From the NCBI RefSeq assembly GCF_023015985.1, contig NZ_JALKAO010000002.1, positions 496,001-560,000 on the forward strand: DNA of 64,000 bases, given 5' to 3'. The position numbers and the translations under genes are program-made. Below the pieces are notes generated by a model. It was given only the letters and a program-made list of their open reading frames with translations, had not been told where the DNA came from and ran no database searches. Below, piece after piece: positions 1 to 64,000 of this stretch (its first letter is position 1; every line of letters begins with the position of its first letter). This stretch comes from Marivita sp. S6314. GTDB lineage: Bacteria; Pseudomonadota; Alphaproteobacteria; Rhodobacterales; Rhodobacteraceae.

Positions 1-1
1 C

Positions 2-466
2 GCGGTCACCGGGCGCAAGGCGCTGGCCCGCGCATCGAACACGCCGGGGCGCACACAGGAAATCAACTATTTCACGGTGGGCGACCAACGGTATCTTGTC
101 GACCTGCCGGGTTATGGCTTTGCCAATGCACCGGTCCAGGTGGTTGCAAAATGGCAAGCCTTGCTCAAGCAATACCTGTCGGGGCGCGCCAGCCTCAGAC
201 GGGCCTTCGTGCTGGTCGACAGCCGTCACGGCATCAAACCCGTCGACGAAGAGATCATGACCCTGCTCGACAAAAGCGCGGTGACCTTTCAGGTGGTGCT
301 GACCAAGGCGGACAAGATCAAACCGTCCCAGCATGACACGCTGTTGGAGCAGGTGCGCAGCCGACTGGCCAAGCATCCCGCCGCCTATCCGGAATTGGTG
401 CTGACCAGCAGCGAAAAGGGTGACGGGATCGCAACCTTGCGCAGCATTATCGCCGGGATCGCCTGA
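2..466 (+). CDS. engB: Ribosome-biogenesis GTPase EngB/YsxC (5' end outside window)
   Basis: C-terminal part of a TrmE-Era-EngA-EngB-type GTPase needed for assembly of the large ribosomal subunit. The open frame enters from the left edge at base 2 with no start, so the P-loop (G1) is missing from view. Visible are the switch region NTPGRTQ, the G3 motif DLPGYG, the G4 motif TKAD in VLTKADKI, and the G5-like SSEKGDG near the C-terminus, in the family's order and spacing. It is followed by argB about 90 bases downstream on the same strand. Identification is secure from the motifs; only the missing N-terminus limits it. Confidence 0.93.
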
Positions 467-557
467 AGCCGGGAACGCAAAACGGCTTGCCACGGGTCCG
501 GGCATGTCGCACACAGGGTCAACGTCAGGCCGCGTTCTGGCAAGGATACCAAGACAG

Positions 558-1427
558 ATGAAATCCCGAGATATGAACCACGATTGGATCGCAACTGCCC
601 GCACCCTGTCCGAGGCGCTTCCCTATATGCAACGCTATGCGGGCGCGGTGGTCGTGGTCAAATTTGGTGGCAATGCCATGGGCGACGATGACGCGATGGC
701 GGAGTTCGCCCGCGACATCGTCCTGATGCGACAGGTCGGGATTAATCCGGTTGTGGTCCATGGCGGCGGTCCGATGATCAACGACATGCTGAACCGGCTT
801 GGGATCGTGTCAGAGTTCGTGCGTGGCAAACGCGTGACCGACAAGGCGACAATCGAAGTTGTCGAAATGGTGCTCACCGGGCTGGTGAACAAGCGTATCG
901 TTCAGGCGATCATGGATCAGGGCGGCCGCGCCGTGGGCCTTTCGGGAAAAGACGACGATCTGATGGTCTGCGAGCCGGACGATCCGGAGCTTGGCTTTGT
1001 CGGGCGTCCGGTCCGCATGAACGCGCAGGTGTTGCGCGATCTGTTTGATGCCGGGATCATCCCGGTGGTCGCCCCGGTTGCGACGGGTACGCAGCCCAAC
1101 GAGACGTTCAACGTCAACGGGGATACCGCGGCCGGTGCAATCGCCGGCGCGTTGCGGGCGGATCGGTTGCTGTTGTTGACCGATGTCAGCGGCGTCAAAG
1201 ACACCAGCGGCACGGTTGTCACAGCGATGACGCCGGAAGACGTTACCGCCATGATTGCGGACGGCACCATCGCGGGAGGCATGATCCCCAAGACAGAAAC
1301 CGCGTTGAAAGCCATCGAAGACGGCGTGCGCGCCGTCGTCATTCTGGATGGGCGTGTGCCAAACGCATGCCTTCTGGAATTGTTCACGGAACATGGCGCA
1401 GGTTCGCTGATCCGGCCTGAACGGTGA
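558..1427 (+). CDS. argB: Acetylglutamate kinase
   Basis: Phosphorylates N-acetyl-L-glutamate with ATP, the second step of arginine biosynthesis, in the cytoplasm. The amino-acid-kinase fold shows [10 protein letters not shown] (phosphate-binding Lys/Gly), [25 protein letters not shown] and [11 protein letters not shown] near the C-terminus. The frame is open from 420 but that stretch overlaps engB and has no family similarity. The ATG at 558 (MKSRDMN) gives 289 residues, the usual length; an in-frame ATG at 573 is a second option. The stop overlaps the GTG of the next gene (GTGA), suggesting translational coupling. Confidence 0.96.
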
Positions 1428-2077
1428 CGCTGGATCAACTGGATGCCGAGGCGCGCCAACTGGGTCTGGCCGTGCGCGGGGCGTTTCATCCAGCGGCTGA
1501 TGATCTGTCCCCGGACGGCACTCGGACGCTGGTCCTGTTGGGTCCAAATGAGCCGCAGTTCTGGACCATCTTCAAAGCGTCACCCGAGTTTGCCGACGGT
1601 GCCCCACACCCGCTGGATCGGTGGTCCAAACGCATCACGCATATGCTGGCGCAGGAGCGTCAGGCCACGGCCATTTTTCCTTATGACGGTCCGCCCTACG
1701 CGCCCTTTCTCAGATGGGCTGAAAAAAGCGGGGCGAACTGGCCGTCGCCGGTGGGATTACTGGTCCACGAAACCGCCGGGCTCTTTATAAGTTTCCGGTC
1801 AGTTCTGGCCTTGCCGGACCGATTGGACCTTCCTGAACCGGGCACGTCACCGTGCCTGACCTGCGCCGATCAACCCTGCGCATTCGCCTGCCCGGTTGGC
1901 GCTTTGGCCCCCGGGCAGGCCTATGACGTGCCTGCCTGCGTGGCGCATGTCCACAGCCCAGCGGGCGCAGCGTGCAGAAATGGCTGCCTGGTGCGGCGCG
2001 CCTGCCCTGTGTCTCAACGGTTCGGACGCGTCGAGGAACAATCAGCTTTCCACATGCGCGCGTTTTTGGGAGACTGA
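1424..2077 (+). CDS. 4Fe-4S cluster-binding protein (ferredoxin/QueG-like C-terminus)
   Basis: A 217-residue protein of unknown role. The C-terminal third carries C-x2-C-x4-C-x3-CP ([18 protein letters not shown]), followed by further cysteines in AACRNGC and RRACP, which could ligate one or two 4Fe-4S clusters in the way seen in QueG-like reductases. The N-terminal 140 residues have no motif I recognise, though the segment [13 protein letters not shown] has the character of a small fold core. It starts at a GTG overlapping the argB stop, so it is probably co-translated with argB. It is too short to be QueG itself (about 350 residues). No signal peptide is visible, so it is likely cytoplasmic. 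Confidence 0.8.
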
Positions 2078-2104
2078 CCGCACGCAACACAAAGGTGCAA
2101 GCTT

Positions 2105-2599
2105 GTGAAACGGTTGATCCTCATGCGGCATGCGAAATCGGATTGGTCCGCCGGTGAGGACGATCACGGCCGCCCCCTGAACAAACGCGGCACCCAGAGC
2201 GCGCCCGCTATGGGGGAATGGCTCAGAGCGCAGGGCTGGATACCGCAGGAAGCGTTGTGCTCAACGGCAACACGAACGCGGCAAACGCTCGATCTGTTGG
2301 GATTCGACGGCTTGCCCACACGCTTTGAACGAGGGTTGTACCTGGCCGACGCCCGCGACATGATCGCATGTTTGCAAACCGCGAGCGCCGACACGGTCTT
2401 GATGGTGGGGCACAATCACGGCATCGCGGACTGCGCACATCAACTGGTCGCCGACTGGCCTGCCAATCCGCGATTCATGGATTATCCTACCTGCGCAACA
2501 GCCTTGATCACGTTCGCGGTCGACAGCTGGGGCGACATTGCTCCGGGTCTGGGGACCTGTGCAGACTTCGCAATTCCACGCGAACTCATGACCGGTTAA
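2105..2599 (+). CDS. SixA-type histidine phosphatase
   Basis: A 164-residue member of the histidine-phosphatase (phosphoglycerate-mutase-like) superfamily. The catalytic RHG-type motif is at the very N-terminus (LMRHAKSDW), with STATRTRQT around residue 57 and VGHNHG around residue 100 providing the second catalytic histidine. SixA proteins remove phosphate from phosphohistidine, classically on phosphorelay proteins; the substrate here cannot be read from sequence. It starts at GTG 2105, about 27 bases after the iron-sulfur gene, and ends before a hairpin terminator shared with the convergent aap operon. Confidence 0.88.
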   Translation: MKRLILMRHAKSDWSAGEDDHGRPLNKRGTQSAPAMGEWLRAQGWIPQEALCSTATRTRQTLDLLGFDGLPTRFERGLYLADARDMIACLQTASADTVLMVGHNHGIADCAHQLVADWPANPRFMDYPTCATALITFAVDSWGDIAPGLGTCADFAIPRELMTG

Positions 2600-2626
2600 G
2601 CACTGGGAAACCGCCACTGCTAACGA

Positions 2627-2654
2627 AAAAAGCCCGGGTCTGACGCGGGCTTTT
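2627..2654. terminator. Bidirectional rho-independent terminator
   Basis: The arms AAAAGCCCG (2627-2635) and CGGGCTTTT (2646-2654) form a perfect 9-bp stem with A and T tracts on the two sides. It lies between the convergent SixA-type gene and aapP, so it can serve both. Confidence 0.85.
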
Positions 2655-2674
2655 CAATCTGGTTTTCACCTGCG

Positions 2675-3445
2675 TCAGTGGCCGAGGATCTGGCTCAGGA
2701 ACAGCTTGGTCCGTTCGTTCTGCGGATTGTTAAAGAACTCTTCGGGCTCATTCTGTTCGACGATCTGTCCCGCATCCATAAAGATCACGCGGTTGGCGAC
2801 CTGTCGGGCAAACCCCATTTCGTGGGTCACACACAGCATCGTCATACCCTCTTCGGCAAGGCTGACCATGGTGTCGAGCACCTCTTTGATCATCTCGGGA
2901 TCGAGCGCCGATGTGGGTTCATCGAACAGCATGATGCGCGGACGCATGCACAGCGACCGGGCAATCGCCACACGCTGCTGCTGACCACCCGAAAGCTGAC
3001 CGGGGTATTTGTCAGCCTGTTCCGGGATTTTCACCTTCTCCAGGAAATGCATCGCGGTTTCTTCGGCTTCTTTCTTGGGCGTCTTGCGCACCCAGATCGG
3101 AGCCAGCGTGCAGTTCTCAAGGATCGTCAGATGCGGGAACAGGTTGAAGTGCTGGAACACCATCCCGACTTCGGATCGGATCCGGTCGATATTCTTGAGA
3201 TCCGAGGACAGCAACGTGCCGTCCACGGTGATCGACCCTTTCTGGTGCTCTTCCAACGCATTGATGCAGCGGATCAATGTGGATTTGCCAGAGCCTGACG
3301 GCCCCGCAATCACGATCCGTTCGCCACGATACACGGTCAGATCAATGTCGCGCAGAACGTGGAACGTCCCGTACCACTTGTTCATGTTTTCGATCTGGAT
3401 CGCCACCTCATCCGAGATGGACATCTGTGTTTGAGTTTCAGCCAT
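2675..3445 (-). CDS. aapP: General L-amino-acid ABC transporter, ATP-binding subunit
   Basis: Energises uptake of L-amino acids through the AapQ/AapM membrane pair. Contains Walker [10 protein letters not shown], signature [15 protein letters not shown], Walker [13 protein letters not shown] and the switch histidine in THEMG. The frame is open further upstream, but the ATG at 3445 is preceded by a strong ribosome-binding site (AAGGAGG, 3454-3460) and yields 256 residues, the family length; the upstream extension lies inside aapM. Last gene of the four-gene minus-strand operon, 13 bases after aapM. Corresponds to BztD of Rhodobacter. Confidence 0.96.
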
Positions 3446-3458
3446 ATCGTTGGCCTCC

Positions 3459-4757
3459 TTATCGATGATCGGTGGCAAGCTCACGCTCAAGCCACTGCGA
3501 ATATTGTGAAATGCCGTAGCAGACGACGAAGAACAGAAGGACGGCAAAGCCCCACAGTTCCCAGTAGACGCCATTCCATTCGGTCGACGCGAGGATCGGC
3601 CCGCGGATCATGCCCACGAGGTCAAACATCGAGATCACCGACACCAGCACTGTATCTTTGAACAAGCCAACCGCCACGTTCACGATCCCCGGAATAGAGA
3701 TTTTGAGCGCTTGCGGCATGATGATCAGGCGTGTGGATTGCGCATAGTCAAGGCCAAGGCTGTCGGCCGCCTCGTACTGGCCCCGTGGCAACGCTGCCAG
3801 ACCGCCCCGGATCACCTCGGCAATATAGGCCGACGAGAACATGGTGATCATGATGATCACGCGCAGGACAAGGTCAAAATTCGTGCCCGGTGGCAGGAAA
3901 TACGCCAGCACCACGTTGGCAACGAACAGCAACGTGATCAGCGGCACACCCCGAATGAATTCGATGAAGACCACGCAAATCCATTTGATGATGATCATGT
4001 CCGACTGACGGCCCAGCGCCAGCAGGATCCCGATGGGCAGCGACAGCGACACACAGACGGTGCCCAAGATGATGTTCAGCATGAACCCACCCAGGTCCCG
4101 CGATGGAACAGCCTCCAGCGCCATAAAGCCCGGGGCTGCACCGGTGATAAATCCACCGAGCCACCATACGATCACCGTGGCAAGCAGCCCGGCAATCATC
4201 CCCATGGCGAAGCTCTGGTATTCGAACTTCTTGAAGGCGACATAGCCCGCAACGAACCCCAAGAGCGCAACCAGCGGCGTCAGCAGCGATCCGCCCCAGA
4301 TCAGCCAGAACGCTATGAACGGAAACAGCCCGGTGAAGATGAACATCTGGCGCGGGAACTTCTTGGAAAACAGAACCGGTGCCATGGCGATCAGCAACAG
4401 CACAAACGCCAGTGTTGGGCGCCAGTACTGATCGGGCGGATATTTGAACCCGAACAGAAGCTGGTTCCAGCGCTCGGTCAGAACCGAGAAACACGCGCCG
4501 ACGCCACCTTCCAGAAGCTCGCGACATTCCGCAAGCGAAGAGGTGGTCCAGATGCCGTTGGCAAACCACGGCCATGCACCCGCGACGATCTTATAGATGA
4601 AATAGAGCGACAGCACCGTCAGGAGCGTGTTCAACCAGCCGTCAAACAGGTTCTGTCGCATCCATTTGATCACCCCTTGCTCGGACGCGGGGGGCGGCTG
4701 TTCTGGCAACATTTCCTGACGCACGAAGGCAACGGTTTGAGCATGTGTATCTGACAT
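3459..4757 (-). CDS. aapM: General L-amino-acid ABC transporter permease
   Basis: Inner-membrane permease of the Aap/Bzt polar amino-acid importer, 432 residues. The long N-terminal half with several hydrophobic spans before the permease core distinguishes AapM/BztC from ordinary 220-residue permeases. The C-terminal half has the EAA loop ([20 protein letters not shown]) that contacts the ATPase. It forms a heterodimer with AapQ, whose gene ends one base before this one starts. Rhodobacter BztC is the direct counterpart, where the system moves Glu, Gln, Asp and Asn; the substrate range here is inferred from that. Confidence 0.95.
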
Positions 4758-4758
4758 C

Positions 4759-5973
4759 TCAGCGCTCCTGCAGCTTAACGGAATTGTTGTAGACGTTCAT
4801 CAGGGCCGAAATGCTCAAGGAAATCGTCAGGTAGAACAACATCAACAGCACAACGCATTCAATCGCGCGGCCTGTCTGGTTCAGCGTGATGCCCCCAAGG
4901 GTCCCCGTCAGATCCATGTAGCCCACCGCAATCGCAAGCGACGAGTTCTTGGTCAGGTTCAGGTAGTGCGAAATCAACGGCGGAATGATCACACGCAGCG
5001 CCTGCGGAAGCACTACGAGGTTCATGATCCGGTTCGGACGCAGACCCAAAGACGCGGCGGCCTCGGTCTGTCCCTTGCTGACAGCAAGGATCCCGGCGCG
5101 GACGTTTTCCGCGATAAACGCAGCGGTGTAGATCGACAGCGCGAACCACAGGGCAATCAGCGAGTTCCGCATGAAGATGCCGCCCTGGAAGTTGAAGCCC
5201 TTCAATTCGGGATAATCCAATCCAATCGGACGCCCCATGATAAAGAACGCCAGAATTGCCGGAATGAAGAACAGGGCAACGGACGGCCAGAAGGTCGGGA
5301 TCAGTTGTCCGCGTTCGAACAGGGCTTTGCGCGCATGTTTGCGAAACGCAAAAATTCCGACGATCGACGCCAGGAACACCGCAATGACAACGCCAGACCC
5401 CGGTCCGAAGATCGGCGCAGGCGAATAAAAACCTCGTCCGGTAAACGCAAACGCGTCAAGAACCATGCTGGCCTCTGGGTTGTCCCCCCGGAAGTCGCGC
5501 GGTTGCGGCAATACGGCCACGAACACGGCCATGATGATCAGAATCCAGATCAGCACAGGCACATTGCGGAAAATTTCGACGTAGAACGAGGTCAGCTTGC
5601 GCACGATCCAGTTGTTGCTCAGGCGCAGCACGCCGACAACGACCCCGATGATCGTGGCCATGATGCAGCCAAGAAACGCAACCAGCAGCGTATTGAGAAC
5701 CCCGACAAGCGATGCCCGCCAATGCGTGGATTGGCTGGTGTATGAAATCAGTGTCTGGTTGATGTCATACCCGGCAGGTTCACCAAGAAACTGGTACGAG
5801 ATGTTGAGACCAGCCGCAGTCAGGTTCTGGACAAGGTTCCAGCCCAAATAGGCCATCGCCGCGACCAGCAGAACCAAAGCGACAAATTGAAATGTGTAGG
5901 ATCGATACCGTGTATCGTTGATCAGCATAGAGAGCTGAAACGATCCTGACGGTGGATCGGATAGCGTCGACAT
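4759..5973 (-). CDS. aapQ: General L-amino-acid ABC transporter permease
   Basis: Partner permease of AapM, 404 residues with an N-terminal hydrophobic anchor (about residues 28-50), a large region that includes a periplasmic-looking segment (QPRDFRGDNPEAS), and the C-terminal permease core with the EAA loop EAAASLGLRPNRIMNLVVLP. Corresponds to BztB. It starts at ATG 5973 about 130 bases after aapJ, and that gap contains a strong hairpin which may lower expression of the membrane genes relative to the binding protein. Confidence 0.95.
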   Translation of the reverse strand: MSTLSDPPSGSFQLSMLINDTRYRSYTFQFVALVLLVAAMAYLGWNLVQNLTAAGLNISYQFLGEPAGYDINQTLISYTSQSTHWRASLVGVLNTLLVAFLGCIMATIIGVVVGVLRLSNNWIVRKLTSFYVEIFRNVPVLIWILIIMAVFVAVLPQPRDFRGDNPEASMVLDAFAFTGRGFYSPAPIFGPGSGVVIAVFLASIVGIFAFRKHARKALFERGQLIPTFWPSVALFFIPAILAFFIMGRPIGLDYPELKGFNFQGGIFMRNSLIALWFALSIYTAAFIAENVRAGILAVSKGQTEAAASLGLRPNRIMNLVVLPQALRVIIPPLISHYLNLTKNSSLAIAVGYMDLTGTLGGITLNQTGRAIECVVLLMLFYLTISLSISALMNVYNNSVKLQER

Positions 5974-6054
5974 GTGTTTATCCCTGTGTTCCCTGGCCCT
6001 ATTGGCGGCGATTGTCTCGCTCTGGTGCCTGACCTAAGGCATTGTCTGTATATC

Positions 6055-6087
6055 GAAAAAGGGCGCAGTTTGCACTGCGCCCTTTTC
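6055..6087 (-). promoter_or_regulatory. Intercistronic hairpin between aapJ and aapQ
   Basis: The arms AAAAGGGCGCAGT and ACTGCGCCCTTTT are perfectly complementary (13 bp) around the four-base loop TTGC. Located just after the aapJ stop and before aapQ. Such stems between a binding-protein gene and its permease genes are known to stabilise the upstream mRNA or cause partial termination, giving an excess of binding protein; that role here is inferred. With its T tract it could also be a partial terminator. Confidence 0.75.
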
Positions 6088-6100
6088 CGTTCGTCAGGAT

Positions 6101-7120
6101 TTAGCGGAAGGGCGGCGAGTAGAGCAGCCCACCCTCGGTCCACTGCGCGTTCAGGCCGCGCGCCAGACCGATTGGTGTGTTTTCACCAATGTTCTTTTCG
6201 AACAGCTCACCGTAGTTGCCACCCGCCATGATGGCGTTCTTGGCCCAGTCAGCTTCCAACCCAAGCATTTCGCCCAACGTGCCTTCTGTTCCCAGCAGGC
6301 GGTTGATTTCAGGGTTGTTTCCTGCAGATGCGGACATCTCTGCAACGTTTGCAGATGTGACACCCAGTTCTTCTGCTGCGATCAGCGCGTTGAGAACCCA
6401 ACGGTTGATGTCAGCCCAGTCGTTGTCGCCGTGGCGAACAAGCGGACCGAGTGGCTCTTTGGAAATAATCTCTGGCAGAACAACGTGGTCGCCCGGGTTT
6501 TCAAACGCGGCACGTGTCGCGGCAAGGCCGGAGGCGTCTGTTGTATAGACGTCACATGCGCCTTCCAGGTACAGCGGCTGCGCTTCAGCGTTTGTTTCGA
6601 TCGGAACCGGCTCGTAGCTGATGTTGTTGGCACGGAAGAAATCCGCGAGGTTCAGCTCGGTTGTGGTGCCGGTCTGGATGCAGACGGTTGCGCCATCAAG
6701 TTCCTTGGCCGAGGAAACACCCAGTTCCTTGGGAACCATGAAGCCCTGACCGTCATAGTAGTTGATACCGACGAATTCGAACTTCAGGTCGACGTCACGA
6801 GAGAACGTCCAGGTGGTGTTCCGTGCCAGAAGGTCGATCTCACCAGAAGCCAGCGCGGTAAAGCGTGTCTTACCAGTTGTCGGCACGAATTCGACGGCGG
6901 TTGGATCGCCCAGAACGGCAGCTGCAACGGCGCGGCAGACGCCGACATCGAAGCCTTCCCATTCGCCATTCGCGTTTGGCGCCGCAAACCCGACGAGACC
7001 AGTGGTCACACCGCAGTTCAGCTTGCCACGCGCCTTCACATCTTCAAGTGTGGAGGCGGACACGGCACCAGCCGAAAGGCCAGCCACGGTCATCGCGCCA
7101 AGAATTGCAATTTTTTTCAT
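6101..7120 (-). CDS. aapJ: General L-amino-acid ABC transporter, periplasmic binding protein
   Basis: Periplasmic solute-binding protein (SBP family 3), first gene of the aapJQMP operon, 339 residues. MKKIAILGAMTVAGLSAGAV is a clear signal peptide with cleavage after VSA. The mature start with LEDVKARGKLNCGVTTGLVGF and RYRALASGEIDLL-like TRFTALASGEIDLLARN is typical of AapJ/BztA. The frame opens at 7168 but ATG 7120 begins the signal peptide and follows a purine-rich ribosome-binding site (AGGAAGAGG). It captures L-amino acids and hands them to AapQM. Confidence 0.95.
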   Translation of the reverse strand: MKKIAILGAMTVAGLSAGAVSASTLEDVKARGKLNCGVTTGLVGFAAPNANGEWEGFDVGVCRAVAAAVLGDPTAVEFVPTTGKTRFTALASGEIDLLARNTTWTFSRDVDLKFEFVGINYYDGQGFMVPKELGVSSAKELDGATVCIQTGTTTELNLADFFRANNISYEPVPIETNAEAQPLYLEGACDVYTTDASGLAATRAAFENPGDHVVLPEIISKEPLGPLVRHGDNDWADINRWVLNALIAAEELGVTSANVAEMSASAGNNPEINRLLGTEGTLGEMLGLEADWAKNAIMAGGNYGELFEKNIGENTPIGLARGLNAQWTEGGLLYSPPFR

Positions 7121-7311
7121 TTTTACCTCTTCCTGTTGGTCCGCACCATCAGGCACGGTTTCTAACAAGCGTATTCACGCCCATACGACTTAAGTAGGGA
7201 AACCCCTACAATCAGTGATCGCGATTTTGTGGGGATTCAATTCCAGAGGTCAAGCCGAATGGCCTAATTTCCAACCAAAAAACCGCGGTTGCCTTAACGT
7301 CACGCCCCCGA

Positions 7312-8022
7312 TTACGGCTGGATCAATCGCATGAACGCGTTTGCGTGCAGAAACGCGGCTTTCTTGTGGTCGGCCATTTCCTGCGCTTCGTCATCCACGC
7401 CCCATTGTTCTTGTTGCCAAATCTCGTCGAGTCTGGAAACGCTCCAGATCTCTTCGGGCGGACGATGGCCCAATTGAGCCGCAAACCCAAGGATCAGCGA
7501 TCCGCTGATCGACACAAGATCGTGAAACGCTGCGAGTTCGAAAACGTTCATGGTATGTACTCGTTTGCGCAGCGTGCCCAGCGCCTCGGGGCATTGCGGA
7601 GCGTGGATCACGCCGGTCCGGGGCTCCAGCCGCGCACCCAGCGCATCAGCTGCCCAATTCAGGTACGGATCCCACTGCTCGGCCTGCCGGGCGACCAGTC
7701 CTGCAGGTTCTGCCGCGCGATAGCACAGCAGATCACTGTCGCCGTAGTCGGCCAACATATCGGCCACTTCGGATTTCTGACTCCTGACCTTGTCGACCGC
7801 AGCATTCGCGGTGCGCGTAAATGGCATGGTGGTCGGATCGATCTTTCCGACCTGCGCGTCAAACTCGGACGCGATGCGGTCAGCCAGCGCCTTGCTTGGC
7901 ACCTCAAGGAGCGCCTTGGCCGGGGTGCGCACCGGCCTGCCATCCAGCAGCACGCCAAAACCCTCATCCGTCTCAGTGGTGTCGGCAGTGGTCCAAAACC
8001 GTTTCGGGGCCCATTCACTCAT
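7312..8022 (-). CDS. ATP12-family F1-ATPase assembly chaperone
   Basis: A 236-residue ATP12 family protein, a chaperone that in mitochondria and alphaproteobacteria helps assemble the alpha subunit into F1-ATPase. Recognisable features are KRFWTTADT at the N-terminus, GFGVLLDGRPVRTPAK, MPFTRTANAAVDKV, and the core SDLLCYRAAEPAGLVARQAEQWDPYLNW. The ATG at 8022 overlaps the stop of the HAD phosphatase gene (ATGA), so translation is likely coupled; an in-frame ATG 18 bases upstream is less likely. ATP synthase genes are not in this window. Confidence 0.92.
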   Translation of the reverse strand: MSEWAPKRFWTTADTTETDEGFGVLLDGRPVRTPAKALLEVPSKALADRIASEFDAQVGKIDPTTMPFTRTANAAVDKVRSQKSEVADMLADYGDSDLLCYRAAEPAGLVARQAEQWDPYLNWAADALGARLEPRTGVIHAPQCPEALGTLRKRVHTMNVFELAAFHDLVSISGSLILGFAAQLGHRPPEEIWSVSRLDEIWQQEQWGVDDEAQEMADHKKAAFLHANAFMRLIQP

Positions 8023-8702
8023 GTCAGGCGTTCCATCCAAGAATTCAAACTGTCAAACAGATCAGAGGCGGTGTCTACAATACCATCCGCCTCGGACAAG
8101 GCTATTTTTGCCTGATAGCCCCAGCTGACCCCGATCGTTGCCACTCCGGCGGCGCGACCCATCGCGATGTCATAACTCGTGTCCCCGATCATCACCGCGT
8201 TTTGCGGTTCTACGCCGGTTTCCGACAACGCCGTGACCACCATGGACGGATGCGGTTTCGAAGGGTGGTTGTCAGCCACCTGCGTGGTTTGGAAATAGCC
8301 CTGCAAGCCGTGATGCGCGATCATCCGATCCAGCCCGCGGCGGGACTTTCCGGTTGCGGTTGCAAGCAACGTGAAATCCTGTGCGCGAAGGCTGTCCAAC
8401 ACGTCGCGCATTCCCGGGAAAAAGGGCGACTCGGCATCCTGCCCGGCCGTCACATGGCGCAACAACGACAGGTCCTTGTAGCGCGCGGCAAGCCGGTCAT
8501 GCGTCTCGGGCGGCGCGTCCGGCACAAGCTGCGCCATGAGTTCCGGCAGGGACAATCCGACCCCATGCAGGATAGCATCCTCGGAGGGCACGGCGAGACC
8601 AAGATCCTGAAAGCTCTGGCGCATGGAGGCCAGAATATGCGTGCGACTGTCCACCAGGGTGCCGTCGACATCAAACACAACCAACCGAAGCGGTTCGCTC
8701 AT
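8019..8702 (-). CDS. HAD-superfamily phosphatase (Gph-like)
   Basis: A 227-residue haloacid-dehalogenase hydrolase of the phosphoglycolate-phosphatase/PGMB type. Motif I is VVFDVDGTLVDS at the N-terminus, motif II is in LLATATGKSRRG, and motifs III/IV are KPHPSM and MIGDTSYDIAMGRAAG. The start is the ATG at 8702, overlapping the rluC-type gene stop by ATGA; the long open frame upstream to 9020 lies inside that gene. Natural substrate unknown. This HAD gene between rluC and the ATP12 gene is a common arrangement in Rhodobacterales. Confidence 0.9.
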   Translation of the reverse strand: MSEPLRLVVFDVDGTLVDSRTHILASMRQSFQDLGLAVPSEDAILHGVGLSLPELMAQLVPDAPPETHDRLAARYKDLSLLRHVTAGQDAESPFFPGMRDVLDSLRAQDFTLLATATGKSRRGLDRMIAHHGLQGYFQTTQVADNHPSKPHPSMVVTALSETGVEPQNAVMIGDTSYDIAMGRAAGVATIGVSWGYQAKIALSEADGIVDTASDLFDSLNSWMERLT

Positions 8703-9742
8703 TCGACATCCTCGAACGGATCGGCCGGCACATCGCGCGGATCCCACTGCACGAACTCCCAGGTCCGCTCCATGTGTTCCGGAAGCGGGGCCGTGATGGT
8801 GAGTTTTGCCCCCGTCACAGGATGCGTGATCGAGATCGACCGCGCGTGCAGGTGCAGTTTCCGGCTGACCGCCCCACCCAGCATGGCGCCCCAGCCGTCG
8901 CCCAGGTTTTCCTGACCCGACCCGCCATATTTGCCATCCCCGATGATCGGATGTCCAAGCTCGGCCATATGGGCGCGCAACTGGTGTGTGCGTCCCGTGA
9001 TCGGAACCATGGCCACCCATGCCGTTCGCTGGCCCAATGCGCTTAGCACCGCATAATCCGTGGTCGCGTGTTTTGCGCCTTCGGTATGGGCCACATCACG
9101 CGGATGCACCGCGCGCATCTTTTCGTTTTCCCCACTCGCCCCATGACCCGGCGCTTTGACCAGGCCAAACTTGATTGTCCCCATCCGTGGATGCGGCACA
9201 CCGGCCACCGCCGCCCAATAGATCTTGCGGGTCTCACGTGCGCGGAACGCCTCGGTCAGCGCCCCGGCGATCTTGCGAGTGCGGGCCAGCAGCAGAACGC
9301 CAGAGGTGTCCTTGTCCAACCGGTGTACCAGACGCGGTTTCTCATCATACCCAAATGTCAGCGATTCGGCCAATCCGTCCACATGGCGTGTCTGTTTGCT
9401 GCCGCCCTGCGTCGGTAATCCGGGTGGCTTGTTCAGCGCAATGATGTGATCGTCGCGGTACAGAACCAACGCCTTCATCATCTCTGCATCTTTGTCAGAC
9501 ACCCCGGGCTTGGGACGCGATTGCACCTCTCCGGGTTCCGGCAGCGGCGGAATGCGCACATCCTGCCCGGTCACCAAACGGGTATTGGCCTTCACCCGGC
9601 CGCCATCCACGCGCAGCTCGCCTTTGCGGCACATCTTTTCGATCCGCCCCTGCCCCAGATGCGGGAACAACCGTTTCAGCCAGCGGTCCAGCCTTTGGTC
9701 CGCGTCGCCGGGTCCGACGGTGATGTTTTGAACGCGACTCAT
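8699..9742 (-). CDS. RluC/RluD-family pseudouridine synthase
   Basis: Converts specific uridines of 23S rRNA to pseudouridine. The 347-residue protein has an N-terminal S4 RNA-binding domain (QRLDRWLKRLFPHLGQGRIEKMC, about residues 16-38) and a catalytic domain with RLVHRLDKDTSGVLLLA, in which the Asp is the nucleophile, plus GRTHQLRAHMAELGHPIIGD. The insert around residues 190-230 (APGHGASGENEKMRAV) is longer than in E. coli RluC but usual in alphaproteobacteria. Which uridines it modifies is not decidable from sequence. Its stop overlaps the HAD gene start; its start overlaps the crcB stop. Confidence 0.92.
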   Translation of the reverse strand: MSRVQNITVGPGDADQRLDRWLKRLFPHLGQGRIEKMCRKGELRVDGGRVKANTRLVTGQDVRIPPLPEPGEVQSRPKPGVSDKDAEMMKALVLYRDDHIIALNKPPGLPTQGGSKQTRHVDGLAESLTFGYDEKPRLVHRLDKDTSGVLLLARTRKIAGALTEAFRARETRKIYWAAVAGVPHPRMGTIKFGLVKAPGHGASGENEKMRAVHPRDVAHTEGAKHATTDYAVLSALGQRTAWVAMVPITGRTHQLRAHMAELGHPIIGDGKYGGSGQENLGDGWGAMLGGAVSRKLHLHARSISITHPVTGAKLTITAPLPEHMERTWEFVQWDPRDVPADPFEDVE

Positions 9743-10119
9743 GCAAAAATACTCCGCGCTGCCAACAGGCCCAGCGCCAGTCCTCCGACCGAAAGTGCAA
9801 CCGACAGCACCACGTAAAGCGATGCCGACCCAAGTTGCCCGCGTTCGATCAGCGTCATTGTTTCAAGGGAAAATGCCGAAAAGGTCGTGAAGCCCCCCAG
9901 AAGTCCGGTCATCACAAACGGCGACATGTGGGTCAGCCCCCGCTGCGCGGCAGCCACGACAAACACCCCCATCAGAAACGATCCAAGAATGTTCACCGTC
10001 ATGATCGCTATCGGGAAATCTCCGTGCCCGAAAATGCGCAGGATCCCGACCCCGGTCAGAAACCGAAGGCTGGCACCGATCGCACCGCCAAGCGCAACAA
10101 GAGAGAGGGTTGTCAACAT
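9739..10119 (-). CDS. crcB: CrcB/Fluc fluoride channel
   Basis: A 126-residue, four-span inner-membrane protein that exports fluoride as an antiparallel dimer. Family signatures are GGAIGASLRFLTG near the N-terminus, the N of TVNILGSFLMG, and GLLGGFTTFSAFSLET, which contains the Phe-box and Thr/Ser residues of the pore. Start at ATG 10119, the codon that gives the normal N-terminus; an upstream in-frame ATG at 10194 would overlap rarA. Its stop overlaps the start of the pseudouridine-synthase gene. No fluoride riboswitch was recognised upstream. Confidence 0.93.
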   Translation of the reverse strand: MLTTLSLVALGGAIGASLRFLTGVGILRIFGHGDFPIAIMTVNILGSFLMGVFVVAAAQRGLTHMSPFVMTGLLGGFTTFSAFSLETMTLIERGQLGSASLYVVLSVALSVGGLALGLLAARSIFA

Positions 10120-10150
10120 GCGCGGTCTGTCGCGCGCACAGCATAAAGAG

Positions 10151-11455
10151 TCAAGTTTGACGCTTCGCCCGCAGCTTTGCGAAATACTCGACACGCTTCT
10201 TCAGATCGCGCTCGAACCCGCGCTCCACCGGGGTGTAAAATGCATCCCGGTCGATGCCGTCGGGGAAATAATCCTGACCGGAAAACCCGTCTTCCGCGTC
10301 GTGGTCATAGGCATAATCCGACCCGTAGCCCTGATCCTTCATCAATTGCGTCGGGGCGTTCAGGATATGCTTGGGTGGGGCCAGCGACCCGGTCCGTTTC
10401 GCCGATTTGCGGGCGGCCTTGTAGGCCACGTACACCGCGTTCGATTTGGGTGCGAGGGCAAGATAAACCAGCGCTTGGGCAATCGCCAATTCGCCTTCCG
10501 GGCTGCCCAGCCGCTCGAAGGTTTCCCAGCTTTGCAAACACACCGCCTGCGCCTGCGGGTCCGCCAGACCAATGTCCTCAACCGCCATCCGGGTGATCCG
10601 CCGCGCCAGGTAACGCGGGTCTTCCCCGGCATCCAGCATGCGCGCAAACCAGTACAGCGCAGCATCCGGATCAGACCCGCGCACCGATTTGTGCAGGGCG
10701 GAAATCAGGTTGTAATGCGCGTCTCCGGACTTGTCGTATTGCGCCGCGCGCTTCATCAGCCGCTGGCCAAGCGCGGCACTGTCCAGCGTTCCGTCCACTT
10801 TCCACGCCATCACCTGTTCGATCAGGTTCAGCAGCGCCCGCCCATCCCCATCGGCCATCTCCAAAAGGGTTTCGCGGGCATACCCGTCCAGCGGCAAGGT
10901 GCGATCCAGCTCCACTTCCGCCCTTTGGGCCAACCGTTCCAGATCACTCAGCGCAAGCCGTTCCAGCACCAGCACCTGCGCACGGCTGAGCAAGGCGGCA
11001 TTCAATTCAAACGACGGGTTTTCAGTTGTAGCGCCGACCAGAAGGATCGTACCGTCCTCCATATGCGGCAGAAACCCATCCTGCTGGGCTTTGTTGAAGC
11101 GATGGATTTCGTCAACAAACAGCAATGTCCCCTGCCCGGTCTTGCGCCGCAGCTTGGCCGCGTCGAAGACTTTCCGAAGTTCCGGCACACCCGAGAAAAT
11201 CGCGCTGATCTGAACAAAATGCAGATCAGTTTCGTCCGCCAGCAACCGCGCAAGCGTGGTTTTGCCAACCCCCGGCGGCCCCCAGAAAATGACAGAGCCC
11301 AGGCTTCCCGCTTCAAGCATCACGGTCAGTGGCGCATCCGGGCCAATCACCTGGCTTTGGCCAATCACGTCCGACAGCGCCTTGGGGCGCAGCCGATCAG
11401 CCAACGGGCGGTGCGCGGTATCCGCAGCGGCGTCAGTGTCAAACAGGTCTGCCAC
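10151..11455 (-). CDS. rarA: Replication-associated recombination AAA+ ATPase RarA/MgsA
   Basis: A 434-residue clamp-loader-like AAA+ protein acting at stalled replication forks. Shows Walker A GPPGVGKTT (around residue 60), the Walker B region LLFVDEIHRFNKAQQD, sensor 1 GATTENPSFELN and sensor 2 SRAQVLVLERL. The C-terminal half includes the family segments YNLISALHKSVRGSDPDAALYW and HILNAPTQLMKDQGYGSDYAYDHD. Starts 2 bases after the Deg protease stop, so the two are probably co-transcribed. Confidence 0.96.
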   Translation of the reverse strand: MADLFDTDAAADTAHRPLADRLRPKALSDVIGQSQVIGPDAPLTVMLEAGSLGSVIFWGPPGVGKTTLARLLADETDLHFVQISAIFSGVPELRKVFDAAKLRRKTGQGTLLFVDEIHRFNKAQQDGFLPHMEDGTILLVGATTENPSFELNAALLSRAQVLVLERLALSDLERLAQRAEVELDRTLPLDGYARETLLEMADGDGRALLNLIEQVMAWKVDGTLDSAALGQRLMKRAAQYDKSGDAHYNLISALHKSVRGSDPDAALYWFARMLDAGEDPRYLARRITRMAVEDIGLADPQAQAVCLQSWETFERLGSPEGELAIAQALVYLALAPKSNAVYVAYKAARKSAKRTGSLAPPKHILNAPTQLMKDQGYGSDYAYDHDAEDGFSGQDYFPDGIDRDAFYTPVERGFERDLKKRVEYFAKLRAKRQT

Positions 11456-11457
11456 AG

Positions 11458-12852
11458 CTATGTCCGAAACCGCAGAAGCAGGCGTTGCCCACCGCGTTCC
11501 GCTTCAATGGCAATTCCCGGCGCAGCGCGGCGCAGCGCCGGGCCAACGTCACGCGGCGCGGTGATCAGCGCGCGATCAATCCGGCGCAGCACATCGCCGG
11601 TTCGCAAGCCAACCCGCCGACCAAGCGGGCCGGGATCAACAACCACGATCCCGTCCACCGTCAAAGGAAGCCCCAATTCGTCAAGAACCGCCGGGTTCGC
11701 CCGCGCCACTTCCAGCCCCGCCAGAACCTCGCGCTCGGACAACACATACGTGTCGCGCGGCGGGTCGTCCGGTGGGCGCATCAAAGACACCCGCACATCG
11801 CGCAGCGCGCCATCCCGCAGAAACGTCATGTCGACATCCCGACCAATCCCTTGCACCGACATGCGGAACAGCATCTCGGCAGGCGAGTGCACCGGGTGCC
11901 CGGCGACGGACACAACCACGTCACCAACGCGCAGGCCTGCTGCCGCCAAGGGGCTGGCGCGATGCAGCGCTGTCAACACAACACCTTCGGGCCGGGACAA
12001 GCCCAACCCATCCGACAGCCCCGCATCCACCGGTTGCCCGGTGGCCCCGGCCCAGGGCCGTTCAAAGGTGGTTTTGCCAGCCCGCGCCTGTTCCAGGAAC
12101 TGCTCCACGAGGGCCGTCGGAATAGCAAAGCCGATGCCGTTTGACCCGCCCGAGCGTGTCAGGATCGACGTGTTGATCCCGATCAGCTGCCCCGACACGT
12201 CGATCAGGGCACCGCCGGAATTGCCGGGATTGATCGGCGCATCCGTCTGCAGGAAATAGCCCCGCGCATTACCCGTGACTGCACCCGACCGCGCCAGCCC
12301 CGAGACGATCCCGGAGGACACGGTTTGCCCAACACCAAACGGGTTGCCAATCGCCAGGGCAAGCTCACCAACCTCAACGGTATCGCTGTCGCGCAGGGAC
12401 AGGTGCGGCATGTCTTCGGCATCAATCTTCAGAATGACCAGATCGCTTTCCTCGTCCCCGATCAACACCCGCGCTTCGTATTCGCGGCGATCATTCAGAA
12501 CCACTCGGATTTGATCCGCCTGCCCGATGACGTGATAGTTCGACACCACGAACCCATCCGCAGAGACGATGACCCCGGACCCAAGCGAATTCTGCACACG
12601 CGGACGCGACGCGCCGAAATCGCGGAACAGGTTGCCAAAGAACGGATCGCCCTCGAACGGGCTTCGCGATTGCACGATCTGGCGGGCATAGATATTCACA
12701 ACAGCCGGTGCCGCCTCCTTGACCAGCGGCGCAAAAGACAAGCTGATCTCGGCCTGCGATGTCGGAACGCGCGGCTGGGTTTGCGCCGAAGCGGCCTGGG
12801 TCCACAGACCAACCGCCACCACAACGGAAAAAATCATCTGCACAGTCTTCAT
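11458..12852 (-). CDS. Periplasmic Do/DegP-like serine protease
   Basis: HtrA-type envelope quality-control protease, 464 residues. Signal peptide MKTVQMIFSVVVAVGLWTQA with cleavage after ASA. The trypsin-like domain has the catalytic His in NYHVIG, Asp in SDLVILK and Ser in GNSGGAL, with the LA-loop region GDPFFGNLF before it. Two PDZ-like regions follow (about residues 275-360 and 375-464), the second weakly conserved. The protein is slightly shorter than E. coli DegP. The gene is first of a run with rarA and lies next to tRNA-Glu. Confidence 0.93.
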   Translation of the reverse strand: MKTVQMIFSVVVAVGLWTQAASAQTQPRVPTSQAEISLSFAPLVKEAAPAVVNIYARQIVQSRSPFEGDPFFGNLFRDFGASRPRVQNSLGSGVIVSADGFVVSNYHVIGQADQIRVVLNDRREYEARVLIGDEESDLVILKIDAEDMPHLSLRDSDTVEVGELALAIGNPFGVGQTVSSGIVSGLARSGAVTGNARGYFLQTDAPINPGNSGGALIDVSGQLIGINTSILTRSGGSNGIGFAIPTALVEQFLEQARAGKTTFERPWAGATGQPVDAGLSDGLGLSRPEGVVLTALHRASPLAAAGLRVGDVVVSVAGHPVHSPAEMLFRMSVQGIGRDVDMTFLRDGALRDVRVSLMRPPDDPPRDTYVLSEREVLAGLEVARANPAVLDELGLPLTVDGIVVVDPGPLGRRVGLRTGDVLRRIDRALITAPRDVGPALRRAAPGIAIEAERGGQRLLLRFRT

Positions 12853-12909
12853 GCCTCGGATATGTCGAGCGACATGGGCATTTGCAAGTGGTTGATGATG
12901 GGGAGGAAG

Positions 12910-12984
12910 TGGCAGCCCGTAGGGGAATCGAACCCCTCTTTCCAGGTTGAAAACCTGGCGTCCTAACCGATAGACGAACGGGCC
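12910..12984 (-). tRNA. tRNA-Glu (UUC)
   Basis: On the minus strand the sequence folds as a 75-nt tRNA with encoded CCA (12910-12912). The anticodon stem CCAGG/CCUGG holds the seven-base loop UUUUCAA, anticodon UUC. The T arm is GAGGGGUUCGAUUCCCC with a perfect stem. The acceptor pairs GGCCCGU with ACGGGCU, the first pair being G-U. It sits 58 bases upstream of the Deg protease start on the same strand. Confidence 0.95.
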
Positions 12985-13123
12985 ATGCGCTGGCGTGGGG
13001 TGTATCTAGGCAAACCGGCGTGACCTTGCAAGCGGAAATTCACCCGAATGTGCGGTTTTTTTCAACCGGCCAAATCGCGGCGGATTTCATTGAAAATAGC
13101 CCACTAATCAGGGACTTGCCCTT

Positions 13124-14881
13124 TCAGCCAGTGGCGGCCTGCGCCGCGTCTTCCAGCCGCAATTGCACAGATCGCCGCCCGCCCCACTCGTTGATCTCAA
13201 GTCGCCCGGCCAGATGGAATCGCGCGCCGCCATGGTTCTCAAGGGCGGGGCCAATCGGTCCATCGAAGGCGCCAAAGCAGATCGCATCCAGCCGTGCGCC
13301 GATGCCATCGCCGAAACTGACTTTCAGATGGGATTGCCCGACCCGCTTGGCGAACGCGATCTGGACATCCGGGAACACAAATCGCGGTGCCGCCGCCCCT
13401 GCCCCGAATGGTCCGGCCGCTTCCAGTTGTTCGATCAGTTCCGGCGTTGCTGCACCGGGCATCAACGGCCCATCAAGGCGCAGGTCGGATGCACCAAGGC
13501 TATCCGCCCCCTGTTTAACCAATAATTCGGACAACCGCGCCATCGCCGGTTCCAATTGATCCCGCGACAGCGACAGCCCCGCAGCCATCTTATGCCCACC
13601 ACCTTTTTGAAGATGCCCTTCGGCCGCCAGTTTCTGGATTGACGCGCCCAGATCGATTCCGCTGACCGACCGGCCCGACCCTTTGCCATCCTCACCGTCA
13701 AACCCGATCACAATGGACGGTCGGTTGGACAGCTCTTTCAGGCGCGACGCAACAATGCCGACAACGCCAGGATGCCAACCGTCACCCGCCGCCCAGACCA
13801 AAGGCGCATCCAGACCGCGCGCCTCGGCCTGTTCCAGCGCTTGCGCGCGGACCGCCTCTTCGATCTCGCGCCGCTCCGTGTTGAGCGCGTCCAACCGTTC
13901 GGCAATGGATCTGGCTTCATGCGGATCGGTGCAGGACAGCAGCCGCGCGCCCAGATCCGCCTTGCCAATCCGCCCCCCCGCATTCACGCGCGGGCCAAGG
14001 ACAAATCCAAGGTGATACGATTTCGGTGCGGATTCGAGCCTGCCGACATCTGACAAGGCAACCAGCCCCGGCCGTGCGCGGCGCGCCATGACTTTCAGCC
14101 CCTGCCGCACCAGCGCACGGTTCACCCCCCGAAGCGGGGCCACATCCGCCACGGTTGCCAGCGCCACAAGGTCGAGCATCTGCATCAGGTCCGGGCCTTG
14201 TGTCCCGGCCTCGCGCAGTTGCCGCCCGGCTTCGACCAGTGTCAGAAAGACCACCCCGGCTGCGCACAGATGGCTGAGATCGCCGCTTTCATCCTGACGG
14301 TTGGGGTTCACCACGGCAAAAGCAGCAGGAAGCGTTTCGCCCCCCAAATGGTGATCAAGAACGATCACATCCGCCCCCACCGCAGCGGCAATCGGATCAT
14401 GCGACAAGGTTCCGCAATCAACGCAGATCACCAGATCATGGTCCTGGGCCAGGGCCTGCATCGCAGGGATGTTCGGCCCGTAACCTTCGTCAATCCGGTC
14501 CGGAACATAGAGCGTGGCTTGTCGCCCCATAGACCGCAGCCAGTCGATCAGCAACGCGGCCGACGATCCGCCATCCACATCGTAATCGGCGAAGATTGCA
14601 ATGCGTTCGCGTTTGGCCACCGCATCCAGAAGACGCGTCGCCGCTTTCTGCATGTCACGCAGGCCACGCGGGTCCGGCAACAGGTCGCGCAATGTCGGCT
14701 CAAGATAGGACTGCGCGTCCTCGGTCGGAACCCCAAGTCGCGCAAGGGTCTGGCACAGCGCTTGCGGCAGGCCGGTGTTCTGAACAAGCGCCTCTGCCTG
14801 CCGGGACACCTCGTCTGACGGTCCGATCCACCGCCGACCCGTCACAGACCGGTCGACGCCCAGATATCCCGTCATGCGCAC
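13124..14881 (-). CDS. recJ: Single-stranded-DNA exonuclease RecJ
   Basis: 5'-3' ssDNA exonuclease of recombination and mismatch repair, 585 residues. DHH-family motifs are present in order: motif I FADYDVDGGSSAALL, motif II ICVDCGT, motif III VIVLDHHLGG, then a DHHA1 region with GPRVNAGGRIGKADL and the glycine-rich KGGGHKMAAGL. The C-terminal OB-like domain ends at AAQAATG. The DVDGGSS segment replaces the more usual DVDGxTS. It starts just after glpX ends; hom-glpX-recJ is the common Rhodobacterales order. Confidence 0.95.
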   Translation of the reverse strand: MRMTGYLGVDRSVTGRRWIGPSDEVSRQAEALVQNTGLPQALCQTLARLGVPTEDAQSYLEPTLRDLLPDPRGLRDMQKAATRLLDAVAKRERIAIFADYDVDGGSSAALLIDWLRSMGRQATLYVPDRIDEGYGPNIPAMQALAQDHDLVICVDCGTLSHDPIAAAVGADVIVLDHHLGGETLPAAFAVVNPNRQDESGDLSHLCAAGVVFLTLVEAGRQLREAGTQGPDLMQMLDLVALATVADVAPLRGVNRALVRQGLKVMARRARPGLVALSDVGRLESAPKSYHLGFVLGPRVNAGGRIGKADLGARLLSCTDPHEARSIAERLDALNTERREIEEAVRAQALEQAEARGLDAPLVWAAGDGWHPGVVGIVASRLKELSNRPSIVIGFDGEDGKGSGRSVSGIDLGASIQKLAAEGHLQKGGGHKMAAGLSLSRDQLEPAMARLSELLVKQGADSLGASDLRLDGPLMPGAATPELIEQLEAAGPFGAGAAAPRFVFPDVQIAFAKRVGQSHLKVSFGDGIGARLDAICFGAFDGPIGPALENHGGARFHLAGRLEINEWGGRRSVQLRLEDAAQAATG

Positions 14882-14882
14882 C

Positions 14883-15851
14883 TCATCCCTGGGTTGGATT
14901 GCGATAGGTCATGCGCCGGACCGAACCGGTTTTGGAGCGCATCAGCAGCGTTTCCGTGGTGTTGAACCCGATCTCGCGCTTAATGCCCGACAACAGCGAT
15001 CCGCTGGTCACGCCGGTTGCGGCAAAGATCACATCTTCGGTGACCATGTCATCCCGCGAATAGATGCGGTCCAGATCGGTGATCCCCGCTTTGGCAGCCC
15101 GGCCTTTTTCGTCGTCATTGCGGAACAACAACCGACCCTGGATCTGTCCGCCCATACATTTGAGCGCAGCGGCGGCCAAAACGCCTTCGGGCGCGCCACC
15201 GATGCCCATATACATGTCGATGCCAGTTTGCGACGGTTCGGCGCAATGCATGACACCGGCCACATCGCCGTCTGTGATCAGACGGATCGCAGCACCGGTT
15301 GACCGGATTTCGGCAATCATGTCTTCGTGGCGCGGACGTTCGAGAACGCAAACGGTGATGTCACGCGGCGCGCAGCCTTTTTCCGTTGCCAGTGCGGAAA
15401 TCCGTGTCGTGACCGGCATATCAAGCGTGACGAGTCCGGCCGGAAAGCCCGGCCCGATCGCCAGCTTTTCCATATAGACGTCAGGGGCGTGCAGCATTGA
15501 CCCGCGCGGCCCCATCGCAATCACGGTCAGCGCGTTTGGCATGTCTTTTGCCGTCAGGGTCGTGCCTTCCAGCGGGTCCAGGGCGATGTCCACACCCGGT
15601 CCGTTGCCGCTGCCGACTTCTTCGCCGATATACAGCATTGGCGCTTCGTCGCGTTCGCCTTCGCCAATCACCACGACACCCGAGATATCAAGCAGGTTAA
15701 GCTGCTCGCGCATGGCGTTCACGGCGGCCTGGTCAGCGGCTTTTTCGTCACCGCGACCGATCAGGTCGACGGTCGCGATAGCGGCCTGTTCGGCGACTCG
15801 CGCCAGACCGAGTGACAGCATCCGGTCGTTAAAATCAGAGCGCGAGGTCAT
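14883..15851 (-). CDS. glpX: Class II fructose-1,6-bisphosphatase
   Basis: Hydrolyses fructose 1,6-bisphosphate in gluconeogenesis, 322 residues. GlpX-family motifs are visible: GRGDEKAADQAAVNAMR near residue 32, IGEGERDEAPMLYIGE, IALDPLEGTTLTA (Li-sensitive metal-binding D-x-x-E-G-T) and GIGGAPEGVLAAAALKCMGG. Metal-dependent and cytoplasmic. It stands between hom and recJ, all on the minus strand, 85 bases after hom and directly before recJ. The start at 15851 is supported by a GGAG-type ribosome-binding site. Confidence 0.95.
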   Translation of the reverse strand: MTSRSDFNDRMLSLGLARVAEQAAIATVDLIGRGDEKAADQAAVNAMREQLNLLDISGVVVIGEGERDEAPMLYIGEEVGSGNGPGVDIALDPLEGTTLTAKDMPNALTVIAMGPRGSMLHAPDVYMEKLAIGPGFPAGLVTLDMPVTTRISALATEKGCAPRDITVCVLERPRHEDMIAEIRSTGAAIRLITDGDVAGVMHCAEPSQTGIDMYMGIGGAPEGVLAAAALKCMGGQIQGRLLFRNDDEKGRAAKAGITDLDRIYSRDDMVTEDVIFAATGVTSGSLLSGIKREIGFNTTETLLMRSKTGSVRRMTYRNPTQG

Positions 15852-15936
15852 AGACGTCTCCAGTCAGTATTTGGTCATCTCGTTAGCCTGTTAAGCGCGA
15901 GGCCACAGGCTGACAAGGATGGTTGCGCTACCGTGC

Positions 15937-17223
15937 TCAGAGCTGCTCGATCCGCAGGGCCACAGGTTCGCCTTCAACAACGCTGGTGCCAACCATGGCT
16001 TGCAAGGCCGCATCCAGCGCCGCGCGGGTCGTTTTATGGGTTACGATCAGCACCGGTGCCGTGTCCTGATCATGGCTGCGCTGGCGCATCCTGTTGATCG
16101 ACACACCCGCTTCCCCCAAAACGGCGGCCACCTTGGCCAGCGCGCCGGGTTTGTCCAGAAGAACCAGACGCAGGTAATAAGGGGCCGGGGTCGATGTTGT
16201 CGCAGCTTCTGCCTTGACCAGATGGCCGGAGGGCTGGCCAAACGTCGACACGCGCGTACCACGGGCAATATCAAGCACATCGCCCATGACAGCACTGGCG
16301 GTTGGCCCTTCACCGGCCCCGGCACCGCGCAGGACGATCTGACCCACCTGATCGCCTTCGATGACGACCATGTTCGTGCCACCTTCAAGCTGTCCCAGCG
16401 GCGATGTCGCGGGCACAAGGCATGGCGACATGCGCTGTTCAAGCCCGCGACCGGTCATTTGGCACACGCCCAGAAGCTTGACCTTGTAGCCCATATCGGC
16501 GGCCTGACGGATATCTTCGATGGACACCCGACCGATGCCTTCAAGTTCGACCGCATCGAACGCCACCTGCGTGCCAAAAGCGATGGATGCCAGCAGCGCC
16601 AGCTTGTGACCGGCATCAATACCGCCAACATCCAAGTTGGGATCGGCTTCGAGATAACCAAGACCATCGGCTTCGGCGAAGGCTTCGTCATATGTTAGCC
16701 CTGCGGATTCCATGCGCGTCAGGATATAGTTGCAGGTGCCGTTCATGACGCCCATCACGCGCTCGATGTCATTGCCGGCAAGCCCTTCGGTCAAGGCCTT
16801 GACAACAGGGATCCCGCCCGCAACCGCCGCTTCGAACCGCAAGACGGCATCCGACGCCTCTGCCGCTTCGGCAAGCGCCTGACCGTGATACGCCAACAGC
16901 GCCTTGTTGGCCGACACAACGTCTTTGCCCGCTTTCAACGCGGCTTCAGTTGCCGCCTTGGCCGGGCCATCGCTGCCGCCCATCAATTCCACAAAGACGT
17001 CAACATCATCACGCGTCGCCAGTGCCACCGGGTCATCTTCCCAGCCATAGCTGTCAAGCGGCACACCCCGGTCCTTGCCGCGACTGCGGGCGCAGACGGC
17101 CGAGATTTCGATCGGGCGACCGCCGCGCGCTTCCAGCAGCGCAGCCTTTTGACGGACGATCTTGACGACACCCGCGCCAACAGTGCCCAGACCCGCAATT
17201 CCAAGACGCAAAGGTTTAGTCAT
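15937..17223 (-). CDS. hom: Homoserine dehydrogenase
   Basis: Reduces aspartate semialdehyde to homoserine for threonine and methionine synthesis. The 428-residue monofunctional form has an NAD(P)-binding Rossmann motif GIAGLGTVGAGVVKI, the substrate-domain segment GVMNGTCNYILTRME and SANKALLAYHG, and an ACT domain from about residue 345 (LRLVLLDKPGALAKVAAVLGEAG), which usually gives feedback inhibition by threonine. No aspartokinase domain. First gene of hom-glpX-recJ. Confidence 0.96.
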   Translation of the reverse strand: MTKPLRLGIAGLGTVGAGVVKIVRQKAALLEARGGRPIEISAVCARSRGKDRGVPLDSYGWEDDPVALATRDDVDVFVELMGGSDGPAKAATEAALKAGKDVVSANKALLAYHGQALAEAAEASDAVLRFEAAVAGGIPVVKALTEGLAGNDIERVMGVMNGTCNYILTRMESAGLTYDEAFAEADGLGYLEADPNLDVGGIDAGHKLALLASIAFGTQVAFDAVELEGIGRVSIEDIRQAADMGYKVKLLGVCQMTGRGLEQRMSPCLVPATSPLGQLEGGTNMVVIEGDQVGQIVLRGAGAGEGPTASAVMGDVLDIARGTRVSTFGQPSGHLVKAEAATTSTPAPYYLRLVLLDKPGALAKVAAVLGEAGVSINRMRQRSHDQDTAPVLIVTHKTTRAALDAALQAMVGTSVVEGEPVALRIEQL

Positions 17224-17300
17224 CGGTGGCGTTCCTTCTTGAATTCAGGCGTTGTTCGGGTGGCAATAACGTCTTGCAGGAGCACCTGCAACGGGGCGCG

Positions 17301-17582
17301 TCAGGGTTGTGTGACCCCGGCGTCCATTCGGTCGCGCGTGTCACGATCAATCACCGGTGGTCGCAAACCGTTTGCCCGTCGCCGCAAGTCCTCGGCGCGC
17401 GCGCGCAACGCGTCGTCATCGGTCTCGGAAATTCGCGGATCGTCGGCCGTCAGCAGCTCTTCGAAAGGGACAAGTTTGGGATAGTCCGGATTGGGATTAT
17501 CGGCGTTCAGGGCCGCGTCCACCTCGGGGAACTGTGCGCATGCGCTCAGCCCTAGTCCTACAATGATCCCGAGACGCCACAT
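17301..17582 (-). CDS. Small outer-membrane-type lipoprotein, function unknown
   Basis: A 93-residue protein starting at ATG 17582 with a short signal sequence and lipobox LSAC (cleavage before Cys at about residue 14), then an acidic, helix-prone region ending ARAEDLRRRANGLRPPV. The frame is open further upstream, but only this start gives a lipoprotein signal. No known domain recognised. It is divergent from the TetR gene, and the palindrome at 17651-17664 lies 69 bases upstream of its start, so it may be under TetR control. Confidence 0.72.
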   Translation of the reverse strand: MWRLGIIVGLGLSACAQFPEVDAALNADNPNPDYPKLVPFEELLTADDPRISETDDDALRARAEDLRRRANGLRPPVIDRDTRDRMDAGVTQP

Positions 17583-17650
17583 CGACACTGCTCCCACCGA
17601 CACCCCCGTCATGCCGCAGCAACCTGCGACGTGCAACCTTGGGCTTGATT

Positions 17651-17664
17651 TGAACAGGTGTTCA
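17651..17664. promoter_or_regulatory. Putative TetR operator (6+2+6 palindrome)
   Basis: TGAACAGGTGTTCA is a perfect inverted repeat, TGAACA and TGTTCA with a two-base centre, located 15 bases upstream of the likely TetR start at 17679 and within the divergent intergenic region. Sites with TGAACA/TGTTCA half-sites are common for AcrR/TetR regulators. Autoregulation is inferred. Confidence 0.6.
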
Positions 17665-17678
17665 GTTACGCTCGATCC

Positions 17679-18263
17679 ATGGCACGTACAGCAGGGTCTC
17701 ATTCCGGCATCACCGGCCCACGGGTCCGCGAGGCGGCGCTACGCCTGTTTGCGCAACATGGCTTTGCCGCCGTGTCGATGCGCCAGATTGCCAAGGAAGT
17801 CGGTGTTCAGGCCGGGGCGCTATACAACTATACGCCCGACAAACAGTCGCTTTTGTTTGATCTTCTCAAGGGCCATATGGATGACCTCCTGACCGCCCGG
17901 CAGGCCGTGTCATGGCCACCCGATCCCGAAGCGCAACTGGAGCATTTCACCCGGTTTCACATTGCGTTTCACCTGGAACGCCCCGAGGCGGTGTTCATCT
18001 CGTACATGGAACTGCGCAATCTCACGCCGGACAATTTTGCTGTCATCGAAGACCTGCGCCGCCGCTACGAAAGCGCGCTGGAAGCGATCCTGCAAACCGG
18101 GCGCGACACAGGTGTGTTTCAGGTGCCGGACACGAAGATCACAACTCTTGCGATCATCGCAATGTTGACAGGTGTCAACACCTGGTACCGCAGCGGCGGG
18201 CGACTGTCTCAGCACGAGGTCGAGACGATTTACTGGGACATGGTACGCAAGGCCGTCACGTGA
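17679..18263 (+). CDS. TetR/AcrR-family transcriptional regulator
   Basis: A 194-residue regulator. The N-terminal helix-turn-helix reads REAALRLFAQHGFAAVSMRQIA and VGVQAGALYNYTPDKQSLLF (residues about 16-60), typical TetR_N. The C-terminal ligand domain is of the type often next to acyl-CoA or degradation genes, but the ligand is unknown. ATG 17679 (MARTAG) is favoured over 17658, because the latter would put the operator palindrome inside the gene. Divergent from the lipoprotein gene, convergent with the AhpD-like gene. Confidence 0.88.
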   Translation: MARTAGSHSGITGPRVREAALRLFAQHGFAAVSMRQIAKEVGVQAGALYNYTPDKQSLLFDLLKGHMDDLLTARQAVSWPPDPEAQLEHFTRFHIAFHLERPEAVFISYMELRNLTPDNFAVIEDLRRRYESALEAILQTGRDTGVFQVPDTKITTLAIIAMLTGVNTWYRSGGRLSQHEVETIYWDMVRKAVT

Positions 18264-18279
18264 CGCGGCACGCGTCGGG

Positions 18280-18636
18280 CTAAACGGCCTTCCCGGTCGC
18301 TCCGCCGGTAAATTCGTCATAAGCCTCAAGCGCCTTTGCGCTGAAGGCAACGGATGGACCACCACCCATGTAAGCAATCATCGACAACGCTTCGCAGAAT
18401 TCCTCGCGCGTCGTCTTGAGCCGCACCAGCGATTTGACATGAAACGCGATGCAACTGTCGCAGCGCGTCGAAATCGCAATGCCCAGTGCGATCAGTTCCT
18501 TGGTCTTTTCGGGCAACGCGCCATTGGTCTTGGCGGCTTTGCCCATCGTATTGAACCCGGCCATCGTGTCGGGCGCTTCCTTCTGCAACGCGCCAATTCG
18601 GGACACGGTGTCGTTCATGAATTCAGACCAGCTCAT
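18280..18636 (-). CDS. Carboxymuconolactone decarboxylase/AhpD-family protein
   Basis: A 118-residue AhpD-like protein. The redox centre C-x2-C-x3-H is present (CDSCIAFH, about residues 59-66), preceded by the conserved glutamate of TKELIALGIAIS. Such proteins act as small disulfide reductases or peroxidases; a decarboxylase role is unlikely given the CxxC motif. It is downstream of the permease gene by 21 bases on the same strand and may be co-transcribed with the second amino-acid transporter. Confidence 0.85.
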   Translation of the reverse strand: MSWSEFMNDTVSRIGALQKEAPDTMAGFNTMGKAAKTNGALPEKTKELIALGIAISTRCDSCIAFHVKSLVRLKTTREEFCEALSMIAYMGGGPSVAFSAKALEAYDEFTGGATGKAV

Positions 18637-18657
18637 AGATATCTCCTGCGTGTGGGG

Positions 18658-19431
18658 TCAGCGGCTTTCATCCGCATCCATTTTTCGCTCCAGCCACCGG
18701 ACGAAGAAACTGATGATGAGGACCAGAACAAGGTATTCGAGGATCAAGAGCGTGTAGATTTCCAGCGGCCGGTATTCCGTCACCACCAGTTCATTGGCCC
18801 GGCGGGTCAGTTCCTGCATGCCAATCACCGAAGCAAAGGCCGACATCTTCACGATATAGATAAATTGGTTGGCCAGCGGCGGCAGGATGCGACGGATCGC
18901 TTGCGGCAAAACCACGTAGCGCATCGTCTGGGTATAGCTGAGCCCGACCGTCCGCGCCGCTTCGGTTTGCCCCTTCGGAATGGATTGAATGCCCGCGCGG
19001 TAGATCTCGGCGGTGAAGGCCGAATCCGAAATGGCTAGCGTGATGATCGCCCCCCAGAACGCGTCAATTGTGACCGGCATGCCAAACGACCGCATCACAA
19101 CCGGCAAACCGTAGAAAACCCAAAACAGCATCGGAAGCAGCGGAATCGCGCGGACAAATTCGATATAGATGCGCGACGGCAAGCGGATCCATTTGTTCGA
19201 CGACATGCCCGGAAGCGCCACCAGCAATCCGATCAGCATGGATAATCCTGCCGCAATCAACGACAGCAGGATCGTTGCGCCGAACCCACCGATCAGGAAC
19301 CGAATATTCGACTGTCCCTGCGCGGTGGACGGGTTGATGACATACCACCCCCAGGTGCCAGCTGACGAACCGCACCCGGCCAACAACAGCAGGCAACACA
19401 AGAGCATCCAGGGTGAAATGGATCGAGTCAT
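18658..19431 (-). CDS. Polar amino-acid ABC permease with lipobox-like N-terminus
   Basis: A 257-residue His/Glu/Gln/Arg/opine-type permease with EAA loop EAARTVGLSYTQTMRYVVLP. Its N-terminus resembles a lipoprotein signal: a hydrophobic run ending LLLAGCGSSAGTWGWYV, followed by a periplasmic-looking stretch before the first permease span at about residue 48. It could be lipidated or simply have an extra N-terminal helix. It appears to be the only permease of this transporter, so a homodimer is inferred. It lies 9 bases after the ATPase gene; the binding protein is divergent. Confidence 0.9.
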   Translation of the reverse strand: MTRSISPWMLLCCLLLLAGCGSSAGTWGWYVINPSTAQGQSNIRFLIGGFGATILLSLIAAGLSMLIGLLVALPGMSSNKWIRLPSRIYIEFVRAIPLLPMLFWVFYGLPVVMRSFGMPVTIDAFWGAIITLAISDSAFTAEIYRAGIQSIPKGQTEAARTVGLSYTQTMRYVVLPQAIRRILPPLANQFIYIVKMSAFASVIGMQELTRRANELVVTEYRPLEIYTLLILEYLVLVLIISFFVRWLERKMDADESR

Positions 19432-19440
19432 ACCGCCGCC

Positions 19441-20181
19441 TTAATGCTGAAGAATTTTATCAAGGAACGCACGGAACCGTTCGGATTTCGGGGCCTCGAA
19501 CACGGTCGCGGGCGTGCCTGTCTCAACAATCTCGCCGCCGTCCATGAACACCATCCGATCCGCCACCTTGCGCGCAAAGCCCATCTCGTGGGTCACAACC
19601 AGCATCGTCATGCCCTCTTCTGCAAGCTCAACCATCACATCAAGCACCTCGGAAATCATCTCCGGATCAAGCGCCGAGGTCGGTTCATCGAACAACATGA
19701 TCTTGGGCTTCATGCACAAGGACCGCGCAATCGCAACGCGCTGCTGCTGCCCGCCGGAAAGTTCTCTGGGTCGTTTTTCGGCCTGCTCTGGAATACGGAC
19801 CCGTTCGAGATACATCATCGCCAATGCGTTGGCGTCAGTCCGGGAAAGACCACGGGATTTCATCGGGCCAAGCGTCAGGTTTTCAAGAACGGTCAGATGC
19901 GGAAAGAGATTGAATTGCTGGAATACCATCCCAACCTCGGCCCGCACCCGGTCCACGCCACCGGGCTCGGCCAACGAAATCCCGTCAACCACGATCCGCC
20001 CCGAATCGAACTGTTCCAACCCATTGACACACCGGATTAAGGTTGACTTGCCCGATCCCGACGGCCCACAAACGACGATACGCTCGCCCAGGCTGACCGT
20101 CAGATTGACGTCAGTCAGAACCTGGAAATCACCGAAGGATTTGTTCAATGAGCTTATTTCTATGACGCGTTCCGCGCTCAT
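19441..20181 (-). CDS. Polar amino-acid ABC transporter ATP-binding protein
   Basis: A 246-residue GlnQ/AapP-type ATPase: Walker [10 protein letters not shown], signature [15 protein letters not shown], Walker [13 protein letters not shown], switch His in VTHEMG. It is a paralogue of aapP in this window. ATG 20181 follows a GGAG ribosome-binding site and gives the usual length; the frame is open up to 20229 without family similarity. It drives the adjacent permease, with the divergently encoded binding protein completing the importer. Confidence 0.93.
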
Positions 20182-20309
20182 ACAGATCTCCGATCCTTCG
20201 ACTTGCCCGCCATGGCCACCCGCGCACATCCAAGGATCTGCGCCGCGACATGCGCCAGGGCATTCCGCCTATGTAAACCAGACATGACACTTACGAAAAG
20301 GAAAATACC

Positions 20310-21086
20310 ATGCGTTTTCTGAAATCACTCGGACTGGCAGCCGCGGTTGCCGTCTCGTTTCTCGGCGCTCCTGCCTCGGCGCAATCCGCATTGCAAGATA
20401 TTCTCAGCGGCGGCGTGCTCAAGGTCGGGACGACGGGCGATTGGAACCCGATGTCGGTCCGCGACCCTGCTACCAACAGCTACAAGGGGTACGACATTGA
20501 CGTCATGACCCAATTGGCAACAGATCTAGGGGTTGAGCTGGAATTTGTCGCCACCGACTGGAAAACACTGGTGAACGGTGTGGTTGCCGGAAACTATCAC
20601 ATGACCGGCTCTGCATCGATCAGCCCTGCCCGCCTCAAGGCAGCCGGGTATTCAGACAGCTACATCGCCGTTGAGATCTTTCCGTTCACCACCGACGACA
20701 AGATCGACCGCTTCTCGGGCTGGGACTCGATCAACCAGGGCGACGTCAAAGTGGCCACCACCCTCGGTACCAGCTTTGAAAAAATGGTGCGCGACTGGTT
20801 CCCCGACTCCGAAATCAACGTGGTCGAAGCCCCCGCCCGCGGCTTTCAGGAAGTGCTCTCGGGCCGGTCCGATGTCTTTGTGACATCGAACATCGAAGGG
20901 TCGACATTGCTGACAAAGTTCCCGAACCTGCGCCAGATCGAAACCGACGGCCCCCGGGCGCCAACGCCCATCGCGATGCTGCTTCCGCAAAACGATCAGG
21001 TCTGGATCAACTACGTGAACAGCTGGATCGAACTCAAGAAAGCCCAGGGCTTTTTCGAAGACACCGCCGCGAAATGGGGCCTGTGA
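20310..21086 (+). CDS. SBP family 3 solute-binding protein (PheC-like)
   Basis: A 258-residue periplasmic binding protein with a signal peptide (MRFLKSLGLAAAVAVSFLGA, cleavage after ASA). The core GVLKVGTTGDWNPMSVRDP, YKGYDIDVMTQLATDLGVELEFV and GSASISPARLKAAGYSDSY places it with the amino-acid-binding proteins, closest in character to the group that includes cyclohexadienyl dehydratase PheC. Its position, divergent from an ABC ATPase and permease, argues for transport rather than catalysis. A terminator follows at 21113. Ligand not predictable. Confidence 0.85.
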   Translation: MRFLKSLGLAAAVAVSFLGAPASAQSALQDILSGGVLKVGTTGDWNPMSVRDPATNSYKGYDIDVMTQLATDLGVELEFVATDWKTLVNGVVAGNYHMTGSASISPARLKAAGYSDSYIAVEIFPFTTDDKIDRFSGWDSINQGDVKVATTLGTSFEKMVRDWFPDSEINVVEAPARGFQEVLSGRSDVFVTSNIEGSTLLTKFPNLRQIETDGPRAPTPIAMLLPQNDQVWINYVNSWIELKKAQGFFEDTAAKWGL

Positions 21087-21112
21087 GCCGGATCAGTTGC
21101 TCTCGAAACACT

Positions 21113-21142
21113 CAAAAAACCGGCCATTCGGCCGGTTTTTTC
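21113..21142 (+). terminator. Rho-independent terminator after the binding-protein gene
   Basis: Arms AAAAAACCGGCC and GGCCGGTTTTTT around a four-base loop, ending in a T tract, 27 bases after the binding-protein stop. It also marks the left limit of the lower-GC stretch that follows. Confidence 0.9.
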
Positions 21143-21165
21143 GTTTCAATTGGTAGTCACCTTGG

Positions 21166-21178
21166 TGGTGCGGGCGGT
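21166..21178. repeat. Partial copy of tRNA-Leu 3' end (attL-like)
   Basis: TGGTGCGGGCGGT is identical over 13 bases to 22814-22826, the CCA end and acceptor stem of the minus-strand tRNA-Leu. The two copies are in direct orientation and bracket about 1.6 kb of lower-GC DNA, as expected for an integrative element inserted at the 3' end of the tRNA gene. A 13-bp match on GC-rich sequence is suggestive only. Confidence 0.45.
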
Positions 21179-21428
21179 CGGCATCATGCGGGTAAACGAC
21201 ACCCTTCTAGGACTCAAGGTCTGAGGTCATGTGAACGACACCAAATAAGACAGTTCGTTTCGCCGCTTCAGCGACTCGGGGACTGAACAATTTTCCGCCC
21301 TCGCAATCGCTTGTTCGAACCATACTCATGCCTGAAGCCTTGGCGAAGTCATTTCAGCCGATGGACCTAAGAACGGTGACACGCTAGCTTTCCATAAGAT
21401 GACTTGGGTCGCACTGAGGTAGTTCCAA

Positions 21429-22685
21429 ATGCATAGCTCGCTCAGGGCCTTCATAAGCAAAGTTGGTACGTTTGTTTTGCTCGCTGTGGGCGTGGCGCAT
21501 GCATGCATTTTCCCCGTTTCAGCTACCGCGCAAACAGCGGAGTATCCGAACTATCCGGTTTTGGCACTGGACAAGGCAGAAGGTATAATCGCGATTGTGG
21601 ATGAAATCGACTTCCGAACGCCACTGGCATTTGAAAGAACTCTGTCGGAAGTTCCCAATGCTTCCATGTTGATGCTAAACAGCCCAGGTGGTGCCGTACA
21701 TAGCGCTCTATCTATAGCTGCTCGTGTGCGTAACCTTGGAATGACTACCGTTATCTTCGAAGAACACGAGTGCATGTCCGCATGTGCGTTGATTTTCTTT
21801 GCTGGGGCCGAACGTCTGGCATGGGGAGAGTTGGGAGTGCATCAAATAAGTTCCCCCGATAATCAAGGAAATATGGTCGGTGGGCAATTCGCGTTGGCTG
21901 ACGTAATTGACGCGCTAAACGAGTATGATGTTTCATCGGAAGTCATCGGATTGATGTTGAGAACACCGCCCGGCGACATGTATGTTTTTAGCCCGCTGGA
22001 AAATCGTCGATACGGCTTTCTCAACGAGCCTCAAACTGCTGCTACCAATTCAAATGAACCTTCGTCCGAGGTGGACCTGAGCAATCCAAAAACATGGCGT
22101 GGCAAGGTCATCACTGGAGCTTTAGTTTCGAGCGGTAAAAAGTGGTACGCATCTCTTAATGCTGACGGGAGCACGACTTTTCAGTTTTCGAGCGGTCAGC
22201 GCTCCGAGGGCCGCTATTACCTAACTGAGACCGAAGTTTGTTTTCAGCTTGCACCAAACCAGAACTACGCGTGTCGAAGGCCTCTGGTCACTCAAAGCGG
22301 CGTCCGATGGTACGATGAGGACGGCAGTTATCAGTCCGTTGTGTTAAGTGTTGACGAGACCAGTTTCACTGCGATTTCTCCACAAGTGAATTTGGCTGCA
22401 AGCGTTGCGCAGCGCATTCCGCCCGGTCAATGTGCTTTGATTGTTGCTTCAAGGCGGACGGTTGAAGAGGCAAGAGAATACGTCCTCACCAACATACGCG
22501 ACCGTCGTTTCCTCAATGCCTTTCTCGGTAGGAATGGCTGGATTGCGATTTCTGTGGGAACACTTAAGCCTGATGAGGTAGACCCAGTTCTTTCAAACTG
22601 GAAAGCGAACGGCAGAATTCCCCAAGACAGCTACTGTTCGACCGGGACCAATTACATAGAGGTCGTGAACTTGGGTCTGCAGTGA
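21429..22685 (+). CDS. Exported ClpP/crotonase-fold serine-protease-like protein
   Basis: A 418-residue protein with an N-terminal signal peptide (FVLLAVGVAHACIFPVSATA). Residues about 45-190 resemble the periplasmic ClpP/SppA-like group: the LNSPGG motif near residue 83, and the nucleophile region ECMSACALIFFAGA near residue 115, in which Ser is followed by a strictly placed Ala-Cys. A histidine follows in GVHQIS. The C-terminal 200 residues match nothing I recognise. A GAGG ribosome-binding site lies 9 bases before the ATG. Lower GC than its surroundings and the tRNA-Leu setting suggest acquisition by transfer. Confidence 0.75.
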   Translation: MHSSLRAFISKVGTFVLLAVGVAHACIFPVSATAQTAEYPNYPVLALDKAEGIIAIVDEIDFRTPLAFERTLSEVPNASMLMLNSPGGAVHSALSIAARVRNLGMTTVIFEEHECMSACALIFFAGAERLAWGELGVHQISSPDNQGNMVGGQFALADVIDALNEYDVSSEVIGLMLRTPPGDMYVFSPLENRRYGFLNEPQTAATNSNEPSSEVDLSNPKTWRGKVITGALVSSGKKWYASLNADGSTTFQFSSGQRSEGRYYLTETEVCFQLAPNQNYACRRPLVTQSGVRWYDEDGSYQSVVLSVDETSFTAISPQVNLAASVAQRIPPGQCALIVASRRTVEEAREYVLTNIRDRRFLNAFLGRNGWIAISVGTLKPDEVDPVLSNWKANGRIPQDSYCSTGTNYIEVVNLGLQ

Positions 22686-22813
22686 CTTGCGACTAAACCC
22701 CGCCGTCTGGTCGCCAAGGGCAGAAGAACGGCTTAGTGGGTGGCCCAGAGGGTGGCCCCAGCGGAAGGGTTATCAGTTAAAAGCCTCAATATAAAAGATT
22801 ATTTAGGACTATA

Positions 22814-22899
22814 TGGTGCGGGCGGTGGGACTCGAACCCACACGGCGCTAAGGCCTTCGGATTTTAAGTCCGATATGTCTACCATTCCATCACGCCCGC
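22814..22899 (-). tRNA. tRNA-Leu (UAA)
   Basis: Folds on the minus strand as an 86-nt class II tRNA with encoded CCA at 22814-22816. Acceptor GCGGGCG pairs perfectly with CGCCCGC; the anticodon stem UCGGA/UCCGA encloses CUUAAAA, anticodon UAA. A long variable arm (GGCCUUAGCGCC) identifies it as leucine. T arm GUGGGUUCGAGUCCCAC. Its 3' end is the likely integration site of the adjacent low-GC segment. Confidence 0.95.
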
Positions 22900-22994
22900 A
22901 CGGGCCTATCCCTAGCGGGCGATAAATCTGAAAACAATCCACGTGATGCGGCTTTTTTCCTGTAACGCTCCGGAAGCGATAGAGGTACAAAAGC

Positions 22995-23540
22995 TCAAAG
23001 ATCGTCGCCTTCCGGTTCGGTGATCAATGCGCGCTCGGAAATCCAGGGGTTGAGGGCAACGGCGGATTTGAGCACCTCTTGCGCCTCATCGTTGCGTTGC
23101 AGCGCGATCAGCGTCAGGGCCTTGCCGGTCAGCGCACCCATATGGCGCGGGTTCAGGTCCAGCGCCTGGTTCAGATCGGGCAAGGCGGCGTCATAGTCAT
23201 TGCGCAGGTAGTTGAGAAAGGCACGCTGGTTGTAGCCTTCGGCAAAAAGCGGACAGTAGGACACTAGGGCATTCAAACGATCCTGCGCGCGCAGGAAATC
23301 CCCGATCCGCAGCGCCCGCAATCCTTCATCCAGCATCATCTGTGACGGCTCATCCGGGGCTTGCAGCCACAATTCCCACATCTGGTTCGAGTAGCCCCGC
23401 GCGACCATGGCGTCTGGCGCCGCCTGGGTTTGCTCGTAAAGCCTGTCCATGGCGTCTGTGTGATCTGGCGCGACCGGGCATCCGTCGGCAGCGGCCAACT
23501 GCGCGCTGAAGACGGCGGGGATCAAAACTGCATATCTCAT
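22995..23540 (-). CDS. Periplasmic TPR-repeat protein
   Basis: A 181-residue protein with a short signal peptide (MRYAVLIPAVFSAQLAAADG). Residues about 85-165 contain tetratricopeptide repeats, best seen in AEGYNQRAFLNYLRNDYDAA and the following repeat with HMGALTGKALTLIALQRNDEA. Two cysteines (GCPVAPDH and YCPLF) could form a disulfide. TPRs mediate protein interaction; the partner is unknown. ATG 23540 is preferred over 23561 because it begins the signal peptide. It is downstream of putR on the same strand but unrelated in function. Confidence 0.8.
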   Translation of the reverse strand: MRYAVLIPAVFSAQLAAADGCPVAPDHTDAMDRLYEQTQAAPDAMVARGYSNQMWELWLQAPDEPSQMMLDEGLRALRIGDFLRAQDRLNALVSYCPLFAEGYNQRAFLNYLRNDYDAALPDLNQALDLNPRHMGALTGKALTLIALQRNDEAQEVLKSAVALNPWISERALITEPEGDDL

Positions 23541-23571
23541 CCGTGCATTCGGACACGGCAATACCGCAGGG

Positions 23572-24054
23572 TCAAGTCACAGTCCCGAAAGCGTTCTCTT
23601 TCACGGCTTGCATGGCGACATAGGTGGAGGTGGCCGCGACATGCGGAAGGGTCGATATCTTTTCGGCCAACACCCGGCGGTAATCGCGCATATTGGCGGT
23701 CCGCACCTTGAGCAAGTAATCGAAATTGCCCGCTATCAGATGCGCCTGCTCGATTTCGGGGATTTTGGCGACGGCGCCGTTGAACGCGGCCAGCGCGGCT
23801 TCGCGCGTTTGGGTCAGCTTCACCTCGACAAAGGCGATGTGATCAAGGCCCAGTTTGATCGGGTCTAGTAATGCGCGATAGCCCTGGATCGCACCAAGCT
23901 GTTCCAAGCGCCTTAGCCGCGCCTGCGTAGGGGATTTTGACAATCCAATCCGCTTGGACAGCTCGGTGATCGAGATGCGGCCATCCTGCCCCATCACCTG
24001 TAGAATCGCGCGGTCAAACGCGTCGAGCTCTGAGATGTCCATTTTGCCCGCCAA
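23572..24054 (-). CDS. putR: Lrp/AsnC-family proline-utilisation regulator
   Basis: A 160-residue Lrp-type regulator: N-terminal helix-turn-helix (DRAILQVMGQDGRISITELS, with SKSPTQARLRRLE as recognition part) and a C-terminal RAM/AsnC ligand domain with GNFDYLLKVRTANMRDYRRV. Divergent from putA with about 100 bases between, the standard arrangement of PutR, which activates putA in response to proline in Rhodobacter and Agrobacterium. Proline as effector is inferred from context. An in-frame ATG at 24042 is an alternative start. Confidence 0.92.
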   Translation of the reverse strand: MAGKMDISELDAFDRAILQVMGQDGRISITELSKRIGLSKSPTQARLRRLEQLGAIQGYRALLDPIKLGLDHIAFVEVKLTQTREAALAAFNGAVAKIPEIEQAHLIAGNFDYLLKVRTANMRDYRRVLAEKISTLPHVAATSTYVAMQAVKENAFGTVT

Positions 24055-24100
24055 GCCTCGTAGTATTCAGGTCATTTGCATAACCAATAGCCGATAATCC

Positions 24101-24129
24101 GTCACATGTCCTGCAAATTTGGATATAAT
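24101..24129 (+). promoter_or_regulatory. Candidate putA promoter
   Basis: A consensus -10 box TATAAT at 24124-24129 lies 25 bases upstream of the putA ATG; 17 bases upstream of it is only a poor -35 match (GTCACA, 24101-24106). A good -10 with a weak -35 fits an activator-dependent promoter, here presumably PutR. Prediction from pattern only. Confidence 0.4.
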
Positions 24130-24154
24130 GAGGGGTATCTGACTGGAGGATGTC

Positions 24155-27100
24155 ATGCCACGGGACACGTCACACGATCTGCGCGCGCGTATCGATGCCG
24201 CAACCTATGCCGATGAAGGCGAAACGATTGCGCAGCTGTCGCGCGCTGCGGCCCTTTCGGATGCGGATCGCACCGCGATCAAGGCACAGGCCACGCAGTT
24301 GGTGAAGACCATTCGCGATGACGCACGGCCCGGTTTGATGGAAGTGTTCTTAAGCGAATATGGGCTGTCCACCGACGAGGGCATTGCCTTGATGTGCCTG
24401 GCCGAAGCGCTGCTGCGCGTGCCGGATGCCGCCACGATTGATGCGTTGATCGAAGACAAGATCGCGCCGTCTAATTGGGCCAAGCACCTTGGCGAAAGCA
24501 CCTCGCCGCTGGTCAATGCCTCGACCTGGGCGCTGATGCTGACCGGAAAGGTGTTGCAGGAGGACACGCCCGGACCCGTGGGCCACCTGCGGGGCGCGAT
24601 CAAGCGGTTGGGAGAGCCGGTGATCCGAACGGCGGTCGGGCGTGCGATGAAGGAAATGGGCGCGCAGTTCGTTCTGGGCGAGACGATCTCGTCGGCGATG
24701 CGGCGCGCATCGGATATGGAAGCCAAGGGCTACACCTATTCCTATGACATGCTGGGCGAAGCGGCACGCACCGAGGCCGATGCGCGGCGGTATCACCTGT
24801 CCTATTCCCGCGCGATCAGTGCCATTGCCGAAGCCGCCACCTCGAAGGACATCCGGGAAAACCCCGGTATCTCTGTCAAGCTGTCGGCCTTGCACCCCCG
24901 CTATGAAGACATGCAGCACCACACCGTCATGGAAGAGGTGGTGCCACGCTTGCGCACCTTGGCGCAGCTGGCGCGCTCTGCCGGGATCGGTCTGAATGTG
25001 GACGCCGAAGAAGCAGACCGTCTGTCGATCTCGCTGGATGTGATCGAAGCGGTGTTGTCGGAACCGTCGCTCAAGGGATGGGACGGGTTCGGCGTGGTTG
25101 TGCAGGCTTACGGACAGCGCGCCGGGCATGTCATTGACTGGCTCTATGATCTGTCGGAACGGCTGGATCGCAAAATCATGGTGCGTCTGGTCAAAGGGGC
25201 CTATTGGGATACGGAGATTAAACGGGCGCAGGTTGCCGGGCTTCCCGGGTTCCCCGTGTTCACCGCGAAACACCATACCGATATCAGCTACATCGCGAAT
25301 GCCCGCAAACTGCTTGGCATGACCGACCGGATTTATCCACAATTCGCTACGCATAACGCCCACACGGTCGCCGCGATCCTGCACATGGCCGAGGATCGCA
25401 GCGCGTTCGAATTTCAGCGTCTGCACGGGATGGGCGAAGCCTTGCACGATATCGTGACGTCCGGGGAAAGCACGCGATGCCGGATCTACGCCCCGGTCGG
25501 CGCGCATCGTGACCTGCTTGCCTATCTTGTGCGCCGCCTTCTGGAAAACGGGGCAAACAGTTCTTTTGTGAACCAGATAGTCGATACCGACGTCCCAGCC
25601 GAAGATGTTGCGTCTGATCCGTTCGACGCCCAGCCCGCGCAGGCCTTGCCAACCGGCCCCGAGCTGTTCCGCCCAGAGCGACCGAACTCGAAGGGGTGGG
25701 ATCTGGCGGATCGCCCAACCCGTACCGCGATTGAGGCCGCGCGCAAGCCCTTTGCACAGCACCGCTGGACCGCACAGCCGATTGTCGCTGTCGACCTTGC
25801 GCCGGGAGCGCATCACCCGGTGATCAACCCGGCCCGACCCGGTGACACGGTTGGTGAGGTGGTCTTGGCCGATGCGCAGGTTGTCGATGCCGCCTGCTCT
25901 GCCGCTGCGCCGTGGAGCGCATCGCCGCAAGACCGGACGGCGGTGCTGAACCGCGCTGCAGACTTATACGAGCAGCACTACGGCGAACTGTTTGCCCTGC
26001 TTGCACGGGAAGCGGGCAAAACCCTTCTGGACGCCATTGCAGAGCTTCGGGAAGCCGTGGATTTCCTACGCTACTACGCGGCGCGGACAAACGACACAGC
26101 CCCACATGGGGTCTTTGCCTGCATCAGCCCGTGGAACTTTCCGTTGGCGATCTTCACCGGCCAGATTTCCGCAGCGCTTGCCGCCGGCAATGCTGTTCTG
26201 GCCAAACCGGCAGAGCAAACGCCCCTGATCGCGCATCGCGCCGTGCAATTGCTGCACGAGGCGGGCGTTCCGGCCTCCGGGCTGCAACTGCTTCCCGGCG
26301 CGGGCGACGTTGGTGCGGCATTGACCGCCAACCCGGCTGTGAAAGGGGTGGCGTTTACCGGCTCGACCGAAACTGCGCAGATCATTCATCGCAGCATTGC
26401 CGACAATCTGGATCCCGGAACGCCGTTTATTGCCGAAACCGGTGGGTTGAACGCGATGATCGTGGACAGCACCGCCCTGCCTGAACAGGCCGTTCAGGCC
26501 ATCGTGGAATCCGCATTCCAATCCGCCGGGCAAAGATGCTCGGCGCTTCGGTGCCTGTATGTGCAGGACGATATCGTCGACGGGTTTGTCGAGATGCTGA
26601 CAGGTGCGATGGACGCCTTGGTGATCGGCGACCCCTGGATCTATGGCACCGATGTCGGGCCGGTGATCGATACGGACGCGCGCGACGCGATCATGGCTTA
26701 CGTTGATGCCGCCGAGGCCGAAGGCCGCGTGGTGCATCGTCGGTCCCTCCCGGCGGGCGGCACCTTTGTCCCGCCAACCTTGATCAAGGTGAACGGCATA
26801 GCGGAGATGACGCGCGAGATTTTTGGCCCCGTGCTGCACATCGCAACTTTCGCATCGCGCGACATCGACACGGTGATCGACGACATCAACGCCACCGGGT
26901 ACGGCCTGACCTTTGGCCTGCAAACCCGCATTGATGACCGTGTCCAGCACATCTCGGACCGGATCGAGGCGGGCAACGTTTATGTCAATCGCAACCAGAT
27001 CGGGGCGATTGTCGGCAGCCAGCCCTTTGGCGGCGAAGGGCTTTCGGGCACCGGCCCCAAGGCGGGTGGGCCGCTGTATCTGCACCGCTTCCGGAAAATC

Positions 27101-27577
27101 CCCGCGTCCCTCGACGCGCAGGTCTGGTCTGGCGACGACAGCCTGAAACGGTTGGTTGCGGCTGTGACGAAGCTGCCTACTGCTCCAAAGGCACACACGC
27201 AGAGTTTGCCGGGACCCACGGGGGAATCCAACGTTCTGGAAACCCTGCCACGTGGCCCGATCTTGTGTCTTGGGCCGGGCAAACCGGTTGCCGAGGCGCA
27301 GGCGGCGGCGGTTCAGGCAATGGGTGGCGTGGCAGTTTGTGCCGACGGACAGGTTGCGGCGGAGTGGTTGGTCGATCTGCCCATTGACGGGGCGCTCTGG
27401 TGGGGCGACGCCGACAGAGCGCGGTCTTACCGACGCGCGCTGGCGCAGCGGTCGGGGCCGATCCTGCCGTTGATCACCACGCGCCCGGACAAAGGGCATG
27501 TTTGCCGGGAACGTCATGTCTGCGTCGATACCACGGCATCGGGCGGAAACGCACAGCTTCTGGGTGGCGCGGCTTGA
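24155..27577 (+). CDS. putA: Bifunctional proline dehydrogenase / L-glutamate-gamma-semialdehyde dehydrogenase
   Basis: Oxidises proline to glutamate in two steps, 1140 residues. The FAD-dependent proline dehydrogenase barrel spans about residues 150-480 (RLVKGAYWDTEIKRAQ, YPQFATHNAHTVAAI, LLENGANSSFVNQI). The NAD-dependent aldehyde dehydrogenase spans about 560-1010, with general base Glu in FIAETGGLNAM and nucleophile Cys in SAGQRCSALR. It starts directly with the alpha-helical domain, so it lacks the ribbon-helix-helix repressor domain of enteric PutA; regulation falls to the divergent PutR. The last 120 residues form a short C-terminal extension. Confidence 0.97.
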   Translation: MPRDTSHDLRARIDAATYADEGETIAQLSRAAALSDADRTAIKAQATQLVKTIRDDARPGLMEVFLSEYGLSTDEGIALMCLAEALLRVPDAATIDALIEDKIAPSNWAKHLGESTSPLVNASTWALMLTGKVLQEDTPGPVGHLRGAIKRLGEPVIRTAVGRAMKEMGAQFVLGETISSAMRRASDMEAKGYTYSYDMLGEAARTEADARRYHLSYSRAISAIAEAATSKDIRENPGISVKLSALHPRYEDMQHHTVMEEVVPRLRTLAQLARSAGIGLNVDAEEADRLSISLDVIEAVLSEPSLKGWDGFGVVVQAYGQRAGHVIDWLYDLSERLDRKIMVRLVKGAYWDTEIKRAQVAGLPGFPVFTAKHHTDISYIANARKLLGMTDRIYPQFATHNAHTVAAILHMAEDRSAFEFQRLHGMGEALHDIVTSGESTRCRIYAPVGAHRDLLAYLVRRLLENGANSSFVNQIVDTDVPAEDVASDPFDAQPAQALPTGPELFRPERPNSKGWDLADRPTRTAIEAARKPFAQHRWTAQPIVAVDLAPGAHHPVINPARPGDTVGEVVLADAQVVDAACSAAAPWSASPQDRTAVLNRAADLYEQHYGELFALLAREAGKTLLDAIAELREAVDFLRYYAARTNDTAPHGVFACISPWNFPLAIFTGQISAALAAGNAVLAKPAEQTPLIAHRAVQLLHEAGVPASGLQLLPGAGDVGAALTANPAVKGVAFTGSTETAQIIHRSIADNLDPGTPFIAETGGLNAMIVDSTALPEQAVQAIVESAFQSAGQRCSALRCLYVQDDIVDGFVEMLTGAMDALVIGDPWIYGTDVGPVIDTDARDAIMAYVDAAEAEGRVVHRRSLPAGGTFVPPTLIKVNGIAEMTREIFGPVLHIATFASRDIDTVIDDINATGYGLTFGLQTRIDDRVQHISDRIEAGNVYVNRNQIGAIVGSQPFGGEGLSGTGPKAGGPLYLHRFRKIPASLDAQVWSGDDSLKRLVAAVTKLPTAPKAHTQSLPGPTGESNVLETLPRGPILCLGPGKPVAEAQAAAVQAMGGVAVCADGQVAAEWLVDLPIDGALWWGDADRARSYRRALAQRSGPILPLITTRPDKGHVCRERHVCVDTTASGGNAQLLGGAA

Positions 27578-27608
27578 CGCGCCCCTCAAACGGAACAACT
27601 GTCGCTGC

Positions 27609-28352
27609 ATGTTTCCAATTCGCGATCACAATCCGTCCGGCCGTACGCCCTATGTGACCTACATCCTGATTGCCGCAAATGTCGGCATTTTCCTCAGCTA
27701 CTGGACGCTGATGCAGGATGATCAGGCGATCATGCGCTTCTATTTCGACTGGGCGCTGGTCCCGGCCCTTGTCAGCGAGGGCCGTGGCTGGGGTGGGTTT
27801 TTTACGTCGATGTTTTTGCATGGCGGATGGATGCATCTGTTGGGCAACATGTTGTTCCTGTTCATTTTTGGCGACAACATGGAAGACGAAATGGGCCATT
27901 TTGGATTTGCACTGTTCTATCTGGCCGCCGGTGTCGGGGCGGGGCTGATCCATTATATCGCGGCCCCTTGGTCGCCGGTGCCGACGGTTGGCGCATCGGG
28001 TGCCATTGCGGGCGTGATGGGCGGTTATCTGCTGCTCTTCCCGAAGGCCAAGGTCGATATCCTGATCATCATCGTGATTTTCTTTAAGATCTTTCCAATC
28101 CCCGCCTGGATCATGCTTGGCCTGTGGTTTGCGATGCAGGTCTTTGGCGGTTTCGGGTCTGCCGCCGATGAAGGCGGCGTTGCATATTGGGCGCATGTTG
28201 GGGGCTTTGTGATCGGTTTGGGGTTAACCCTTCCCCTGTGGATGCGGCTTGGCGCAACGGACTTTTGGGACAGAACAGACGGGCATCCGCCACATCCGGA
28301 AGCCAAGTACAATCTGACCCGGTCCCGCATCCCTGCGGTGAAGCGCAAATGA
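27609..28352 (+). CDS. Rhomboid-family intramembrane serine protease
   Basis: A 247-residue polytopic membrane protein. The catalytic serine is in GASGAIAGVMGGYLLLFPKA and the histidine in YWAHVGGFVIGL, with the conserved HGGWMHLLGNMLFLFIFGDN segment of the L1/TM2 region before them. It cleaves membrane-spanning substrates; natural targets unknown. ATG 27609 (MFPIRDHNPSGRTPYVTY) is the family start; the open frame from 27498 overlaps putA. Its stop overlaps the ATG of the GFA gene. Confidence 0.93.
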   Translation: MFPIRDHNPSGRTPYVTYILIAANVGIFLSYWTLMQDDQAIMRFYFDWALVPALVSEGRGWGGFFTSMFLHGGWMHLLGNMLFLFIFGDNMEDEMGHFGFALFYLAAGVGAGLIHYIAAPWSPVPTVGASGAIAGVMGGYLLLFPKAKVDILIIIVIFFKIFPIPAWIMLGLWFAMQVFGGFGSAADEGGVAYWAHVGGFVIGLGLTLPLWMRLGATDFWDRTDGHPPHPEAKYNLTRSRIPAVKRK

Positions 28353-28717
28353 ACGCGCCTGTGACAGTGACCTGCCATTGCGGCGCGGTTGAGCTCGAAG
28401 CGTATCTGAGCGACGGGCTTGCCACCGCCCGGCGCTGTGATTGTTCGTTCTGCCGACGCCGCGGCAGCCCGGCAGTTTCGGTTCCACGGTCCGGTCTGCG
28501 GATCATCAAGGGCGCGGACAACCTGACGCTGTACGCGTGGGGCACGAACACCGCGAAACACTATTTCTGCAAGACCTGTGGGATCTACACGCACCATCAA
28601 CGGCGGTCGAACCCCGATGAATACGGCGTCAACATGGGTGGCATCGAAGGGGTGAACCCCGCCGAGCACGAACCGATTGGCTGGCACGACGGGGTCAATC
28701 ACCCTTCGGATCAATAG
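28349..28717 (+). CDS. GFA (CENP-V/glutathione-dependent formaldehyde-activating-like) protein
   Basis: A 122-residue zinc-binding protein of the GFA family. Cysteine ligands sit in CHCGAVE (residues about 9-11), RRCDCSFCRRRG (about 30-36) and YFCKTCGIY (about 73-76), the usual pattern for two zinc sites. Some homologues act on S-hydroxymethylglutathione, but most have no proven activity. It starts with an ATGA overlap of the rhomboid gene, indicating coupled translation. Confidence 0.9.
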   Translation: MNAPVTVTCHCGAVELEAYLSDGLATARRCDCSFCRRRGSPAVSVPRSGLRIIKGADNLTLYAWGTNTAKHYFCKTCGIYTHHQRRSNPDEYGVNMGGIEGVNPAEHEPIGWHDGVNHPSDQ

Positions 28718-28745
28718 GGCCTGGGCACAAGGACACCCGGTTGGT

Positions 28746-30281
28746 TCAAACCACCTGCCCGGGATGCGCCGCAGCCCAGTCCGTCAGGAACCGTGCAATT
28801 TCGGGCCGCCCGATGACATTTATCGCCTGACGCGGCAGTGCGACACCTTCTGTCAGCGCAATGTCCAGACAGGCAATATAATCCCGCCCTTCGCGGTTTG
28901 GATTGTTCTCGGCACCGTGCAAAATCGTGCTGAGCAACGTGCCGCCATAGCTATTGACGTGGCCCAAGTCAGGCTTCAACCGAACGAAGTAGTCCAACAC
29001 CTCGGGCAGACCCTCCCACCCGGCAACCTGCACCGGTGTCAGCCCTTCGCTGTCAGGTCGGTCATATTCCAATCCGACGGCAACCAGACGTTTGACATGG
29101 TCAAGCTTGCTCGGCAGATGCAGGATGTCTCGGATCATCCCGCGATATGCGGCCGGCAGCTTGTCGGGATCAATCCAAACGTCTTTCGGCGTTTTCCCGT
29201 CTGCGATTTGCGCCAGGACCTGTTCCATGTCTGTCAGTGGCGGAACCGGACCCCGCTCTTCTATGGCATGCGCCACAACCGAATTGCCAAAGACACGCGC
29301 GTAGGCATAGGCGTTGGCCCCCTTGTAGACCACATCCGCCCGCGCGCCATGGTCGAGCAGGACTTGAACCATCGCCTCGTTTGATCCCCGACGCGCCGCC
29401 TGATGCAGTGCAGGTGCGGTCCACGGCTCTTCTCCCCCAACCTCGTCGGGATTGAAATCATCCGCCCGCGCGCCGTGCGCCAGCAACAGGGTCACCGCCT
29501 CCAGATCGTGAAAGTCCATCGCACGCAACAGCGCGTTCGTGCCTTCGGGATTGGCCCCGGCCGCCAACAACATGCGCAACCCGTTGTGATGCCCAAGTTC
29601 GGTTGCGTGGTAGAGCGATTCCCCGTCATTCGGGTTGGCCCCATGATCCAGCAACCACTGCCCCAAGGCCATGTTGTTGCCGTGCCCGATGGCGCCGTAG
29701 AGCACCGACAAACTGTGATCCGCCCCATGTGCCAGACCATCATTCACATCGGCGCCGTGCTCCAACAACAGCTCTGCCACGCGCAGCATGTCGTCCGTCA
29801 GGTCGGGGTGATGTTTGATCCAGCGCGAAAACGCCAAATGCACAATCGGTCGTCGCGCCCCGCTTTCGGCGGTGGCCAGTTGCGGATCACCCGACAGCAT
29901 CTCGGCCACAGCGTCCCACCGGTAAAGGGCAGAATTTAACCCGATGGAGCCATCGATAACGTCCGGTCGCATTGTCAGGATCTCATCCGCCCGGCCAAAC
30001 GCACCGTGGAACAGGGCATTTCCCAACCGGTGGCGCAAGATCGCCACATCCAGCCCAACCGCCTCTGCCGCCGCCTTTAATCGTGGCCAGCTTGCATAGC
30101 CCTGCTCGCGCGCCAGCAGATGCAGAAAATCCGCCCGTTTGGGGTTTGCGCCATCCCGGCGCGGGGCCAACTGGCGCAGACGTTCGCGCGCCGCGCTGTC
30201 GCCGGTGTCATACGCCTTTTGCAAGCGTTTCGCTTCGCGCCGCAGCGCGTCTAGATCATTGGGAATCGTGTCCATCGACAT
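28746..30281 (-). CDS. Ankyrin-repeat protein
   Basis: A 511-residue protein with a charged N-terminal helical part (LDALRREAKRLQKAYD) and a helical segment FLHLLAREQGYASWPRLKAA seen in many bacterial ankyrin proteins. From about residue 140 ankyrin repeats are visible, for example LLEHGADVNDG, LLDHGANPNDG, LLAAGANPEGTNALLRAM, LLAHGARADDF and LLDHGARADVVYKG. A second, weaker set lies near 390-460. No signal peptide, so probably cytoplasmic; partners unknown. Convergent with the GFA gene and divergent from ettA. Confidence 0.88.
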   Translation of the reverse strand: MSMDTIPNDLDALRREAKRLQKAYDTGDSAARERLRQLAPRRDGANPKRADFLHLLAREQGYASWPRLKAAAEAVGLDVAILRHRLGNALFHGAFGRADEILTMRPDVIDGSIGLNSALYRWDAVAEMLSGDPQLATAESGARRPIVHLAFSRWIKHHPDLTDDMLRVAELLLEHGADVNDGLAHGADHSLSVLYGAIGHGNNMALGQWLLDHGANPNDGESLYHATELGHHNGLRMLLAAGANPEGTNALLRAMDFHDLEAVTLLLAHGARADDFNPDEVGGEEPWTAPALHQAARRGSNEAMVQVLLDHGARADVVYKGANAYAYARVFGNSVVAHAIEERGPVPPLTDMEQVLAQIADGKTPKDVWIDPDKLPAAYRGMIRDILHLPSKLDHVKRLVAVGLEYDRPDSEGLTPVQVAGWEGLPEVLDYFVRLKPDLGHVNSYGGTLLSTILHGAENNPNREGRDYIACLDIALTEGVALPRQAINVIGRPEIARFLTDWAAAHPGQVV

Positions 30282-30522
30282 CCCGGTCCCTCCGTCAAAG
30301 CACCCAGATGTCCGCTGCCTCAGGGCTGGAAGAAAACCGCGATATGAAGTCGGGGTCGTCTGTCACAGGGGCTCGCGCTTTCCGCGGACGGGAGGCCACC
30401 TGCACTGGCCTTGGACCAAGCATGCCAAACAGACGGGATCATGGCAACCACCCTGCATTGCACGCCCCGCGCGCGCCGTGTATCCAACCCGCCAAACTGC
30501 GTTTGTCCCGAGGAAGAACTTA

Positions 30523-32178
30523 ATGGCTGCCTATCAATATGTTTACCACATGGACGGGGTCTCCAAGACGTATCCCGGTGGCAAAAAATGCTTTGAAAAC
30601 ATCCGCCTCAGCTTCTTGCCGGGGGTGAAAATCGGTGTTGTCGGGGTCAACGGTGCCGGTAAATCGACGCTGATGAAGATCATGGCCGGGATCGATACGG
30701 ATTTTTCCGGCGAAGCCTGGGCCGCGGAAGGTGCGAAGGTCGGCTACCTGCCACAGGAGCCACAACTCGACGAGACGCTCAACGTGCGCGAAAACGTGAT
30801 GCTGGGCGTGGCCGAGAAAAAGGCCAAGCTGGACCGCTTTAACGAACTGGCGATGAACTACAGCGACGAAACCGCCGATGAGATGGCAGCACTGCAGGAT
30901 GATATCGACGCCAATAACCTGTGGGATCTGGACAGCCAGATTGATGTTGCGATGGAGGCTCTGCGCTGTCCGCCGGACGAGGCGGATGTCAGCACCTTGT
31001 CGGGCGGCGAAAAACGCCGGGTCGCGCTGTGCAAGCTGCTGCTTGAAGCGCCGGATATGCTGCTTCTGGACGAACCGACCAACCATCTGGACGCCGAGAC
31101 CATCGCGTGGCTTCAGAACCATCTCATTGAATACAAAGGCACAATTCTGGTTGTAACCCACGACCGGTACTTCCTTGATGATATCACCGGGTGGATCCTT
31201 GAGCTGGATCGCGGACGCGGCATTCCCTACGAAGGCAACTACTCAAGCTGGCTGGAACAGAAGGCCAAACGGCTGGAACACGAGGCCAAGGAAGACAAGG
31301 CCAAGCAGAAAACGCTGCAGCGCGAACTGGACTGGATGCGGCAGGGCCAGAAGGCGCGGCAGGCGAAGTCCAAGGCGCGTATTCAGGCCTATGAAGAAAT
31401 GGCGGGACAGTCCGAGCGGGAACAGATCGGGCGTGCGCAGATCATTATCCCGAACGGGCCACGGCTTGGGTCGAAAGTCATTGAGGTTGAAGGACTTAAG
31501 AAGGCGATGGGGGATAAACTCCTTATCGAGGATCTGTCGTTCAGCCTGCCTCCGGGTGGGATTGTGGGCGTGATCGGCCCCAACGGTGCGGGTAAATCGA
31601 CGCTGTTCAAGATGCTGACCGGGCAGGAACAACCGGACGAAGGGTCCGTTTCGTACGGTGATACCGTACAGCTCGCCTATGTCGACCAGTCGCGCGACGA
31701 TCTGGAAAAAGACGCAACCGTCTGGGAAAGCATCTCCGGCGGGGCCGAGATCATCGAACTGGGTGACGCTCAGATGAACTCCCGCGCCTATTGCTCGGCC
31801 TTCAACTTCAAAGGGGGCGACCAGCAGAAAAAGGTCGGGCTTCTGTCGGGCGGTGAACGCAATCGCGTCCACATGGCGCGGCTGTTGAAAGAAGGCGGTA
31901 ACGTGCTGCTGCTCGACGAACCGACCAACGATTTGGACGTCGAAACCCTGCGTGCGCTGGAAGACGCCATTGAGACGTTCGCGGGCTGCGCCGTGGTGAT
32001 CAGCCACGACCGCTTCTTCCTTGACCGCTTGTGTACGCACATCCTCGCCTTCGAGGGTGACGCGCATGTGGAATGGTTCGAGGGCAACTTCGAAGATTAC
32101 GAAGAAGATAAGAAGCGCCGTTTGGGCGCGGATGCGTTGGAGCCGAAGCGGGTGAAGTTCAAGAAGTTTGTGCGGTGA
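30523..32178 (+). CDS. ettA: Energy-dependent translational throttle protein EttA (ABC-F)
   Basis: A 551-residue soluble ABC-F ATPase that binds the ribosomal E site and gates entry into elongation according to ATP/ADP ratio. Two nucleotide-binding domains: Walker A GVNGAGKST with signature LSGGEKRRVAL, and GPNGAGKST with LSGGERNRVHM; Walker B regions LLLDEPTNHLD and LLLDEPTNDLD. The linker between them contains the arginine/lysine-rich helical segment LDWMRQGQKARQAKSK. The ATG at 30523 has an AGGAAGA ribosome-binding site and gives the expected N-terminus; the open frame upstream is non-family. Confidence 0.96.
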   Translation: MAAYQYVYHMDGVSKTYPGGKKCFENIRLSFLPGVKIGVVGVNGAGKSTLMKIMAGIDTDFSGEAWAAEGAKVGYLPQEPQLDETLNVRENVMLGVAEKKAKLDRFNELAMNYSDETADEMAALQDDIDANNLWDLDSQIDVAMEALRCPPDEADVSTLSGGEKRRVALCKLLLEAPDMLLLDEPTNHLDAETIAWLQNHLIEYKGTILVVTHDRYFLDDITGWILELDRGRGIPYEGNYSSWLEQKAKRLEHEAKEDKAKQKTLQRELDWMRQGQKARQAKSKARIQAYEEMAGQSEREQIGRAQIIIPNGPRLGSKVIEVEGLKKAMGDKLLIEDLSFSLPPGGIVGVIGPNGAGKSTLFKMLTGQEQPDEGSVSYGDTVQLAYVDQSRDDLEKDATVWESISGGAEIIELGDAQMNSRAYCSAFNFKGGDQQKKVGLLSGGERNRVHMARLLKEGGNVLLLDEPTNDLDVETLRALEDAIETFAGCAVVISHDRFFLDRLCTHILAFEGDAHVEWFEGNFEDYEEDKKRRLGADALEPKRVKFKKFVR

Positions 32179-32188
32179 AGCATATCTC

Positions 32189-32216
32189 GTAGGCCGGGCC
32201 TCGGCCCGGCTTTTTA
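32189..32216. terminator. REP-like palindrome acting as ettA terminator
   Basis: GCCGGGCC and GGCCCGGC flank a two-base loop (32193-32210), followed by TTTTT. The leading GTAGGCCGGGC is shared with the two REP copies in the neighbouring transposase gene, with small changes in the loop. It probably serves as rho-independent terminator for ettA while being a REP-family member. Confidence 0.75.
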
Positions 32217-32231
32217 GATGCTCACCCAGTC

Positions 32232-32852
32232 CTATGCGATTTCGCCGAACTGGCCTTCGAATGAATTCGCAGAAAACGCTGCATCCACATGGCCAAGCCG
32301 AACATCGCGATGGATCGACGAATACGGCCAATCCATCGGCTGAGACACCAATCCATGCTTCACCGGATTGGTCCAGCAGTACCGCATATGTGCCGCATAG
32401 TCCGCTTCGTCGCGGATGTGGTGTTCCCAGAACCGTCGTTGCCAAATCGCGCATTCGCGTTTGTCTTTGCGTAGGCCGGGCTTCAGCCCGGCGTAGCGCC
32501 CGGATTGGACCACGGGGAGTTCGTTTGGCAAAGCGGGTGCCGGGCTGAAGCCCGGCCTACGCCCGGCTCCGGCGGCAGATTTCAATCTGACGTGTTTGGA
32601 AAACCGCGCCTTGATGGCCCCCCAGCGATCAGAATAGTTGGGATCGTCTTCGGGCAACGTCCAGATCGCATGCATATGATCAGGAAGAACAACCCAGGCA
32701 TCGACGGCAAAAGGGCGTCTTGCACGCGTAACGCGGACGGCTTCGCGAAGAATATCAATTTCTTCAACAAGCATATGCGACCCGCGATGGGCCAGACATA
32801 CGGTAAAGAAGACTGGCACGCCGGGACGTTTGGGGCGCAGATAGACGGACAT
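32232..32852 (-). CDS. REP-associated tyrosine transposase (RAYT) with internal REP pair
   Basis: A 206-residue Y1 (HUH) transposase-like protein of the IS200/IS605-related RAYT group, thought to mobilise REP palindromes. The HUH motif is in LPDHMHAIWTLPEDD, the catalytic tyrosine in MRYCWTNPVKHGLV, preceded by WQRRFWEHHIRDEADYAAH. About residues 97-127 (between SAAGAG and KDKRECAIW) are encoded by two REP palindromes inserted in frame, a region absent in ordinary RAYTs. Start at ATG 32852 (MSVYLRP) matches the family; upstream in-frame ATGs exist at 32861 and 32873. Activity with this insert is uncertain. Confidence 0.88.
   Translation of the reverse strand: MSVYLRPKRPGVPVFFTVCLAHRGSHMLVEEIDILREAVRVTRARRPFAVDAWVVLPDHMHAIWTLPEDDPNYSDRWGAIKARFSKHVRLKSAAGAGRRPGFSPAPALPNELPVVQSGRYAGLKPGLRKDKRECAIWQRRFWEHHIRDEADYAAHMRYCWTNPVKHGLVSQPMDWPYSSIHRDVRLGHVDAAFSANSFEGQFGEIA
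32471..32493 (+). repeat. REP palindrome copy 1, inside the RAYT gene
   Basis: Contains GCCGGGCTTCAGCCCGGC, a perfect 8-bp stem with a TC loop, preceded by CGTAG. Identical over all 23 bases to copy 2 on the other strand, 46 bases away. Together they form a bacterial interspersed mosaic-type pair. Confidence 0.9.
32540..32562 (-). repeat. REP palindrome copy 2, inverted, inside the RAYT gene
   Basis: Reverse complement of copy 1 without mismatch (23 of 23 bases), giving a head-to-head pair. Both lie within the coding frame without disrupting it. Confidence 0.9.
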
Positions 32853-32891
32853 AGCCCACATATGCCGACCCAAAGTAAACGACGTGTTAAG

Positions 32892-33317
32892 TTACCCCAC
32901 CCACCCCACAATCTGATCTGCCCGCATCGCGCCGGACTGGCGGGCGGCTTCGCGGCCTTTTTCAAACTTGATCATCGTTGGGATACCGCGAATGCCAAAG
33001 CGTTGGCCGGATTGTGGAAAATCTTCGGTATTGAGTTTGACCAGCCGCGCACGTCCTTTGAGCGTGCCTGCCGCCTTGGAGAACTCTGGCCCCATCATCT
33101 TGCACGGCCCACACCACGGCGCCCAGAAATCGACCACCAGCGGCACGTCGTCGGTGCGCGCCGCCTTTTGCAGCGTGTTCCAATCCACATCTATCGCCTT
33201 TCCGGGCATCAACGCCGCGCCACAGGTGCCGCATTTTGGAGCGGAGTCGAGCCGGTCACCGGGCACGCGGTTGGTTTGACCACATTCAAGGCAGCTGAGT
33301 TTCTTGCCAGACATCAT
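32892..33317 (-). CDS. trxC: Thioredoxin 2
   Basis: A 141-residue cytoplasmic disulfide reductase. The N-terminal zinc-finger has two CxxC pairs (CLECG and CGTCG), diagnostic of TrxC, followed by a thioredoxin fold with active site FWAPWCGPCKMM and the cis-proline loop GIRGIPTMIKFEKG. The start may be the first or second of two adjacent ATGs. It is on the minus strand next to the RAYT gene, and the region to the cold-shock gene at 33565 is a shared divergent spacer. Confidence 0.95.
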   Translation of the reverse strand: MMSGKKLSCLECGQTNRVPGDRLDSAPKCGTCGAALMPGKAIDVDWNTLQKAARTDDVPLVVDFWAPWCGPCKMMGPEFSKAAGTLKGRARLVKLNTEDFPQSGQRFGIRGIPTMIKFEKGREAARQSGAMRADQIVGWVG

Positions 33318-33564
33318 ACGTTCCTTTATTCACATTCGATCTTCGAGATATGTATCGACCGCCCTTTGGGCAAGCCTCCGCCGAACATGCGCGCGACCCG
33401 CGATTTCCCTTGCCAAACACGCACCACCCTGCGATACGACCCTTGCTAACGATCTTCTACTCGACCTTCTGTTTTCCGACCTCGGCACGCAGTCTCGACA
33501 ACGATGTGACTTCGCCGGGTTGCCGCACTCATGCGGGCAACGGACAATTTGAAGGAATATTCAC

Positions 33565-33771
33565 ATGGCTTCTGGCACAGTGAAATGGTTCAACACCACC
33601 AAAGGCTACGGCTTTATCGCACCTGATGGCGGCTCCAAGGACGTCTTCGTCCACATCTCCGCTGTTGAGCGGTCCGGCCTCACAGGCCTCAGCGATGATC
33701 AGAAAGTGACTTTCGACATCGAAAACGGTCGTGACGGCCGTGAGAGCGCGATCAACCTCGCTCTGGCGTAA
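33565..33771 (+). CDS. CspA-family cold-shock protein, copy 1
   Basis: A 68-residue single cold-shock domain that binds single-stranded nucleic acid as an RNA chaperone. RNP-1 (KGYGFIAPD) and RNP-2 (VFVHISAVE) are intact. It is 57 of 68 residues identical to the second copy at 35710. It has a good ribosome-binding site (GAAGGA) and a 247-base upstream spacer, roomy enough for the long 5' leader typical of cold-shock mRNAs; I see no clear leader motif. A terminator follows. Confidence 0.95.
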
Positions 33772-33793
33772 GCCAACTTTTACGAGATTGAAG

Positions 33794-33822
33794 GAAGCGG
33801 GCCGTTCAGCCCGCTTTTTTTT
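33794..33822 (+). terminator. Rho-independent terminator after cold-shock gene 1
   Basis: AGCGGG and CCCGCT stem (33795-33814 region) with the loop CCGTTCAG, followed by eight T residues. Confidence 0.9.
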
Positions 33823-33833
33823 GTGCCTGATCG

Positions 33834-34037
33834 TCAGTCTTCCAATATGAAGGTGACCTTGAGCACCGCGCGGTATTCGGTGATTTTGCCGTCTTCGACG
33901 ACAACCTTTTGATCCTGCACCCAAGCGCCCTGCACGTTCTTGAGCGTTTTGCAGGCACGATCGACGCCGTTTTCGATGGCATCTTCGAAGCTCTTTTTTG
34001 ATGACGAGATGATTTCCGTAACGCGTGCGACTGACAT
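33834..34037 (-). CDS. Dodecin (flavin-storage protein)
   Basis: A 67-residue dodecin, a dodecameric hollow sphere that binds flavin or CoA. Family features: SVARVTEIISSSKKSFEDAI at the N-terminus, AWVQDQKVVVEDGKITEYRAVLKVTF with the flavin-stacking Trp and following Gln. ATG 34037 (MSVARVTE) matches dodecin starts; the upstream extension does not. It is convergent with the cold-shock gene. The 34038-34274 stretch upstream holds no other gene. Confidence 0.93.
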   Translation of the reverse strand: MSVARVTEIISSSKKSFEDAIENGVDRACKTLKNVQGAWVQDQKVVVEDGKITEYRAVLKVTFILED

Positions 34038-34274
34038 GATGTGTCCTCCCTGACGACATACCATCACAGCCTAGCGACGAGAGGGCGGCTTGCCAATCGC
34101 GGTGGCCACCGTTCACATTTGCGCCAGACATGGCATGAACCGTGTCCTTTGGGCCGCAGTTTTTCGATCCGCTGCAGCGATGGGCGGGCAAGTGTGTTTG
34201 ATTCCGCCCAAAGCGATGGCAAATTCCGACCACTTCAATCCAAAGACCACGTGTTCACAGAAAGAGTGCTGCCC

Positions 34275-34835
34275 ATGATTTCCCGACGCCATTTCATTGC
34301 AACCGCCGCTGCGGGCCTCGCCGCGCCCAGCGTCGTCACCGCGCAGGCGTTCCAGATTGATCCGGTGTTCCGTCCGCAGAACGTCCGGATGAAGCCCGAC
34401 ATCGCGCCGGGACAGATCCTTGTGCTGCCACGGGCGCATTTTGTGTACTACGTCACCGAACCCGGCGTCGCCCGTCGGTACGGCGTTGGTGTCGGACGCG
34501 CCGGTCTGGAATTCACCGGAACCGCCGAGATCGCAGTGAAGAAGGAATGGCCGACATGGCGTCCAACCAACGAGATGATCGAACGCGAGCCGCATCTGTA
34601 TAAAAAGTTCATCGACAATGACTACGTGCAGCCGGGCGGGCCGGGGAACCCGCTGGGCGCGCGCGCGCTTTACCTGTTCCAGAACGGGCGCGACACGTTC
34701 TTCCGTATCCACGGCACAACCGCCCCGCGCACGATCGGGCAGTCGGTGTCCAACGGGTGTATCCGGATGCTGAACGCGCATGTCGAGGATCTGTACGATC
34801 GCGTGCCAATCGGCACGAAGGTCACCGTTCTTTAA
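34275..34835 (+). CDS. L,D-transpeptidase (YkuD domain), exported
   Basis: A 186-residue periplasmic enzyme that forms 3-3 cross-links in peptidoglycan or attaches proteins to it. The N-terminus MISRRHFIATAAAGLAAPSV has a twin-arginine pair before the hydrophobic part, suggesting Tat export. The catalytic YkuD motif is HGTTAPRTIGQSVSNGCIRM, with His and Cys as active residues. ATG 34275 chosen because it begins the signal peptide. A terminator follows at 34843. Confidence 0.93.
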   Translation: MISRRHFIATAAAGLAAPSVVTAQAFQIDPVFRPQNVRMKPDIAPGQILVLPRAHFVYYVTEPGVARRYGVGVGRAGLEFTGTAEIAVKKEWPTWRPTNEMIEREPHLYKKFIDNDYVQPGGPGNPLGARALYLFQNGRDTFFRIHGTTAPRTIGQSVSNGCIRMLNAHVEDLYDRVPIGTKVTVL

Positions 34836-34842
34836 TTCCTTC

Positions 34843-34872
34843 GGACAAAGGCCGCTTCTGCGCGGCCTTTGT
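34843..34872 (+). terminator. Rho-independent-like terminator after the transpeptidase gene
   Basis: Arms GACAAAGGCCGC and GCGGCCTTTGTC form a long stem (34843-34872) 8 bases after the stop. The T tract is short, so efficiency is uncertain. Confidence 0.75.
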
Positions 34873-34965
34873 CTGGTCAATCTGCTGCCATAACCCTTTC
34901 AAACTTTCCTGCCCTTAATGGGTCGTTAACGGAATTTGCGCAGACTGGAAAAAAGGGGCTCTGTC

Positions 34966-35139
34966 GTGGCAGCAATTTCACTCATTGCAGGAAGCGTTCT
35001 GGGATGGCTTTGTGCCGCCGCAGCTTTGCTGACCGGCGCACTTGCGTCGACCGCCCTGATCGTCTTTCTGACAACCAGCCTCGGGTTTGCGGCAACAACG
35101 CTTTATGTCGCCAGCCTGCGCATTCAGACAAACACGTAA
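34966..35139 (+). CDS. Small membrane protein, unknown function
   Basis: A 57-residue, almost wholly hydrophobic protein with two likely transmembrane spans (ISLIAGSVLGWLCAAAALL and STALIVFLTTSLGFAATTLY). GTG 34966 is preceded by AAGGGG at a good distance; an earlier in-frame TTG at 34936 is less likely. No family recognised. Evidence is only the frame, the ribosome-binding site and the amphiphilic pattern, so it may or may not be translated. Confidence 0.5.
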   Translation: MAAISLIAGSVLGWLCAAAALLTGALASTALIVFLTTSLGFAATTLYVASLRIQTNT

Positions 35140-35196
35140 GTCGCGCGATCATTCCGCGCAGCACGGCGCGCAGATATCCGCCGATGGGGGCTTGGA

Positions 35197-35466
35197 TTAC
35201 AGCAGGACGCTGATCACCAGCAGGTTGGGAATGACAAACGCGGCGGCAATGCAGAACAGCTTGGCCGCATGGGACGCCGTCCGAAACAACGAATTGTTCT
35301 CCAGCGTATCTCCATACGCCAGGGCGGCAAACATCAGCGCACCGGATTGTCCGTTTTCAATCAGACGGTTGCGTTCAATTTCGGCACGCGCTTTCGCGTA
35401 TCTTGCATCCAGCTGGTCTTGTTCAGCCTTTGCTGCGATCCGCGCTTCGACACCTGACATGGCCAC
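35197..35466 (-). CDS. Small protein with C-terminal membrane anchor, unknown function
   Basis: An 89-residue protein with a charged helical N-terminal half (VEARIAAKAEQDQLDARYAK) and a single C-terminal hydrophobic segment (AAKLFCIAAAFVIPNLLVIS), a tail-anchored layout. Conserved function unknown. An in-frame ATG at 35460 is the alternative start. Stands alone between the small membrane protein and the second cold-shock gene. Confidence 0.6.
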   Translation of the reverse strand: MAMSGVEARIAAKAEQDQLDARYAKARAEIERNRLIENGQSGALMFAALAYGDTLENNSLFRTASHAAKLFCIAAAFVIPNLLVISVLL

Positions 35467-35709
35467 ACTCCCTACGTCTTATCAGGATAACAACATGGGC
35501 CGCGTGCGGCACAAGGCAAGCTTTTCTCACATCCCTGCGAACGGATAGCTTTTTTCTTGCCTGAGATGGGATTTCGTCGAAAACTTATATCGCAAAGTTA
35601 CCATTTTCGACCACACTGCTCCGACCCGGCTCAGTTACGCGAATATGACTGACCGCGCCCGTTGGGCCCTCTTGCCCGGCGGAACTCAAGACAGACAGGA
35701 GACAGACGG

Positions 35710-35916
35710 ATGGCCACAGGCACCGTTAAATGGTTCAACACAACAAAAGGCTATGGATTCATTGCCCCCGATGGCGGTGGCAAGGACGTTTTTGTTCACA
35801 TCTCTGCGGTCGAACGCTCGGGCCTGACCGGATTGGCTGACAATCAGAAAGTGTCGTTCGATCTGGAAGCGGGCCGCGACGGGCGCGAAGCGGCGGTCAA
35901 TCTGTCGCTGCAATAA
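35710..35916 (+). CDS. CspA-family cold-shock protein, copy 2
   Basis: A 68-residue cold-shock domain with RNP-1 KGYGFIAPD and RNP-2 VFVHISAVE, differing from copy 1 at 11 positions, mainly after residue 43. ATG 35710 is preceded by CAGGAGA and aligns with copy 1; the open frame begins earlier at 35662. A 243-base spacer lies upstream, and the gene ends 6 bases from the convergent SRAP gene, leaving no room for a separate terminator. Confidence 0.95.
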
Positions 35917-35921
35917 CAGCG

Positions 35922-36533
35922 CTACGGCTGCGACCAATCCACATCCTTGGCCTGTATGACGGTCAGACGACCGTCAGGCCAGGGCCGAAACACCGACCGG
36001 GCGGCTGTTTCGTCGCCCGTCATCCATTTCGGGATATCGTCGATTTCCAGCAGAACCCCCATGCGGTCATGGATGTCCCGCAGGTCTTGGTTCGGTGGGC
36101 CTGTCACTGTTGCGAGTTGGGACAGCGTGACATCGTTCGGCCCATGCCACGTGTCATAGATCGCGGCAAACCACAGAAGGTCATCTGTCTTTGACCGGAT
36201 TTCCCAGGCGGTCTTGCGCCGCGCCTCACCGGTCCATTCGTACCAGCCATCCGCCGGCACAATGGCGCGCTGCATGTTGGAAAAGGCGGATTTGTCGAAA
36301 AGAGTTTCCGACCGCGCGTTGACGATGGTGTCCATCACCGGACGCCCACGGGCGTTTTTGCGCCCGGACGGGATCATGCCCCAGCGCATGTGGTCAAACC
36401 CGCTGGGGGTCAGGCACAAAACGGTCTGGCCCGGCTGAATATTGCGCCGCGGCGGCTCGTTCGGTGGGGCGGCGACGCCGATCTTCTGTGCCAGCTCTTC
36501 AACCGGCCGCGTCAGAAAAAGCCGCCCCGGCAT
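35922..36533 (-). CDS. SRAP (HMCES/YedK)-family protein with Pro in place of Cys2
   Basis: A 203-residue SOS-response-associated-peptidase family protein. Family members protect abasic sites in single-stranded DNA by a covalent link to residue 2, normally Cys. Here the N-terminus reads MPGRLFLTR, so Cys2 is replaced by Pro, confirmed on the nucleotides (ATG CCG GGG CGG). The other active-site residues remain: Asn in VNARSET, Glu in GWYEWTG and His in IHDRMGVLL. After Met removal the N-terminal Pro would present a secondary amine, as in Fpg/Nei glycosylases. Its start overlaps the tesA stop. Confidence 0.9.
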   Translation of the reverse strand: MPGRLFLTRPVEELAQKIGVAAPPNEPPRRNIQPGQTVLCLTPSGFDHMRWGMIPSGRKNARGRPVMDTIVNARSETLFDKSAFSNMQRAIVPADGWYEWTGEARRKTAWEIRSKTDDLLWFAAIYDTWHGPNDVTLSQLATVTGPPNQDLRDIHDRMGVLLEIDDIPKWMTGDETAARSVFRPWPDGRLTVIQAKDVDWSQP

Positions 36534-37210
36534 CAGTCCGAGGCGCGCGCGACCAGTTCGGCAAGGGCCGGCCCCAGGGCCTCGACAATAAGCTCAACGC
36601 CTTCCGTGTTGGGGTGAATGCCGTCCATCTGCATGACGCTGCGCAATTCCGCCGGTGTTTCGCCGACGCTCATGAGCCCTTCGAAGAAACGCGGGAAATA
36701 GAGCGCGTCGTACTCTGCGGCCAGTTCGGAATACATGGCGTCAAATTCGGCCTTGTATTCGGGGCCGTAATTGCCCGGCGCTTCCATGCCGACCACAAGA
36801 ACCTCAAGATCGTTCTCCTGCGCGATCTGCAAGATGCCGTCCAGGTTCGCCCGAGAGACCGACGGGTCCAGCCCGCGCAGCAGGTCGTTTCCGCCAAGTG
36901 CAACCATAATCGCATCGGTGCCGGGATTCAGAGACCAGGCAACCCGCGACAGCCCGCCTGCCGTGGTATCCCCCGACACACCGGCATTGACGAGGCGCAC
37001 ATCAAGCCCCTGATCGTCCAGCCAGGCCTGCATTTTGGGCACAAAACCATCCGCGTCCATCAACCCGTATCCGGCGGTCAGACTGTCCCCCAAAGCCAGC
37101 ACTTCCACCGGTTCGGCCTTGGCAGCGACAGCACTACACATCACAATCCCGGCCAATGCCGCCTTGTTCATATACCGCGCAGCCCCATATCTCATCCAAC
37201 GCAACATCAT
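36533..37210 (-). CDS. tesA: Periplasmic SGNH/GDSL arylesterase (TesA-like)
   Basis: A 225-residue lysophospholipase/thioesterase-type esterase. Signal peptide around residues 16-32 (KAALAGIVMCSAVAAKA). SGNH blocks: GDSLTAGYGL (Ser nucleophile), GVSGDTTAGGL (Gly), LGGNDLLRG (Asn) and DGIHPNTEGV (Asp/His). It is divergent from ybbA-ybbP, the arrangement conserved in many proteobacteria, and overlaps the SRAP gene downstream by one base. Start may be 37207 or the in-frame ATG at 37192. Confidence 0.93.
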   Translation of the reverse strand: MMLRWMRYGAARYMNKAALAGIVMCSAVAAKAEPVEVLALGDSLTAGYGLMDADGFVPKMQAWLDDQGLDVRLVNAGVSGDTTAGGLSRVAWSLNPGTDAIMVALGGNDLLRGLDPSVSRANLDGILQIAQENDLEVLVVGMEAPGNYGPEYKAEFDAMYSELAAEYDALYFPRFFEGLMSVGETPAELRSVMQMDGIHPNTEGVELIVEALGPALAELVARASD

Positions 37211-37224
37211 AAAGCTCCGTATAC

Positions 37225-37920
37225 ATGTCCCAGCCAGTTCTCGACCTCAAAGATGTCACGCTCAGCCTCAAGGGCAATGCCGGAATGGTTGAGATCCTGC
37301 ACGGGATCGACCTTTCTGTTCACAAGGGCGAGACCTTGGGCCTGATCGGGCCGTCCGGGTCGGGGAAATCTTCGCTCTTGATGGTGATGGGCGGGCTTGA
37401 GACGGCAACTTCGGGATCGGTCAAGGCCTTGGGCCAGGACCTGACCGCGATGGACGAAGACGCGATGGCGCGGTTTCGGCGGGATCACATGGGGGTGGTG
37501 TTTCAGTCCTTCCACCTGATCCCGACCATGACGGCGCTTGAAAACGTCGCCACTCCTTTGGAACTGGCCGGGGAAAAAGACGCCTATTCCCGCGCCGAAG
37601 CGGAACTGGAGGCTGTTGGACTGGGCCACCGCGCCGACCACTACCCGGCGCAGATGTCCGGGGGGGAACAACAACGCGTCGCCTTGGCCCGCGCGTCGGT
37701 CACACGGCCCGAGATTCTGCTGGCGGATGAGCCGACCGGAAACCTGGACGGGGCCAATGGCCAGGCCATCATCGACATGTTGTTCGGATTGCGCGATCGG
37801 CACGGGGCAACACTGGTTCTGGTGACGCATAGCCGCGAACTGGCCTCCAAGTGCGACCGCGTCATTCGGTTGACCGATGGCAAGATTGCAAATGATTCAT
37901 CGTTGAAAGCCGCAGAATGA
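37225..37920 (+). CDS. ybbA: ABC transporter ATP-binding protein YbbA-like
   Basis: A 231-residue MacB/LolD-type ATPase: Walker [10 protein letters not shown], signature MSGGEQQRVALARA, Walker B ILLADEPTGNLD, switch His VTHSRE. Overlaps the permease gene by four bases (ATGA). With the divergent tesA this is the ybbA-ybbP-tesA locus, proposed to move lipophilic molecules or act as a mechanotransmitter on envelope proteins; substrate unknown. Confidence 0.93.
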   Translation: MSQPVLDLKDVTLSLKGNAGMVEILHGIDLSVHKGETLGLIGPSGSGKSSLLMVMGGLETATSGSVKALGQDLTAMDEDAMARFRRDHMGVVFQSFHLIPTMTALENVATPLELAGEKDAYSRAEAELEAVGLGHRADHYPAQMSGGEQQRVALARASVTRPEILLADEPTGNLDGANGQAIIDMLFGLRDRHGATLVLVTHSRELASKCDRVIRLTDGKIANDSSLKAAE

Positions 37921-40445
37921 GTTTCCGCACAGCAGCACGTTTTGCCCGCCGCGAACTGCGGGGCGGTTTAAAGGGGTTCCGGATTTTCCTGGCTTGCCTG
38001 GCGCTTGGCGTGGCGGCGATTGCCGGTGTCGGATCGGTGCGATCCGCGATCCAGTCCGGTTTGTCTGAACAGGGCGCTGTCCTGTTGGGCGGCGATGCGT
38101 CCGTGCGGTTCACCTACCGGTTCGCCGAAGAGTCCGAGCGCGCGTGGCTGGACGGCATCGCGCTTGAGGTGTCCGAGATCACCGATTTCCGATCCATGGT
38201 CACGAAAGATCCCACCGGCGACGCGGAACGCGCGCTGACCCAAGTGAAATCCGTCGACGCGGCCTACCCTTTGACCGGTGAGGTCACGCTGGATCCAGAG
38301 ATGCCTCTGTCAGACGCTCTGGATGGACTGGACGGGCTGCCCGGCGCGGTGATGGCTCCGCTGCTGGCCGACCGGCTTGGGCTGGCACCCGGTGACAGTT
38401 TCCGACTGGGAACATCCGATTTCGCTTTGACCGCGATTTTGACCAATGAGCCGGACAGCGCAGCGGCCGGGTTTTCGCTGGGTCCGCGCACCTTGGTGCG
38501 CACCGAAGATCTGCGCGCGGCGGGGCTGCTGCAGCCCGGCACGCTGTATGAAACCGAATACCGCCTGCTGTTGCCGCCGGATGCCGATCTCGACGCGCTG
38601 GAAACGCAGGCACGGGACCAGTTTCCAAATAGTGGTCTGCGCTGGCGCGATGCCCGCAATGGCGCGCCGGGGGTGGCAGAGTTTGTCGACCGGCTGGGCG
38701 CGTTTCTGGTTCTGGTCGGGTTGTCGGGGCTTGCCGTTGGCGGGATCGGCGTTTCCGCCGCCGTGCGCGCGTATCTCGCGCGCAAGACCTCTGTGATTGC
38801 GACGTTGCGCACCCTGGGTGCCACACGCGCGACGATCTTTCAGACCTATTTCCTGCAAATCGGCGCATTGAGCCTGCTGGGGATTGCCATGGGGCTGATG
38901 CTGGGTGCGCTGGTGCCAATCCTGTTTGGACCGCTGATCAGCGCCTCCCTGCCTGTGCCTGCGATCTTTACTGTGCACCCTGCCCCGCTGGCCGAGGCGG
39001 CGCTGTACGGGATCCTGACCGCGCTTGTCTTCACGCTTTGGCCGCTTGCCCGTACCGAAGATATCCGCCCGGCCATGCTGTTCCGGGACGCGCTGGACGG
39101 GGCGGATGCGCTACCCGCATGGCGCTACGTGTTTGGCACGGTTGCTTTGCTGGCGCTGCTGGTGGCGGTTGCGTCGTTTTTCTCGGGCAGCCCGTTTCTG
39201 ACCCTGTGGACCGCCGGAGGGTTGATTGGCGCGCTGATCGTGCTGGTCTTTGCCTCTATCGGTATCCGCTGGCTGGCCAAACGCAGCACCAAGGCGGTGC
39301 GTGGCAAGCCCGTCTGGCGGTGGGCGCTGGCTTCAATCGGGGGGCCGCGTGATGCAGCGGCCCCGGTGGTGCTGTCGCTGGGTCTTGGCCTGTCTGTGCT
39401 TGCTGCCATTGGGCAGATCGACGGCAATTTGCGCACCGCAATTGACCGCGATTTGCCCGAGGTCGCCCCGGCTTATTTCTTTGTCGACATTCAGCCGGAT
39501 CAAATGCCGCGATACCTTGAAATGCTGGAAAACGACGACGCGGTCGCGCGGATCGACAGCGCGCCGATGCTGCGAGGCGTGCTGAGCCGGATCAATGGTG
39601 TTCCGGCCTCTGAAGTGGCGGGTGACCATTGGGTCGTCACAGGGGATCGCGGTCTGACCTATGCCGCCGCGCCGGATGAAAACACCCGCGTTGTGGCTGG
39701 CGAATGGTGGGAGCCGGATCACGATGGACCACCCGAGGTCAGCTTTGCCATCGAGGAAGCCGAGGAAATGGGGCTGTCCCTTGGGGATGAACTGACCGTG
39801 AATATCCTGGGCCGGGACATCACCGCCACGATCACCAGCTTTCGGGATGTCGACTTTTCCACCGCCGGGATGGGGTTTGTCATGACCCTGACGCCCAATG
39901 CCCTGCAAGGCGCGCCGCATACGTTTATTTCGACTGTCTATGCAGATCAGAAAGACGAGGCCCGCATCCTGCGAGAGCTGGCATCCGCCTTTCCCAACAT
40001 CACGGCGATCAGCGTGCGCGATGCAATCGACCGCGTGAGCGTTTTGCTGGAAGGTATCGGCGCGGCCATCCGCTGGGGCGCGGCCGCGACCTTGCTGACC
40101 GGGTTTCTGGTCCTGATCGGGGCAGCCGCCGCCGGCGAAGGCGCACGCACCTACGAGGCCGCCGTTCTGAAAACGCTTGGCGCAAGTCGCGCGCGGATCC
40201 TGCAAAGCTTTGCGCTGCGATCTGCGCTTCTGGGCGGCAGCGCGGGACTGGTGGCGCTTGCCGCCGGGATTTTGGGCAGTTGGGCCGTGATGACCTTTGT
40301 GATGGACAGCAGCTTTGCCATCGTCTGGCCATCCGCGCTTGGCATCGTGATCGGGGGCGTTCTGGCCACACTGCTGGCCGGGTTGGTCTTTGCATGGCGT
40401 CCCTTGGCAGCGCGGCCTGCGCAGGTGTTGCGGGCGCGCGAATAG
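37917..40445 (+). CDS. ybbP: FtsX-like ABC permease YbbP
   Basis: An 842-residue permease with two FtsX domains and large extracytoplasmic parts. N-terminal anchor at about residues 20-45 (GFRIFLACLALGVAAIAGVG), a first group of three spans near 260-380 including the YLARKTSVIATLRTLGATR segment, a middle region with spans near 400-460, and the last three spans near 710-830 containing AAVLKTLGASRARI. It forms the membrane part of the YbbA/YbbP complex. Confidence 0.93.
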   Translation: MSFRTAARFARRELRGGLKGFRIFLACLALGVAAIAGVGSVRSAIQSGLSEQGAVLLGGDASVRFTYRFAEESERAWLDGIALEVSEITDFRSMVTKDPTGDAERALTQVKSVDAAYPLTGEVTLDPEMPLSDALDGLDGLPGAVMAPLLADRLGLAPGDSFRLGTSDFALTAILTNEPDSAAAGFSLGPRTLVRTEDLRAAGLLQPGTLYETEYRLLLPPDADLDALETQARDQFPNSGLRWRDARNGAPGVAEFVDRLGAFLVLVGLSGLAVGGIGVSAAVRAYLARKTSVIATLRTLGATRATIFQTYFLQIGALSLLGIAMGLMLGALVPILFGPLISASLPVPAIFTVHPAPLAEAALYGILTALVFTLWPLARTEDIRPAMLFRDALDGADALPAWRYVFGTVALLALLVAVASFFSGSPFLTLWTAGGLIGALIVLVFASIGIRWLAKRSTKAVRGKPVWRWALASIGGPRDAAAPVVLSLGLGLSVLAAIGQIDGNLRTAIDRDLPEVAPAYFFVDIQPDQMPRYLEMLENDDAVARIDSAPMLRGVLSRINGVPASEVAGDHWVVTGDRGLTYAAAPDENTRVVAGEWWEPDHDGPPEVSFAIEEAEEMGLSLGDELTVNILGRDITATITSFRDVDFSTAGMGFVMTLTPNALQGAPHTFISTVYADQKDEARILRELASAFPNITAISVRDAIDRVSVLLEGIGAAIRWGAAATLLTGFLVLIGAAAAGEGARTYEAAVLKTLGASRARILQSFALRSALLGGSAGLVALAAGILGSWAVMTFVMDSSFAIVWPSALGIVIGGVLATLLAGLVFAWRPLAARPAQVLRARE

Positions 40446-40509
40446 TCGCCTTGCGTTAGGTCGCGCGGGTTGCCAAACCACGGGCAGTCCCTGCAAGGAG
40501 AGTCGCCTC

Positions 40510-41388
40510 ATGTCCGATAGCCTGCCCATGCCCATTCCCGCACAGCTGACCCCGGCGCAGCGCACGCAGATCATCAACCTGATCCGTCGCACCGCCCGTG
40601 CGGAAATCCTGCCCCGGTTCCGCACTTTGGGACAGGCCGACATTGATCAGAAAACCGGACCGATGGACGTGGTGACAGCCGCCGACCGCGAGGCCGAAAA
40701 GATGATCGTCCGCGGGTTGCTGCAGCTTTTCCCGAATGCCCACATCGTCGGCGAAGAAACCGCCACCGAAGAAAAGATCGCCGGTCTGGCGGATGCCGAG
40801 ATGGGTTTCACCATCGACCCGGTGGATGGCACCTGGAACTTTGCCCACGGGCTTGCAACGTTTGGCGTGATCCTGTCGATGACGCGGTTTGGGACACCGG
40901 TGTTCGGGTTGATTTACGATCCCATCACCGACGAGGTTCTGGTTGCCGATGAAACCGACCCTGCGCAGGTCCTGGCACCGCGTCGCCCTGCCCGCGTCGT
41001 CCACGTGTCCAAGGGCGGGCCGATTGAGGCGCTAAGCGGGTTTGTCTCGCTGTACAGCCTGCCCGAAGACAAACGTGCGACCATGGCGGCGCTGATGACG
41101 CGGTTCCGCTATCTCTACATGCTGCGCTGTGCGGCGCATGAGTTCCGCATGGTGGCGCAGGGCCATACCGATTTTGTGCTGTGTGCAAACCTGACACCGT
41201 GGGACCACGCCGCTGGCGCGCTTCTGGTCAAACGCGCCGGGGGGCACGTGGCCTGTCTGGATGGCTCAGAGTATCGCGCGGACATGCGGTCGGGCTATCT
41301 GCTTTGTGCGTCGGACGCGGCGACGTGGGGCCGAGTGCGCGACAGCTTTGCCTTTCTTCTGGAGCCAGCTTCAGACGCGCCAGCATAA
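40510..41388 (+). CDS. Inositol-monophosphatase-family phosphatase (HisN-like)
   Basis: A 292-residue Mg-dependent phosphatase. Metal-binding motifs: GEETATEEK, IDPVDGTWNFAHG and WDHAAGALLVKRAGG. Members hydrolyse histidinol phosphate, inositol monophosphate or similar; in alphaproteobacteria many act as HisN histidinol phosphatases, but the substrate cannot be fixed here. Begins at ATG 40510 with an AAGGAG ribosome-binding site; the open frame upstream belongs to ybbP. Not near other his genes. Confidence 0.88.
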   Translation: MSDSLPMPIPAQLTPAQRTQIINLIRRTARAEILPRFRTLGQADIDQKTGPMDVVTAADREAEKMIVRGLLQLFPNAHIVGEETATEEKIAGLADAEMGFTIDPVDGTWNFAHGLATFGVILSMTRFGTPVFGLIYDPITDEVLVADETDPAQVLAPRRPARVVHVSKGGPIEALSGFVSLYSLPEDKRATMAALMTRFRYLYMLRCAAHEFRMVAQGHTDFVLCANLTPWDHAAGALLVKRAGGHVACLDGSEYRADMRSGYLLCASDAATWGRVRDSFAFLLEPASDAPA

Positions 41389-41404
41389 GTGTTTCGGCGC
41401 GGCG

Positions 41405-43003
41405 TTATAAGGTGTCGGCCAGTATCATATCGCTGGCCTTTTCGCCGATCATTATGGCCGGTGCATTGGTGTTGCCGCTGACGATTTCGGGCATGATCGA
41501 ACAATCGGCCACACGCAGCCCGGCAATCCCGTGTACCCGCAGGCGGTCATCCACCACCGCCCGGGGGTCCTGCCCCATCTTGCAGGTGCCAACCGGGTGA
41601 TAGATCGAGGCGGTGTTGTTGCGGACCCAGCCCAAAGTGGCCTCGTAATTTTCCATCGGCAAATCGGCTTTTGGGCGATACTCTTCCGAAATCATTGACG
41701 TCAATGGCGCATGGCGCGCAATTCTGCGCGCGATGTTGACGCCCGCGACGATGGTGCGGCAATCGGTTTCGGTTGACAGGTATCGCGGGATGATCCTGGG
41801 ATGGGAGCGTCCGTCGCGACTGGCAAGCTGGATCTCGCCTCTGGATTCAGGACGCAACTGACAGACCGACATCGTAAACGCCGAAAACCTGTCAGCACCC
41901 TTGCCGGGATTTTCAGCCGATAGAGGTTGGACGTGAAACTGAATATCCGGGGTCGCCACGTCGGGGCGGGTTTTCAGAAATCCCGTTGCAAGGCTTGCCG
42001 CCATTGCCATCGGCCCGGAGCGGGAGACCAGGTATTTCAGGCCGATCCTGGCCTGCCCCAACAAGGTGCCCACCTCATCATTCAGCGTGGGTTCGGTGCA
42101 TTTGTAGACAAGGCGCGCCTGAAGGTGGTCCTGCAGGTTCTTTCCGACGCCGGGCAGGTCTTTCACAACATCGATCCCGTGCGCCGCGAGATGTGCGGCC
42201 TCTCCGATCCCTGAAAGCATCAAAAGCTGCGGGGAGTTGATGGCCCCGCCACACAAGATGATTTCGCGGTTGGCTGTGATTGAGACGCGTTGGCCAGCGC
42301 GATCCGTGTAGGTGACGGCTGTTGCGCGTGTGCCAGTTGTCACGATCCTGTCGACCTGTGCATGCGTGACGATCCGCAGGTTTTTGCGGGATTTTACCGG
42401 GTTCAGATAGGCCACCGCCGCAGAACAGCGCCGCCCGTTGCGGGCGGTCAACTGAAAGAACCCGACGCCCTCTTGCTGAGCACCATTATAGTCCGGGTTG
42501 AACGGATACCCTGCCGCCTGCGCCGCTTCGACCCAGGCATCGGTGATCGGCCGCTGAATGCGCATGTCCGACACCGACAAAGGACCAGCATCCCCGTGAA
42601 ACGCATCGGCCCCGCGTTCGTTGTTTTCAGAGCGTTTGAACAGTGGCAGGACATCGTCCCACCCCCAACCTTGGTTGCCCATCTGCCGCCAGCGGTCGTA
42701 ATCCTGTGGTTGCCCACGGACATAGAGCAACCCGTTGAGCGAGGACGATCCGCCCAGCACCTTGCCACGCGGCCATTCGATAGAACGTCTGTTCAATCCC
42801 GGATCAGGATCGGTTTTGTAACACCAATCCACCTTGGGATTGTGGATGGTTTTGAAATAGCCAACCGGGATATGAATCCACGGGTTGCTGTCTTTACCCC
42901 CCGCCTCCAGAACAACAACGGTGTTCTTGGGGTCGGCACTGAGCCGGTTGGCCAGAACACATCCGGCAGAGCCCGCACCGATAATGATATAGTCTGCGCG
43001 CAC
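41405..43003 (-). CDS. GMC-family FAD oxidoreductase (choline/alcohol dehydrogenase-like)
   Basis: A 532-residue flavoenzyme. FAD-binding GAGSAGCVLANRLS at the N-terminus, GMC signature 1 around PRGKVLGGSSSLNGLLYVRG, signature 2 near GGAINSPQLLMLSGIG, and the catalytic His in SIYHPVGTCKMG with Asn in SGNTNAPAIM. Closest in character to choline or long-chain alcohol dehydrogenases, but no bet genes are adjacent, so the substrate is open. It stands 164 bases downstream of fabA, where fabB is usually found in this order. Confidence 0.9.
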   Translation of the reverse strand: MRADYIIIGAGSAGCVLANRLSADPKNTVVVLEAGGKDSNPWIHIPVGYFKTIHNPKVDWCYKTDPDPGLNRRSIEWPRGKVLGGSSSLNGLLYVRGQPQDYDRWRQMGNQGWGWDDVLPLFKRSENNERGADAFHGDAGPLSVSDMRIQRPITDAWVEAAQAAGYPFNPDYNGAQQEGVGFFQLTARNGRRCSAAVAYLNPVKSRKNLRIVTHAQVDRIVTTGTRATAVTYTDRAGQRVSITANREIILCGGAINSPQLLMLSGIGEAAHLAAHGIDVVKDLPGVGKNLQDHLQARLVYKCTEPTLNDEVGTLLGQARIGLKYLVSRSGPMAMAASLATGFLKTRPDVATPDIQFHVQPLSAENPGKGADRFSAFTMSVCQLRPESRGEIQLASRDGRSHPRIIPRYLSTETDCRTIVAGVNIARRIARHAPLTSMISEEYRPKADLPMENYEATLGWVRNNTASIYHPVGTCKMGQDPRAVVDDRLRVHGIAGLRVADCSIMPEIVSGNTNAPAIMIGEKASDMILADTL

Positions 43004-43167
43004 CTGAGCTGCCCCCCGGCGTGGAGCCTACGGAAAACGCACAGGCGATGCCACTGTCAAAAGCGCAGCCTGTCTTGCCATCAATGGTCCGGTTTTCTGC
43101 ACCGCATCCCGCGAAGTACGCATCACTGCCATTCGAAGGCGACCCATGCGCGATCCCTGACGCGAGA

Positions 43168-43677
43168 TCAGTTTTCCGACAGGGCGACCTTCATATCCTT
43201 GACCTGGTAAATGGTCTCGCCATCCGCCTCGACCCGGCCATCGGCCACGCCCATTGTCAAACGACGTGTCTGGATCGCCTTTGTGAAATCGACGAAATAG
43301 GTCAGCTTTTTACGATCCGGGCGCACCATGCCCGTCAGCTTGACCTCTCCCACGCCCAACGCATATCCGCGCCCTTGCCAGCCGCGCCAGCCCAGGTTGA
43401 AACCGGTCAACTGCCACAGGCCGTCCAGACCAAGACAGCCGGGCATGATCGGGTTGCCGGGGAAATGACAGTCGAAGAACCAAAGATCGGGTTTGATGTC
43501 GAACTCTGCCACAACATGGCCTTTGCCATGTTCGCCTTCGTCACCCGAAATGTCCGTGATCCGGTCCATCATCAGCATCGGCGGTTCCGGAAGCTGCGCA
43601 TTGCCCGGGCCAAACAGCTCTCCCCGCGCGCATTTCAGTAGGTCGTCTCGGTCAAAGCTGCGCGGAAAGTCAGACAT
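43168..43677 (-). CDS. fabA: 3-Hydroxydecanoyl-ACP dehydratase/isomerase
   Basis: Introduces the cis double bond for anaerobic-type unsaturated fatty acid synthesis. The 169-residue protein has the active-site His in [23 protein letters not shown] and the preceding [11 protein letters not shown]. Usual length. Divergent from irr, a frequent Rhodobacterales arrangement; but fabB, its obligatory partner in the pathway, does not follow here and must be elsewhere. Confidence 0.96.
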
Positions 43678-43807
43678 ATTTGCTCGGCTCCAAAGCTGAT
43701 AGGCGAAATCCCGAAATGTCTAACACCGCGCCGGATCAAGCTGCAAGGGACCGTGCAGATCGGTGTCGTCTGAGTGAGACAAGTTGTTGCAAGGTTTTTA
43801 TTTGAAT

Positions 43808-43822
43808 TGCGAAGCATTCGCA
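43808..43822. promoter_or_regulatory. Putative Fur-family (Irr) operator
   Basis: TGCGAAGCATTCGCA is a 6+3+6 perfect inverted repeat in the fabA/irr divergent spacer, 38 bases upstream of the irr start. Fur/Mur-type sites in alphaproteobacteria have related half-sites. Assignment to Irr itself is inference. Confidence 0.5.
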
Positions 43823-43859
43823 CCCTATATTGTACCCTAAGGAAACATGCGGGAAAGCT

Positions 43860-44276
43860 ATGCCTTCAATTGAGATAGAACGCGGGACCAGTTGGTTGTC
43901 GTCAGGCGGTGTCCGCCCGACGCGGCAGCGTGTTGCGCTTGCCTCACTTCTGGTTGGCGATGGTAAAAACCGCCACGTGACCGCGGAAAGCCTGTTTGCG
44001 GCTGTGAAAGACACCGGCGAACAAGTGTCCTTGGCGACGGTCTATAACACATTGCGCACGTTCTGCGACGCGGGCCTGATGCAAGAGGTCACGGTTGATG
44101 GGGCCCGGAGCTATTTCGACACCAACACCCATGACCATCCGCATTTCTTTTGGGAAGATGAGGGACGCCTGACAGACGCGCCTGCCGATCAGCTTGAGAT
44201 CGCGCGTATCCCGTCGCCCCCGGACGGGGCCGAGATTTCCAGTGTCAATGTCGTGATCAAACTGCGCAAGACCTGA
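43860..44276 (+). CDS. irr: Iron-response regulator Irr (Fur family)
   Basis: A 138-residue Fur-family regulator. Winged helix with RPTRQRVALASLLVGDGKNRHV and SLATVYNTLRTFCDAGLMQEV, then the THDHPHFFWEDEG segment, which corresponds to the heme-responsive HxH region of Irr rather than the Fur metal sites, and no C-terminal CxxC. Irr controls iron and heme genes in Rhizobiales and Rhodobacterales. Start at ATG 43860 (MPSIEIERG); the frame opens at 43830. Divergent from fabA. Confidence 0.92.
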   Translation: MPSIEIERGTSWLSSGGVRPTRQRVALASLLVGDGKNRHVTAESLFAAVKDTGEQVSLATVYNTLRTFCDAGLMQEVTVDGARSYFDTNTHDHPHFFWEDEGRLTDAPADQLEIARIPSPPDGAEISSVNVVIKLRKT

Positions 44277-44290
44277 CCCCGACGCTCGGA

Positions 44291-46006
44291 TCAGGCGGAC
44301 CGGCAGTCAAATACAGTGATTTCCCATTCAAGGAACAAGGGTTTGCGCGCGTCGTAAACGCGGTCGAGCACACACCGCTCCACCAGTTCTGCATGGAAGT
44401 TGCGCACAAGGGTCGAACGGCTCTTGTTTTTCAGATAGTCCAGATGGTTGACGATGAAGATATCGAACCCGTCTTCAAGCCAATAGTCGAGCTGCCATTC
44501 ATCCTCTTGTGCAGGCCACGCGTGGGGCTGAACAGGGAAGTCGGCTGTCAGCGCGTCATCCCCGTCTAGTCCGGACATCGGGAACGGGGTGTCGACCCAG
44601 AAAAGCGCATCCTCGGTGTTTTCGGTGATGATCCGTTCGGGCGCGACAACGGGCATTTCGATCCCGTAGCGCGCCGCCACACCATCCAGTCTGTCAAACT
44701 CGTGCTGCTGGGCCTCCATCGTATGTGGCACCGGCAAAGCCAAACCGGACTGGATCCTGCTATTCGGGTAGGTTTCGGCGAGGTAGTCCGCCAAATCGAC
44801 AGCGATCGGTGTAGCGGTTGCCTGTTTGACCACCATTGCAGTGGCCCCGACCATCAACCCGAAGCCGAAGCAGGACGTGATGGCCACCACGATTTTTGGC
44901 CATCCGGCGTAACTGCGCAGAATATCCATCAAGACAACCGCCGCCAGAAACACAAACAGCAGCAGATTGGGCAGGAAGAGATGTTCGGGCTGACGCGTGC
45001 CCACCAGCAATGAAATCGCGATGGTCGACACGCCATTGGCGAGCCAGATCGCAACCAACGCATCGCGCATGGCAAGGCCGCAGGATTTCGATAGAAACCA
45101 GATTGGGCTGACCAAGCCGATTGCAAGCAACACCGGGTTCAGCCCCAACAACGTGTCACCGAACAGTCGAACGGTCACCGGAAGACCCGCGCCAAACCCG
45201 TCTTCCTCGCGCACCGACATCACGGTTTGGATTTTCTGGAAGGCAAGGAAGCCATCAATGTCCAGCAAAATGCCAATGTTCATGATTGGCCACAGAACCA
45301 ACAGGACAATCAGCGACACGCCAAAGGATTTCAGCGCAGATGACATTCCTTCCCGACGGGCCAATACAAAGATCATCGCCAACGCCACCGGACCAAGAAG
45401 CAATAGCGCGGATTGTTTAAACCCGAACGCAAGCGCGACCATGATCCCGATGATCACGTTCCAACGCTGTTTGTGGTCAGTATCTAGACGCATCAAAAAC
45501 GCCCAGATCACCGCAAAGCAAGCCACGGCAAGCGCGGTATCGCCCTTGGCTGTATGGGCCATAAAGACACCCAGCGGAAAGACGACGGCAAACGCACCAA
45601 CAATCCCGGCATGCATCACGCCAAGGCCAACGCGACGCGCGGACATGTAGAAGAGTGGTGCGGCAAGCGCACCAAGAAAGCCCGTCAGGTACCGGGCAGC
45701 AAGGTAGAACGGCGTCGGATCGGTGAAATAGGCCTGCCGGAACTCAGCCGTACCGGACCACATATCCGTCAATAGGCCAAATCCGAACAACCCGCCAATC
45801 GCCACCGCGTTCAGGTAGTTGAAAAAGGGCGGGTAAAAATGCTGACCCGGCACCAATTGCCCGGTCAGAACGCGGGCGGCGTCGTTGATCCGCTCATCCC
45901 CGTGAAAGAACCCGTAATCCGCCCCGTAGGTGCGCAGGAACAACGCAATTGCAAACAAAAGGCAGCATAGTCCTACCTGCGCCGCTTTTTGGCCGAAATT
46001 AACCAT
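44291..46006 (-). CDS. GT-C membrane glycosyltransferase (PMT/ArnT-like)
   Basis: A 571-residue polytopic membrane protein with at least ten hydrophobic spans. A DE-type acidic motif follows the first span (GFFHGDERINDAAR), as in PMT/ArnT/GT39 enzymes that take sugars from polyprenyl-phosphate donors on the periplasmic side. The last 130 residues form a soluble C-terminal domain (VPHTMEAQQHEFDRLDGVAARYG onwards). Divergent from the HAD-UbiA/SMR pair, whose products could make and flip its donor. Acceptor unknown. Confidence 0.8.
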   Translation of the reverse strand: MVNFGQKAAQVGLCCLLFAIALFLRTYGADYGFFHGDERINDAARVLTGQLVPGQHFYPPFFNYLNAVAIGGLFGFGLLTDMWSGTAEFRQAYFTDPTPFYLAARYLTGFLGALAAPLFYMSARRVGLGVMHAGIVGAFAVVFPLGVFMAHTAKGDTALAVACFAVIWAFLMRLDTDHKQRWNVIIGIMVALAFGFKQSALLLLGPVALAMIFVLARREGMSSALKSFGVSLIVLLVLWPIMNIGILLDIDGFLAFQKIQTVMSVREEDGFGAGLPVTVRLFGDTLLGLNPVLLAIGLVSPIWFLSKSCGLAMRDALVAIWLANGVSTIAISLLVGTRQPEHLFLPNLLLFVFLAAVVLMDILRSYAGWPKIVVAITSCFGFGLMVGATAMVVKQATATPIAVDLADYLAETYPNSRIQSGLALPVPHTMEAQQHEFDRLDGVAARYGIEMPVVAPERIITENTEDALFWVDTPFPMSGLDGDDALTADFPVQPHAWPAQEDEWQLDYWLEDGFDIFIVNHLDYLKNKSRSTLVRNFHAELVERCVLDRVYDARKPLFLEWEITVFDCRSA

Positions 46007-46146
46007 TACCGCCTAACCTATCCAACGTACAAAACCAGTGACCCGACCTTGATGAGTACCCACAAAATCCGAATTTCCGTGAAAGAGACGGGGAATCCCG
46101 TTCTTTTTCAACATTTTTTGACGATTTGTTGCGAAAGCCAGTTTAA

Positions 46147-47637
46147 ATGAACGCCATGCCTCCGATCGTTTCCAAATCCACGCTCTCGACGGGCCTTGAT
46201 CTGTTTGTCGATCTCGACGGAACGTTGATCGCCGGGGATATTGCAGAAGAATCGCTTGCCCGCACGGCACGCAACTGGCGGGCCTTTGTTGCGGCGGCGC
46301 AATCCTATTCCGCCGGGGGCCTGTCTGGACTGAAACGCTCTCTGGCGACGTCAATGCCGCCGGATGTGACAAACCTGCCGTTTCGTGAAGATGTGCTGGA
46401 CTACATCCGCGGTGCGCGGGCTGCCGGGCGGCGCGTGGTTCTGGCAACGGCGGCGGACAAGCAGATCGCTGTTGCGGTCGCGGATCACCTTGGGCTGTTT
46501 GACGCCGTGATTGCGTCGGAGCCCGGACGCAACATGAAGGGTGAGGCGAAACTGCACGCGATTCAGGACATGGCGGCGGGCCCTTTCGAGTATCTTGGCG
46601 ACAGCGCGGCCGACGTTCCGATCTGGCAAGCGGCCGAACGATCCGGTTTCGTCGCGCCAAGCGCACAAGCCCGTCATGAAATGAAGCGCGATCCCGGGTC
46701 AGTGTCGCTGCATATCGAACCCTCGATTTCGCAAGGCAAAGCCTTGATGAAAGCGATGCGCCCGCACCAATGGGCGAAGAACGTCCTGGTCTTTGTGCCA
46801 ATCCTCTTTGCCCACGAATATGTCGATCCCGGCGTGTTGTTGGCCGGGCTGATGGCGTTTGTGTGCTTCAGCCTCTGCGCCTCTGGTGTCTACCTGGTGA
46901 ACGATATCATTGATATCGAAGCCGATCGCAAACACGCGACCAAACACAAACGCCCGTTTGCGGCGGGTCACCTGTCGATCCGGCGCGGATTGCTCGCCGC
47001 AGGCGCGTTGCTGGGCGGCTCTGTGCTGGCCGCGTTTGCCTTTGTGAACGTCCTCTTCGGGCTGGTCCTTGCCAGCTATGCGGTGCTGACAACCGCCTAT
47101 ACCTTCTGCCTGAAGCGCTATTCGACGGTGGACGTGGTCGCGCTTTCGCTGCTTTACACATGGCGCATCCTTGCAGGATCAGCTGCAACCGCATTGGCGC
47201 CAAGCCCGTGGTTGCTCAGCTATTCGCTCTTTTTCTTCCTCAGCCTCGCCTACATGAAGCGTTACATCGAAATCGACGCCATGAAGACGGCGGACGAAGA
47301 TGAAAAACTACCGTCGCGGAACTACTACGCGTCCGAGGTGCAACTGGTTCTGACCTTCGGCATCGCCAACGGGGCGCTGTCGGTGCTGACCCTCGCGCAA
47401 TACGTCAATTCGACATCGGTGGAACAATTCTACAGCATGCCCTTCCTGCTATGGCTGATCGTTCCGGTCATGATGTTCTGGATCTACCGCACCTGGACCT
47501 GGGCCAGCCGCGGCAAGATTGGCGATGACCCTGTGGTCTTTGCGCTAAAAGACCGGATAAGCCGGATCTGCGTGGGGATTGTTTTGCTGATCATCATTGC
47601 CGCCCGAGTCTTGCCGCAGCCCGGGGGACTGCTGTGA
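46147..47637 (+). CDS. HAD phosphatase - UbiA prenyltransferase fusion (DPPR-synthase-like)
   Basis: A 496-residue two-domain protein. Residues about 15-195 are a HAD hydrolase (DLDGTLIAGDIAE, LATAADKQIAVAVA, YLGDSAADVPIWQAA). Residues about 205-496 are a UbiA transferase with the Asp-rich motif NDIIDIEADRKHATKHKRPF and second motif DAMKTADEDEKLPSRNYY, the form seen in decaprenyl-phosphate phosphoribosyltransferases. The HAD part could remove the 5-phosphate of the product, giving polyprenyl-phospho-ribose. Its stop overlaps the SMR gene start by four bases. Confidence 0.85.
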   Translation: MNAMPPIVSKSTLSTGLDLFVDLDGTLIAGDIAEESLARTARNWRAFVAAAQSYSAGGLSGLKRSLATSMPPDVTNLPFREDVLDYIRGARAAGRRVVLATAADKQIAVAVADHLGLFDAVIASEPGRNMKGEAKLHAIQDMAAGPFEYLGDSAADVPIWQAAERSGFVAPSAQARHEMKRDPGSVSLHIEPSISQGKALMKAMRPHQWAKNVLVFVPILFAHEYVDPGVLLAGLMAFVCFSLCASGVYLVNDIIDIEADRKHATKHKRPFAAGHLSIRRGLLAAGALLGGSVLAAFAFVNVLFGLVLASYAVLTTAYTFCLKRYSTVDVVALSLLYTWRILAGSAATALAPSPWLLSYSLFFFLSLAYMKRYIEIDAMKTADEDEKLPSRNYYASEVQLVLTFGIANGALSVLTLAQYVNSTSVEQFYSMPFLLWLIVPVMMFWIYRTWTWASRGKIGDDPVVFALKDRISRICVGIVLLIIIAARVLPQPGGLL

Positions 47638-48002
47638 CCTGGGGCGCATTTGCACTGATTTTTGCAAGTGTGAGCCTATCGGCACTTGGGCAGACGGCAT
47701 TCAAGGTAGGGGTCGGGCAAACCAACGCTGCTGCGGATGCCGGATTGGTCCTGAAAATCATGGGCATGCTTTTTTCCCCCATGGTGTTGCTCGGGCTCGC
47801 GCTTTACGGGATCGGCACCGTGTTTTGGCTGTTTGCGCTCAAGCAACTGGATCTGTCGCTGGCGTATCCATTTGTCGCGATGAGCTTTGTCATGGTCGCC
47901 GGGTCCGGCATGCTGTTTCTGGGCGAACCGGTTCAGACATCCCGTCTGATTGGAATCGGGCTCATCATTCTTGGCCTACTGGTCATGGCGCGTGGCGGGT
48001 AG
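47634..48002 (+). CDS. SMR/EamA-type small transporter (ArnE/F-like flippase candidate)
   Basis: A 122-residue, four-span membrane protein with small-multidrug-resistance layout: GAFALIFASVSLSALGQTAFKVG, LFALKQLDLSLAYPFVAMSFVMV and LIGIGLIILGLLVMARGG. The LAYPF-type segment resembles ArnE/ArnF and related flippases of polyprenyl-phosphate sugars. Translationally coupled to the HAD-UbiA gene (ATG within GTGA). Joint action with its neighbours is inferred. Confidence 0.82.
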   Translation: MTWGAFALIFASVSLSALGQTAFKVGVGQTNAAADAGLVLKIMGMLFSPMVLLGLALYGIGTVFWLFALKQLDLSLAYPFVAMSFVMVAGSGMLFLGEPVQTSRLIGIGLIILGLLVMARGG

Positions 48003-48199
48003 CTAAAACTCAAAGCATTCTTTGCAGACGCGATCCGACACGGTGCCCGCGCGCGCGTTGGACACACGACACCGTGCACTCACTTGAAATATCAATGGCT
48101 TTGATTGGTTCAGCCAACATTTCGCCGTCGCGATTCATCCCCCTTCCGGACGCCGGCAATTTCATTCAAATCCGTGCTTTAAGGCCCTCTTCATATTCC

Positions 48200-48226
48200 A
48201 CCCCCTAACCCTCCGAGCGGGGGTTT
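48200..48226 (+). terminator. Possible terminator after the SMR gene
   Basis: A CCCCC...GGGGG stem with an 11- to 13-base loop and TTTT on the 3' side, about 200 bases downstream of the SMR gene and just before the exoprotein gene. The 48003-48199 stretch otherwise shows nothing recognisable. Confidence 0.4.
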
Positions 48227-48244
48227 TAATGAGTGGAGTGGGGC

Positions 48245-51200
48245 ATGGAACCCGTAACCGATGTGTTCGGAACGCAGACGTCTGCGGCTGCAATGGGATT
48301 TGGCTTGAACGGCGTCACCGATTGGAGTGTTCAACAGCCGTTTCTGGATGTGTTCAAAACAGCGCGTCCGTGGATGATCCATACCGAGGACCAATGGGGG
48401 GCCTATTCTCCGGAACAGCTCGCCTCCATGGGCGCGCTCGACGCCGATGGCTGGATCATGGATATACCGTCCGATGTGGATCGTATCCAGACAGTGATCC
48501 TCACGGAATTGCCGCAAGACGCGACCTATACAGCGGGTCTTTACCGTTTGAGTTATGACGGAAACGGCTCGATTTCGGTCTCCGGGGCAGAGATTGTCTC
48601 GCAAACCGACGGCGAAATCTGGTTCGACTACCAACCAACCGGCTCTGGCATGGTCTGGATCACCGTCGACGCCACCGACCCAGCCAACTATCTTCGCAAT
48701 ATCTCCGTCGTCAAACAGGAGCACATCCCCGCCTTCGAAGCAGGTCAGGTCTTCAATCCGCTGTGGTTGGACGTGATCGATAATGCGCATTCGCTGCGGT
48801 TCATGGACTGGATGGAGACCAACGACTCCACCCTGCAAAGCTGGTCCGAGCGTCCGCACGAAGCGAAATACACGTATTTCGGCGGTGTCCCGGTCGAGGT
48901 GATGGTCGATCTGGCCAATGCAACCGGCACCGAACCCTGGTTCAACATCCCCTGGCATGCGGACGAAACCTTCATTCGGGAGTTTTCAACTTACGTCCGC
49001 GACAATCTCGACCCTGACCTGCGCGCTCATTTCGAGATGTCCAACGAGGTCTGGAACTGGATGTTCGAACAGGCGCAGGATGCGTCGCAAGCCGCACAGC
49101 AACGGTTCGGGCAGGAACTCGGCGACGGTTGGGTTCAGGAATACGGAGCGCGGTCAGCGGAAATGGCCGCGATCCTGGATCAGGTTTACGCGGGTCAGGA
49201 ACACCTTCTGGTCAAAGCGATTGCAACCCATACCTTCTGGCCCGGCCTGGAAACGGCGATCCTTGAAGCCCCGGCTTGGCAGGCCCAAAACGCTGGCAAT
49301 GATGCGCCGTTTTTGTCGTTCGACACCTATGCGATCACCGGGTATTTCGGGAACAGCTTTGGCACCGACGCCAAGGCAAACGCGGTGTTGCAATGGGTGG
49401 CACAAAGCGAAAGCCAAGCCCGACAGGACGCCGCGGCGCAGGGCCTTAGCGGTGCGGCGGCCGATGCATATGTCGCCGACCACCGCTACGATGCGGCGGT
49501 TGACCTTGCGATCCGGGAACTGCGGGACGGGTCCGTGACCGGCGATGCCGAGGATTCGCTACAGGGTCTGTTCGAACTGTTCCGCTATCACAAATCCGTG
49601 GCAGATGCGCACGGACTTGATCTGGTGATGTACGAAGGCGGGACACATATCGTCGGCGTTGGCCCGTGGGTGGACAATGACACGCTGACCGATTTCTTCC
49701 TGCATTTGAATTACTCGGATGAGATGGGCCATCTCTACGAGGAACTGCTGGCCGGATGGGAAGCGGCTGGCGGGACGTTGTTCAACGCCTTTGTCGATGT
49801 GGCGCGGCCGTCGCAATGGGGCAGTTGGGGATCCCTGCGACACCTTGAGGACGATACCGGTCGGCACAGAGCAATCGACGATTTCATCGACCGGCACCCC
49901 GCACCTGATCACATGAAAGATGGACTCTGGAATTCGGTCCCGCAGGATTTCGCCCCGGTTCCGAGCCCTGATCCGGACCCGCAGCCGGACCCCGAGCCCG
50001 ATCCGACCCCCACGCCAGAGCCAACACCAGATCCGGAACCGTTTCCTGATCCCGATCCCGATCCGACACCGCCTGTGGCCCCAACCGATCCGGTGGCGGA
50101 CGTGCGCGAATACATTTTTGGCAACAGTCTCATTGCCTGGGCCGTGGGAGACCCGGAACTGTCCGTCACGCATTGGACGGCACAAATGGCGGCTTCGGCA
50201 GGATCGAGCTATGCGGCGGCGATGCAAACCGGCATGTTGAGCGATCACGACGATCTGCCCGCGCGGCCTCATATCAACATGAGCACGGTCACCGAGGCCT
50301 TGGACCCGGACGGTGACCAAAGCTTTGCGGATGTCGGTTTCACCCAGATCACCATCTCTGCATCGAATTTCGTGCAATATCAGGCACCGGACGAGCCGTA
50401 TTGGGGATCGTCCGACACCTCGCCTGCCGAGGCCGCGATGCGCGTGATCAACTGGGCGTCGGACCGTGCGCCCGGCGCGACGATCAACATCTTCGAGACG
50501 TGGCCCGAAATGGAAGGTTTCGCCGCAAGTTTTCCACCGACAGAGGCGGAGTTCGCCGCATGGCAGAACTACATGTTGGGAGACTGGCACGACTGGTGGG
50601 TTTCGCTGTCGGAAACCATCAACCGGCAAAGACCGGACCTCGACGTGCGATTGATCAGCGTCGGTCCGCAGATCGCGGCAATGCTGGACGATCCATCGCT
50701 GGGTCTCACGGGGATGACGGTGCAAGATCTTTATCAGGATGACGCGCCACACGGGACACCGACGCTTTATTTCCTGGCGTCGCTTGTCCACTACTCCGCG
50801 ATTTATGGCTCTGCACCGCCGAGCAATTTCGCGGTGCCCAACACCGTTCACCCTGCTGTGCGCGACAATTTCAACGACATTGTCAATTGGCTGGCCGAGG
50901 CAGGGGGCACTGGCTTGCCAGAACCTCTGGTCGCACCCTTCAGCGACCGGTCAGAGGATTTGAGTGCCGGGGAGTCAGACGTGGGTTCCAACGCGATCGA
51001 AACACCTGTCATCACCACAAGCTCTGACGGGATCATTGGGCAGAACGGGGACGACCGGATTGTTCTGCAAACCGGCAACACCGCGGTCGATGGCCGGGGG
51101 GGCGAAGACACTCTTGTTCTGGCTGGAAACCAGGCGAACTATTCCGTCCGCTTCCTGGACGATACGATTGTCGTTGAAAACCGATCCGATCCAGACGAGC

Positions 51201-51889
51201 TGCCGGTCGCGTTGCAGAACATGGAATGGCTGGATTTCGGGCAAGAGACTGCGCCCTTCGACGCGCGCGGGGTGGATTTGGACTTGTTCGACGGGATGGC
51301 CAGCCTTGACGCCGCTGCCGTTGCGGCCCTGACCGAGCTTTACATCGCGTATTTCAATCGTGCTCCCGACGCGGTTGGACTGTTTTTCTGGGGCAATCAG
51401 CTTGCGAACGGTCGATCTTTGACCAACATCGCGGAACAGTTCTTCGATCAGCCGGAAACGCGCGCGGTGTACGGGGATCTGACCGATACAGACGCGTTTG
51501 TCACCGCCGTGTACCAGAATGTGCTGGGGCGTAGCCCGGACAGCGGTGGTATGGCATTTTGGATGGATGTTCTGGAGAGCGGCTCTGGAACCACGCCAGC
51601 GACGTTCATTCAGGCGATTATTGCGGGTGCCAAGGCTGACACAGGTGCGCCGCAGGACGCAGCCTACCTGGCCAACAAAGTTCTGGTTGGCACGCATTAC
51701 GCGGTCACGCGCGGCATGTCCGATGTGGAGGACGCGAGCGCAGTGATGCTGGGTTTCGACGGAACCAGCACGGCTGTGCAGCAAGGTATTGCGGCGACCG
51801 ATGCGCTGTATTCCGACATTCTGGATGGGACGACGGATGGTTTCCTGATGCAACTTGTCGGGCTGAGTGACGATCCGTTCACCCTGTAG
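48245..51889 (+). CDS. Large multidomain exoprotein: glycoside-hydrolase-like, SGNH-like, RTX-like, DUF4214
   Basis: A 1,214-residue acidic protein with no N-terminal signal peptide. About residues 1-560 resemble clan GH-A hydrolases: acid/base in HFEMSNEVWNWMF (about residue 268) and a nucleophile candidate in VMYEGGTH (about 464). A PDPDPEPDPTP-type linker covers about 575-615. About 617-895 look SGNH-hydrolase-like (YIFGNSLIAW; DDAPHGTPTLYFLASLVHY). An RTX-like stretch (GQNGDDRIVL, GRGGEDTLVL) is at about 925-960, and DUF4214 repeats (YFNRAPDAVGLFFW; VLGRSPDSGGMAFW) at about 1030-1110. The C-terminal layout suggests type I secretion. ATG 48245 has a GGAGTGGGG ribosome-binding site. Confidence 0.82.
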   Translation: MEPVTDVFGTQTSAAAMGFGLNGVTDWSVQQPFLDVFKTARPWMIHTEDQWGAYSPEQLASMGALDADGWIMDIPSDVDRIQTVILTELPQDATYTAGLYRLSYDGNGSISVSGAEIVSQTDGEIWFDYQPTGSGMVWITVDATDPANYLRNISVVKQEHIPAFEAGQVFNPLWLDVIDNAHSLRFMDWMETNDSTLQSWSERPHEAKYTYFGGVPVEVMVDLANATGTEPWFNIPWHADETFIREFSTYVRDNLDPDLRAHFEMSNEVWNWMFEQAQDASQAAQQRFGQELGDGWVQEYGARSAEMAAILDQVYAGQEHLLVKAIATHTFWPGLETAILEAPAWQAQNAGNDAPFLSFDTYAITGYFGNSFGTDAKANAVLQWVAQSESQARQDAAAQGLSGAAADAYVADHRYDAAVDLAIRELRDGSVTGDAEDSLQGLFELFRYHKSVADAHGLDLVMYEGGTHIVGVGPWVDNDTLTDFFLHLNYSDEMGHLYEELLAGWEAAGGTLFNAFVDVARPSQWGSWGSLRHLEDDTGRHRAIDDFIDRHPAPDHMKDGLWNSVPQDFAPVPSPDPDPQPDPEPDPTPTPEPTPDPEPFPDPDPDPTPPVAPTDPVADVREYIFGNSLIAWAVGDPELSVTHWTAQMAASAGSSYAAAMQTGMLSDHDDLPARPHINMSTVTEALDPDGDQSFADVGFTQITISASNFVQYQAPDEPYWGSSDTSPAEAAMRVINWASDRAPGATINIFETWPEMEGFAASFPPTEAEFAAWQNYMLGDWHDWWVSLSETINRQRPDLDVRLISVGPQIAAMLDDPSLGLTGMTVQDLYQDDAPHGTPTLYFLASLVHYSAIYGSAPPSNFAVPNTVHPAVRDNFNDIVNWLAEAGGTGLPEPLVAPFSDRSEDLSAGESDVGSNAIETPVITTSSDGIIGQNGDDRIVLQTGNTAVDGRGGEDTLVLAGNQANYSVRFLDDTIVVENRSDPDELPVALQNMEWLDFGQETAPFDARGVDLDLFDGMASLDAAAVAALTELYIAYFNRAPDAVGLFFWGNQLANGRSLTNIAEQFFDQPETRAVYGDLTDTDAFVTAVYQNVLGRSPDSGGMAFWMDVLESGSGTTPATFIQAIIAGAKADTGAPQDAAYLANKVLVGTHYAVTRGMSDVEDASAVMLGFDGTSTAVQQGIAATDALYSDILDGTTDGFLMQLVGLSDDPFTL

Positions 51890-51906
51890 CAGCATCCATG
51901 ACACTG

Positions 51907-51933
51907 GCGCGGCCCACGAACGTATGGCCGCGC
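51907..51933. terminator. Hairpin after the exoprotein gene
   Basis: GCGCGGCC and GGCCGCGC form an 8-bp perfect stem with an 11-base loop 18 bases after the stop. No T tract, so it may be an mRNA end structure rather than an intrinsic terminator. The stretch 51934-52120 shows nothing else. Confidence 0.4.
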
Positions 51934-52129
51934 TGACCCGTCTGAGCAGGAACCAGTAAAGCTGCAGGATACTGAGAAAGTCTGACATGTCGGAGCGCGT
52001 GTTCCCTGCTTGATACGGCCAGCCTTGGCCCGATTTGCGCCCTATTTACGCGCTGATCCGTTAAGAACACCTTAGCCGCGCAGCGATCCGGAAGAGTTTT
52101 CCGCGTTCCTCTTGATTTCAGCGAACGCT

Positions 52130-52315
52130 TCTGGAACACTTTGCCCACGATGGTGACCGCTGCCAAAAACAGCGGTCTAATAGGGAATACGGTGAAATTC
52201 CGTGACTGCCCCCGCAACTGTAAGCGGCGAGTGTACTGTACGAAAGCCACTGGGCGACCCGCCTGGGAAGGTGTTCAGCGCATCGTGACCCGCAAGTCAG
52301 GAGACCTGCCATTGC
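52130..52315 (+). ncRNA. Cobalamin (AdoCbl-class) riboswitch
   Basis: Contains the conserved elements in order: GGGAATACGGTGAAATTCCG (52183-52202), CTGCCCCCGCAACTGTAAGC (52206-52225), GCCACTGGGC (52246 onwards), CTGGGAAGG (52263-52271), and the B12 box AGTCAGGAGACCTGCC (52295-52310). This is an unambiguous B12-element. It controls the gene at 52425 on the same strand. No classical cobalamin transport or synthesis gene is next to it. Confidence 0.97.
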
Positions 52316-52318
52316 ACG

Positions 52319-52422
52319 AAAACTGAACCCGGGCGGGGTGCACCGGAGGTCGAACGCGATATTGGCAGCCTGCCTTGATCAGTTTTGGACCTCTTGCACG
52401 TCGCCATAGCGCGGAGGGCGCT
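52319..52422 (+). promoter_or_regulatory. Expression platform of the cobalamin riboswitch
   Basis: Between the aptamer and the ATG at 52425, AAAACTGA (52319-52326) and TCAGTTTT (52379-52386) are perfectly complementary. Further on, AGCGC-GGAGG-GCGCT (52408-52422) places the ribosome-binding sequence GGAGG in the loop of a 5-bp hairpin, and CCTC at 52389-52392 could pair with it. No T tract follows a stem, so translational control is more likely than termination. Confidence 0.55.
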
Positions 52423-52424
52423 TT

Positions 52425-52727
52425 ATGTTGATTGCTCGGACCCTGACACAGCTTCAGGTCAAACCTGCTTCGCCGGAGCGGGCAAAAGAAATGGGACAAT
52501 TGGGATATATGCAATGGTTGGGCGGCCTGCCCGCCGGGGCCTGTTATCAGACAGAGGCGGCCTGCGCCTATATCGCCGCGATGCCGTTCAAAGAGACCGA
52601 TCCGGCAGTTGAAGTCTTTTGCGGATTGCTGCGGGCGTCCCTGAAGACCCCGCTGCAACCGCTTGACCTTGCCCTGCCCAAACCAAAGCGGCGCGGCGGC
52701 GCAAAAGAGCGGCGCTTGTCGCTTTAG
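52425..52727 (+). CDS. Riboswitch-controlled orphan protein, unknown function
   Basis: A 100-residue protein directly behind the cobalamin riboswitch, start ATG 52425 with GGAGG ribosome-binding site. No family recognised. The N-terminal part is soluble and mixed (ERAKEMGQLGYMQWLGGLPAG), a middle segment has three cysteines (ACYQTEAACAYIAAM and VFCGLL), and the last 20 residues are basic (KPKRRGGAKERR). No signal peptide or membrane span. Presumably made when B12 is scarce. Ends with a four-base convergent overlap with the PfkB kinase gene. Function cannot be guessed beyond a link to B12. Confidence 0.8.
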   Translation: MLIARTLTQLQVKPASPERAKEMGQLGYMQWLGGLPAGACYQTEAACAYIAAMPFKETDPAVEVFCGLLRASLKTPLQPLDLALPKPKRRGGAKERRLSL

Positions 52728-53677
52728 CCAGCCGCGCGCAACGCCGCTTCAAGTTCGTCCAGTGACGGCGGGTTGCACCCTGCCCGGCTGCAATTGATGG
52801 CCGCAGCCATACCCGCGCGGCGCAGCAAGGCCTCAACATCATCGCGCGACAGCTTGGACAACGCGTCCGGCGACAGCGCGTCGATGCGGTCCAACCCCGC
52901 CAGCAAGGTCGCCATAAAGGTGTCCCCGGCACCCACTGTATCGACCAGCCCCGGAACCGGAGGGGCCGGGATGTCGACCTGTGCGTCCCCAATCAACGCG
53001 GTTGCACCGTCAGGGCCCTTGGTCATCACCAGGAGGGGGGCGGATGCTTTGTCCCGCACGACGCGCAGCGCATCGGCCAAGGATTGCGCCGGGCATAGCC
53101 CTTCGAGGTCTTCATCGCTGAGCTTCAGCAAATTGGTCTTGCCCATCATGCGAAAGATGCGCGCACGGTACTGGTCGGGGTCGGTGATCACGGACAACCG
53201 AACATTGGGATCAAGCGACACCAACTGGCCGGATGTAAAGGCCGAGTCACAGGTGGCTTCCCACGCATCCGCATCCGCACCTTCGGTCACGGCCATGGAT
53301 CCGGTATGCAGCGCCGCCAGACCGTCTGGTATGACGTCTTGCAGGGACGTTGCCGTCACCTGCCGTTCGGCTGTTCCGTCGCGTTCGAATGTGTAAGACG
53401 GGATGCCATCCGTCACCGTCACCCGTGCGATGGTGGTTGGCGCGTCCACGCGTCCGCCACTCAGCACCACGTGTGACGCGGTCAGCGTATCGGCCAGAAG
53501 TGTGCCCCAGTCGTCGTTGGAAATCGGCGTCAGGTAATGGACGTTTGCAGACTGACGGCCCAGCGCCATTGCCACGTTGAACGGTGATCCGCCTGCCAGC
53601 GTCGAGACGGTGCCGTCTCGGGTCACATGATCTATCAGGTTCTCCCCGCCGACGCCGATAATAGAAGACTGTGCCAT
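52724..53677 (-). CDS. PfkB-family carbohydrate kinase (fructokinase-like)
   Basis: A 317-residue ribokinase/fructokinase-family enzyme. PfkB signature 1 LAGGSPFNVAMALG near residue 28, and signature 2 with catalytic Asp in DTVGAGDTFMA near residue 245. The sugar is unknown; many such Rhodobacterales enzymes are annotated as fructokinases. No sugar transporter is adjacent. Upstream spacer 53678-53851 includes an imperfect palindrome around GATATCACATATGGTATC (53721-53738), a possible regulator site. Confidence 0.88.
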   Translation of the reverse strand: MAQSSIIGVGGENLIDHVTRDGTVSTLAGGSPFNVAMALGRQSANVHYLTPISNDDWGTLLADTLTASHVVLSGGRVDAPTTIARVTVTDGIPSYTFERDGTAERQVTATSLQDVIPDGLAALHTGSMAVTEGADADAWEATCDSAFTSGQLVSLDPNVRLSVITDPDQYRARIFRMMGKTNLLKLSDEDLEGLCPAQSLADALRVVRDKASAPLLVMTKGPDGATALIGDAQVDIPAPPVPGLVDTVGAGDTFMATLLAGLDRIDALSPDALSKLSRDDVEALLRRAGMAAAINCSRAGCNPPSLDELEAALRAAG

Positions 53678-53851
53678 GCTGTGCGGTCCCGTCTGGATAA
53701 AGTCCCGTGGTGACTAAGCCGATATCACATATGGTATCAAGGGTCAGTTTCCGAGCAGAGGCCAATCAATCCATTCGCGGCGCGGGACCGCGTGCAGCCC
53801 CGTCCAAAGCGGCTATTGCCGGGACGCCATTCTCTGACGGCACCGCGACCA

Positions 53852-54733
53852 CTAAAGGAGGCTGTCGGGCATCTTCTGTTCCGCAGCCGTGTTCGCGCGA
53901 CGGAAGAACAGCGTCACGAAGGTCGACACGATCACGATGAACAGAGAATAGAGCACCGGCACCGCCATCACCGCCTGCTGCTGATCGGGCGGGAAGGTGA
54001 ATACGATAATCGCAATCGCCAGCGGCCCGTTCTGGATGCCCGTCTCAAGCGCCACCGTGCGCGCATTGCGCGGGTGCAGTTTGAGCGTTTTGGCAAAGAA
54101 ATAGCCCACGGTGATACCCACCAGCCCCAGACCAATCGACGCCGTATAAGTCGCCGCCGTTGTATTCAGCAGGAACTGCCAATTCTGCGGAATCCACGTC
54201 ACCATGATGAACACGATAAAGAACAGCGCGAGGATCGACCCGCCAAATTCCAGCACCGCACCGACATTGGCGCTTAGCTTGCGCAGGGTCATGCCGATAG
54301 CGACCGGAACCAGCAGCACCAGAAGCACCGCGATGATGTCTTCGCGCGGGATCTCAAGATCAAGCGCAGAGGCGTAGAGTAGCAGGATCAGCGGGATCAG
54401 GATCACGCCTGTGACAGTGGATGTCACCGTCATCAGAACAGACAGCGCCAGATTGCCCTTGGAAAAATAGGTAAAAATGTTTGATGTCGTCCCGCCCGGC
54501 ATACAGGCCATGATCAGGATACCGATGGCAATCGTTTCCGGCACCGCCAGAAACAGCGCAAAGGCAAAGCCCAGAAGCGGCATGATCCCGTACTGGCTGA
54601 TCACACCAATCGCCAACCCGTAGGGCCGCCGCAGCGCCAGATAGAAATCGCGCGGCGTCAGGGACGCGCCCATGCCCAGCATGATGACAGCAACCATGAT
54701 CCCCAGAAGGGTCTGTGTAAACTCAGTGACCAT
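53852..54733 (-). CDS. Bile acid:sodium symporter (BASS)-family transporter
   Basis: A 293-residue, about nine-span secondary transporter. The conserved MACMPGGTTSNIFTYFSKGN and ETGIQNGPLAIAI segments form the crossover/sodium-site region of BASS proteins. Bacterial members carry organic anions such as pyruvate, pantoate or bile acids; substrate not predictable here. ATG 54733 selected because the start at 54763 lies within the inverted-repeat element. It is downstream of fadD on the same strand, separated by that element. Confidence 0.9.
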   Translation of the reverse strand: MVTEFTQTLLGIMVAVIMLGMGASLTPRDFYLALRRPYGLAIGVISQYGIMPLLGFAFALFLAVPETIAIGILIMACMPGGTTSNIFTYFSKGNLALSVLMTVTSTVTGVILIPLILLLYASALDLEIPREDIIAVLLVLLVPVAIGMTLRKLSANVGAVLEFGGSILALFFIVFIMVTWIPQNWQFLLNTTAATYTASIGLGLVGITVGYFFAKTLKLHPRNARTVALETGIQNGPLAIAIIVFTFPPDQQQAVMAVPVLYSLFIVIVSTFVTLFFRRANTAAEQKMPDSLL

Positions 54734-54736
54734 TGA

Positions 54737-55002
54737 GGGCCTCGATATGGTTGGGACACACACTCGGCGCGTGTCGGATTTTGTTACTGGCTAGAAACTT
54801 CGTGCGAAGCGATCTGGGTGATCGGAAGCGCGAAGTGACGCGGGCAGAAACAAAATCCGCCGCGTCGCATGCGATTTCGCCAAAATCCGGCTTCGCTGCG
54901 TTACGTCCGCTTAAAAGGTGCCCAACCTGTCTACACGGCCGTGCCTTGCGCAGCCGGATTTTGGACTGAAACCGAGAGCGTGTCCCAACCATATGGAGGC
55001 CC
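54737..55002. mobile_element. 266-bp nested inverted-repeat element (MITE-like)
   Basis: Terminal repeats 54737-54767 and 54972-55002 are 31 bp each, inverted, with 28 of 31 positions identical. Inside are two further perfect inverted pairs: CGGATTTTGTT (54775-54785) with AACAAAATCCG (54849-54859), and CCAAAATCCGGCT (54880-54892) with AGCCGGATTTTGG (54952-54964). The whole can fold as a closing stem with two side arms. It carries no gene and lies between fadD and the BASS gene; no target-site duplication is clear. Non-autonomous transposon or structured RNA are both possible. Confidence 0.7.
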
Positions 55003-55004
55003 TT

Positions 55005-56726
55005 CTACTCCGCCGCCACTTGCGCAAGCTCTTCGGCGCGCAGGTCTTTTCTAAGGATTTTGCCGACATTCGATTTCGGCAGATCGTCGCGGAACTCAAC
55101 CCGCTTTGGCACTTTGTAGGCCGTCAAATGCGCCTTGCAGTGCGCGCGGATGTCCTGTTCCGTCAGGCTCTCGTCACGCTTCACGATGAACGCCTTGACC
55201 GCCTCACCCGTCGCATCATCCGGCACGCCGATCACGGCCGCTTCAAGGATGCCGGGATGGGTCGCCAGACAATCCTCAACCTCGTTCGGGTAGACGTTGA
55301 ACCCGGACACAACAACCATGTCCTTCTTGCGGTCCACGATGCGGAAATAGCCGTCCGGGTCCATCACGCCGATGTCTCCGGTCAGGAACCAGCCGTCTTT
55401 CATGACATTCGCGGTTTCCTCGGGCTTGTTCCAATAGCCTGCCATGATCTGCGGGCCTTTGGCGGCAATCTCGCCGCTTTGGCCGATCTGCACGGGGGTG
55501 CCGTCATCGTCCAGACAGGTGACAAGCGTAGACGGCACAGGCACGCCAATCGACCCATCCCGCGTCTTGCCCAGCGGGTTGAAGGTCAGCACGGGCGAGG
55601 TTTCCGTCAGACCATAGCCCTGCAACACAGGCTTGCCTGTCACCGTCTCCCACTTTTCAGCCACCGCCGCCTGCAACGCCATACCCCCGGCACTCGCAAA
55701 TTTCAGATGTTTGGGCGGGCTGTCGTTGAACCAAATCTCGTTGCACAACCCGTTGAAGAGCGTGTTCACACCGCTCATCCAGGTGATCTTGTAGTTCTCG
55801 AACGCGCGTTTGAGGTTCGACAAAGGGCGCGGGTTCGGGATCAGGATGTTGCGCGCGCCCAGCCAGTAAAAGCCCAGCAGGTTCACCGTAAACGCAAAGA
55901 TGTGGTACATCGGCAAAGCGGTCAGGGCGACCTCTTCCCCCTTCTTCACCCCCGCGATCAACTCCATCGTCTGTTCCATGTTCAGGATCAGATTGGCATG
56001 GGTCAGCATCGCGCCCTTGGCCACCCCGGTGGTGCCGCCCGTATACTGCAGGCAGGCCACGTCATCTGGTTCAACCGACTGATGATAGGCATCCACCTCG
56101 ACCTTGCGCGACGCTTTCTTCGCGCGCCCGGCCTCAAGCGCATCCGGCAGGCGGATATGGGCAACACCGATGGGTTTGATCGACTTGTCCCAGTATTTTT
56201 GCACCAATCCGACAATCCCGCGCGGCAGAACCGGCAGGAATTCCGCCACCCGCGTCACGATGATATTCGGGATCGGATGGCCGCGTGTCGCTTCGGGGAT
56301 CTTGTCGGCAAACATATCGACGATCACCAACGCATGCGGTTCGGCATCGGAAAACTGTTTTGCCATCTCGTCGGCGGTATACAGCGGGTTCACGTTGACC
56401 AGCACACAGCCTGCCTTGAGGATACCAAACGCCGCGACCGGAAAGCTCAGGCAATTGGGCATCTGAAGCGCCACGCGGTCGCCTTGGGTCAGCCCCGCCA
56501 CTTCGCGCAGATAGACCGCAAAGGCATCCGACATCTCGTTGACCTGATCAAAACTCAACGTGCCGTTCATGCCATTGGGCAGGCAGGTGGTGAAGGCCGG
56601 AGCGGATCCGAACGTGTCGGCAACGGACCGGATCAGATCGCCGATTGTGCGATATGACGCCGTTTCGATCTCGGGCCGCACATCAGGGCCGTAAAAGGCC
56701 GTCCAGGGCCGGTCCTCAAGTGTCAT
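55005..56726 (-). CDS. fadD: Long-chain acyl-CoA synthetase
   Basis: Activates fatty acids to acyl-CoA with ATP, 573 residues. AMP-binding motifs: YTGGTTGVAKGAM (P-loop), GYGLTETSP, GWFLTGDIG and KDMVVVSGFNVYPNEVED, and the catalytic Lys near the end in SNVGKILRKDL. ATG 56726 (MTLEDRPW) follows a GGGAGGG ribosome-binding site; the longer frame from 56780 lacks one. The gene stop lies three bases from the inverted-repeat element. Confidence 0.94.
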   Translation of the reverse strand: MTLEDRPWTAFYGPDVRPEIETASYRTIGDLIRSVADTFGSAPAFTTCLPNGMNGTLSFDQVNEMSDAFAVYLREVAGLTQGDRVALQMPNCLSFPVAAFGILKAGCVLVNVNPLYTADEMAKQFSDAEPHALVIVDMFADKIPEATRGHPIPNIIVTRVAEFLPVLPRGIVGLVQKYWDKSIKPIGVAHIRLPDALEAGRAKKASRKVEVDAYHQSVEPDDVACLQYTGGTTGVAKGAMLTHANLILNMEQTMELIAGVKKGEEVALTALPMYHIFAFTVNLLGFYWLGARNILIPNPRPLSNLKRAFENYKITWMSGVNTLFNGLCNEIWFNDSPPKHLKFASAGGMALQAAVAEKWETVTGKPVLQGYGLTETSPVLTFNPLGKTRDGSIGVPVPSTLVTCLDDDGTPVQIGQSGEIAAKGPQIMAGYWNKPEETANVMKDGWFLTGDIGVMDPDGYFRIVDRKKDMVVVSGFNVYPNEVEDCLATHPGILEAAVIGVPDDATGEAVKAFIVKRDESLTEQDIRAHCKAHLTAYKVPKRVEFRDDLPKSNVGKILRKDLRAEELAQVAAE

Positions 56727-56844
56727 CAATCCCTCCCAAGATCGCGTGCACGTGTGACCTGTGACACTACGCATATTCAAGGGCTTGTCGATTGTGACGT
56801 TTGGGAAAACCCTCTCCGCCTGACTTCACGGGTTGTCTATGGCG

Positions 56845-57624
56845 TTACACCGTGCCGCCCAGACTGCCTTCGAGCGTGGCAAGCTCCTGCCCGCCCGCCA
56901 TAAGGTCCTGCAGTTCTTCCGGTGTGATTTCACCGCGTTCTGCGGTGCCCAGCGTCTTGCCGCGATTGAGTACTGTGAACCGGTCGCCCACGGCCATCGC
57001 GTGACGGACGTTGTGGGTGATGAACACAACCGCAATGCCCTGCTTGCGGACCTTGTCGATGGTGGCCAGCACGTTTGACGTTTGCCGCACGCCCAGCGCC
57101 GATGTGGGTTCATCCAGGATCAGAACTTTTGCGCCAAAATGCACCGCACGCGCAATCGCAACGGTTTGGCGTTCCCCGCCTGACAGCGTGCCGACCGCCT
57201 GATCCGGGCCGCGCAGGTTGATGCCCATCTTGCGCATCTCCTCCATCGTGACCCTGTTGGCATAGTCATGATCAAAGAACGGGATACCCGCGACCTTCTT
57301 GATCGGCTCGTTGCCCATAAAGAAATTCCGGCTGACCGACATCAACGGGATCATCGCAAGGTGCTGGTGCACCGTGGCGATCCCGGCGGCAATCGCATCG
57401 CGCGGATCGGCGAAATCAAGCGGTTTGCCTTCAAAGATAATCTCGCCGCTGGTTGGCTTGTGCACGCCAGACATCGTTTTGATAAAGGTCGATTTGCCCG
57501 CACCGTTGTCGCCCAGCAGGCAGTGGCATTCACCGCCGAAGACGTCGACAGACACGCCCGCCAACGCGATGACCGACCCAAAGTGCTTTTCGATATTCTG
57601 CATACGGATGATGGGATCGGTCAT
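56845..57624 (-). CDS. Sugar ABC transporter ATP-binding protein, single-domain (FrcA-like)
   Basis: A 259-residue ATPase of the CUT2 carbohydrate class, with one nucleotide-binding domain instead of the fused pair (about 500 residues) of RbsA; the single-domain form is like FrcA of Sinorhizobium. Walker [10 protein letters not shown], signature [14 protein letters not shown], Walker [13 protein letters not shown] in which the usual Asp after Leu is Gly, then switch His ITHNVR. Last gene of the binding protein-permease-ATPase run. Confidence 0.92.
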
Positions 57625-57625
57625 A

Positions 57626-58735
57626 TCAACGCTCTCCTGTGATGATGCGGCGGATATAGGTGTTCAGGATCACCGCAAAGAGCAGGATCACCCCCAGGAA
57701 CACCCGGAACAAAGAGCTTTCGACCCCGGCAAAGAACAGCCCCTGCTGCACCACACCGAAGATCAACGCGCCCAGTGCGGCACCAATCACCGACCCGTAG
57801 CCACCGGTCAGCAACGCACCGCCGATGACCACGGCAATGATCGCCTCAAATTCCTTGAGCAATCCACGATCCGCCCCGGCAGAGCCGAACTCCATCACCT
57901 GGCAGGTGGCAAACACGGTTGCGCAGAAGGCGGTGAACATGAACATCAGGATCTTGACCTGATTGACCGGAACACCCGAATTGCGCGCGGCATCAGCATC
58001 CCCGCCCGCGGCAAAGATCCAGTTGCCAAAGCGTGTGCGCGTCAGAAGGATATGCGCAAAGACAATCAGGACAAGCGCCCAGATGATCAGCATGGGAATG
58101 CCGTCCACAACCGGCTGCCCCGCGCGGCTGCCGCGCTCAAACACAGCGATGATCCCCGCGTCGCCCATCCACTGGAAAAAACCGGTTAGGATCTTGCCGC
58201 CAAAGAGAACGGCCAGCCAATCCCCTTCTGCCGCTTCGCGAATTCCACCAATGATGGTTTTCCGCTCGACTGTCTGAGGAATAAAAATCGTGAACCCGCG
58301 CAGGATAAACAGGGTAGCCAACGTCACGATAAAGCTGGGCAGACCCGTGCGCACCACGATGTAGCCATTCAACGCCCCGAACGCGACACAGATCACAAAG
58401 GTGACGAGGATCGCCATCCACATCGGCCAACCGAGGGTGACACCAAAAATGGCGATCATCATGCCGGCAAAGCCGATCATGGAGCCAACAGACAAGTCAA
58501 ACTCTCCCGAGATCATAAGCAGGCACGCCCCCACCGCGATGATCATGAATTGCGCGGACACAACGCTCCAGTTCAGCACGCCCTGGGCGTTGAACATGCC
58601 ACTGTCGAATGCGAACAAAAGAAAAAAGGTAAAAACCGCAACGGTGCCGACCATGCCACCCAGTTCAGGGCGGATCAGGGCTTTGCGGAAGGCAGAGAGT
58701 TCCTTGACTCTCTCATCACCAGACGCATCAGACAT
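57626..58735 (-). CDS. Sugar ABC transporter permease (CUT2, FrcC/RbsC-like)
   Basis: A 369-residue inner-membrane permease with about ten spans. Conserved CUT2 segments: [40 protein letters not shown], and [25 protein letters not shown] near the C-terminus. An extended loop around residues 160-210 ([18 protein letters not shown]) is periplasmic-looking. ATG 58735 has a GAGGAG-type ribosome-binding site. Stop and ATPase start are separated by one base, suggesting coupling. Confidence 0.93.
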
Positions 58736-58834
58736 CCGGACACTCCTCGCTATGATTTTGGGAAACTGGGACAACCCCGGGGGTTCAGGGCGACCACGCG
58801 CGTGGCCGGTCGCCCTGTCGTGTCGTTTTGGAAA

Positions 58835-59785
58835 TCAGCGGAATTCGCCCGCGAACTCTTCGACTTTCTCAAGACCGTCAGCTGTCACAAAGCCCGGACC
58901 AGAGTTGATGTTGTTGCCCGGCAGAACGCCGTAGCGGTGGTAGTTGGTCATCACGACAACCGGCAGGTACGCCTGAAGGAAGGGCTGCTGGTCGATGCCC
59001 CAGTTGATGATGCCGTCCTTGATGCCCTGAACGATGTTTTCGCCAAGGTCGAACGTACCAAAATAGATGTCACCGGCCATACCGTTTTCGTCCAGCGCCA
59101 GCAGCGTCGGGTCAGCAGAGGTTGGGCCAAGCGTCAGAACGGCGTCCGTGTCCGGGTTGGCCGAAAGATAGGCCAATACGCGGTTCTTGATTTCGGCCGG
59201 GTCCTGACCGGAATCGATCATCTGGTTGCCCAGATCAATGCCAAGCCCATCTGCGAAACCCTGGCACCGCTCTGTTGAGGATGGTGAGGAAATGTAGTGG
59301 TTCACACACAGGAAGGATCCGACGCCATCGCCTTTGGCGCGCAGACCTGCGGCGTAGCCTGCGTCATATTCAGGCTGACCGACATACATCAGGGCGCCAA
59401 CTTCGCGGGCCTGTTCGGGTGTGCCCGAATTCATGATGATCACGTCGATACCGCTTGCAACCGCATCCATGATCGGTCCCTTGAGCACGTCATAATCGGA
59501 CAGTGTGGTGATGATGCCGTTTGGACCAGAGGCTGCCGCCTGTTCAATGATGCGCGCCATATCGGCAAGGTCACCGGTGGGCGGGTTGCGGTATTCAACG
59601 CTGACATTCATCTGCTCACCGGCAAGCGCGATACCGTTCTTGATGGTGTTCCACCAACTGTCGCTATCGGGTGCGTGGCTCACCAGAATATAGGTTTCGC
59701 CCTCTGCGGCCGCGGGCTGCGCCGCCATAAACGGTGCCGCAACAATCGCCGTCGCAAGCGCCAGTTTCTTGATCACTGAGTTCAT
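58835..59785 (-). CDS. Sugar ABC transporter periplasmic binding protein (RbsB/FrcB-like)
   Basis: A 316-residue periplasmic binding protein, first gene of the importer. Signal peptide MNSVIKKLALATAIVAAPFM with cleavage after AAA. Type I periplasmic fold: YILVSHAPDSDSWWNTIKNG, IIEQAAASGPNGIITTLSD, VLTLGPTSADPTLLALDENG. ATG 59785 chosen for the signal peptide and the GGGAGGA-type ribosome-binding site. The LacI-type operator at 59874-59889 lies 89 bases upstream. Confidence 0.93.
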   Translation of the reverse strand: MNSVIKKLALATAIVAAPFMAAQPAAAEGETYILVSHAPDSDSWWNTIKNGIALAGEQMNVSVEYRNPPTGDLADMARIIEQAAASGPNGIITTLSDYDVLKGPIMDAVASGIDVIIMNSGTPEQAREVGALMYVGQPEYDAGYAAGLRAKGDGVGSFLCVNHYISSPSSTERCQGFADGLGIDLGNQMIDSGQDPAEIKNRVLAYLSANPDTDAVLTLGPTSADPTLLALDENGMAGDIYFGTFDLGENIVQGIKDGIINWGIDQQPFLQAYLPVVVMTNYHRYGVLPGNNINSGPGFVTADGLEKVEEFAGEFR

Positions 59786-59873
59786 TCTTTCCTCCCAAGG
59801 ATTCACCGTTCTCTCGGCGTAAGAGCGGCATTCACCGCTTCTCCGACTCAACTAAAGCACAGGGTCAATATTT

Positions 59874-59889
59874 TTGCAACCGGTTGCAA
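59874..59889. promoter_or_regulatory. LacI-family operator, perfect 16-bp palindrome
   Basis: TTGCAACCGGTTGCAA is perfectly palindromic with the central CG typical of LacI/GalR operators. It lies in the divergent spacer between the importer and the LacI gene, so it probably controls both. No second copy was noticed elsewhere in the cluster. Confidence 0.85.
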
Positions 59890-59971
59890 TATTCGAATTT
59901 CTATTTCACTGTTTCCGGTGACGCAGATCAGTTAGAAGCGTCGCGTTGGGAAAAATGCGGACAGATCAAGG

Positions 59972-60970
59972 ATGGCCATTACGTTAAAAGAGGTTGCAGA
60001 ACGCGCGGGTGTCTCCCGTTCGGCAGTTTCACGAACGTTCACCGATGGTGCATCTGTTTCCAGCAAGATGCGCCGCAAGGTGGAAAAGGCTGCGTCAGAG
60101 CTTGGCTACAGCCCAAATGCGCTGGCCTCGTCGCTGACCACGGGCCGGACCAAGCTGATCGGGCTGGTGTCGAACAACTTTCACAACCCGATCTTCCTGG
60201 AAGTCTTTGACCTTTTCACGCGCGGATTGCAGGATCGCGGGCTCAGACCGCTTTTGGTCAACTTGACAAACGAAACCGACGCCGCCGCCTCGGTGCGGAT
60301 GTTGCGGCAGTATTCGGTGGACGGCGCGGTGGTTGCATCATCAACGCTGCCACCAAACTTTGCCAAGGCGTTTCGGGATGCGGGCGTGCCAGTGGTCCAC
60401 AGTTTCGGGCGCTTTTCCAGCTCGCCCCAGGTGCATGTCATCGGGATCGACAATGTCGAGTGCGGTCGCATGGCAGCGCGGACGCTTCTGGCGCGCGGAT
60501 ACAAGACCATCGCATTCCTGGGGGGGCCGGAAAGCGCGACCTCAACGCAAGACCGGTTCGCGGGTTTCATGCAGCAACTGTCCGGTGTTCCCGACATTAC
60601 AGTGACCCATTCCTTTGCCGACGCCTATTCATTCGACGCCGGCCGCGCCGAGATGTTGCGGTTGCTGCAAGCGCCACCCGCCGAAGCCTATTTCTGCGGC
60701 GATGACGTGCTGTCGATTGGCGCGCTGTCGGCGATCAAGGACTCGGGCCTGTCGGTTCCGGACGACATTGGAATCATTGGTCTGAACGATATGGAAATGG
60801 CGCGTTGGCAGAACATTGATCTGACCACGATTCACCAACCAATCCAGCAGATCGTGCAGTCTTCGATCGAATCCATGGTCACGCTGCTGGATGACCCGGA
60901 TCGCCAACCCGAGTCGCGTATCTTTGCCTGTTCGGTCGTGGAAAGGGGCACGTTGCGCCCCCTGCCCTGA
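59972..60970 (+). CDS. LacI/GalR-family transcriptional regulator
   Basis: A 332-residue regulator. DNA-binding domain at the N-terminus: TLKEVAERAGVSRSAVSRTF, hinge helix SPNALASSLTTGRT, then a periplasmic-binding-protein-like effector domain (GIDNVECGRMAARTLLARGY, IIGLNDMEMARW). It presumably represses the divergent importer and dehydrogenase genes until the transported sugar or cyclitol is present. Divergent from the importer, convergent with the dehydrogenase gene directly next to it. Confidence 0.95.
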   Translation: MAITLKEVAERAGVSRSAVSRTFTDGASVSSKMRRKVEKAASELGYSPNALASSLTTGRTKLIGLVSNNFHNPIFLEVFDLFTRGLQDRGLRPLLVNLTNETDAAASVRMLRQYSVDGAVVASSTLPPNFAKAFRDAGVPVVHSFGRFSSSPQVHVIGIDNVECGRMAARTLLARGYKTIAFLGGPESATSTQDRFAGFMQQLSGVPDITVTHSFADAYSFDAGRAEMLRLLQAPPAEAYFCGDDVLSIGALSAIKDSGLSVPDDIGIIGLNDMEMARWQNIDLTTIHQPIQQIVQSSIESMVTLLDDPDRQPESRIFACSVVERGTLRPLP

Positions 60971-62104
60971 TCACTGGAACATGGGTGGGCGAGCATCCAC
61001 CCACGCGCCGTTGTCCTTGGCAGACCCAACCGACGCATACACGGCCGCCATCGACCGCAATCCATCCTCGGCCGTCGGCAACCCATCGCGGCGTTCGCCT
61101 TTGATTGCGGCGGCCAGATCGACATAGATATTGGCCACCGCAAGCGGAAACCCTTCGGGATGCGCAATCGCCACGCGCGACAGACGTGTGGCCTCATCGG
61201 ACAGCCCGCCTTCGCCTTTTTCCATGATCTGCGTGCGCCCGCCCACAGGTGTGTAGAACACTTGATTGGGTTGCTCGGACGCCCAACGCATGCCGCCGGT
61301 TTCGCCAAACACCTGAATGTCGAACCCGTGTTGACGCCCGATGGCGACGGACGATGTCCAAAGCCGCCCGACCGTGCCGCCCTCCATCCGGAAATTCACC
61401 ATCGCGTCGTCTTCCAGCTCCCGGCTTGGGATCGTCGAGGCGAAATCTGCCGACAGGCTGCGCACCTGATCATCGGCAATAAAGCTCGCCATATGCATCG
61501 CGTGGATTCCGCAATCCGCAAACTGCCCGGACACCCCGGCCATTGCCGGGTCATAGCGCCAGCGGACGCGTGGATTGTCGGCATCGGTGGCGTCGCCATG
61601 ATGGCCATGGCTGAAATTCGCAACGATCAACCGCACCTTGCCGATCTGCCCCGTCCGTACCATGTGCCGCATTTCCCGCACCATCGGATAGGCCGAATAG
61701 CAGTAGTTGACCGCGCAGATTTTGCCGCTGGCCTTGGCCACGCGCACAATCTCCTCGCCCTCTTCCACGGTCATCGTCATCGGCTTTTCGCACAGCACGT
61801 TGAACCCGGCTTCCAGGAAGGCCTTGGTGATCTCGAAATGTGTGGAGTTCGGCGTGGCCACGGTGACAAGATCAACTCTGTCCGCCCGCCCCGTTTCGCC
61901 GTCCAACATCTCTTGCCAGTTGGCATAGGCCCGATCCGCTGCGACCCCTAGGGACTGCGCGTAGGCGCGGCCCTTTTCCGCATCCACATCCAGCGCCCCG
62001 GCCGCCAGAACGAAATTGCCATCGGCTTGCGCGCCAAGGCGGTGGGCTGGTCCGATCTGGCTGCCTTCGCCGCCGCCGATCATGCCCCAATTCAGTTTCG
62101 CCAT
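60971..62104 (-). CDS. Gfo/Idh/MocA-family oxidoreductase
   Basis: A 377-residue NAD(P)-dependent dehydrogenase. Rossmann motif GMIGGGEGSQIG, and the family's NAD and catalytic motif LCEKPMTMTVEEGEEI with Lys. Further KICAVNYCYSAYPMVREMRHM and QFADCGIHAMHMASF (catalytic Asp/His pair). Substrates of relatives include inositols and sugars. ATG 62104 (MAKLNWG); the upstream extension is unsupported. It is 14 bases after the IolE-like gene, all in one minus-strand operon. Confidence 0.93.
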   Translation of the reverse strand: MAKLNWGMIGGGEGSQIGPAHRLGAQADGNFVLAAGALDVDAEKGRAYAQSLGVAADRAYANWQEMLDGETGRADRVDLVTVATPNSTHFEITKAFLEAGFNVLCEKPMTMTVEEGEEIVRVAKASGKICAVNYCYSAYPMVREMRHMVRTGQIGKVRLIVANFSHGHHGDATDADNPRVRWRYDPAMAGVSGQFADCGIHAMHMASFIADDQVRSLSADFASTIPSRELEDDAMVNFRMEGGTVGRLWTSSVAIGRQHGFDIQVFGETGGMRWASEQPNQVFYTPVGGRTQIMEKGEGGLSDEATRLSRVAIAHPEGFPLAVANIYVDLAAAIKGERRDGLPTAEDGLRSMAAVYASVGSAKDNGAWVDARPPMFQ

Positions 62105-62117
62105 GATCCCGCCCCCC

Positions 62118-63011
62118 TTAGTTAAACCCAATGGATTCAAGGTATTCGCGGTTCACCCGCGCATCCCCCAACGTGTCGGGGTTCAGCAGCGGATCGCAAT
62201 CCTGTTCGACCGTACACCAGCCTTCGAATCCATGATCCAGCAACAGTTGCCGCACTGCGGGGAAGTCCACATCCCCTTGCCCAAGGTTGCAGAAAATGCC
62301 CTGTCCGCAGGCATCGTAGAAACCGGTCCGCTTTGCGATCACATCGGCTTTGACCACCGGATCAATGTCCTTGAAATGCATGTAGGAAATGCGGTCCATG
62401 TGCCGCTTCATGAACGCAACAGGATCGAACCCGGCATAGGAATGGTGCCCGGTGTCAAAACAGATCTTGAGGATGCTTTCATCCACTTCATCCAGCAAAC
62501 GCTCCAGTTCAGGCTCAAAATCCATAAAGCCTGCGGCGTGCGCGTGAATGCCAACGGTCAGGCCGTACTCTTCGGCCCCCATCTTGGCGACCGTTGCAAT
62601 CCGATCCCGAAACGCGCCCCATTCCGCGTCGACCATTTGCTCGGCCTCAGAGGCGCGCCCGGCGGTCGGGGCGCGGCGTTCTGAAATGGAGTCGATCAAC
62701 ACCAGGTGCTGCGCGCCATGCGCCACCAGCGCTTTGCAGGTCCGCACCGCGCCGTCCATCACGTCGTCCCACGCGGCGGGATCGTGGAAGGGACGGAACA
62801 CCACGCCGCCAATCAGGTCCAGATCATGCTGCGCCAAAGCATCTGCCAGAATAGCCGGGTCTTCGGGCATATATCCGACGGGGCCAAGCTCGATCCCGGT
62901 ATACCCGGCATCTGCGCATTCTTGCAGCACGGTTTGCCATTTCGGGTTGCGGGCATCATCCGCAAATTCCACGCCCCAGGAACAGGGCGCATTGCCAATA
63001 CGAAGTGTCAT
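62118..63011 (-). CDS. IolE/MocC-like sugar phosphate isomerase/dehydratase (TIM barrel)
   Basis: A 297-residue xylose-isomerase-like TIM-barrel enzyme. GNAPCSWGVEFADDARNPKW at the N-terminus is typical of the IolE (inosose dehydratase)/MocC group. Candidate metal ligands: Glu of GIELGPVGY, Asp/His of CFDTGHHSYAG and VGIHAHAAGF, Glu of CTVEQDCDP. In inositol catabolism IolE acts after the IolG-type dehydrogenase, which fits the two flanking oxidoreductases. ATG 63011 (MTLRIGNAP). Confidence 0.9.
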   Translation of the reverse strand: MTLRIGNAPCSWGVEFADDARNPKWQTVLQECADAGYTGIELGPVGYMPEDPAILADALAQHDLDLIGGVVFRPFHDPAAWDDVMDGAVRTCKALVAHGAQHLVLIDSISERRAPTAGRASEAEQMVDAEWGAFRDRIATVAKMGAEEYGLTVGIHAHAAGFMDFEPELERLLDEVDESILKICFDTGHHSYAGFDPVAFMKRHMDRISYMHFKDIDPVVKADVIAKRTGFYDACGQGIFCNLGQGDVDFPAVRQLLLDHGFEGWCTVEQDCDPLLNPDTLGDARVNREYLESIGFN

Positions 63012-63028
63012 CGGGGTCCTTTCCCAAA

Positions 63029-64000
63029 TCAGAAAGCGCTGACGTCTTTCCATGTTTTGTCACGTGACGACGCCATCGCCGCCGCGATCACCTGGTTGAC
63101 CAGCATCCCGTCATGGAATGTGGGCCAAATCGGCTGACCGGTTTCAATGGCCTGCAAAAAATCGCGGGCTTCTATGATGATCTGATCCTGATAGCCCGTG
63201 CCATGTCCCGGCCCCTGGCAGAACGGCAGGTAATCGGGATGCGCCGGGCCGGTGAGGATCTTGGTGAAGCCCCGGGTCGCCTCTGGCCCGTCCGCGATAT
63301 AGAGCCACAGCGCGTTCTGGTCTTCCTGATCAAACCGGATCGCCCCCTTGGTGCCCGTGACCTCGTAGGCATAGCCCATCTTGCGGCCCGTCGCGATGCG
63401 CGAGAAGTACAACTGCCCCATCGCGCCACGGGCAAACCGGCACATCATCTGGCCGTGATCGTCGTTGGTCACCGTCCCATTTGGACGGTTGGAATGTACG
63501 GTTTCGACCTCCGCGATCAGCCGGTCTATCGGCCCCAGCAGCGCCAGCGCGGCATTGATCATATGCGGGGCCAGATCCCCCATCGTGCCGTTGGCATCGC
63601 CGCTGGTGCGCCAGTTGGCGGGCGTCTGCGGGTCGCTCAGGAAATCCTCGGTATGTTCGCCGCGAAACCAGGTGATGTCTCCGATCACACCCTCGGAAAT
63701 CAGCCGCCGGGCGTATTGGCTGGCGGGGGTGCGAATGTAGTTGAACCCGACCATGTTTGCCACACCCGACGCCTCTGCAGCCGCCACCATCGCGCGGCTG
63801 TCCTCTATCGACGCGCCCAAGGGTTTTTCGCAAAACACCGGCTTGCCCAGCGCAAAGGCCGCTTCGGCAATCGCGCGGTGAAATTCCTGCGGGCTGGCGA
63901 TGACAACGGCGTCAACCCTGGGGTCATTCACCAGCTCCTGCCAATCCGCGGTACAGCGGCTGAACCCGTAGGCGGCACGATACCGTTCTGCGCTGTCTGC
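63029..64000 (-). CDS. Gfo/Idh/MocA-family oxidoreductase (5' end outside window)
   Basis: The C-terminal 323 residues of a second dehydrogenase; the frame runs off the right edge, so the Rossmann start motif is not seen. Visible: DAVVIASPQEFHRAIAEAA, VFCEKPLGASIEDSRAM with the catalytic Lys, and GDLAPHMINAALALLGPIDR with the His. It is paralogous to the dehydrogenase at 60971 but distinct in the C-terminal half. First visible gene of the dehydrogenase operon; 17 bases separate it from the IolE-like gene. Confidence 0.92.
   Translation of the reverse strand, partial: ADSAERYRAAYGFSRCTADWQELVNDPRVDAVVIASPQEFHRAIAEAAFALGKPVFCEKPLGASIEDSRAMVAAAEASGVANMVGFNYIRTPASQYARRLISEGVIGDITWFRGEHTEDFLSDPQTPANWRTSGDANGTMGDLAPHMINAALALLGPIDRLIAEVETVHSNRPNGTVTNDDHGQMMCRFARGAMGQLYFSRIATGRKMGYAYEVTGTKGAIRFDQEDQNALWLYIADGPEATRGFTKILTGPAHPDYLPFCQGPGHGTGYQDQIIIEARDFLQAIETGQPIWPTFHDGMLVNQVIAAAMASSRDKTWKDVSAF

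Follow-up and report, generated by a model that had tools for sequence, protein, structure and literature searches.

Vitamin B12 is scarce in seawater, and many marine bacteria depend on it. A locus of Marivita sp. S6314, located in a stretch of 64,000 nucleotides that was analyzed as a whole (the window), raises the question of what a small orphan protein encoded behind a cobalamin riboswitch may contribute to such a cell. In the excerpt of PMC3766115 that addresses cobalamin regulons, four functional classes are listed (synthesis, B12 transport, cobalt transport, and isozymes), and the orphan gene falls outside these four classes. Based on the linkage between the gene and the riboswitch and on gene context in other genomes, we place the probability that the orphan protein has a riboswitch-regulated role in B12 economy at approximately 90%. 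The step at which it may act is considered below.

The riboswitch leader of Marivita sp. S6314

The aptamer (RF00174; 52134..52327, + strand) was matched over its full length (model positions 1-189 of 189) with 129.8 bits against a gathering threshold of 31.5 (E 2.4e-32), and the cobalamin riboswitch noted in the preliminary description was thereby confirmed. The remaining Rfam matches in the window were two tRNAs. The orphan gene, which was taken from the list of open reading frames with its ATG start (52425..52727, + strand), begins 97 nt past the end of the aptamer and encodes a helical protein of 100 residues (P0001). The gene that follows (52724-53677) runs in the opposite direction; therefore, the riboswitch unit holds one gene, as previously described.

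The leader fits the RF00174 family in score, length, and core. Two elements read from the sequence, the L5 loop AUUCC (52197..52201, + strand) and the sequence GGGGU just 3' of the aptamer (52335..52339, + strand), are candidate halves of an L5-L13 kissing loop, with the latter as the candidate L13 loop. A script run across leaders found a GCGGGGYR core 3' of the aptamer in 46 of the 48 usable leaders. The L5 partners exhibited no clean covariation across leaders when compared with a crude script, and the GGGGY loop itself was conserved. Further downstream, the hairpin AGCGC-GGAGG-GCGCT (52408..52422, + strand; read from the sequence) presents the Shine-Dalgarno sequence GGAGG (52413-52417) in its loop, 7 nt ahead of the ATG of the orphan gene. 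This hairpin had also been described previously, and the pattern of a Shine-Dalgarno sequence in a hairpin loop was retained in 46 of 48 leaders. By itself, the hairpin at 52408-52422 was no more stable than shuffled sequences (z 0.28; 117 of 200 shuffles were as good).

A pattern scan of the interval between the aptamer and the gene revealed no convincing terminator (two weak sites versus 1.2 expected), and one of the two weak sites was the Shine-Dalgarno hairpin itself. Since a convincing terminator was not found and a conserved Shine-Dalgarno hairpin precedes the start codon, translational control is favored, and the riboswitch probably acts on translation. By analogy with known riboswitches, bound cobalamin would hide the Shine-Dalgarno hairpin and translation would stop when B12 is plentiful, such that the cell would restrict its production of the small, helical, cytosolic protein to times of adenosylcobalamin shortage. 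A three-element switch, in which a single segment would pair with the L13 region and with the Shine-Dalgarno hairpin alike, was rejected as unproven by complementarity: duplex energies beat the shuffled mean in only 26 of 46 and 25 of 46 leaders. Consensus folds were obtained with RNAalifold for 13 Marivita and 21 other leaders, and no support was drawn from their covariation terms.

The genome of Marivita sp. S6314 (3.77 Mb) contains three cobalamin riboswitches. Of the two besides that of the orphan gene, one precedes a FecCD-type permease, and the other precedes a run of genes for a TonB-dependent receptor, a Peripla_BP_2 protein, and CobO. Among the three riboswitch units, that of the orphan gene is the only one without recognizable B12 transport or salvage genes.

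The protein family and its linkage to the riboswitch

A comparison with 11 Marivita relatives (16 relatives were compared in all) revealed 19-24, 13-16, and 47-62 differences at codon positions 1, 2, and 3, respectively, as expected for a protein under purifying selection. Judged by its sequence, the orphan protein is a real, conserved family. In alignment A1, the most diverse set (17 rows, divergent members included), L10, G27, W31, L35, A45, A48, F65, R89, R90, G91, G92, R96, and R97 were invariant. The basic tail had been correctly pointed out in the preliminary description and is the best conserved part of the protein: R89-R90-G91-G92-x3-R96-R97 (codons at 52689..52715, + strand) was invariant in all 17 rows of A1, and R90 was near-invariant in alignments A3 and A4. 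The cysteines noted in the middle of the protein (C40, C47, and C66) are present, but are not conserved across the family; of the three, only C66 approaches invariance within the main group, and some divergent members lack it.

The window protein matched none of the Pfam and NCBIfam families at E values up to 10, consistent with the previous placement of the protein outside known B12 families. Searches of known families against 17 family members yielded a best E value of only 0.34, PHROGs gave one match (E 0.43), and PADLOC gave none. A PDB sequence search (best E 1.1), PDB fold searches with two models (best E 3.2 and 4.3), and a fold search of BFVD viral models (best E 1.7) detected no relative, with a structure-search cut-off of E 0.001; no relative was present among 259 pattern matches in viral contigs. 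A cobalamin-binding motif or fold was not found in the family, sequence, or fold searches. In the AlphaFold2 model of the window protein (pLDDT 84.8, pTM 0.74), four helices form the core and a short one the tail; a Shimia member was predicted with the same helix order (pLDDT 83.8, pTM 0.68), and confidence in the tail was low. The highest hydropathy of any 15-residue segment near the N terminus was 0.7, and neither a leader nor a membrane segment was detected. The protein was not named in titles or abstract openings of the open-licence literature searched.

A single-sequence search identified relatives in 14 of 198 family-level genomes, and a 30-row profile identified relatives in 18 of the 198, 17 of which were accepted. 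The match in G189 (L110), which is partial (E 7.4e-4) and lacks a riboswitch, was dropped as a likely chance match and is outside the 64 loci discussed below. Within Marivita, the orphan gene was present in 15 of 17 genomes, twice in one of them. The named genome collection yielded 47 loci (L050-L096) in Rhodobacterales, Oricola, and Hoeflea as well as in one Tepidamorphaceae, one Hyphomicrobiales, and one Kiloniellaceae bin. These loci were found with a single pattern around GYMQW, and, thus, the conservation of GYMQW among them is built in. Three Cereibacter plasmids also carry the gene; its annotation reads "hypothetical protein" in two and is missing from the third. Two class-wide searches found it in at least 2 of 385 genomes each (at most 12 candidates per genome scored), while a phylum search found it in at least 1 of 170 genomes, namely its own (at most 29 candidates per genome scored). 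Since few candidates per genome were scored in these searches, absence elsewhere is weak evidence.

Of 64 distinct loci, 61 have RF00174 immediately 5' of the orphan gene and in the same orientation. The 64 loci comprise L050-L096 (47), the window, ten further family genomes (G011, G039, G044, G078, G080, G092, G115, G138, G141, and G176), the genus loci L042 and L043, the three plasmids, and L049; contigs that recur in L050-L096, as judged by length, were counted once (six from family genomes and 13 from genus loci). In L089, L091, L093, L095, and L096, the riboswitch was assigned by listed coordinates and motif, 109-126 nt upstream of the start. The preliminary description had named homologues away from a B12 element as the observation that would speak against its proposal, and the only clear exception was L049, a short divergent member for which no riboswitch was detected even at E 5. 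The leader of L051 is truncated by the start of the contig, which leaves the 3' end motif as its sole visible part. In L073, the Tepidamorphaceae bin, the riboswitch (1785-2008, + strand) is 3 kb upstream of the orphan gene on the same strand. This L073 riboswitch precedes ABC-transporter genes. The riboswitch was still present in divergent members that were barely seen by the first search and in L107-L109, which were found only with the profile. A divergent member in G539 (L123 6998-7267) has no riboswitch, and its gene runs convergently to rnhA and to a homoserine-kinase-like gene (names assigned by eye); B12 control of the protein has perhaps been lost in this lineage.

In a tree of 56 proteins, which was built on few columns and has long branches, the Rhizobiales and Kiloniellaceae members, several of which are bins, required three label changes, and well-supported branches forced at least two. 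These results make a transfer of the unit between orders likely. In Marivita G200, a genome without a homologue, both flanking genes known from the window are retained approximately 280 nt apart, and this gap contained neither a small-protein match nor an aptamer motif (searched by pattern, without Rfam). The second Marivita genome without a homologue, G207, showed only distant matches to a flanking gene. The riboswitch and gene come and go as a whole unit.

Gene neighborhoods and B12-related gene content

Neighbors were counted in 61 oriented loci with flanks. The commonest gene immediately downstream encodes a BtuF-like protein (11 of 61 loci); its start overlaps the stop of the small gene in six loci, follows within 7 nt in three, and follows after 19 and 58 nt in the other two. 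This protein matches Peripla_BP_2 of Pfam (PF01497), and a hydrophobic leader was not found in the one member checked. The leaderless BtuF-like protein is separate from the orphan protein and has no similarity to it in family searches. A DUF1289 (PF06945) gene is next in 4 of 61 loci, and its product is unrelated in sequence to the orphan protein. A split MetH is encoded downstream in four loci, in L023 behind gbcA and its reductase, and GbcA (betaine monooxygenase) is encoded nearby in six. A homocysteine methyltransferase gene is near the orphan gene in L093, and class I ribonucleotide reductase (RNR) genes are nearby in L069 (NrdA, upstream) and L022 (NrdE).

In the Cereibacter plasmids, the orphan gene lies between cobyrate/cobyrinate synthase genes and an ABC transporter, each with riboswitches. 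Plasmid pORIO2 of Cereibacter azotoformans (L112 153-12149) has five RF00174 matches within 12 kb along with cobalamin synthesis and ABC transport genes, and a pseudoazurin gene is beside the ABC transporter. Divergent members in G044, G138, G141, G176, and G115 adjoin a UvrD/PcrA helicase gene (checked with Pfam in G115), and the gene in G115 is also beside FecCD, ABC, ExbB, ExbD, and TonB genes. In the Marivita loci, the unit is flanked by genes for a large protein that looks secreted and for a PfkB-like kinase, neither of which has an evident link to B12. An ORF of 1218 residues at 48233-51889 of the window, rich in Pro/Asp repeats and with a repeat-like C-terminal region, lies next to the unit, a position in which it is conserved in Marivita.

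Co-occurrence was examined in 198 family-level genomes by three uncorrected tests that treated genera as independent. The BtuF-like protein was more common in carriers of the orphan gene (6/17) than in other genomes (21/181; Fisher p 0.016). Class I RNR was not more common (2/17 versus 19/181, p 0.70), and strong MetE-like matches were present in none of the 17 carriers and in 26 of 181 others (p 0.14). The genome of Marivita sp. S6314 encodes the B12-dependent RNR NrdJ (590.8 bits), no class I RNR above the cut-off, and no real MetE (one weak match, 27 bits). Since this genome and 11 of the 17 carriers lack the BtuF-like protein, it is not an obligate partner.

Possible roles of the orphan protein

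The preliminary description considered a new component of B12 economy to be plausible, and the linkage in 61 of 64 loci and the B12-related neighbors in other genomes strengthen this proposal. Because the switch and gene are nearly always together in related bacteria, the orphan protein probably represents a previously undescribed element of the response of these organisms to B12 scarcity. A family that stands behind its own B12 sensor in this manner points to a step in the response to B12 starvation that is unnamed in the family libraries searched. The role is directly testable because the protein is small, the hosts are cultured, and a genetic test is ready.

We tentatively propose, at somewhat below even odds, that the specific step is the handling of cobalamin in the cytosol. 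Judging from gene context, the protein would hold scarce cobalamin or pass it on to essential B12 enzymes. In some lineages, it may act together with the leaderless BtuF-like protein, which would share its transcript, and the basic RRGG tail would serve as the contact to a partner. Handling is ranked first and an RNA-binding regulator second because the partner most often encoded in the same operon is cytosolic and related to a B12-binding protein, and because other riboswitch-linked proteins of initially obscure function proved to be B12 handlers, according to the excerpt of PMC13398666. The lack of a cobalamin-binding motif or fold in our searches, the variable neighbors, the carriers without a BtuF-like protein, the existence of L049 without a riboswitch, and the duplex energies that did not surpass those of shuffled sequences argue against handling.

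The excerpt of PMC13398666 describes Bacteroides BtuG, BtuH, and BtuJ1/J2 (DUF4465) as such cases: similar to the orphan protein, they were once of unknown function and encoded in cobalamin-riboswitch loci, and they proved to serve B12 capture. However, these binders are surface or periplasmic lipoproteins, and BtuJ1 is a beta jelly roll according to the same excerpt, whereas the orphan protein is leaderless and all-helical in its model. A BtuG-, BtuH-, or DUF4465-type binder was rejected as a description of the orphan protein, given the hydropathy of 0.7, which indicated no export signal, and the all-helical models, which had no beta fold.

With less confidence, we speculate that the riboswitch and gene form a portable cassette that has crossed orders and moved onto plasmids, and that it encodes the first member of a new B12-economy class: a tiny cytosolic factor that would allocate the last cobalamin to NrdJ and MetH or hold it back. 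If true, this new class of protein would be neither a synthesis protein, a transport protein, nor a replacement enzyme.

A small regulator of the response to B12 starvation that binds RNA or DNA, would be made at low B12 through the riboswitch, and would contact transcripts such as those of metH, nrdJ, or uptake genes with its Arg-Gly tail is unlikely, yet fares best among the alternatives to cytosolic handling. In its favor, no feature is better conserved than the tail RRGG-x3-RR, even among the most divergent members; the riboswitch stays with the gene when the neighborhood differs, as anticipated for a freely acting factor; and the models and fold searches gave no enzyme-like fold. However, a basic tail alone is weak evidence, and the protein did not match known nucleic-acid-binding families.

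The GbcA, split MetH, homocysteine methyltransferase, NrdA, and NrdE genes near the orphan gene, and the L069 locus in which nrdA, the orphan gene, and gbcA are each behind a riboswitch with a MetE-like gene next, suggest that the protein assists metabolism that spares B12 or does without it (class I RNR, betaine demethylation, or methionine synthesis). We regard this role as improbable because the genome of Marivita sp. S6314 has neither a class I RNR above the cut-off nor a real MetE, and carriers are not enriched in either. In this host, therefore, no tie exists between the orphan protein and replacement isozymes. A general backup of B12-independent isozymes was rejected based on the content of this genome and the co-occurrence counts. 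Even less probable is a membrane role in the uptake of B12 or cobalt, as a subunit or as a regulator: the gene adjoins uptake genes in the Cereibacter plasmids and G115, but it is mostly outside transporter operons, and the protein has no leader or membrane segment. The possibility that the ORF is non-functional or mere leader read-through of the riboswitch, as its small size and lack of a functional annotation might suggest, is negligible in view of the codon-position pattern and conservation over many genera.

In Hoeflea alexandrii, three cobalamin riboswitches are present within 8 kb (L069 419-8269), and this region reads as an island of B12 independence. The gbcA genes are behind their own RF00174 in four of the six GbcA loci, all on the - strand (L008 1050-1245, L065 7735-7938, L069 8083-8269, and L077 8873-9071); L068 showed none, and L022 was outside the scan. 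A literature search for GbcA together with a cobalamin riboswitch returned no paper. If true, the control of betaine demethylation by B12 would be a new link.
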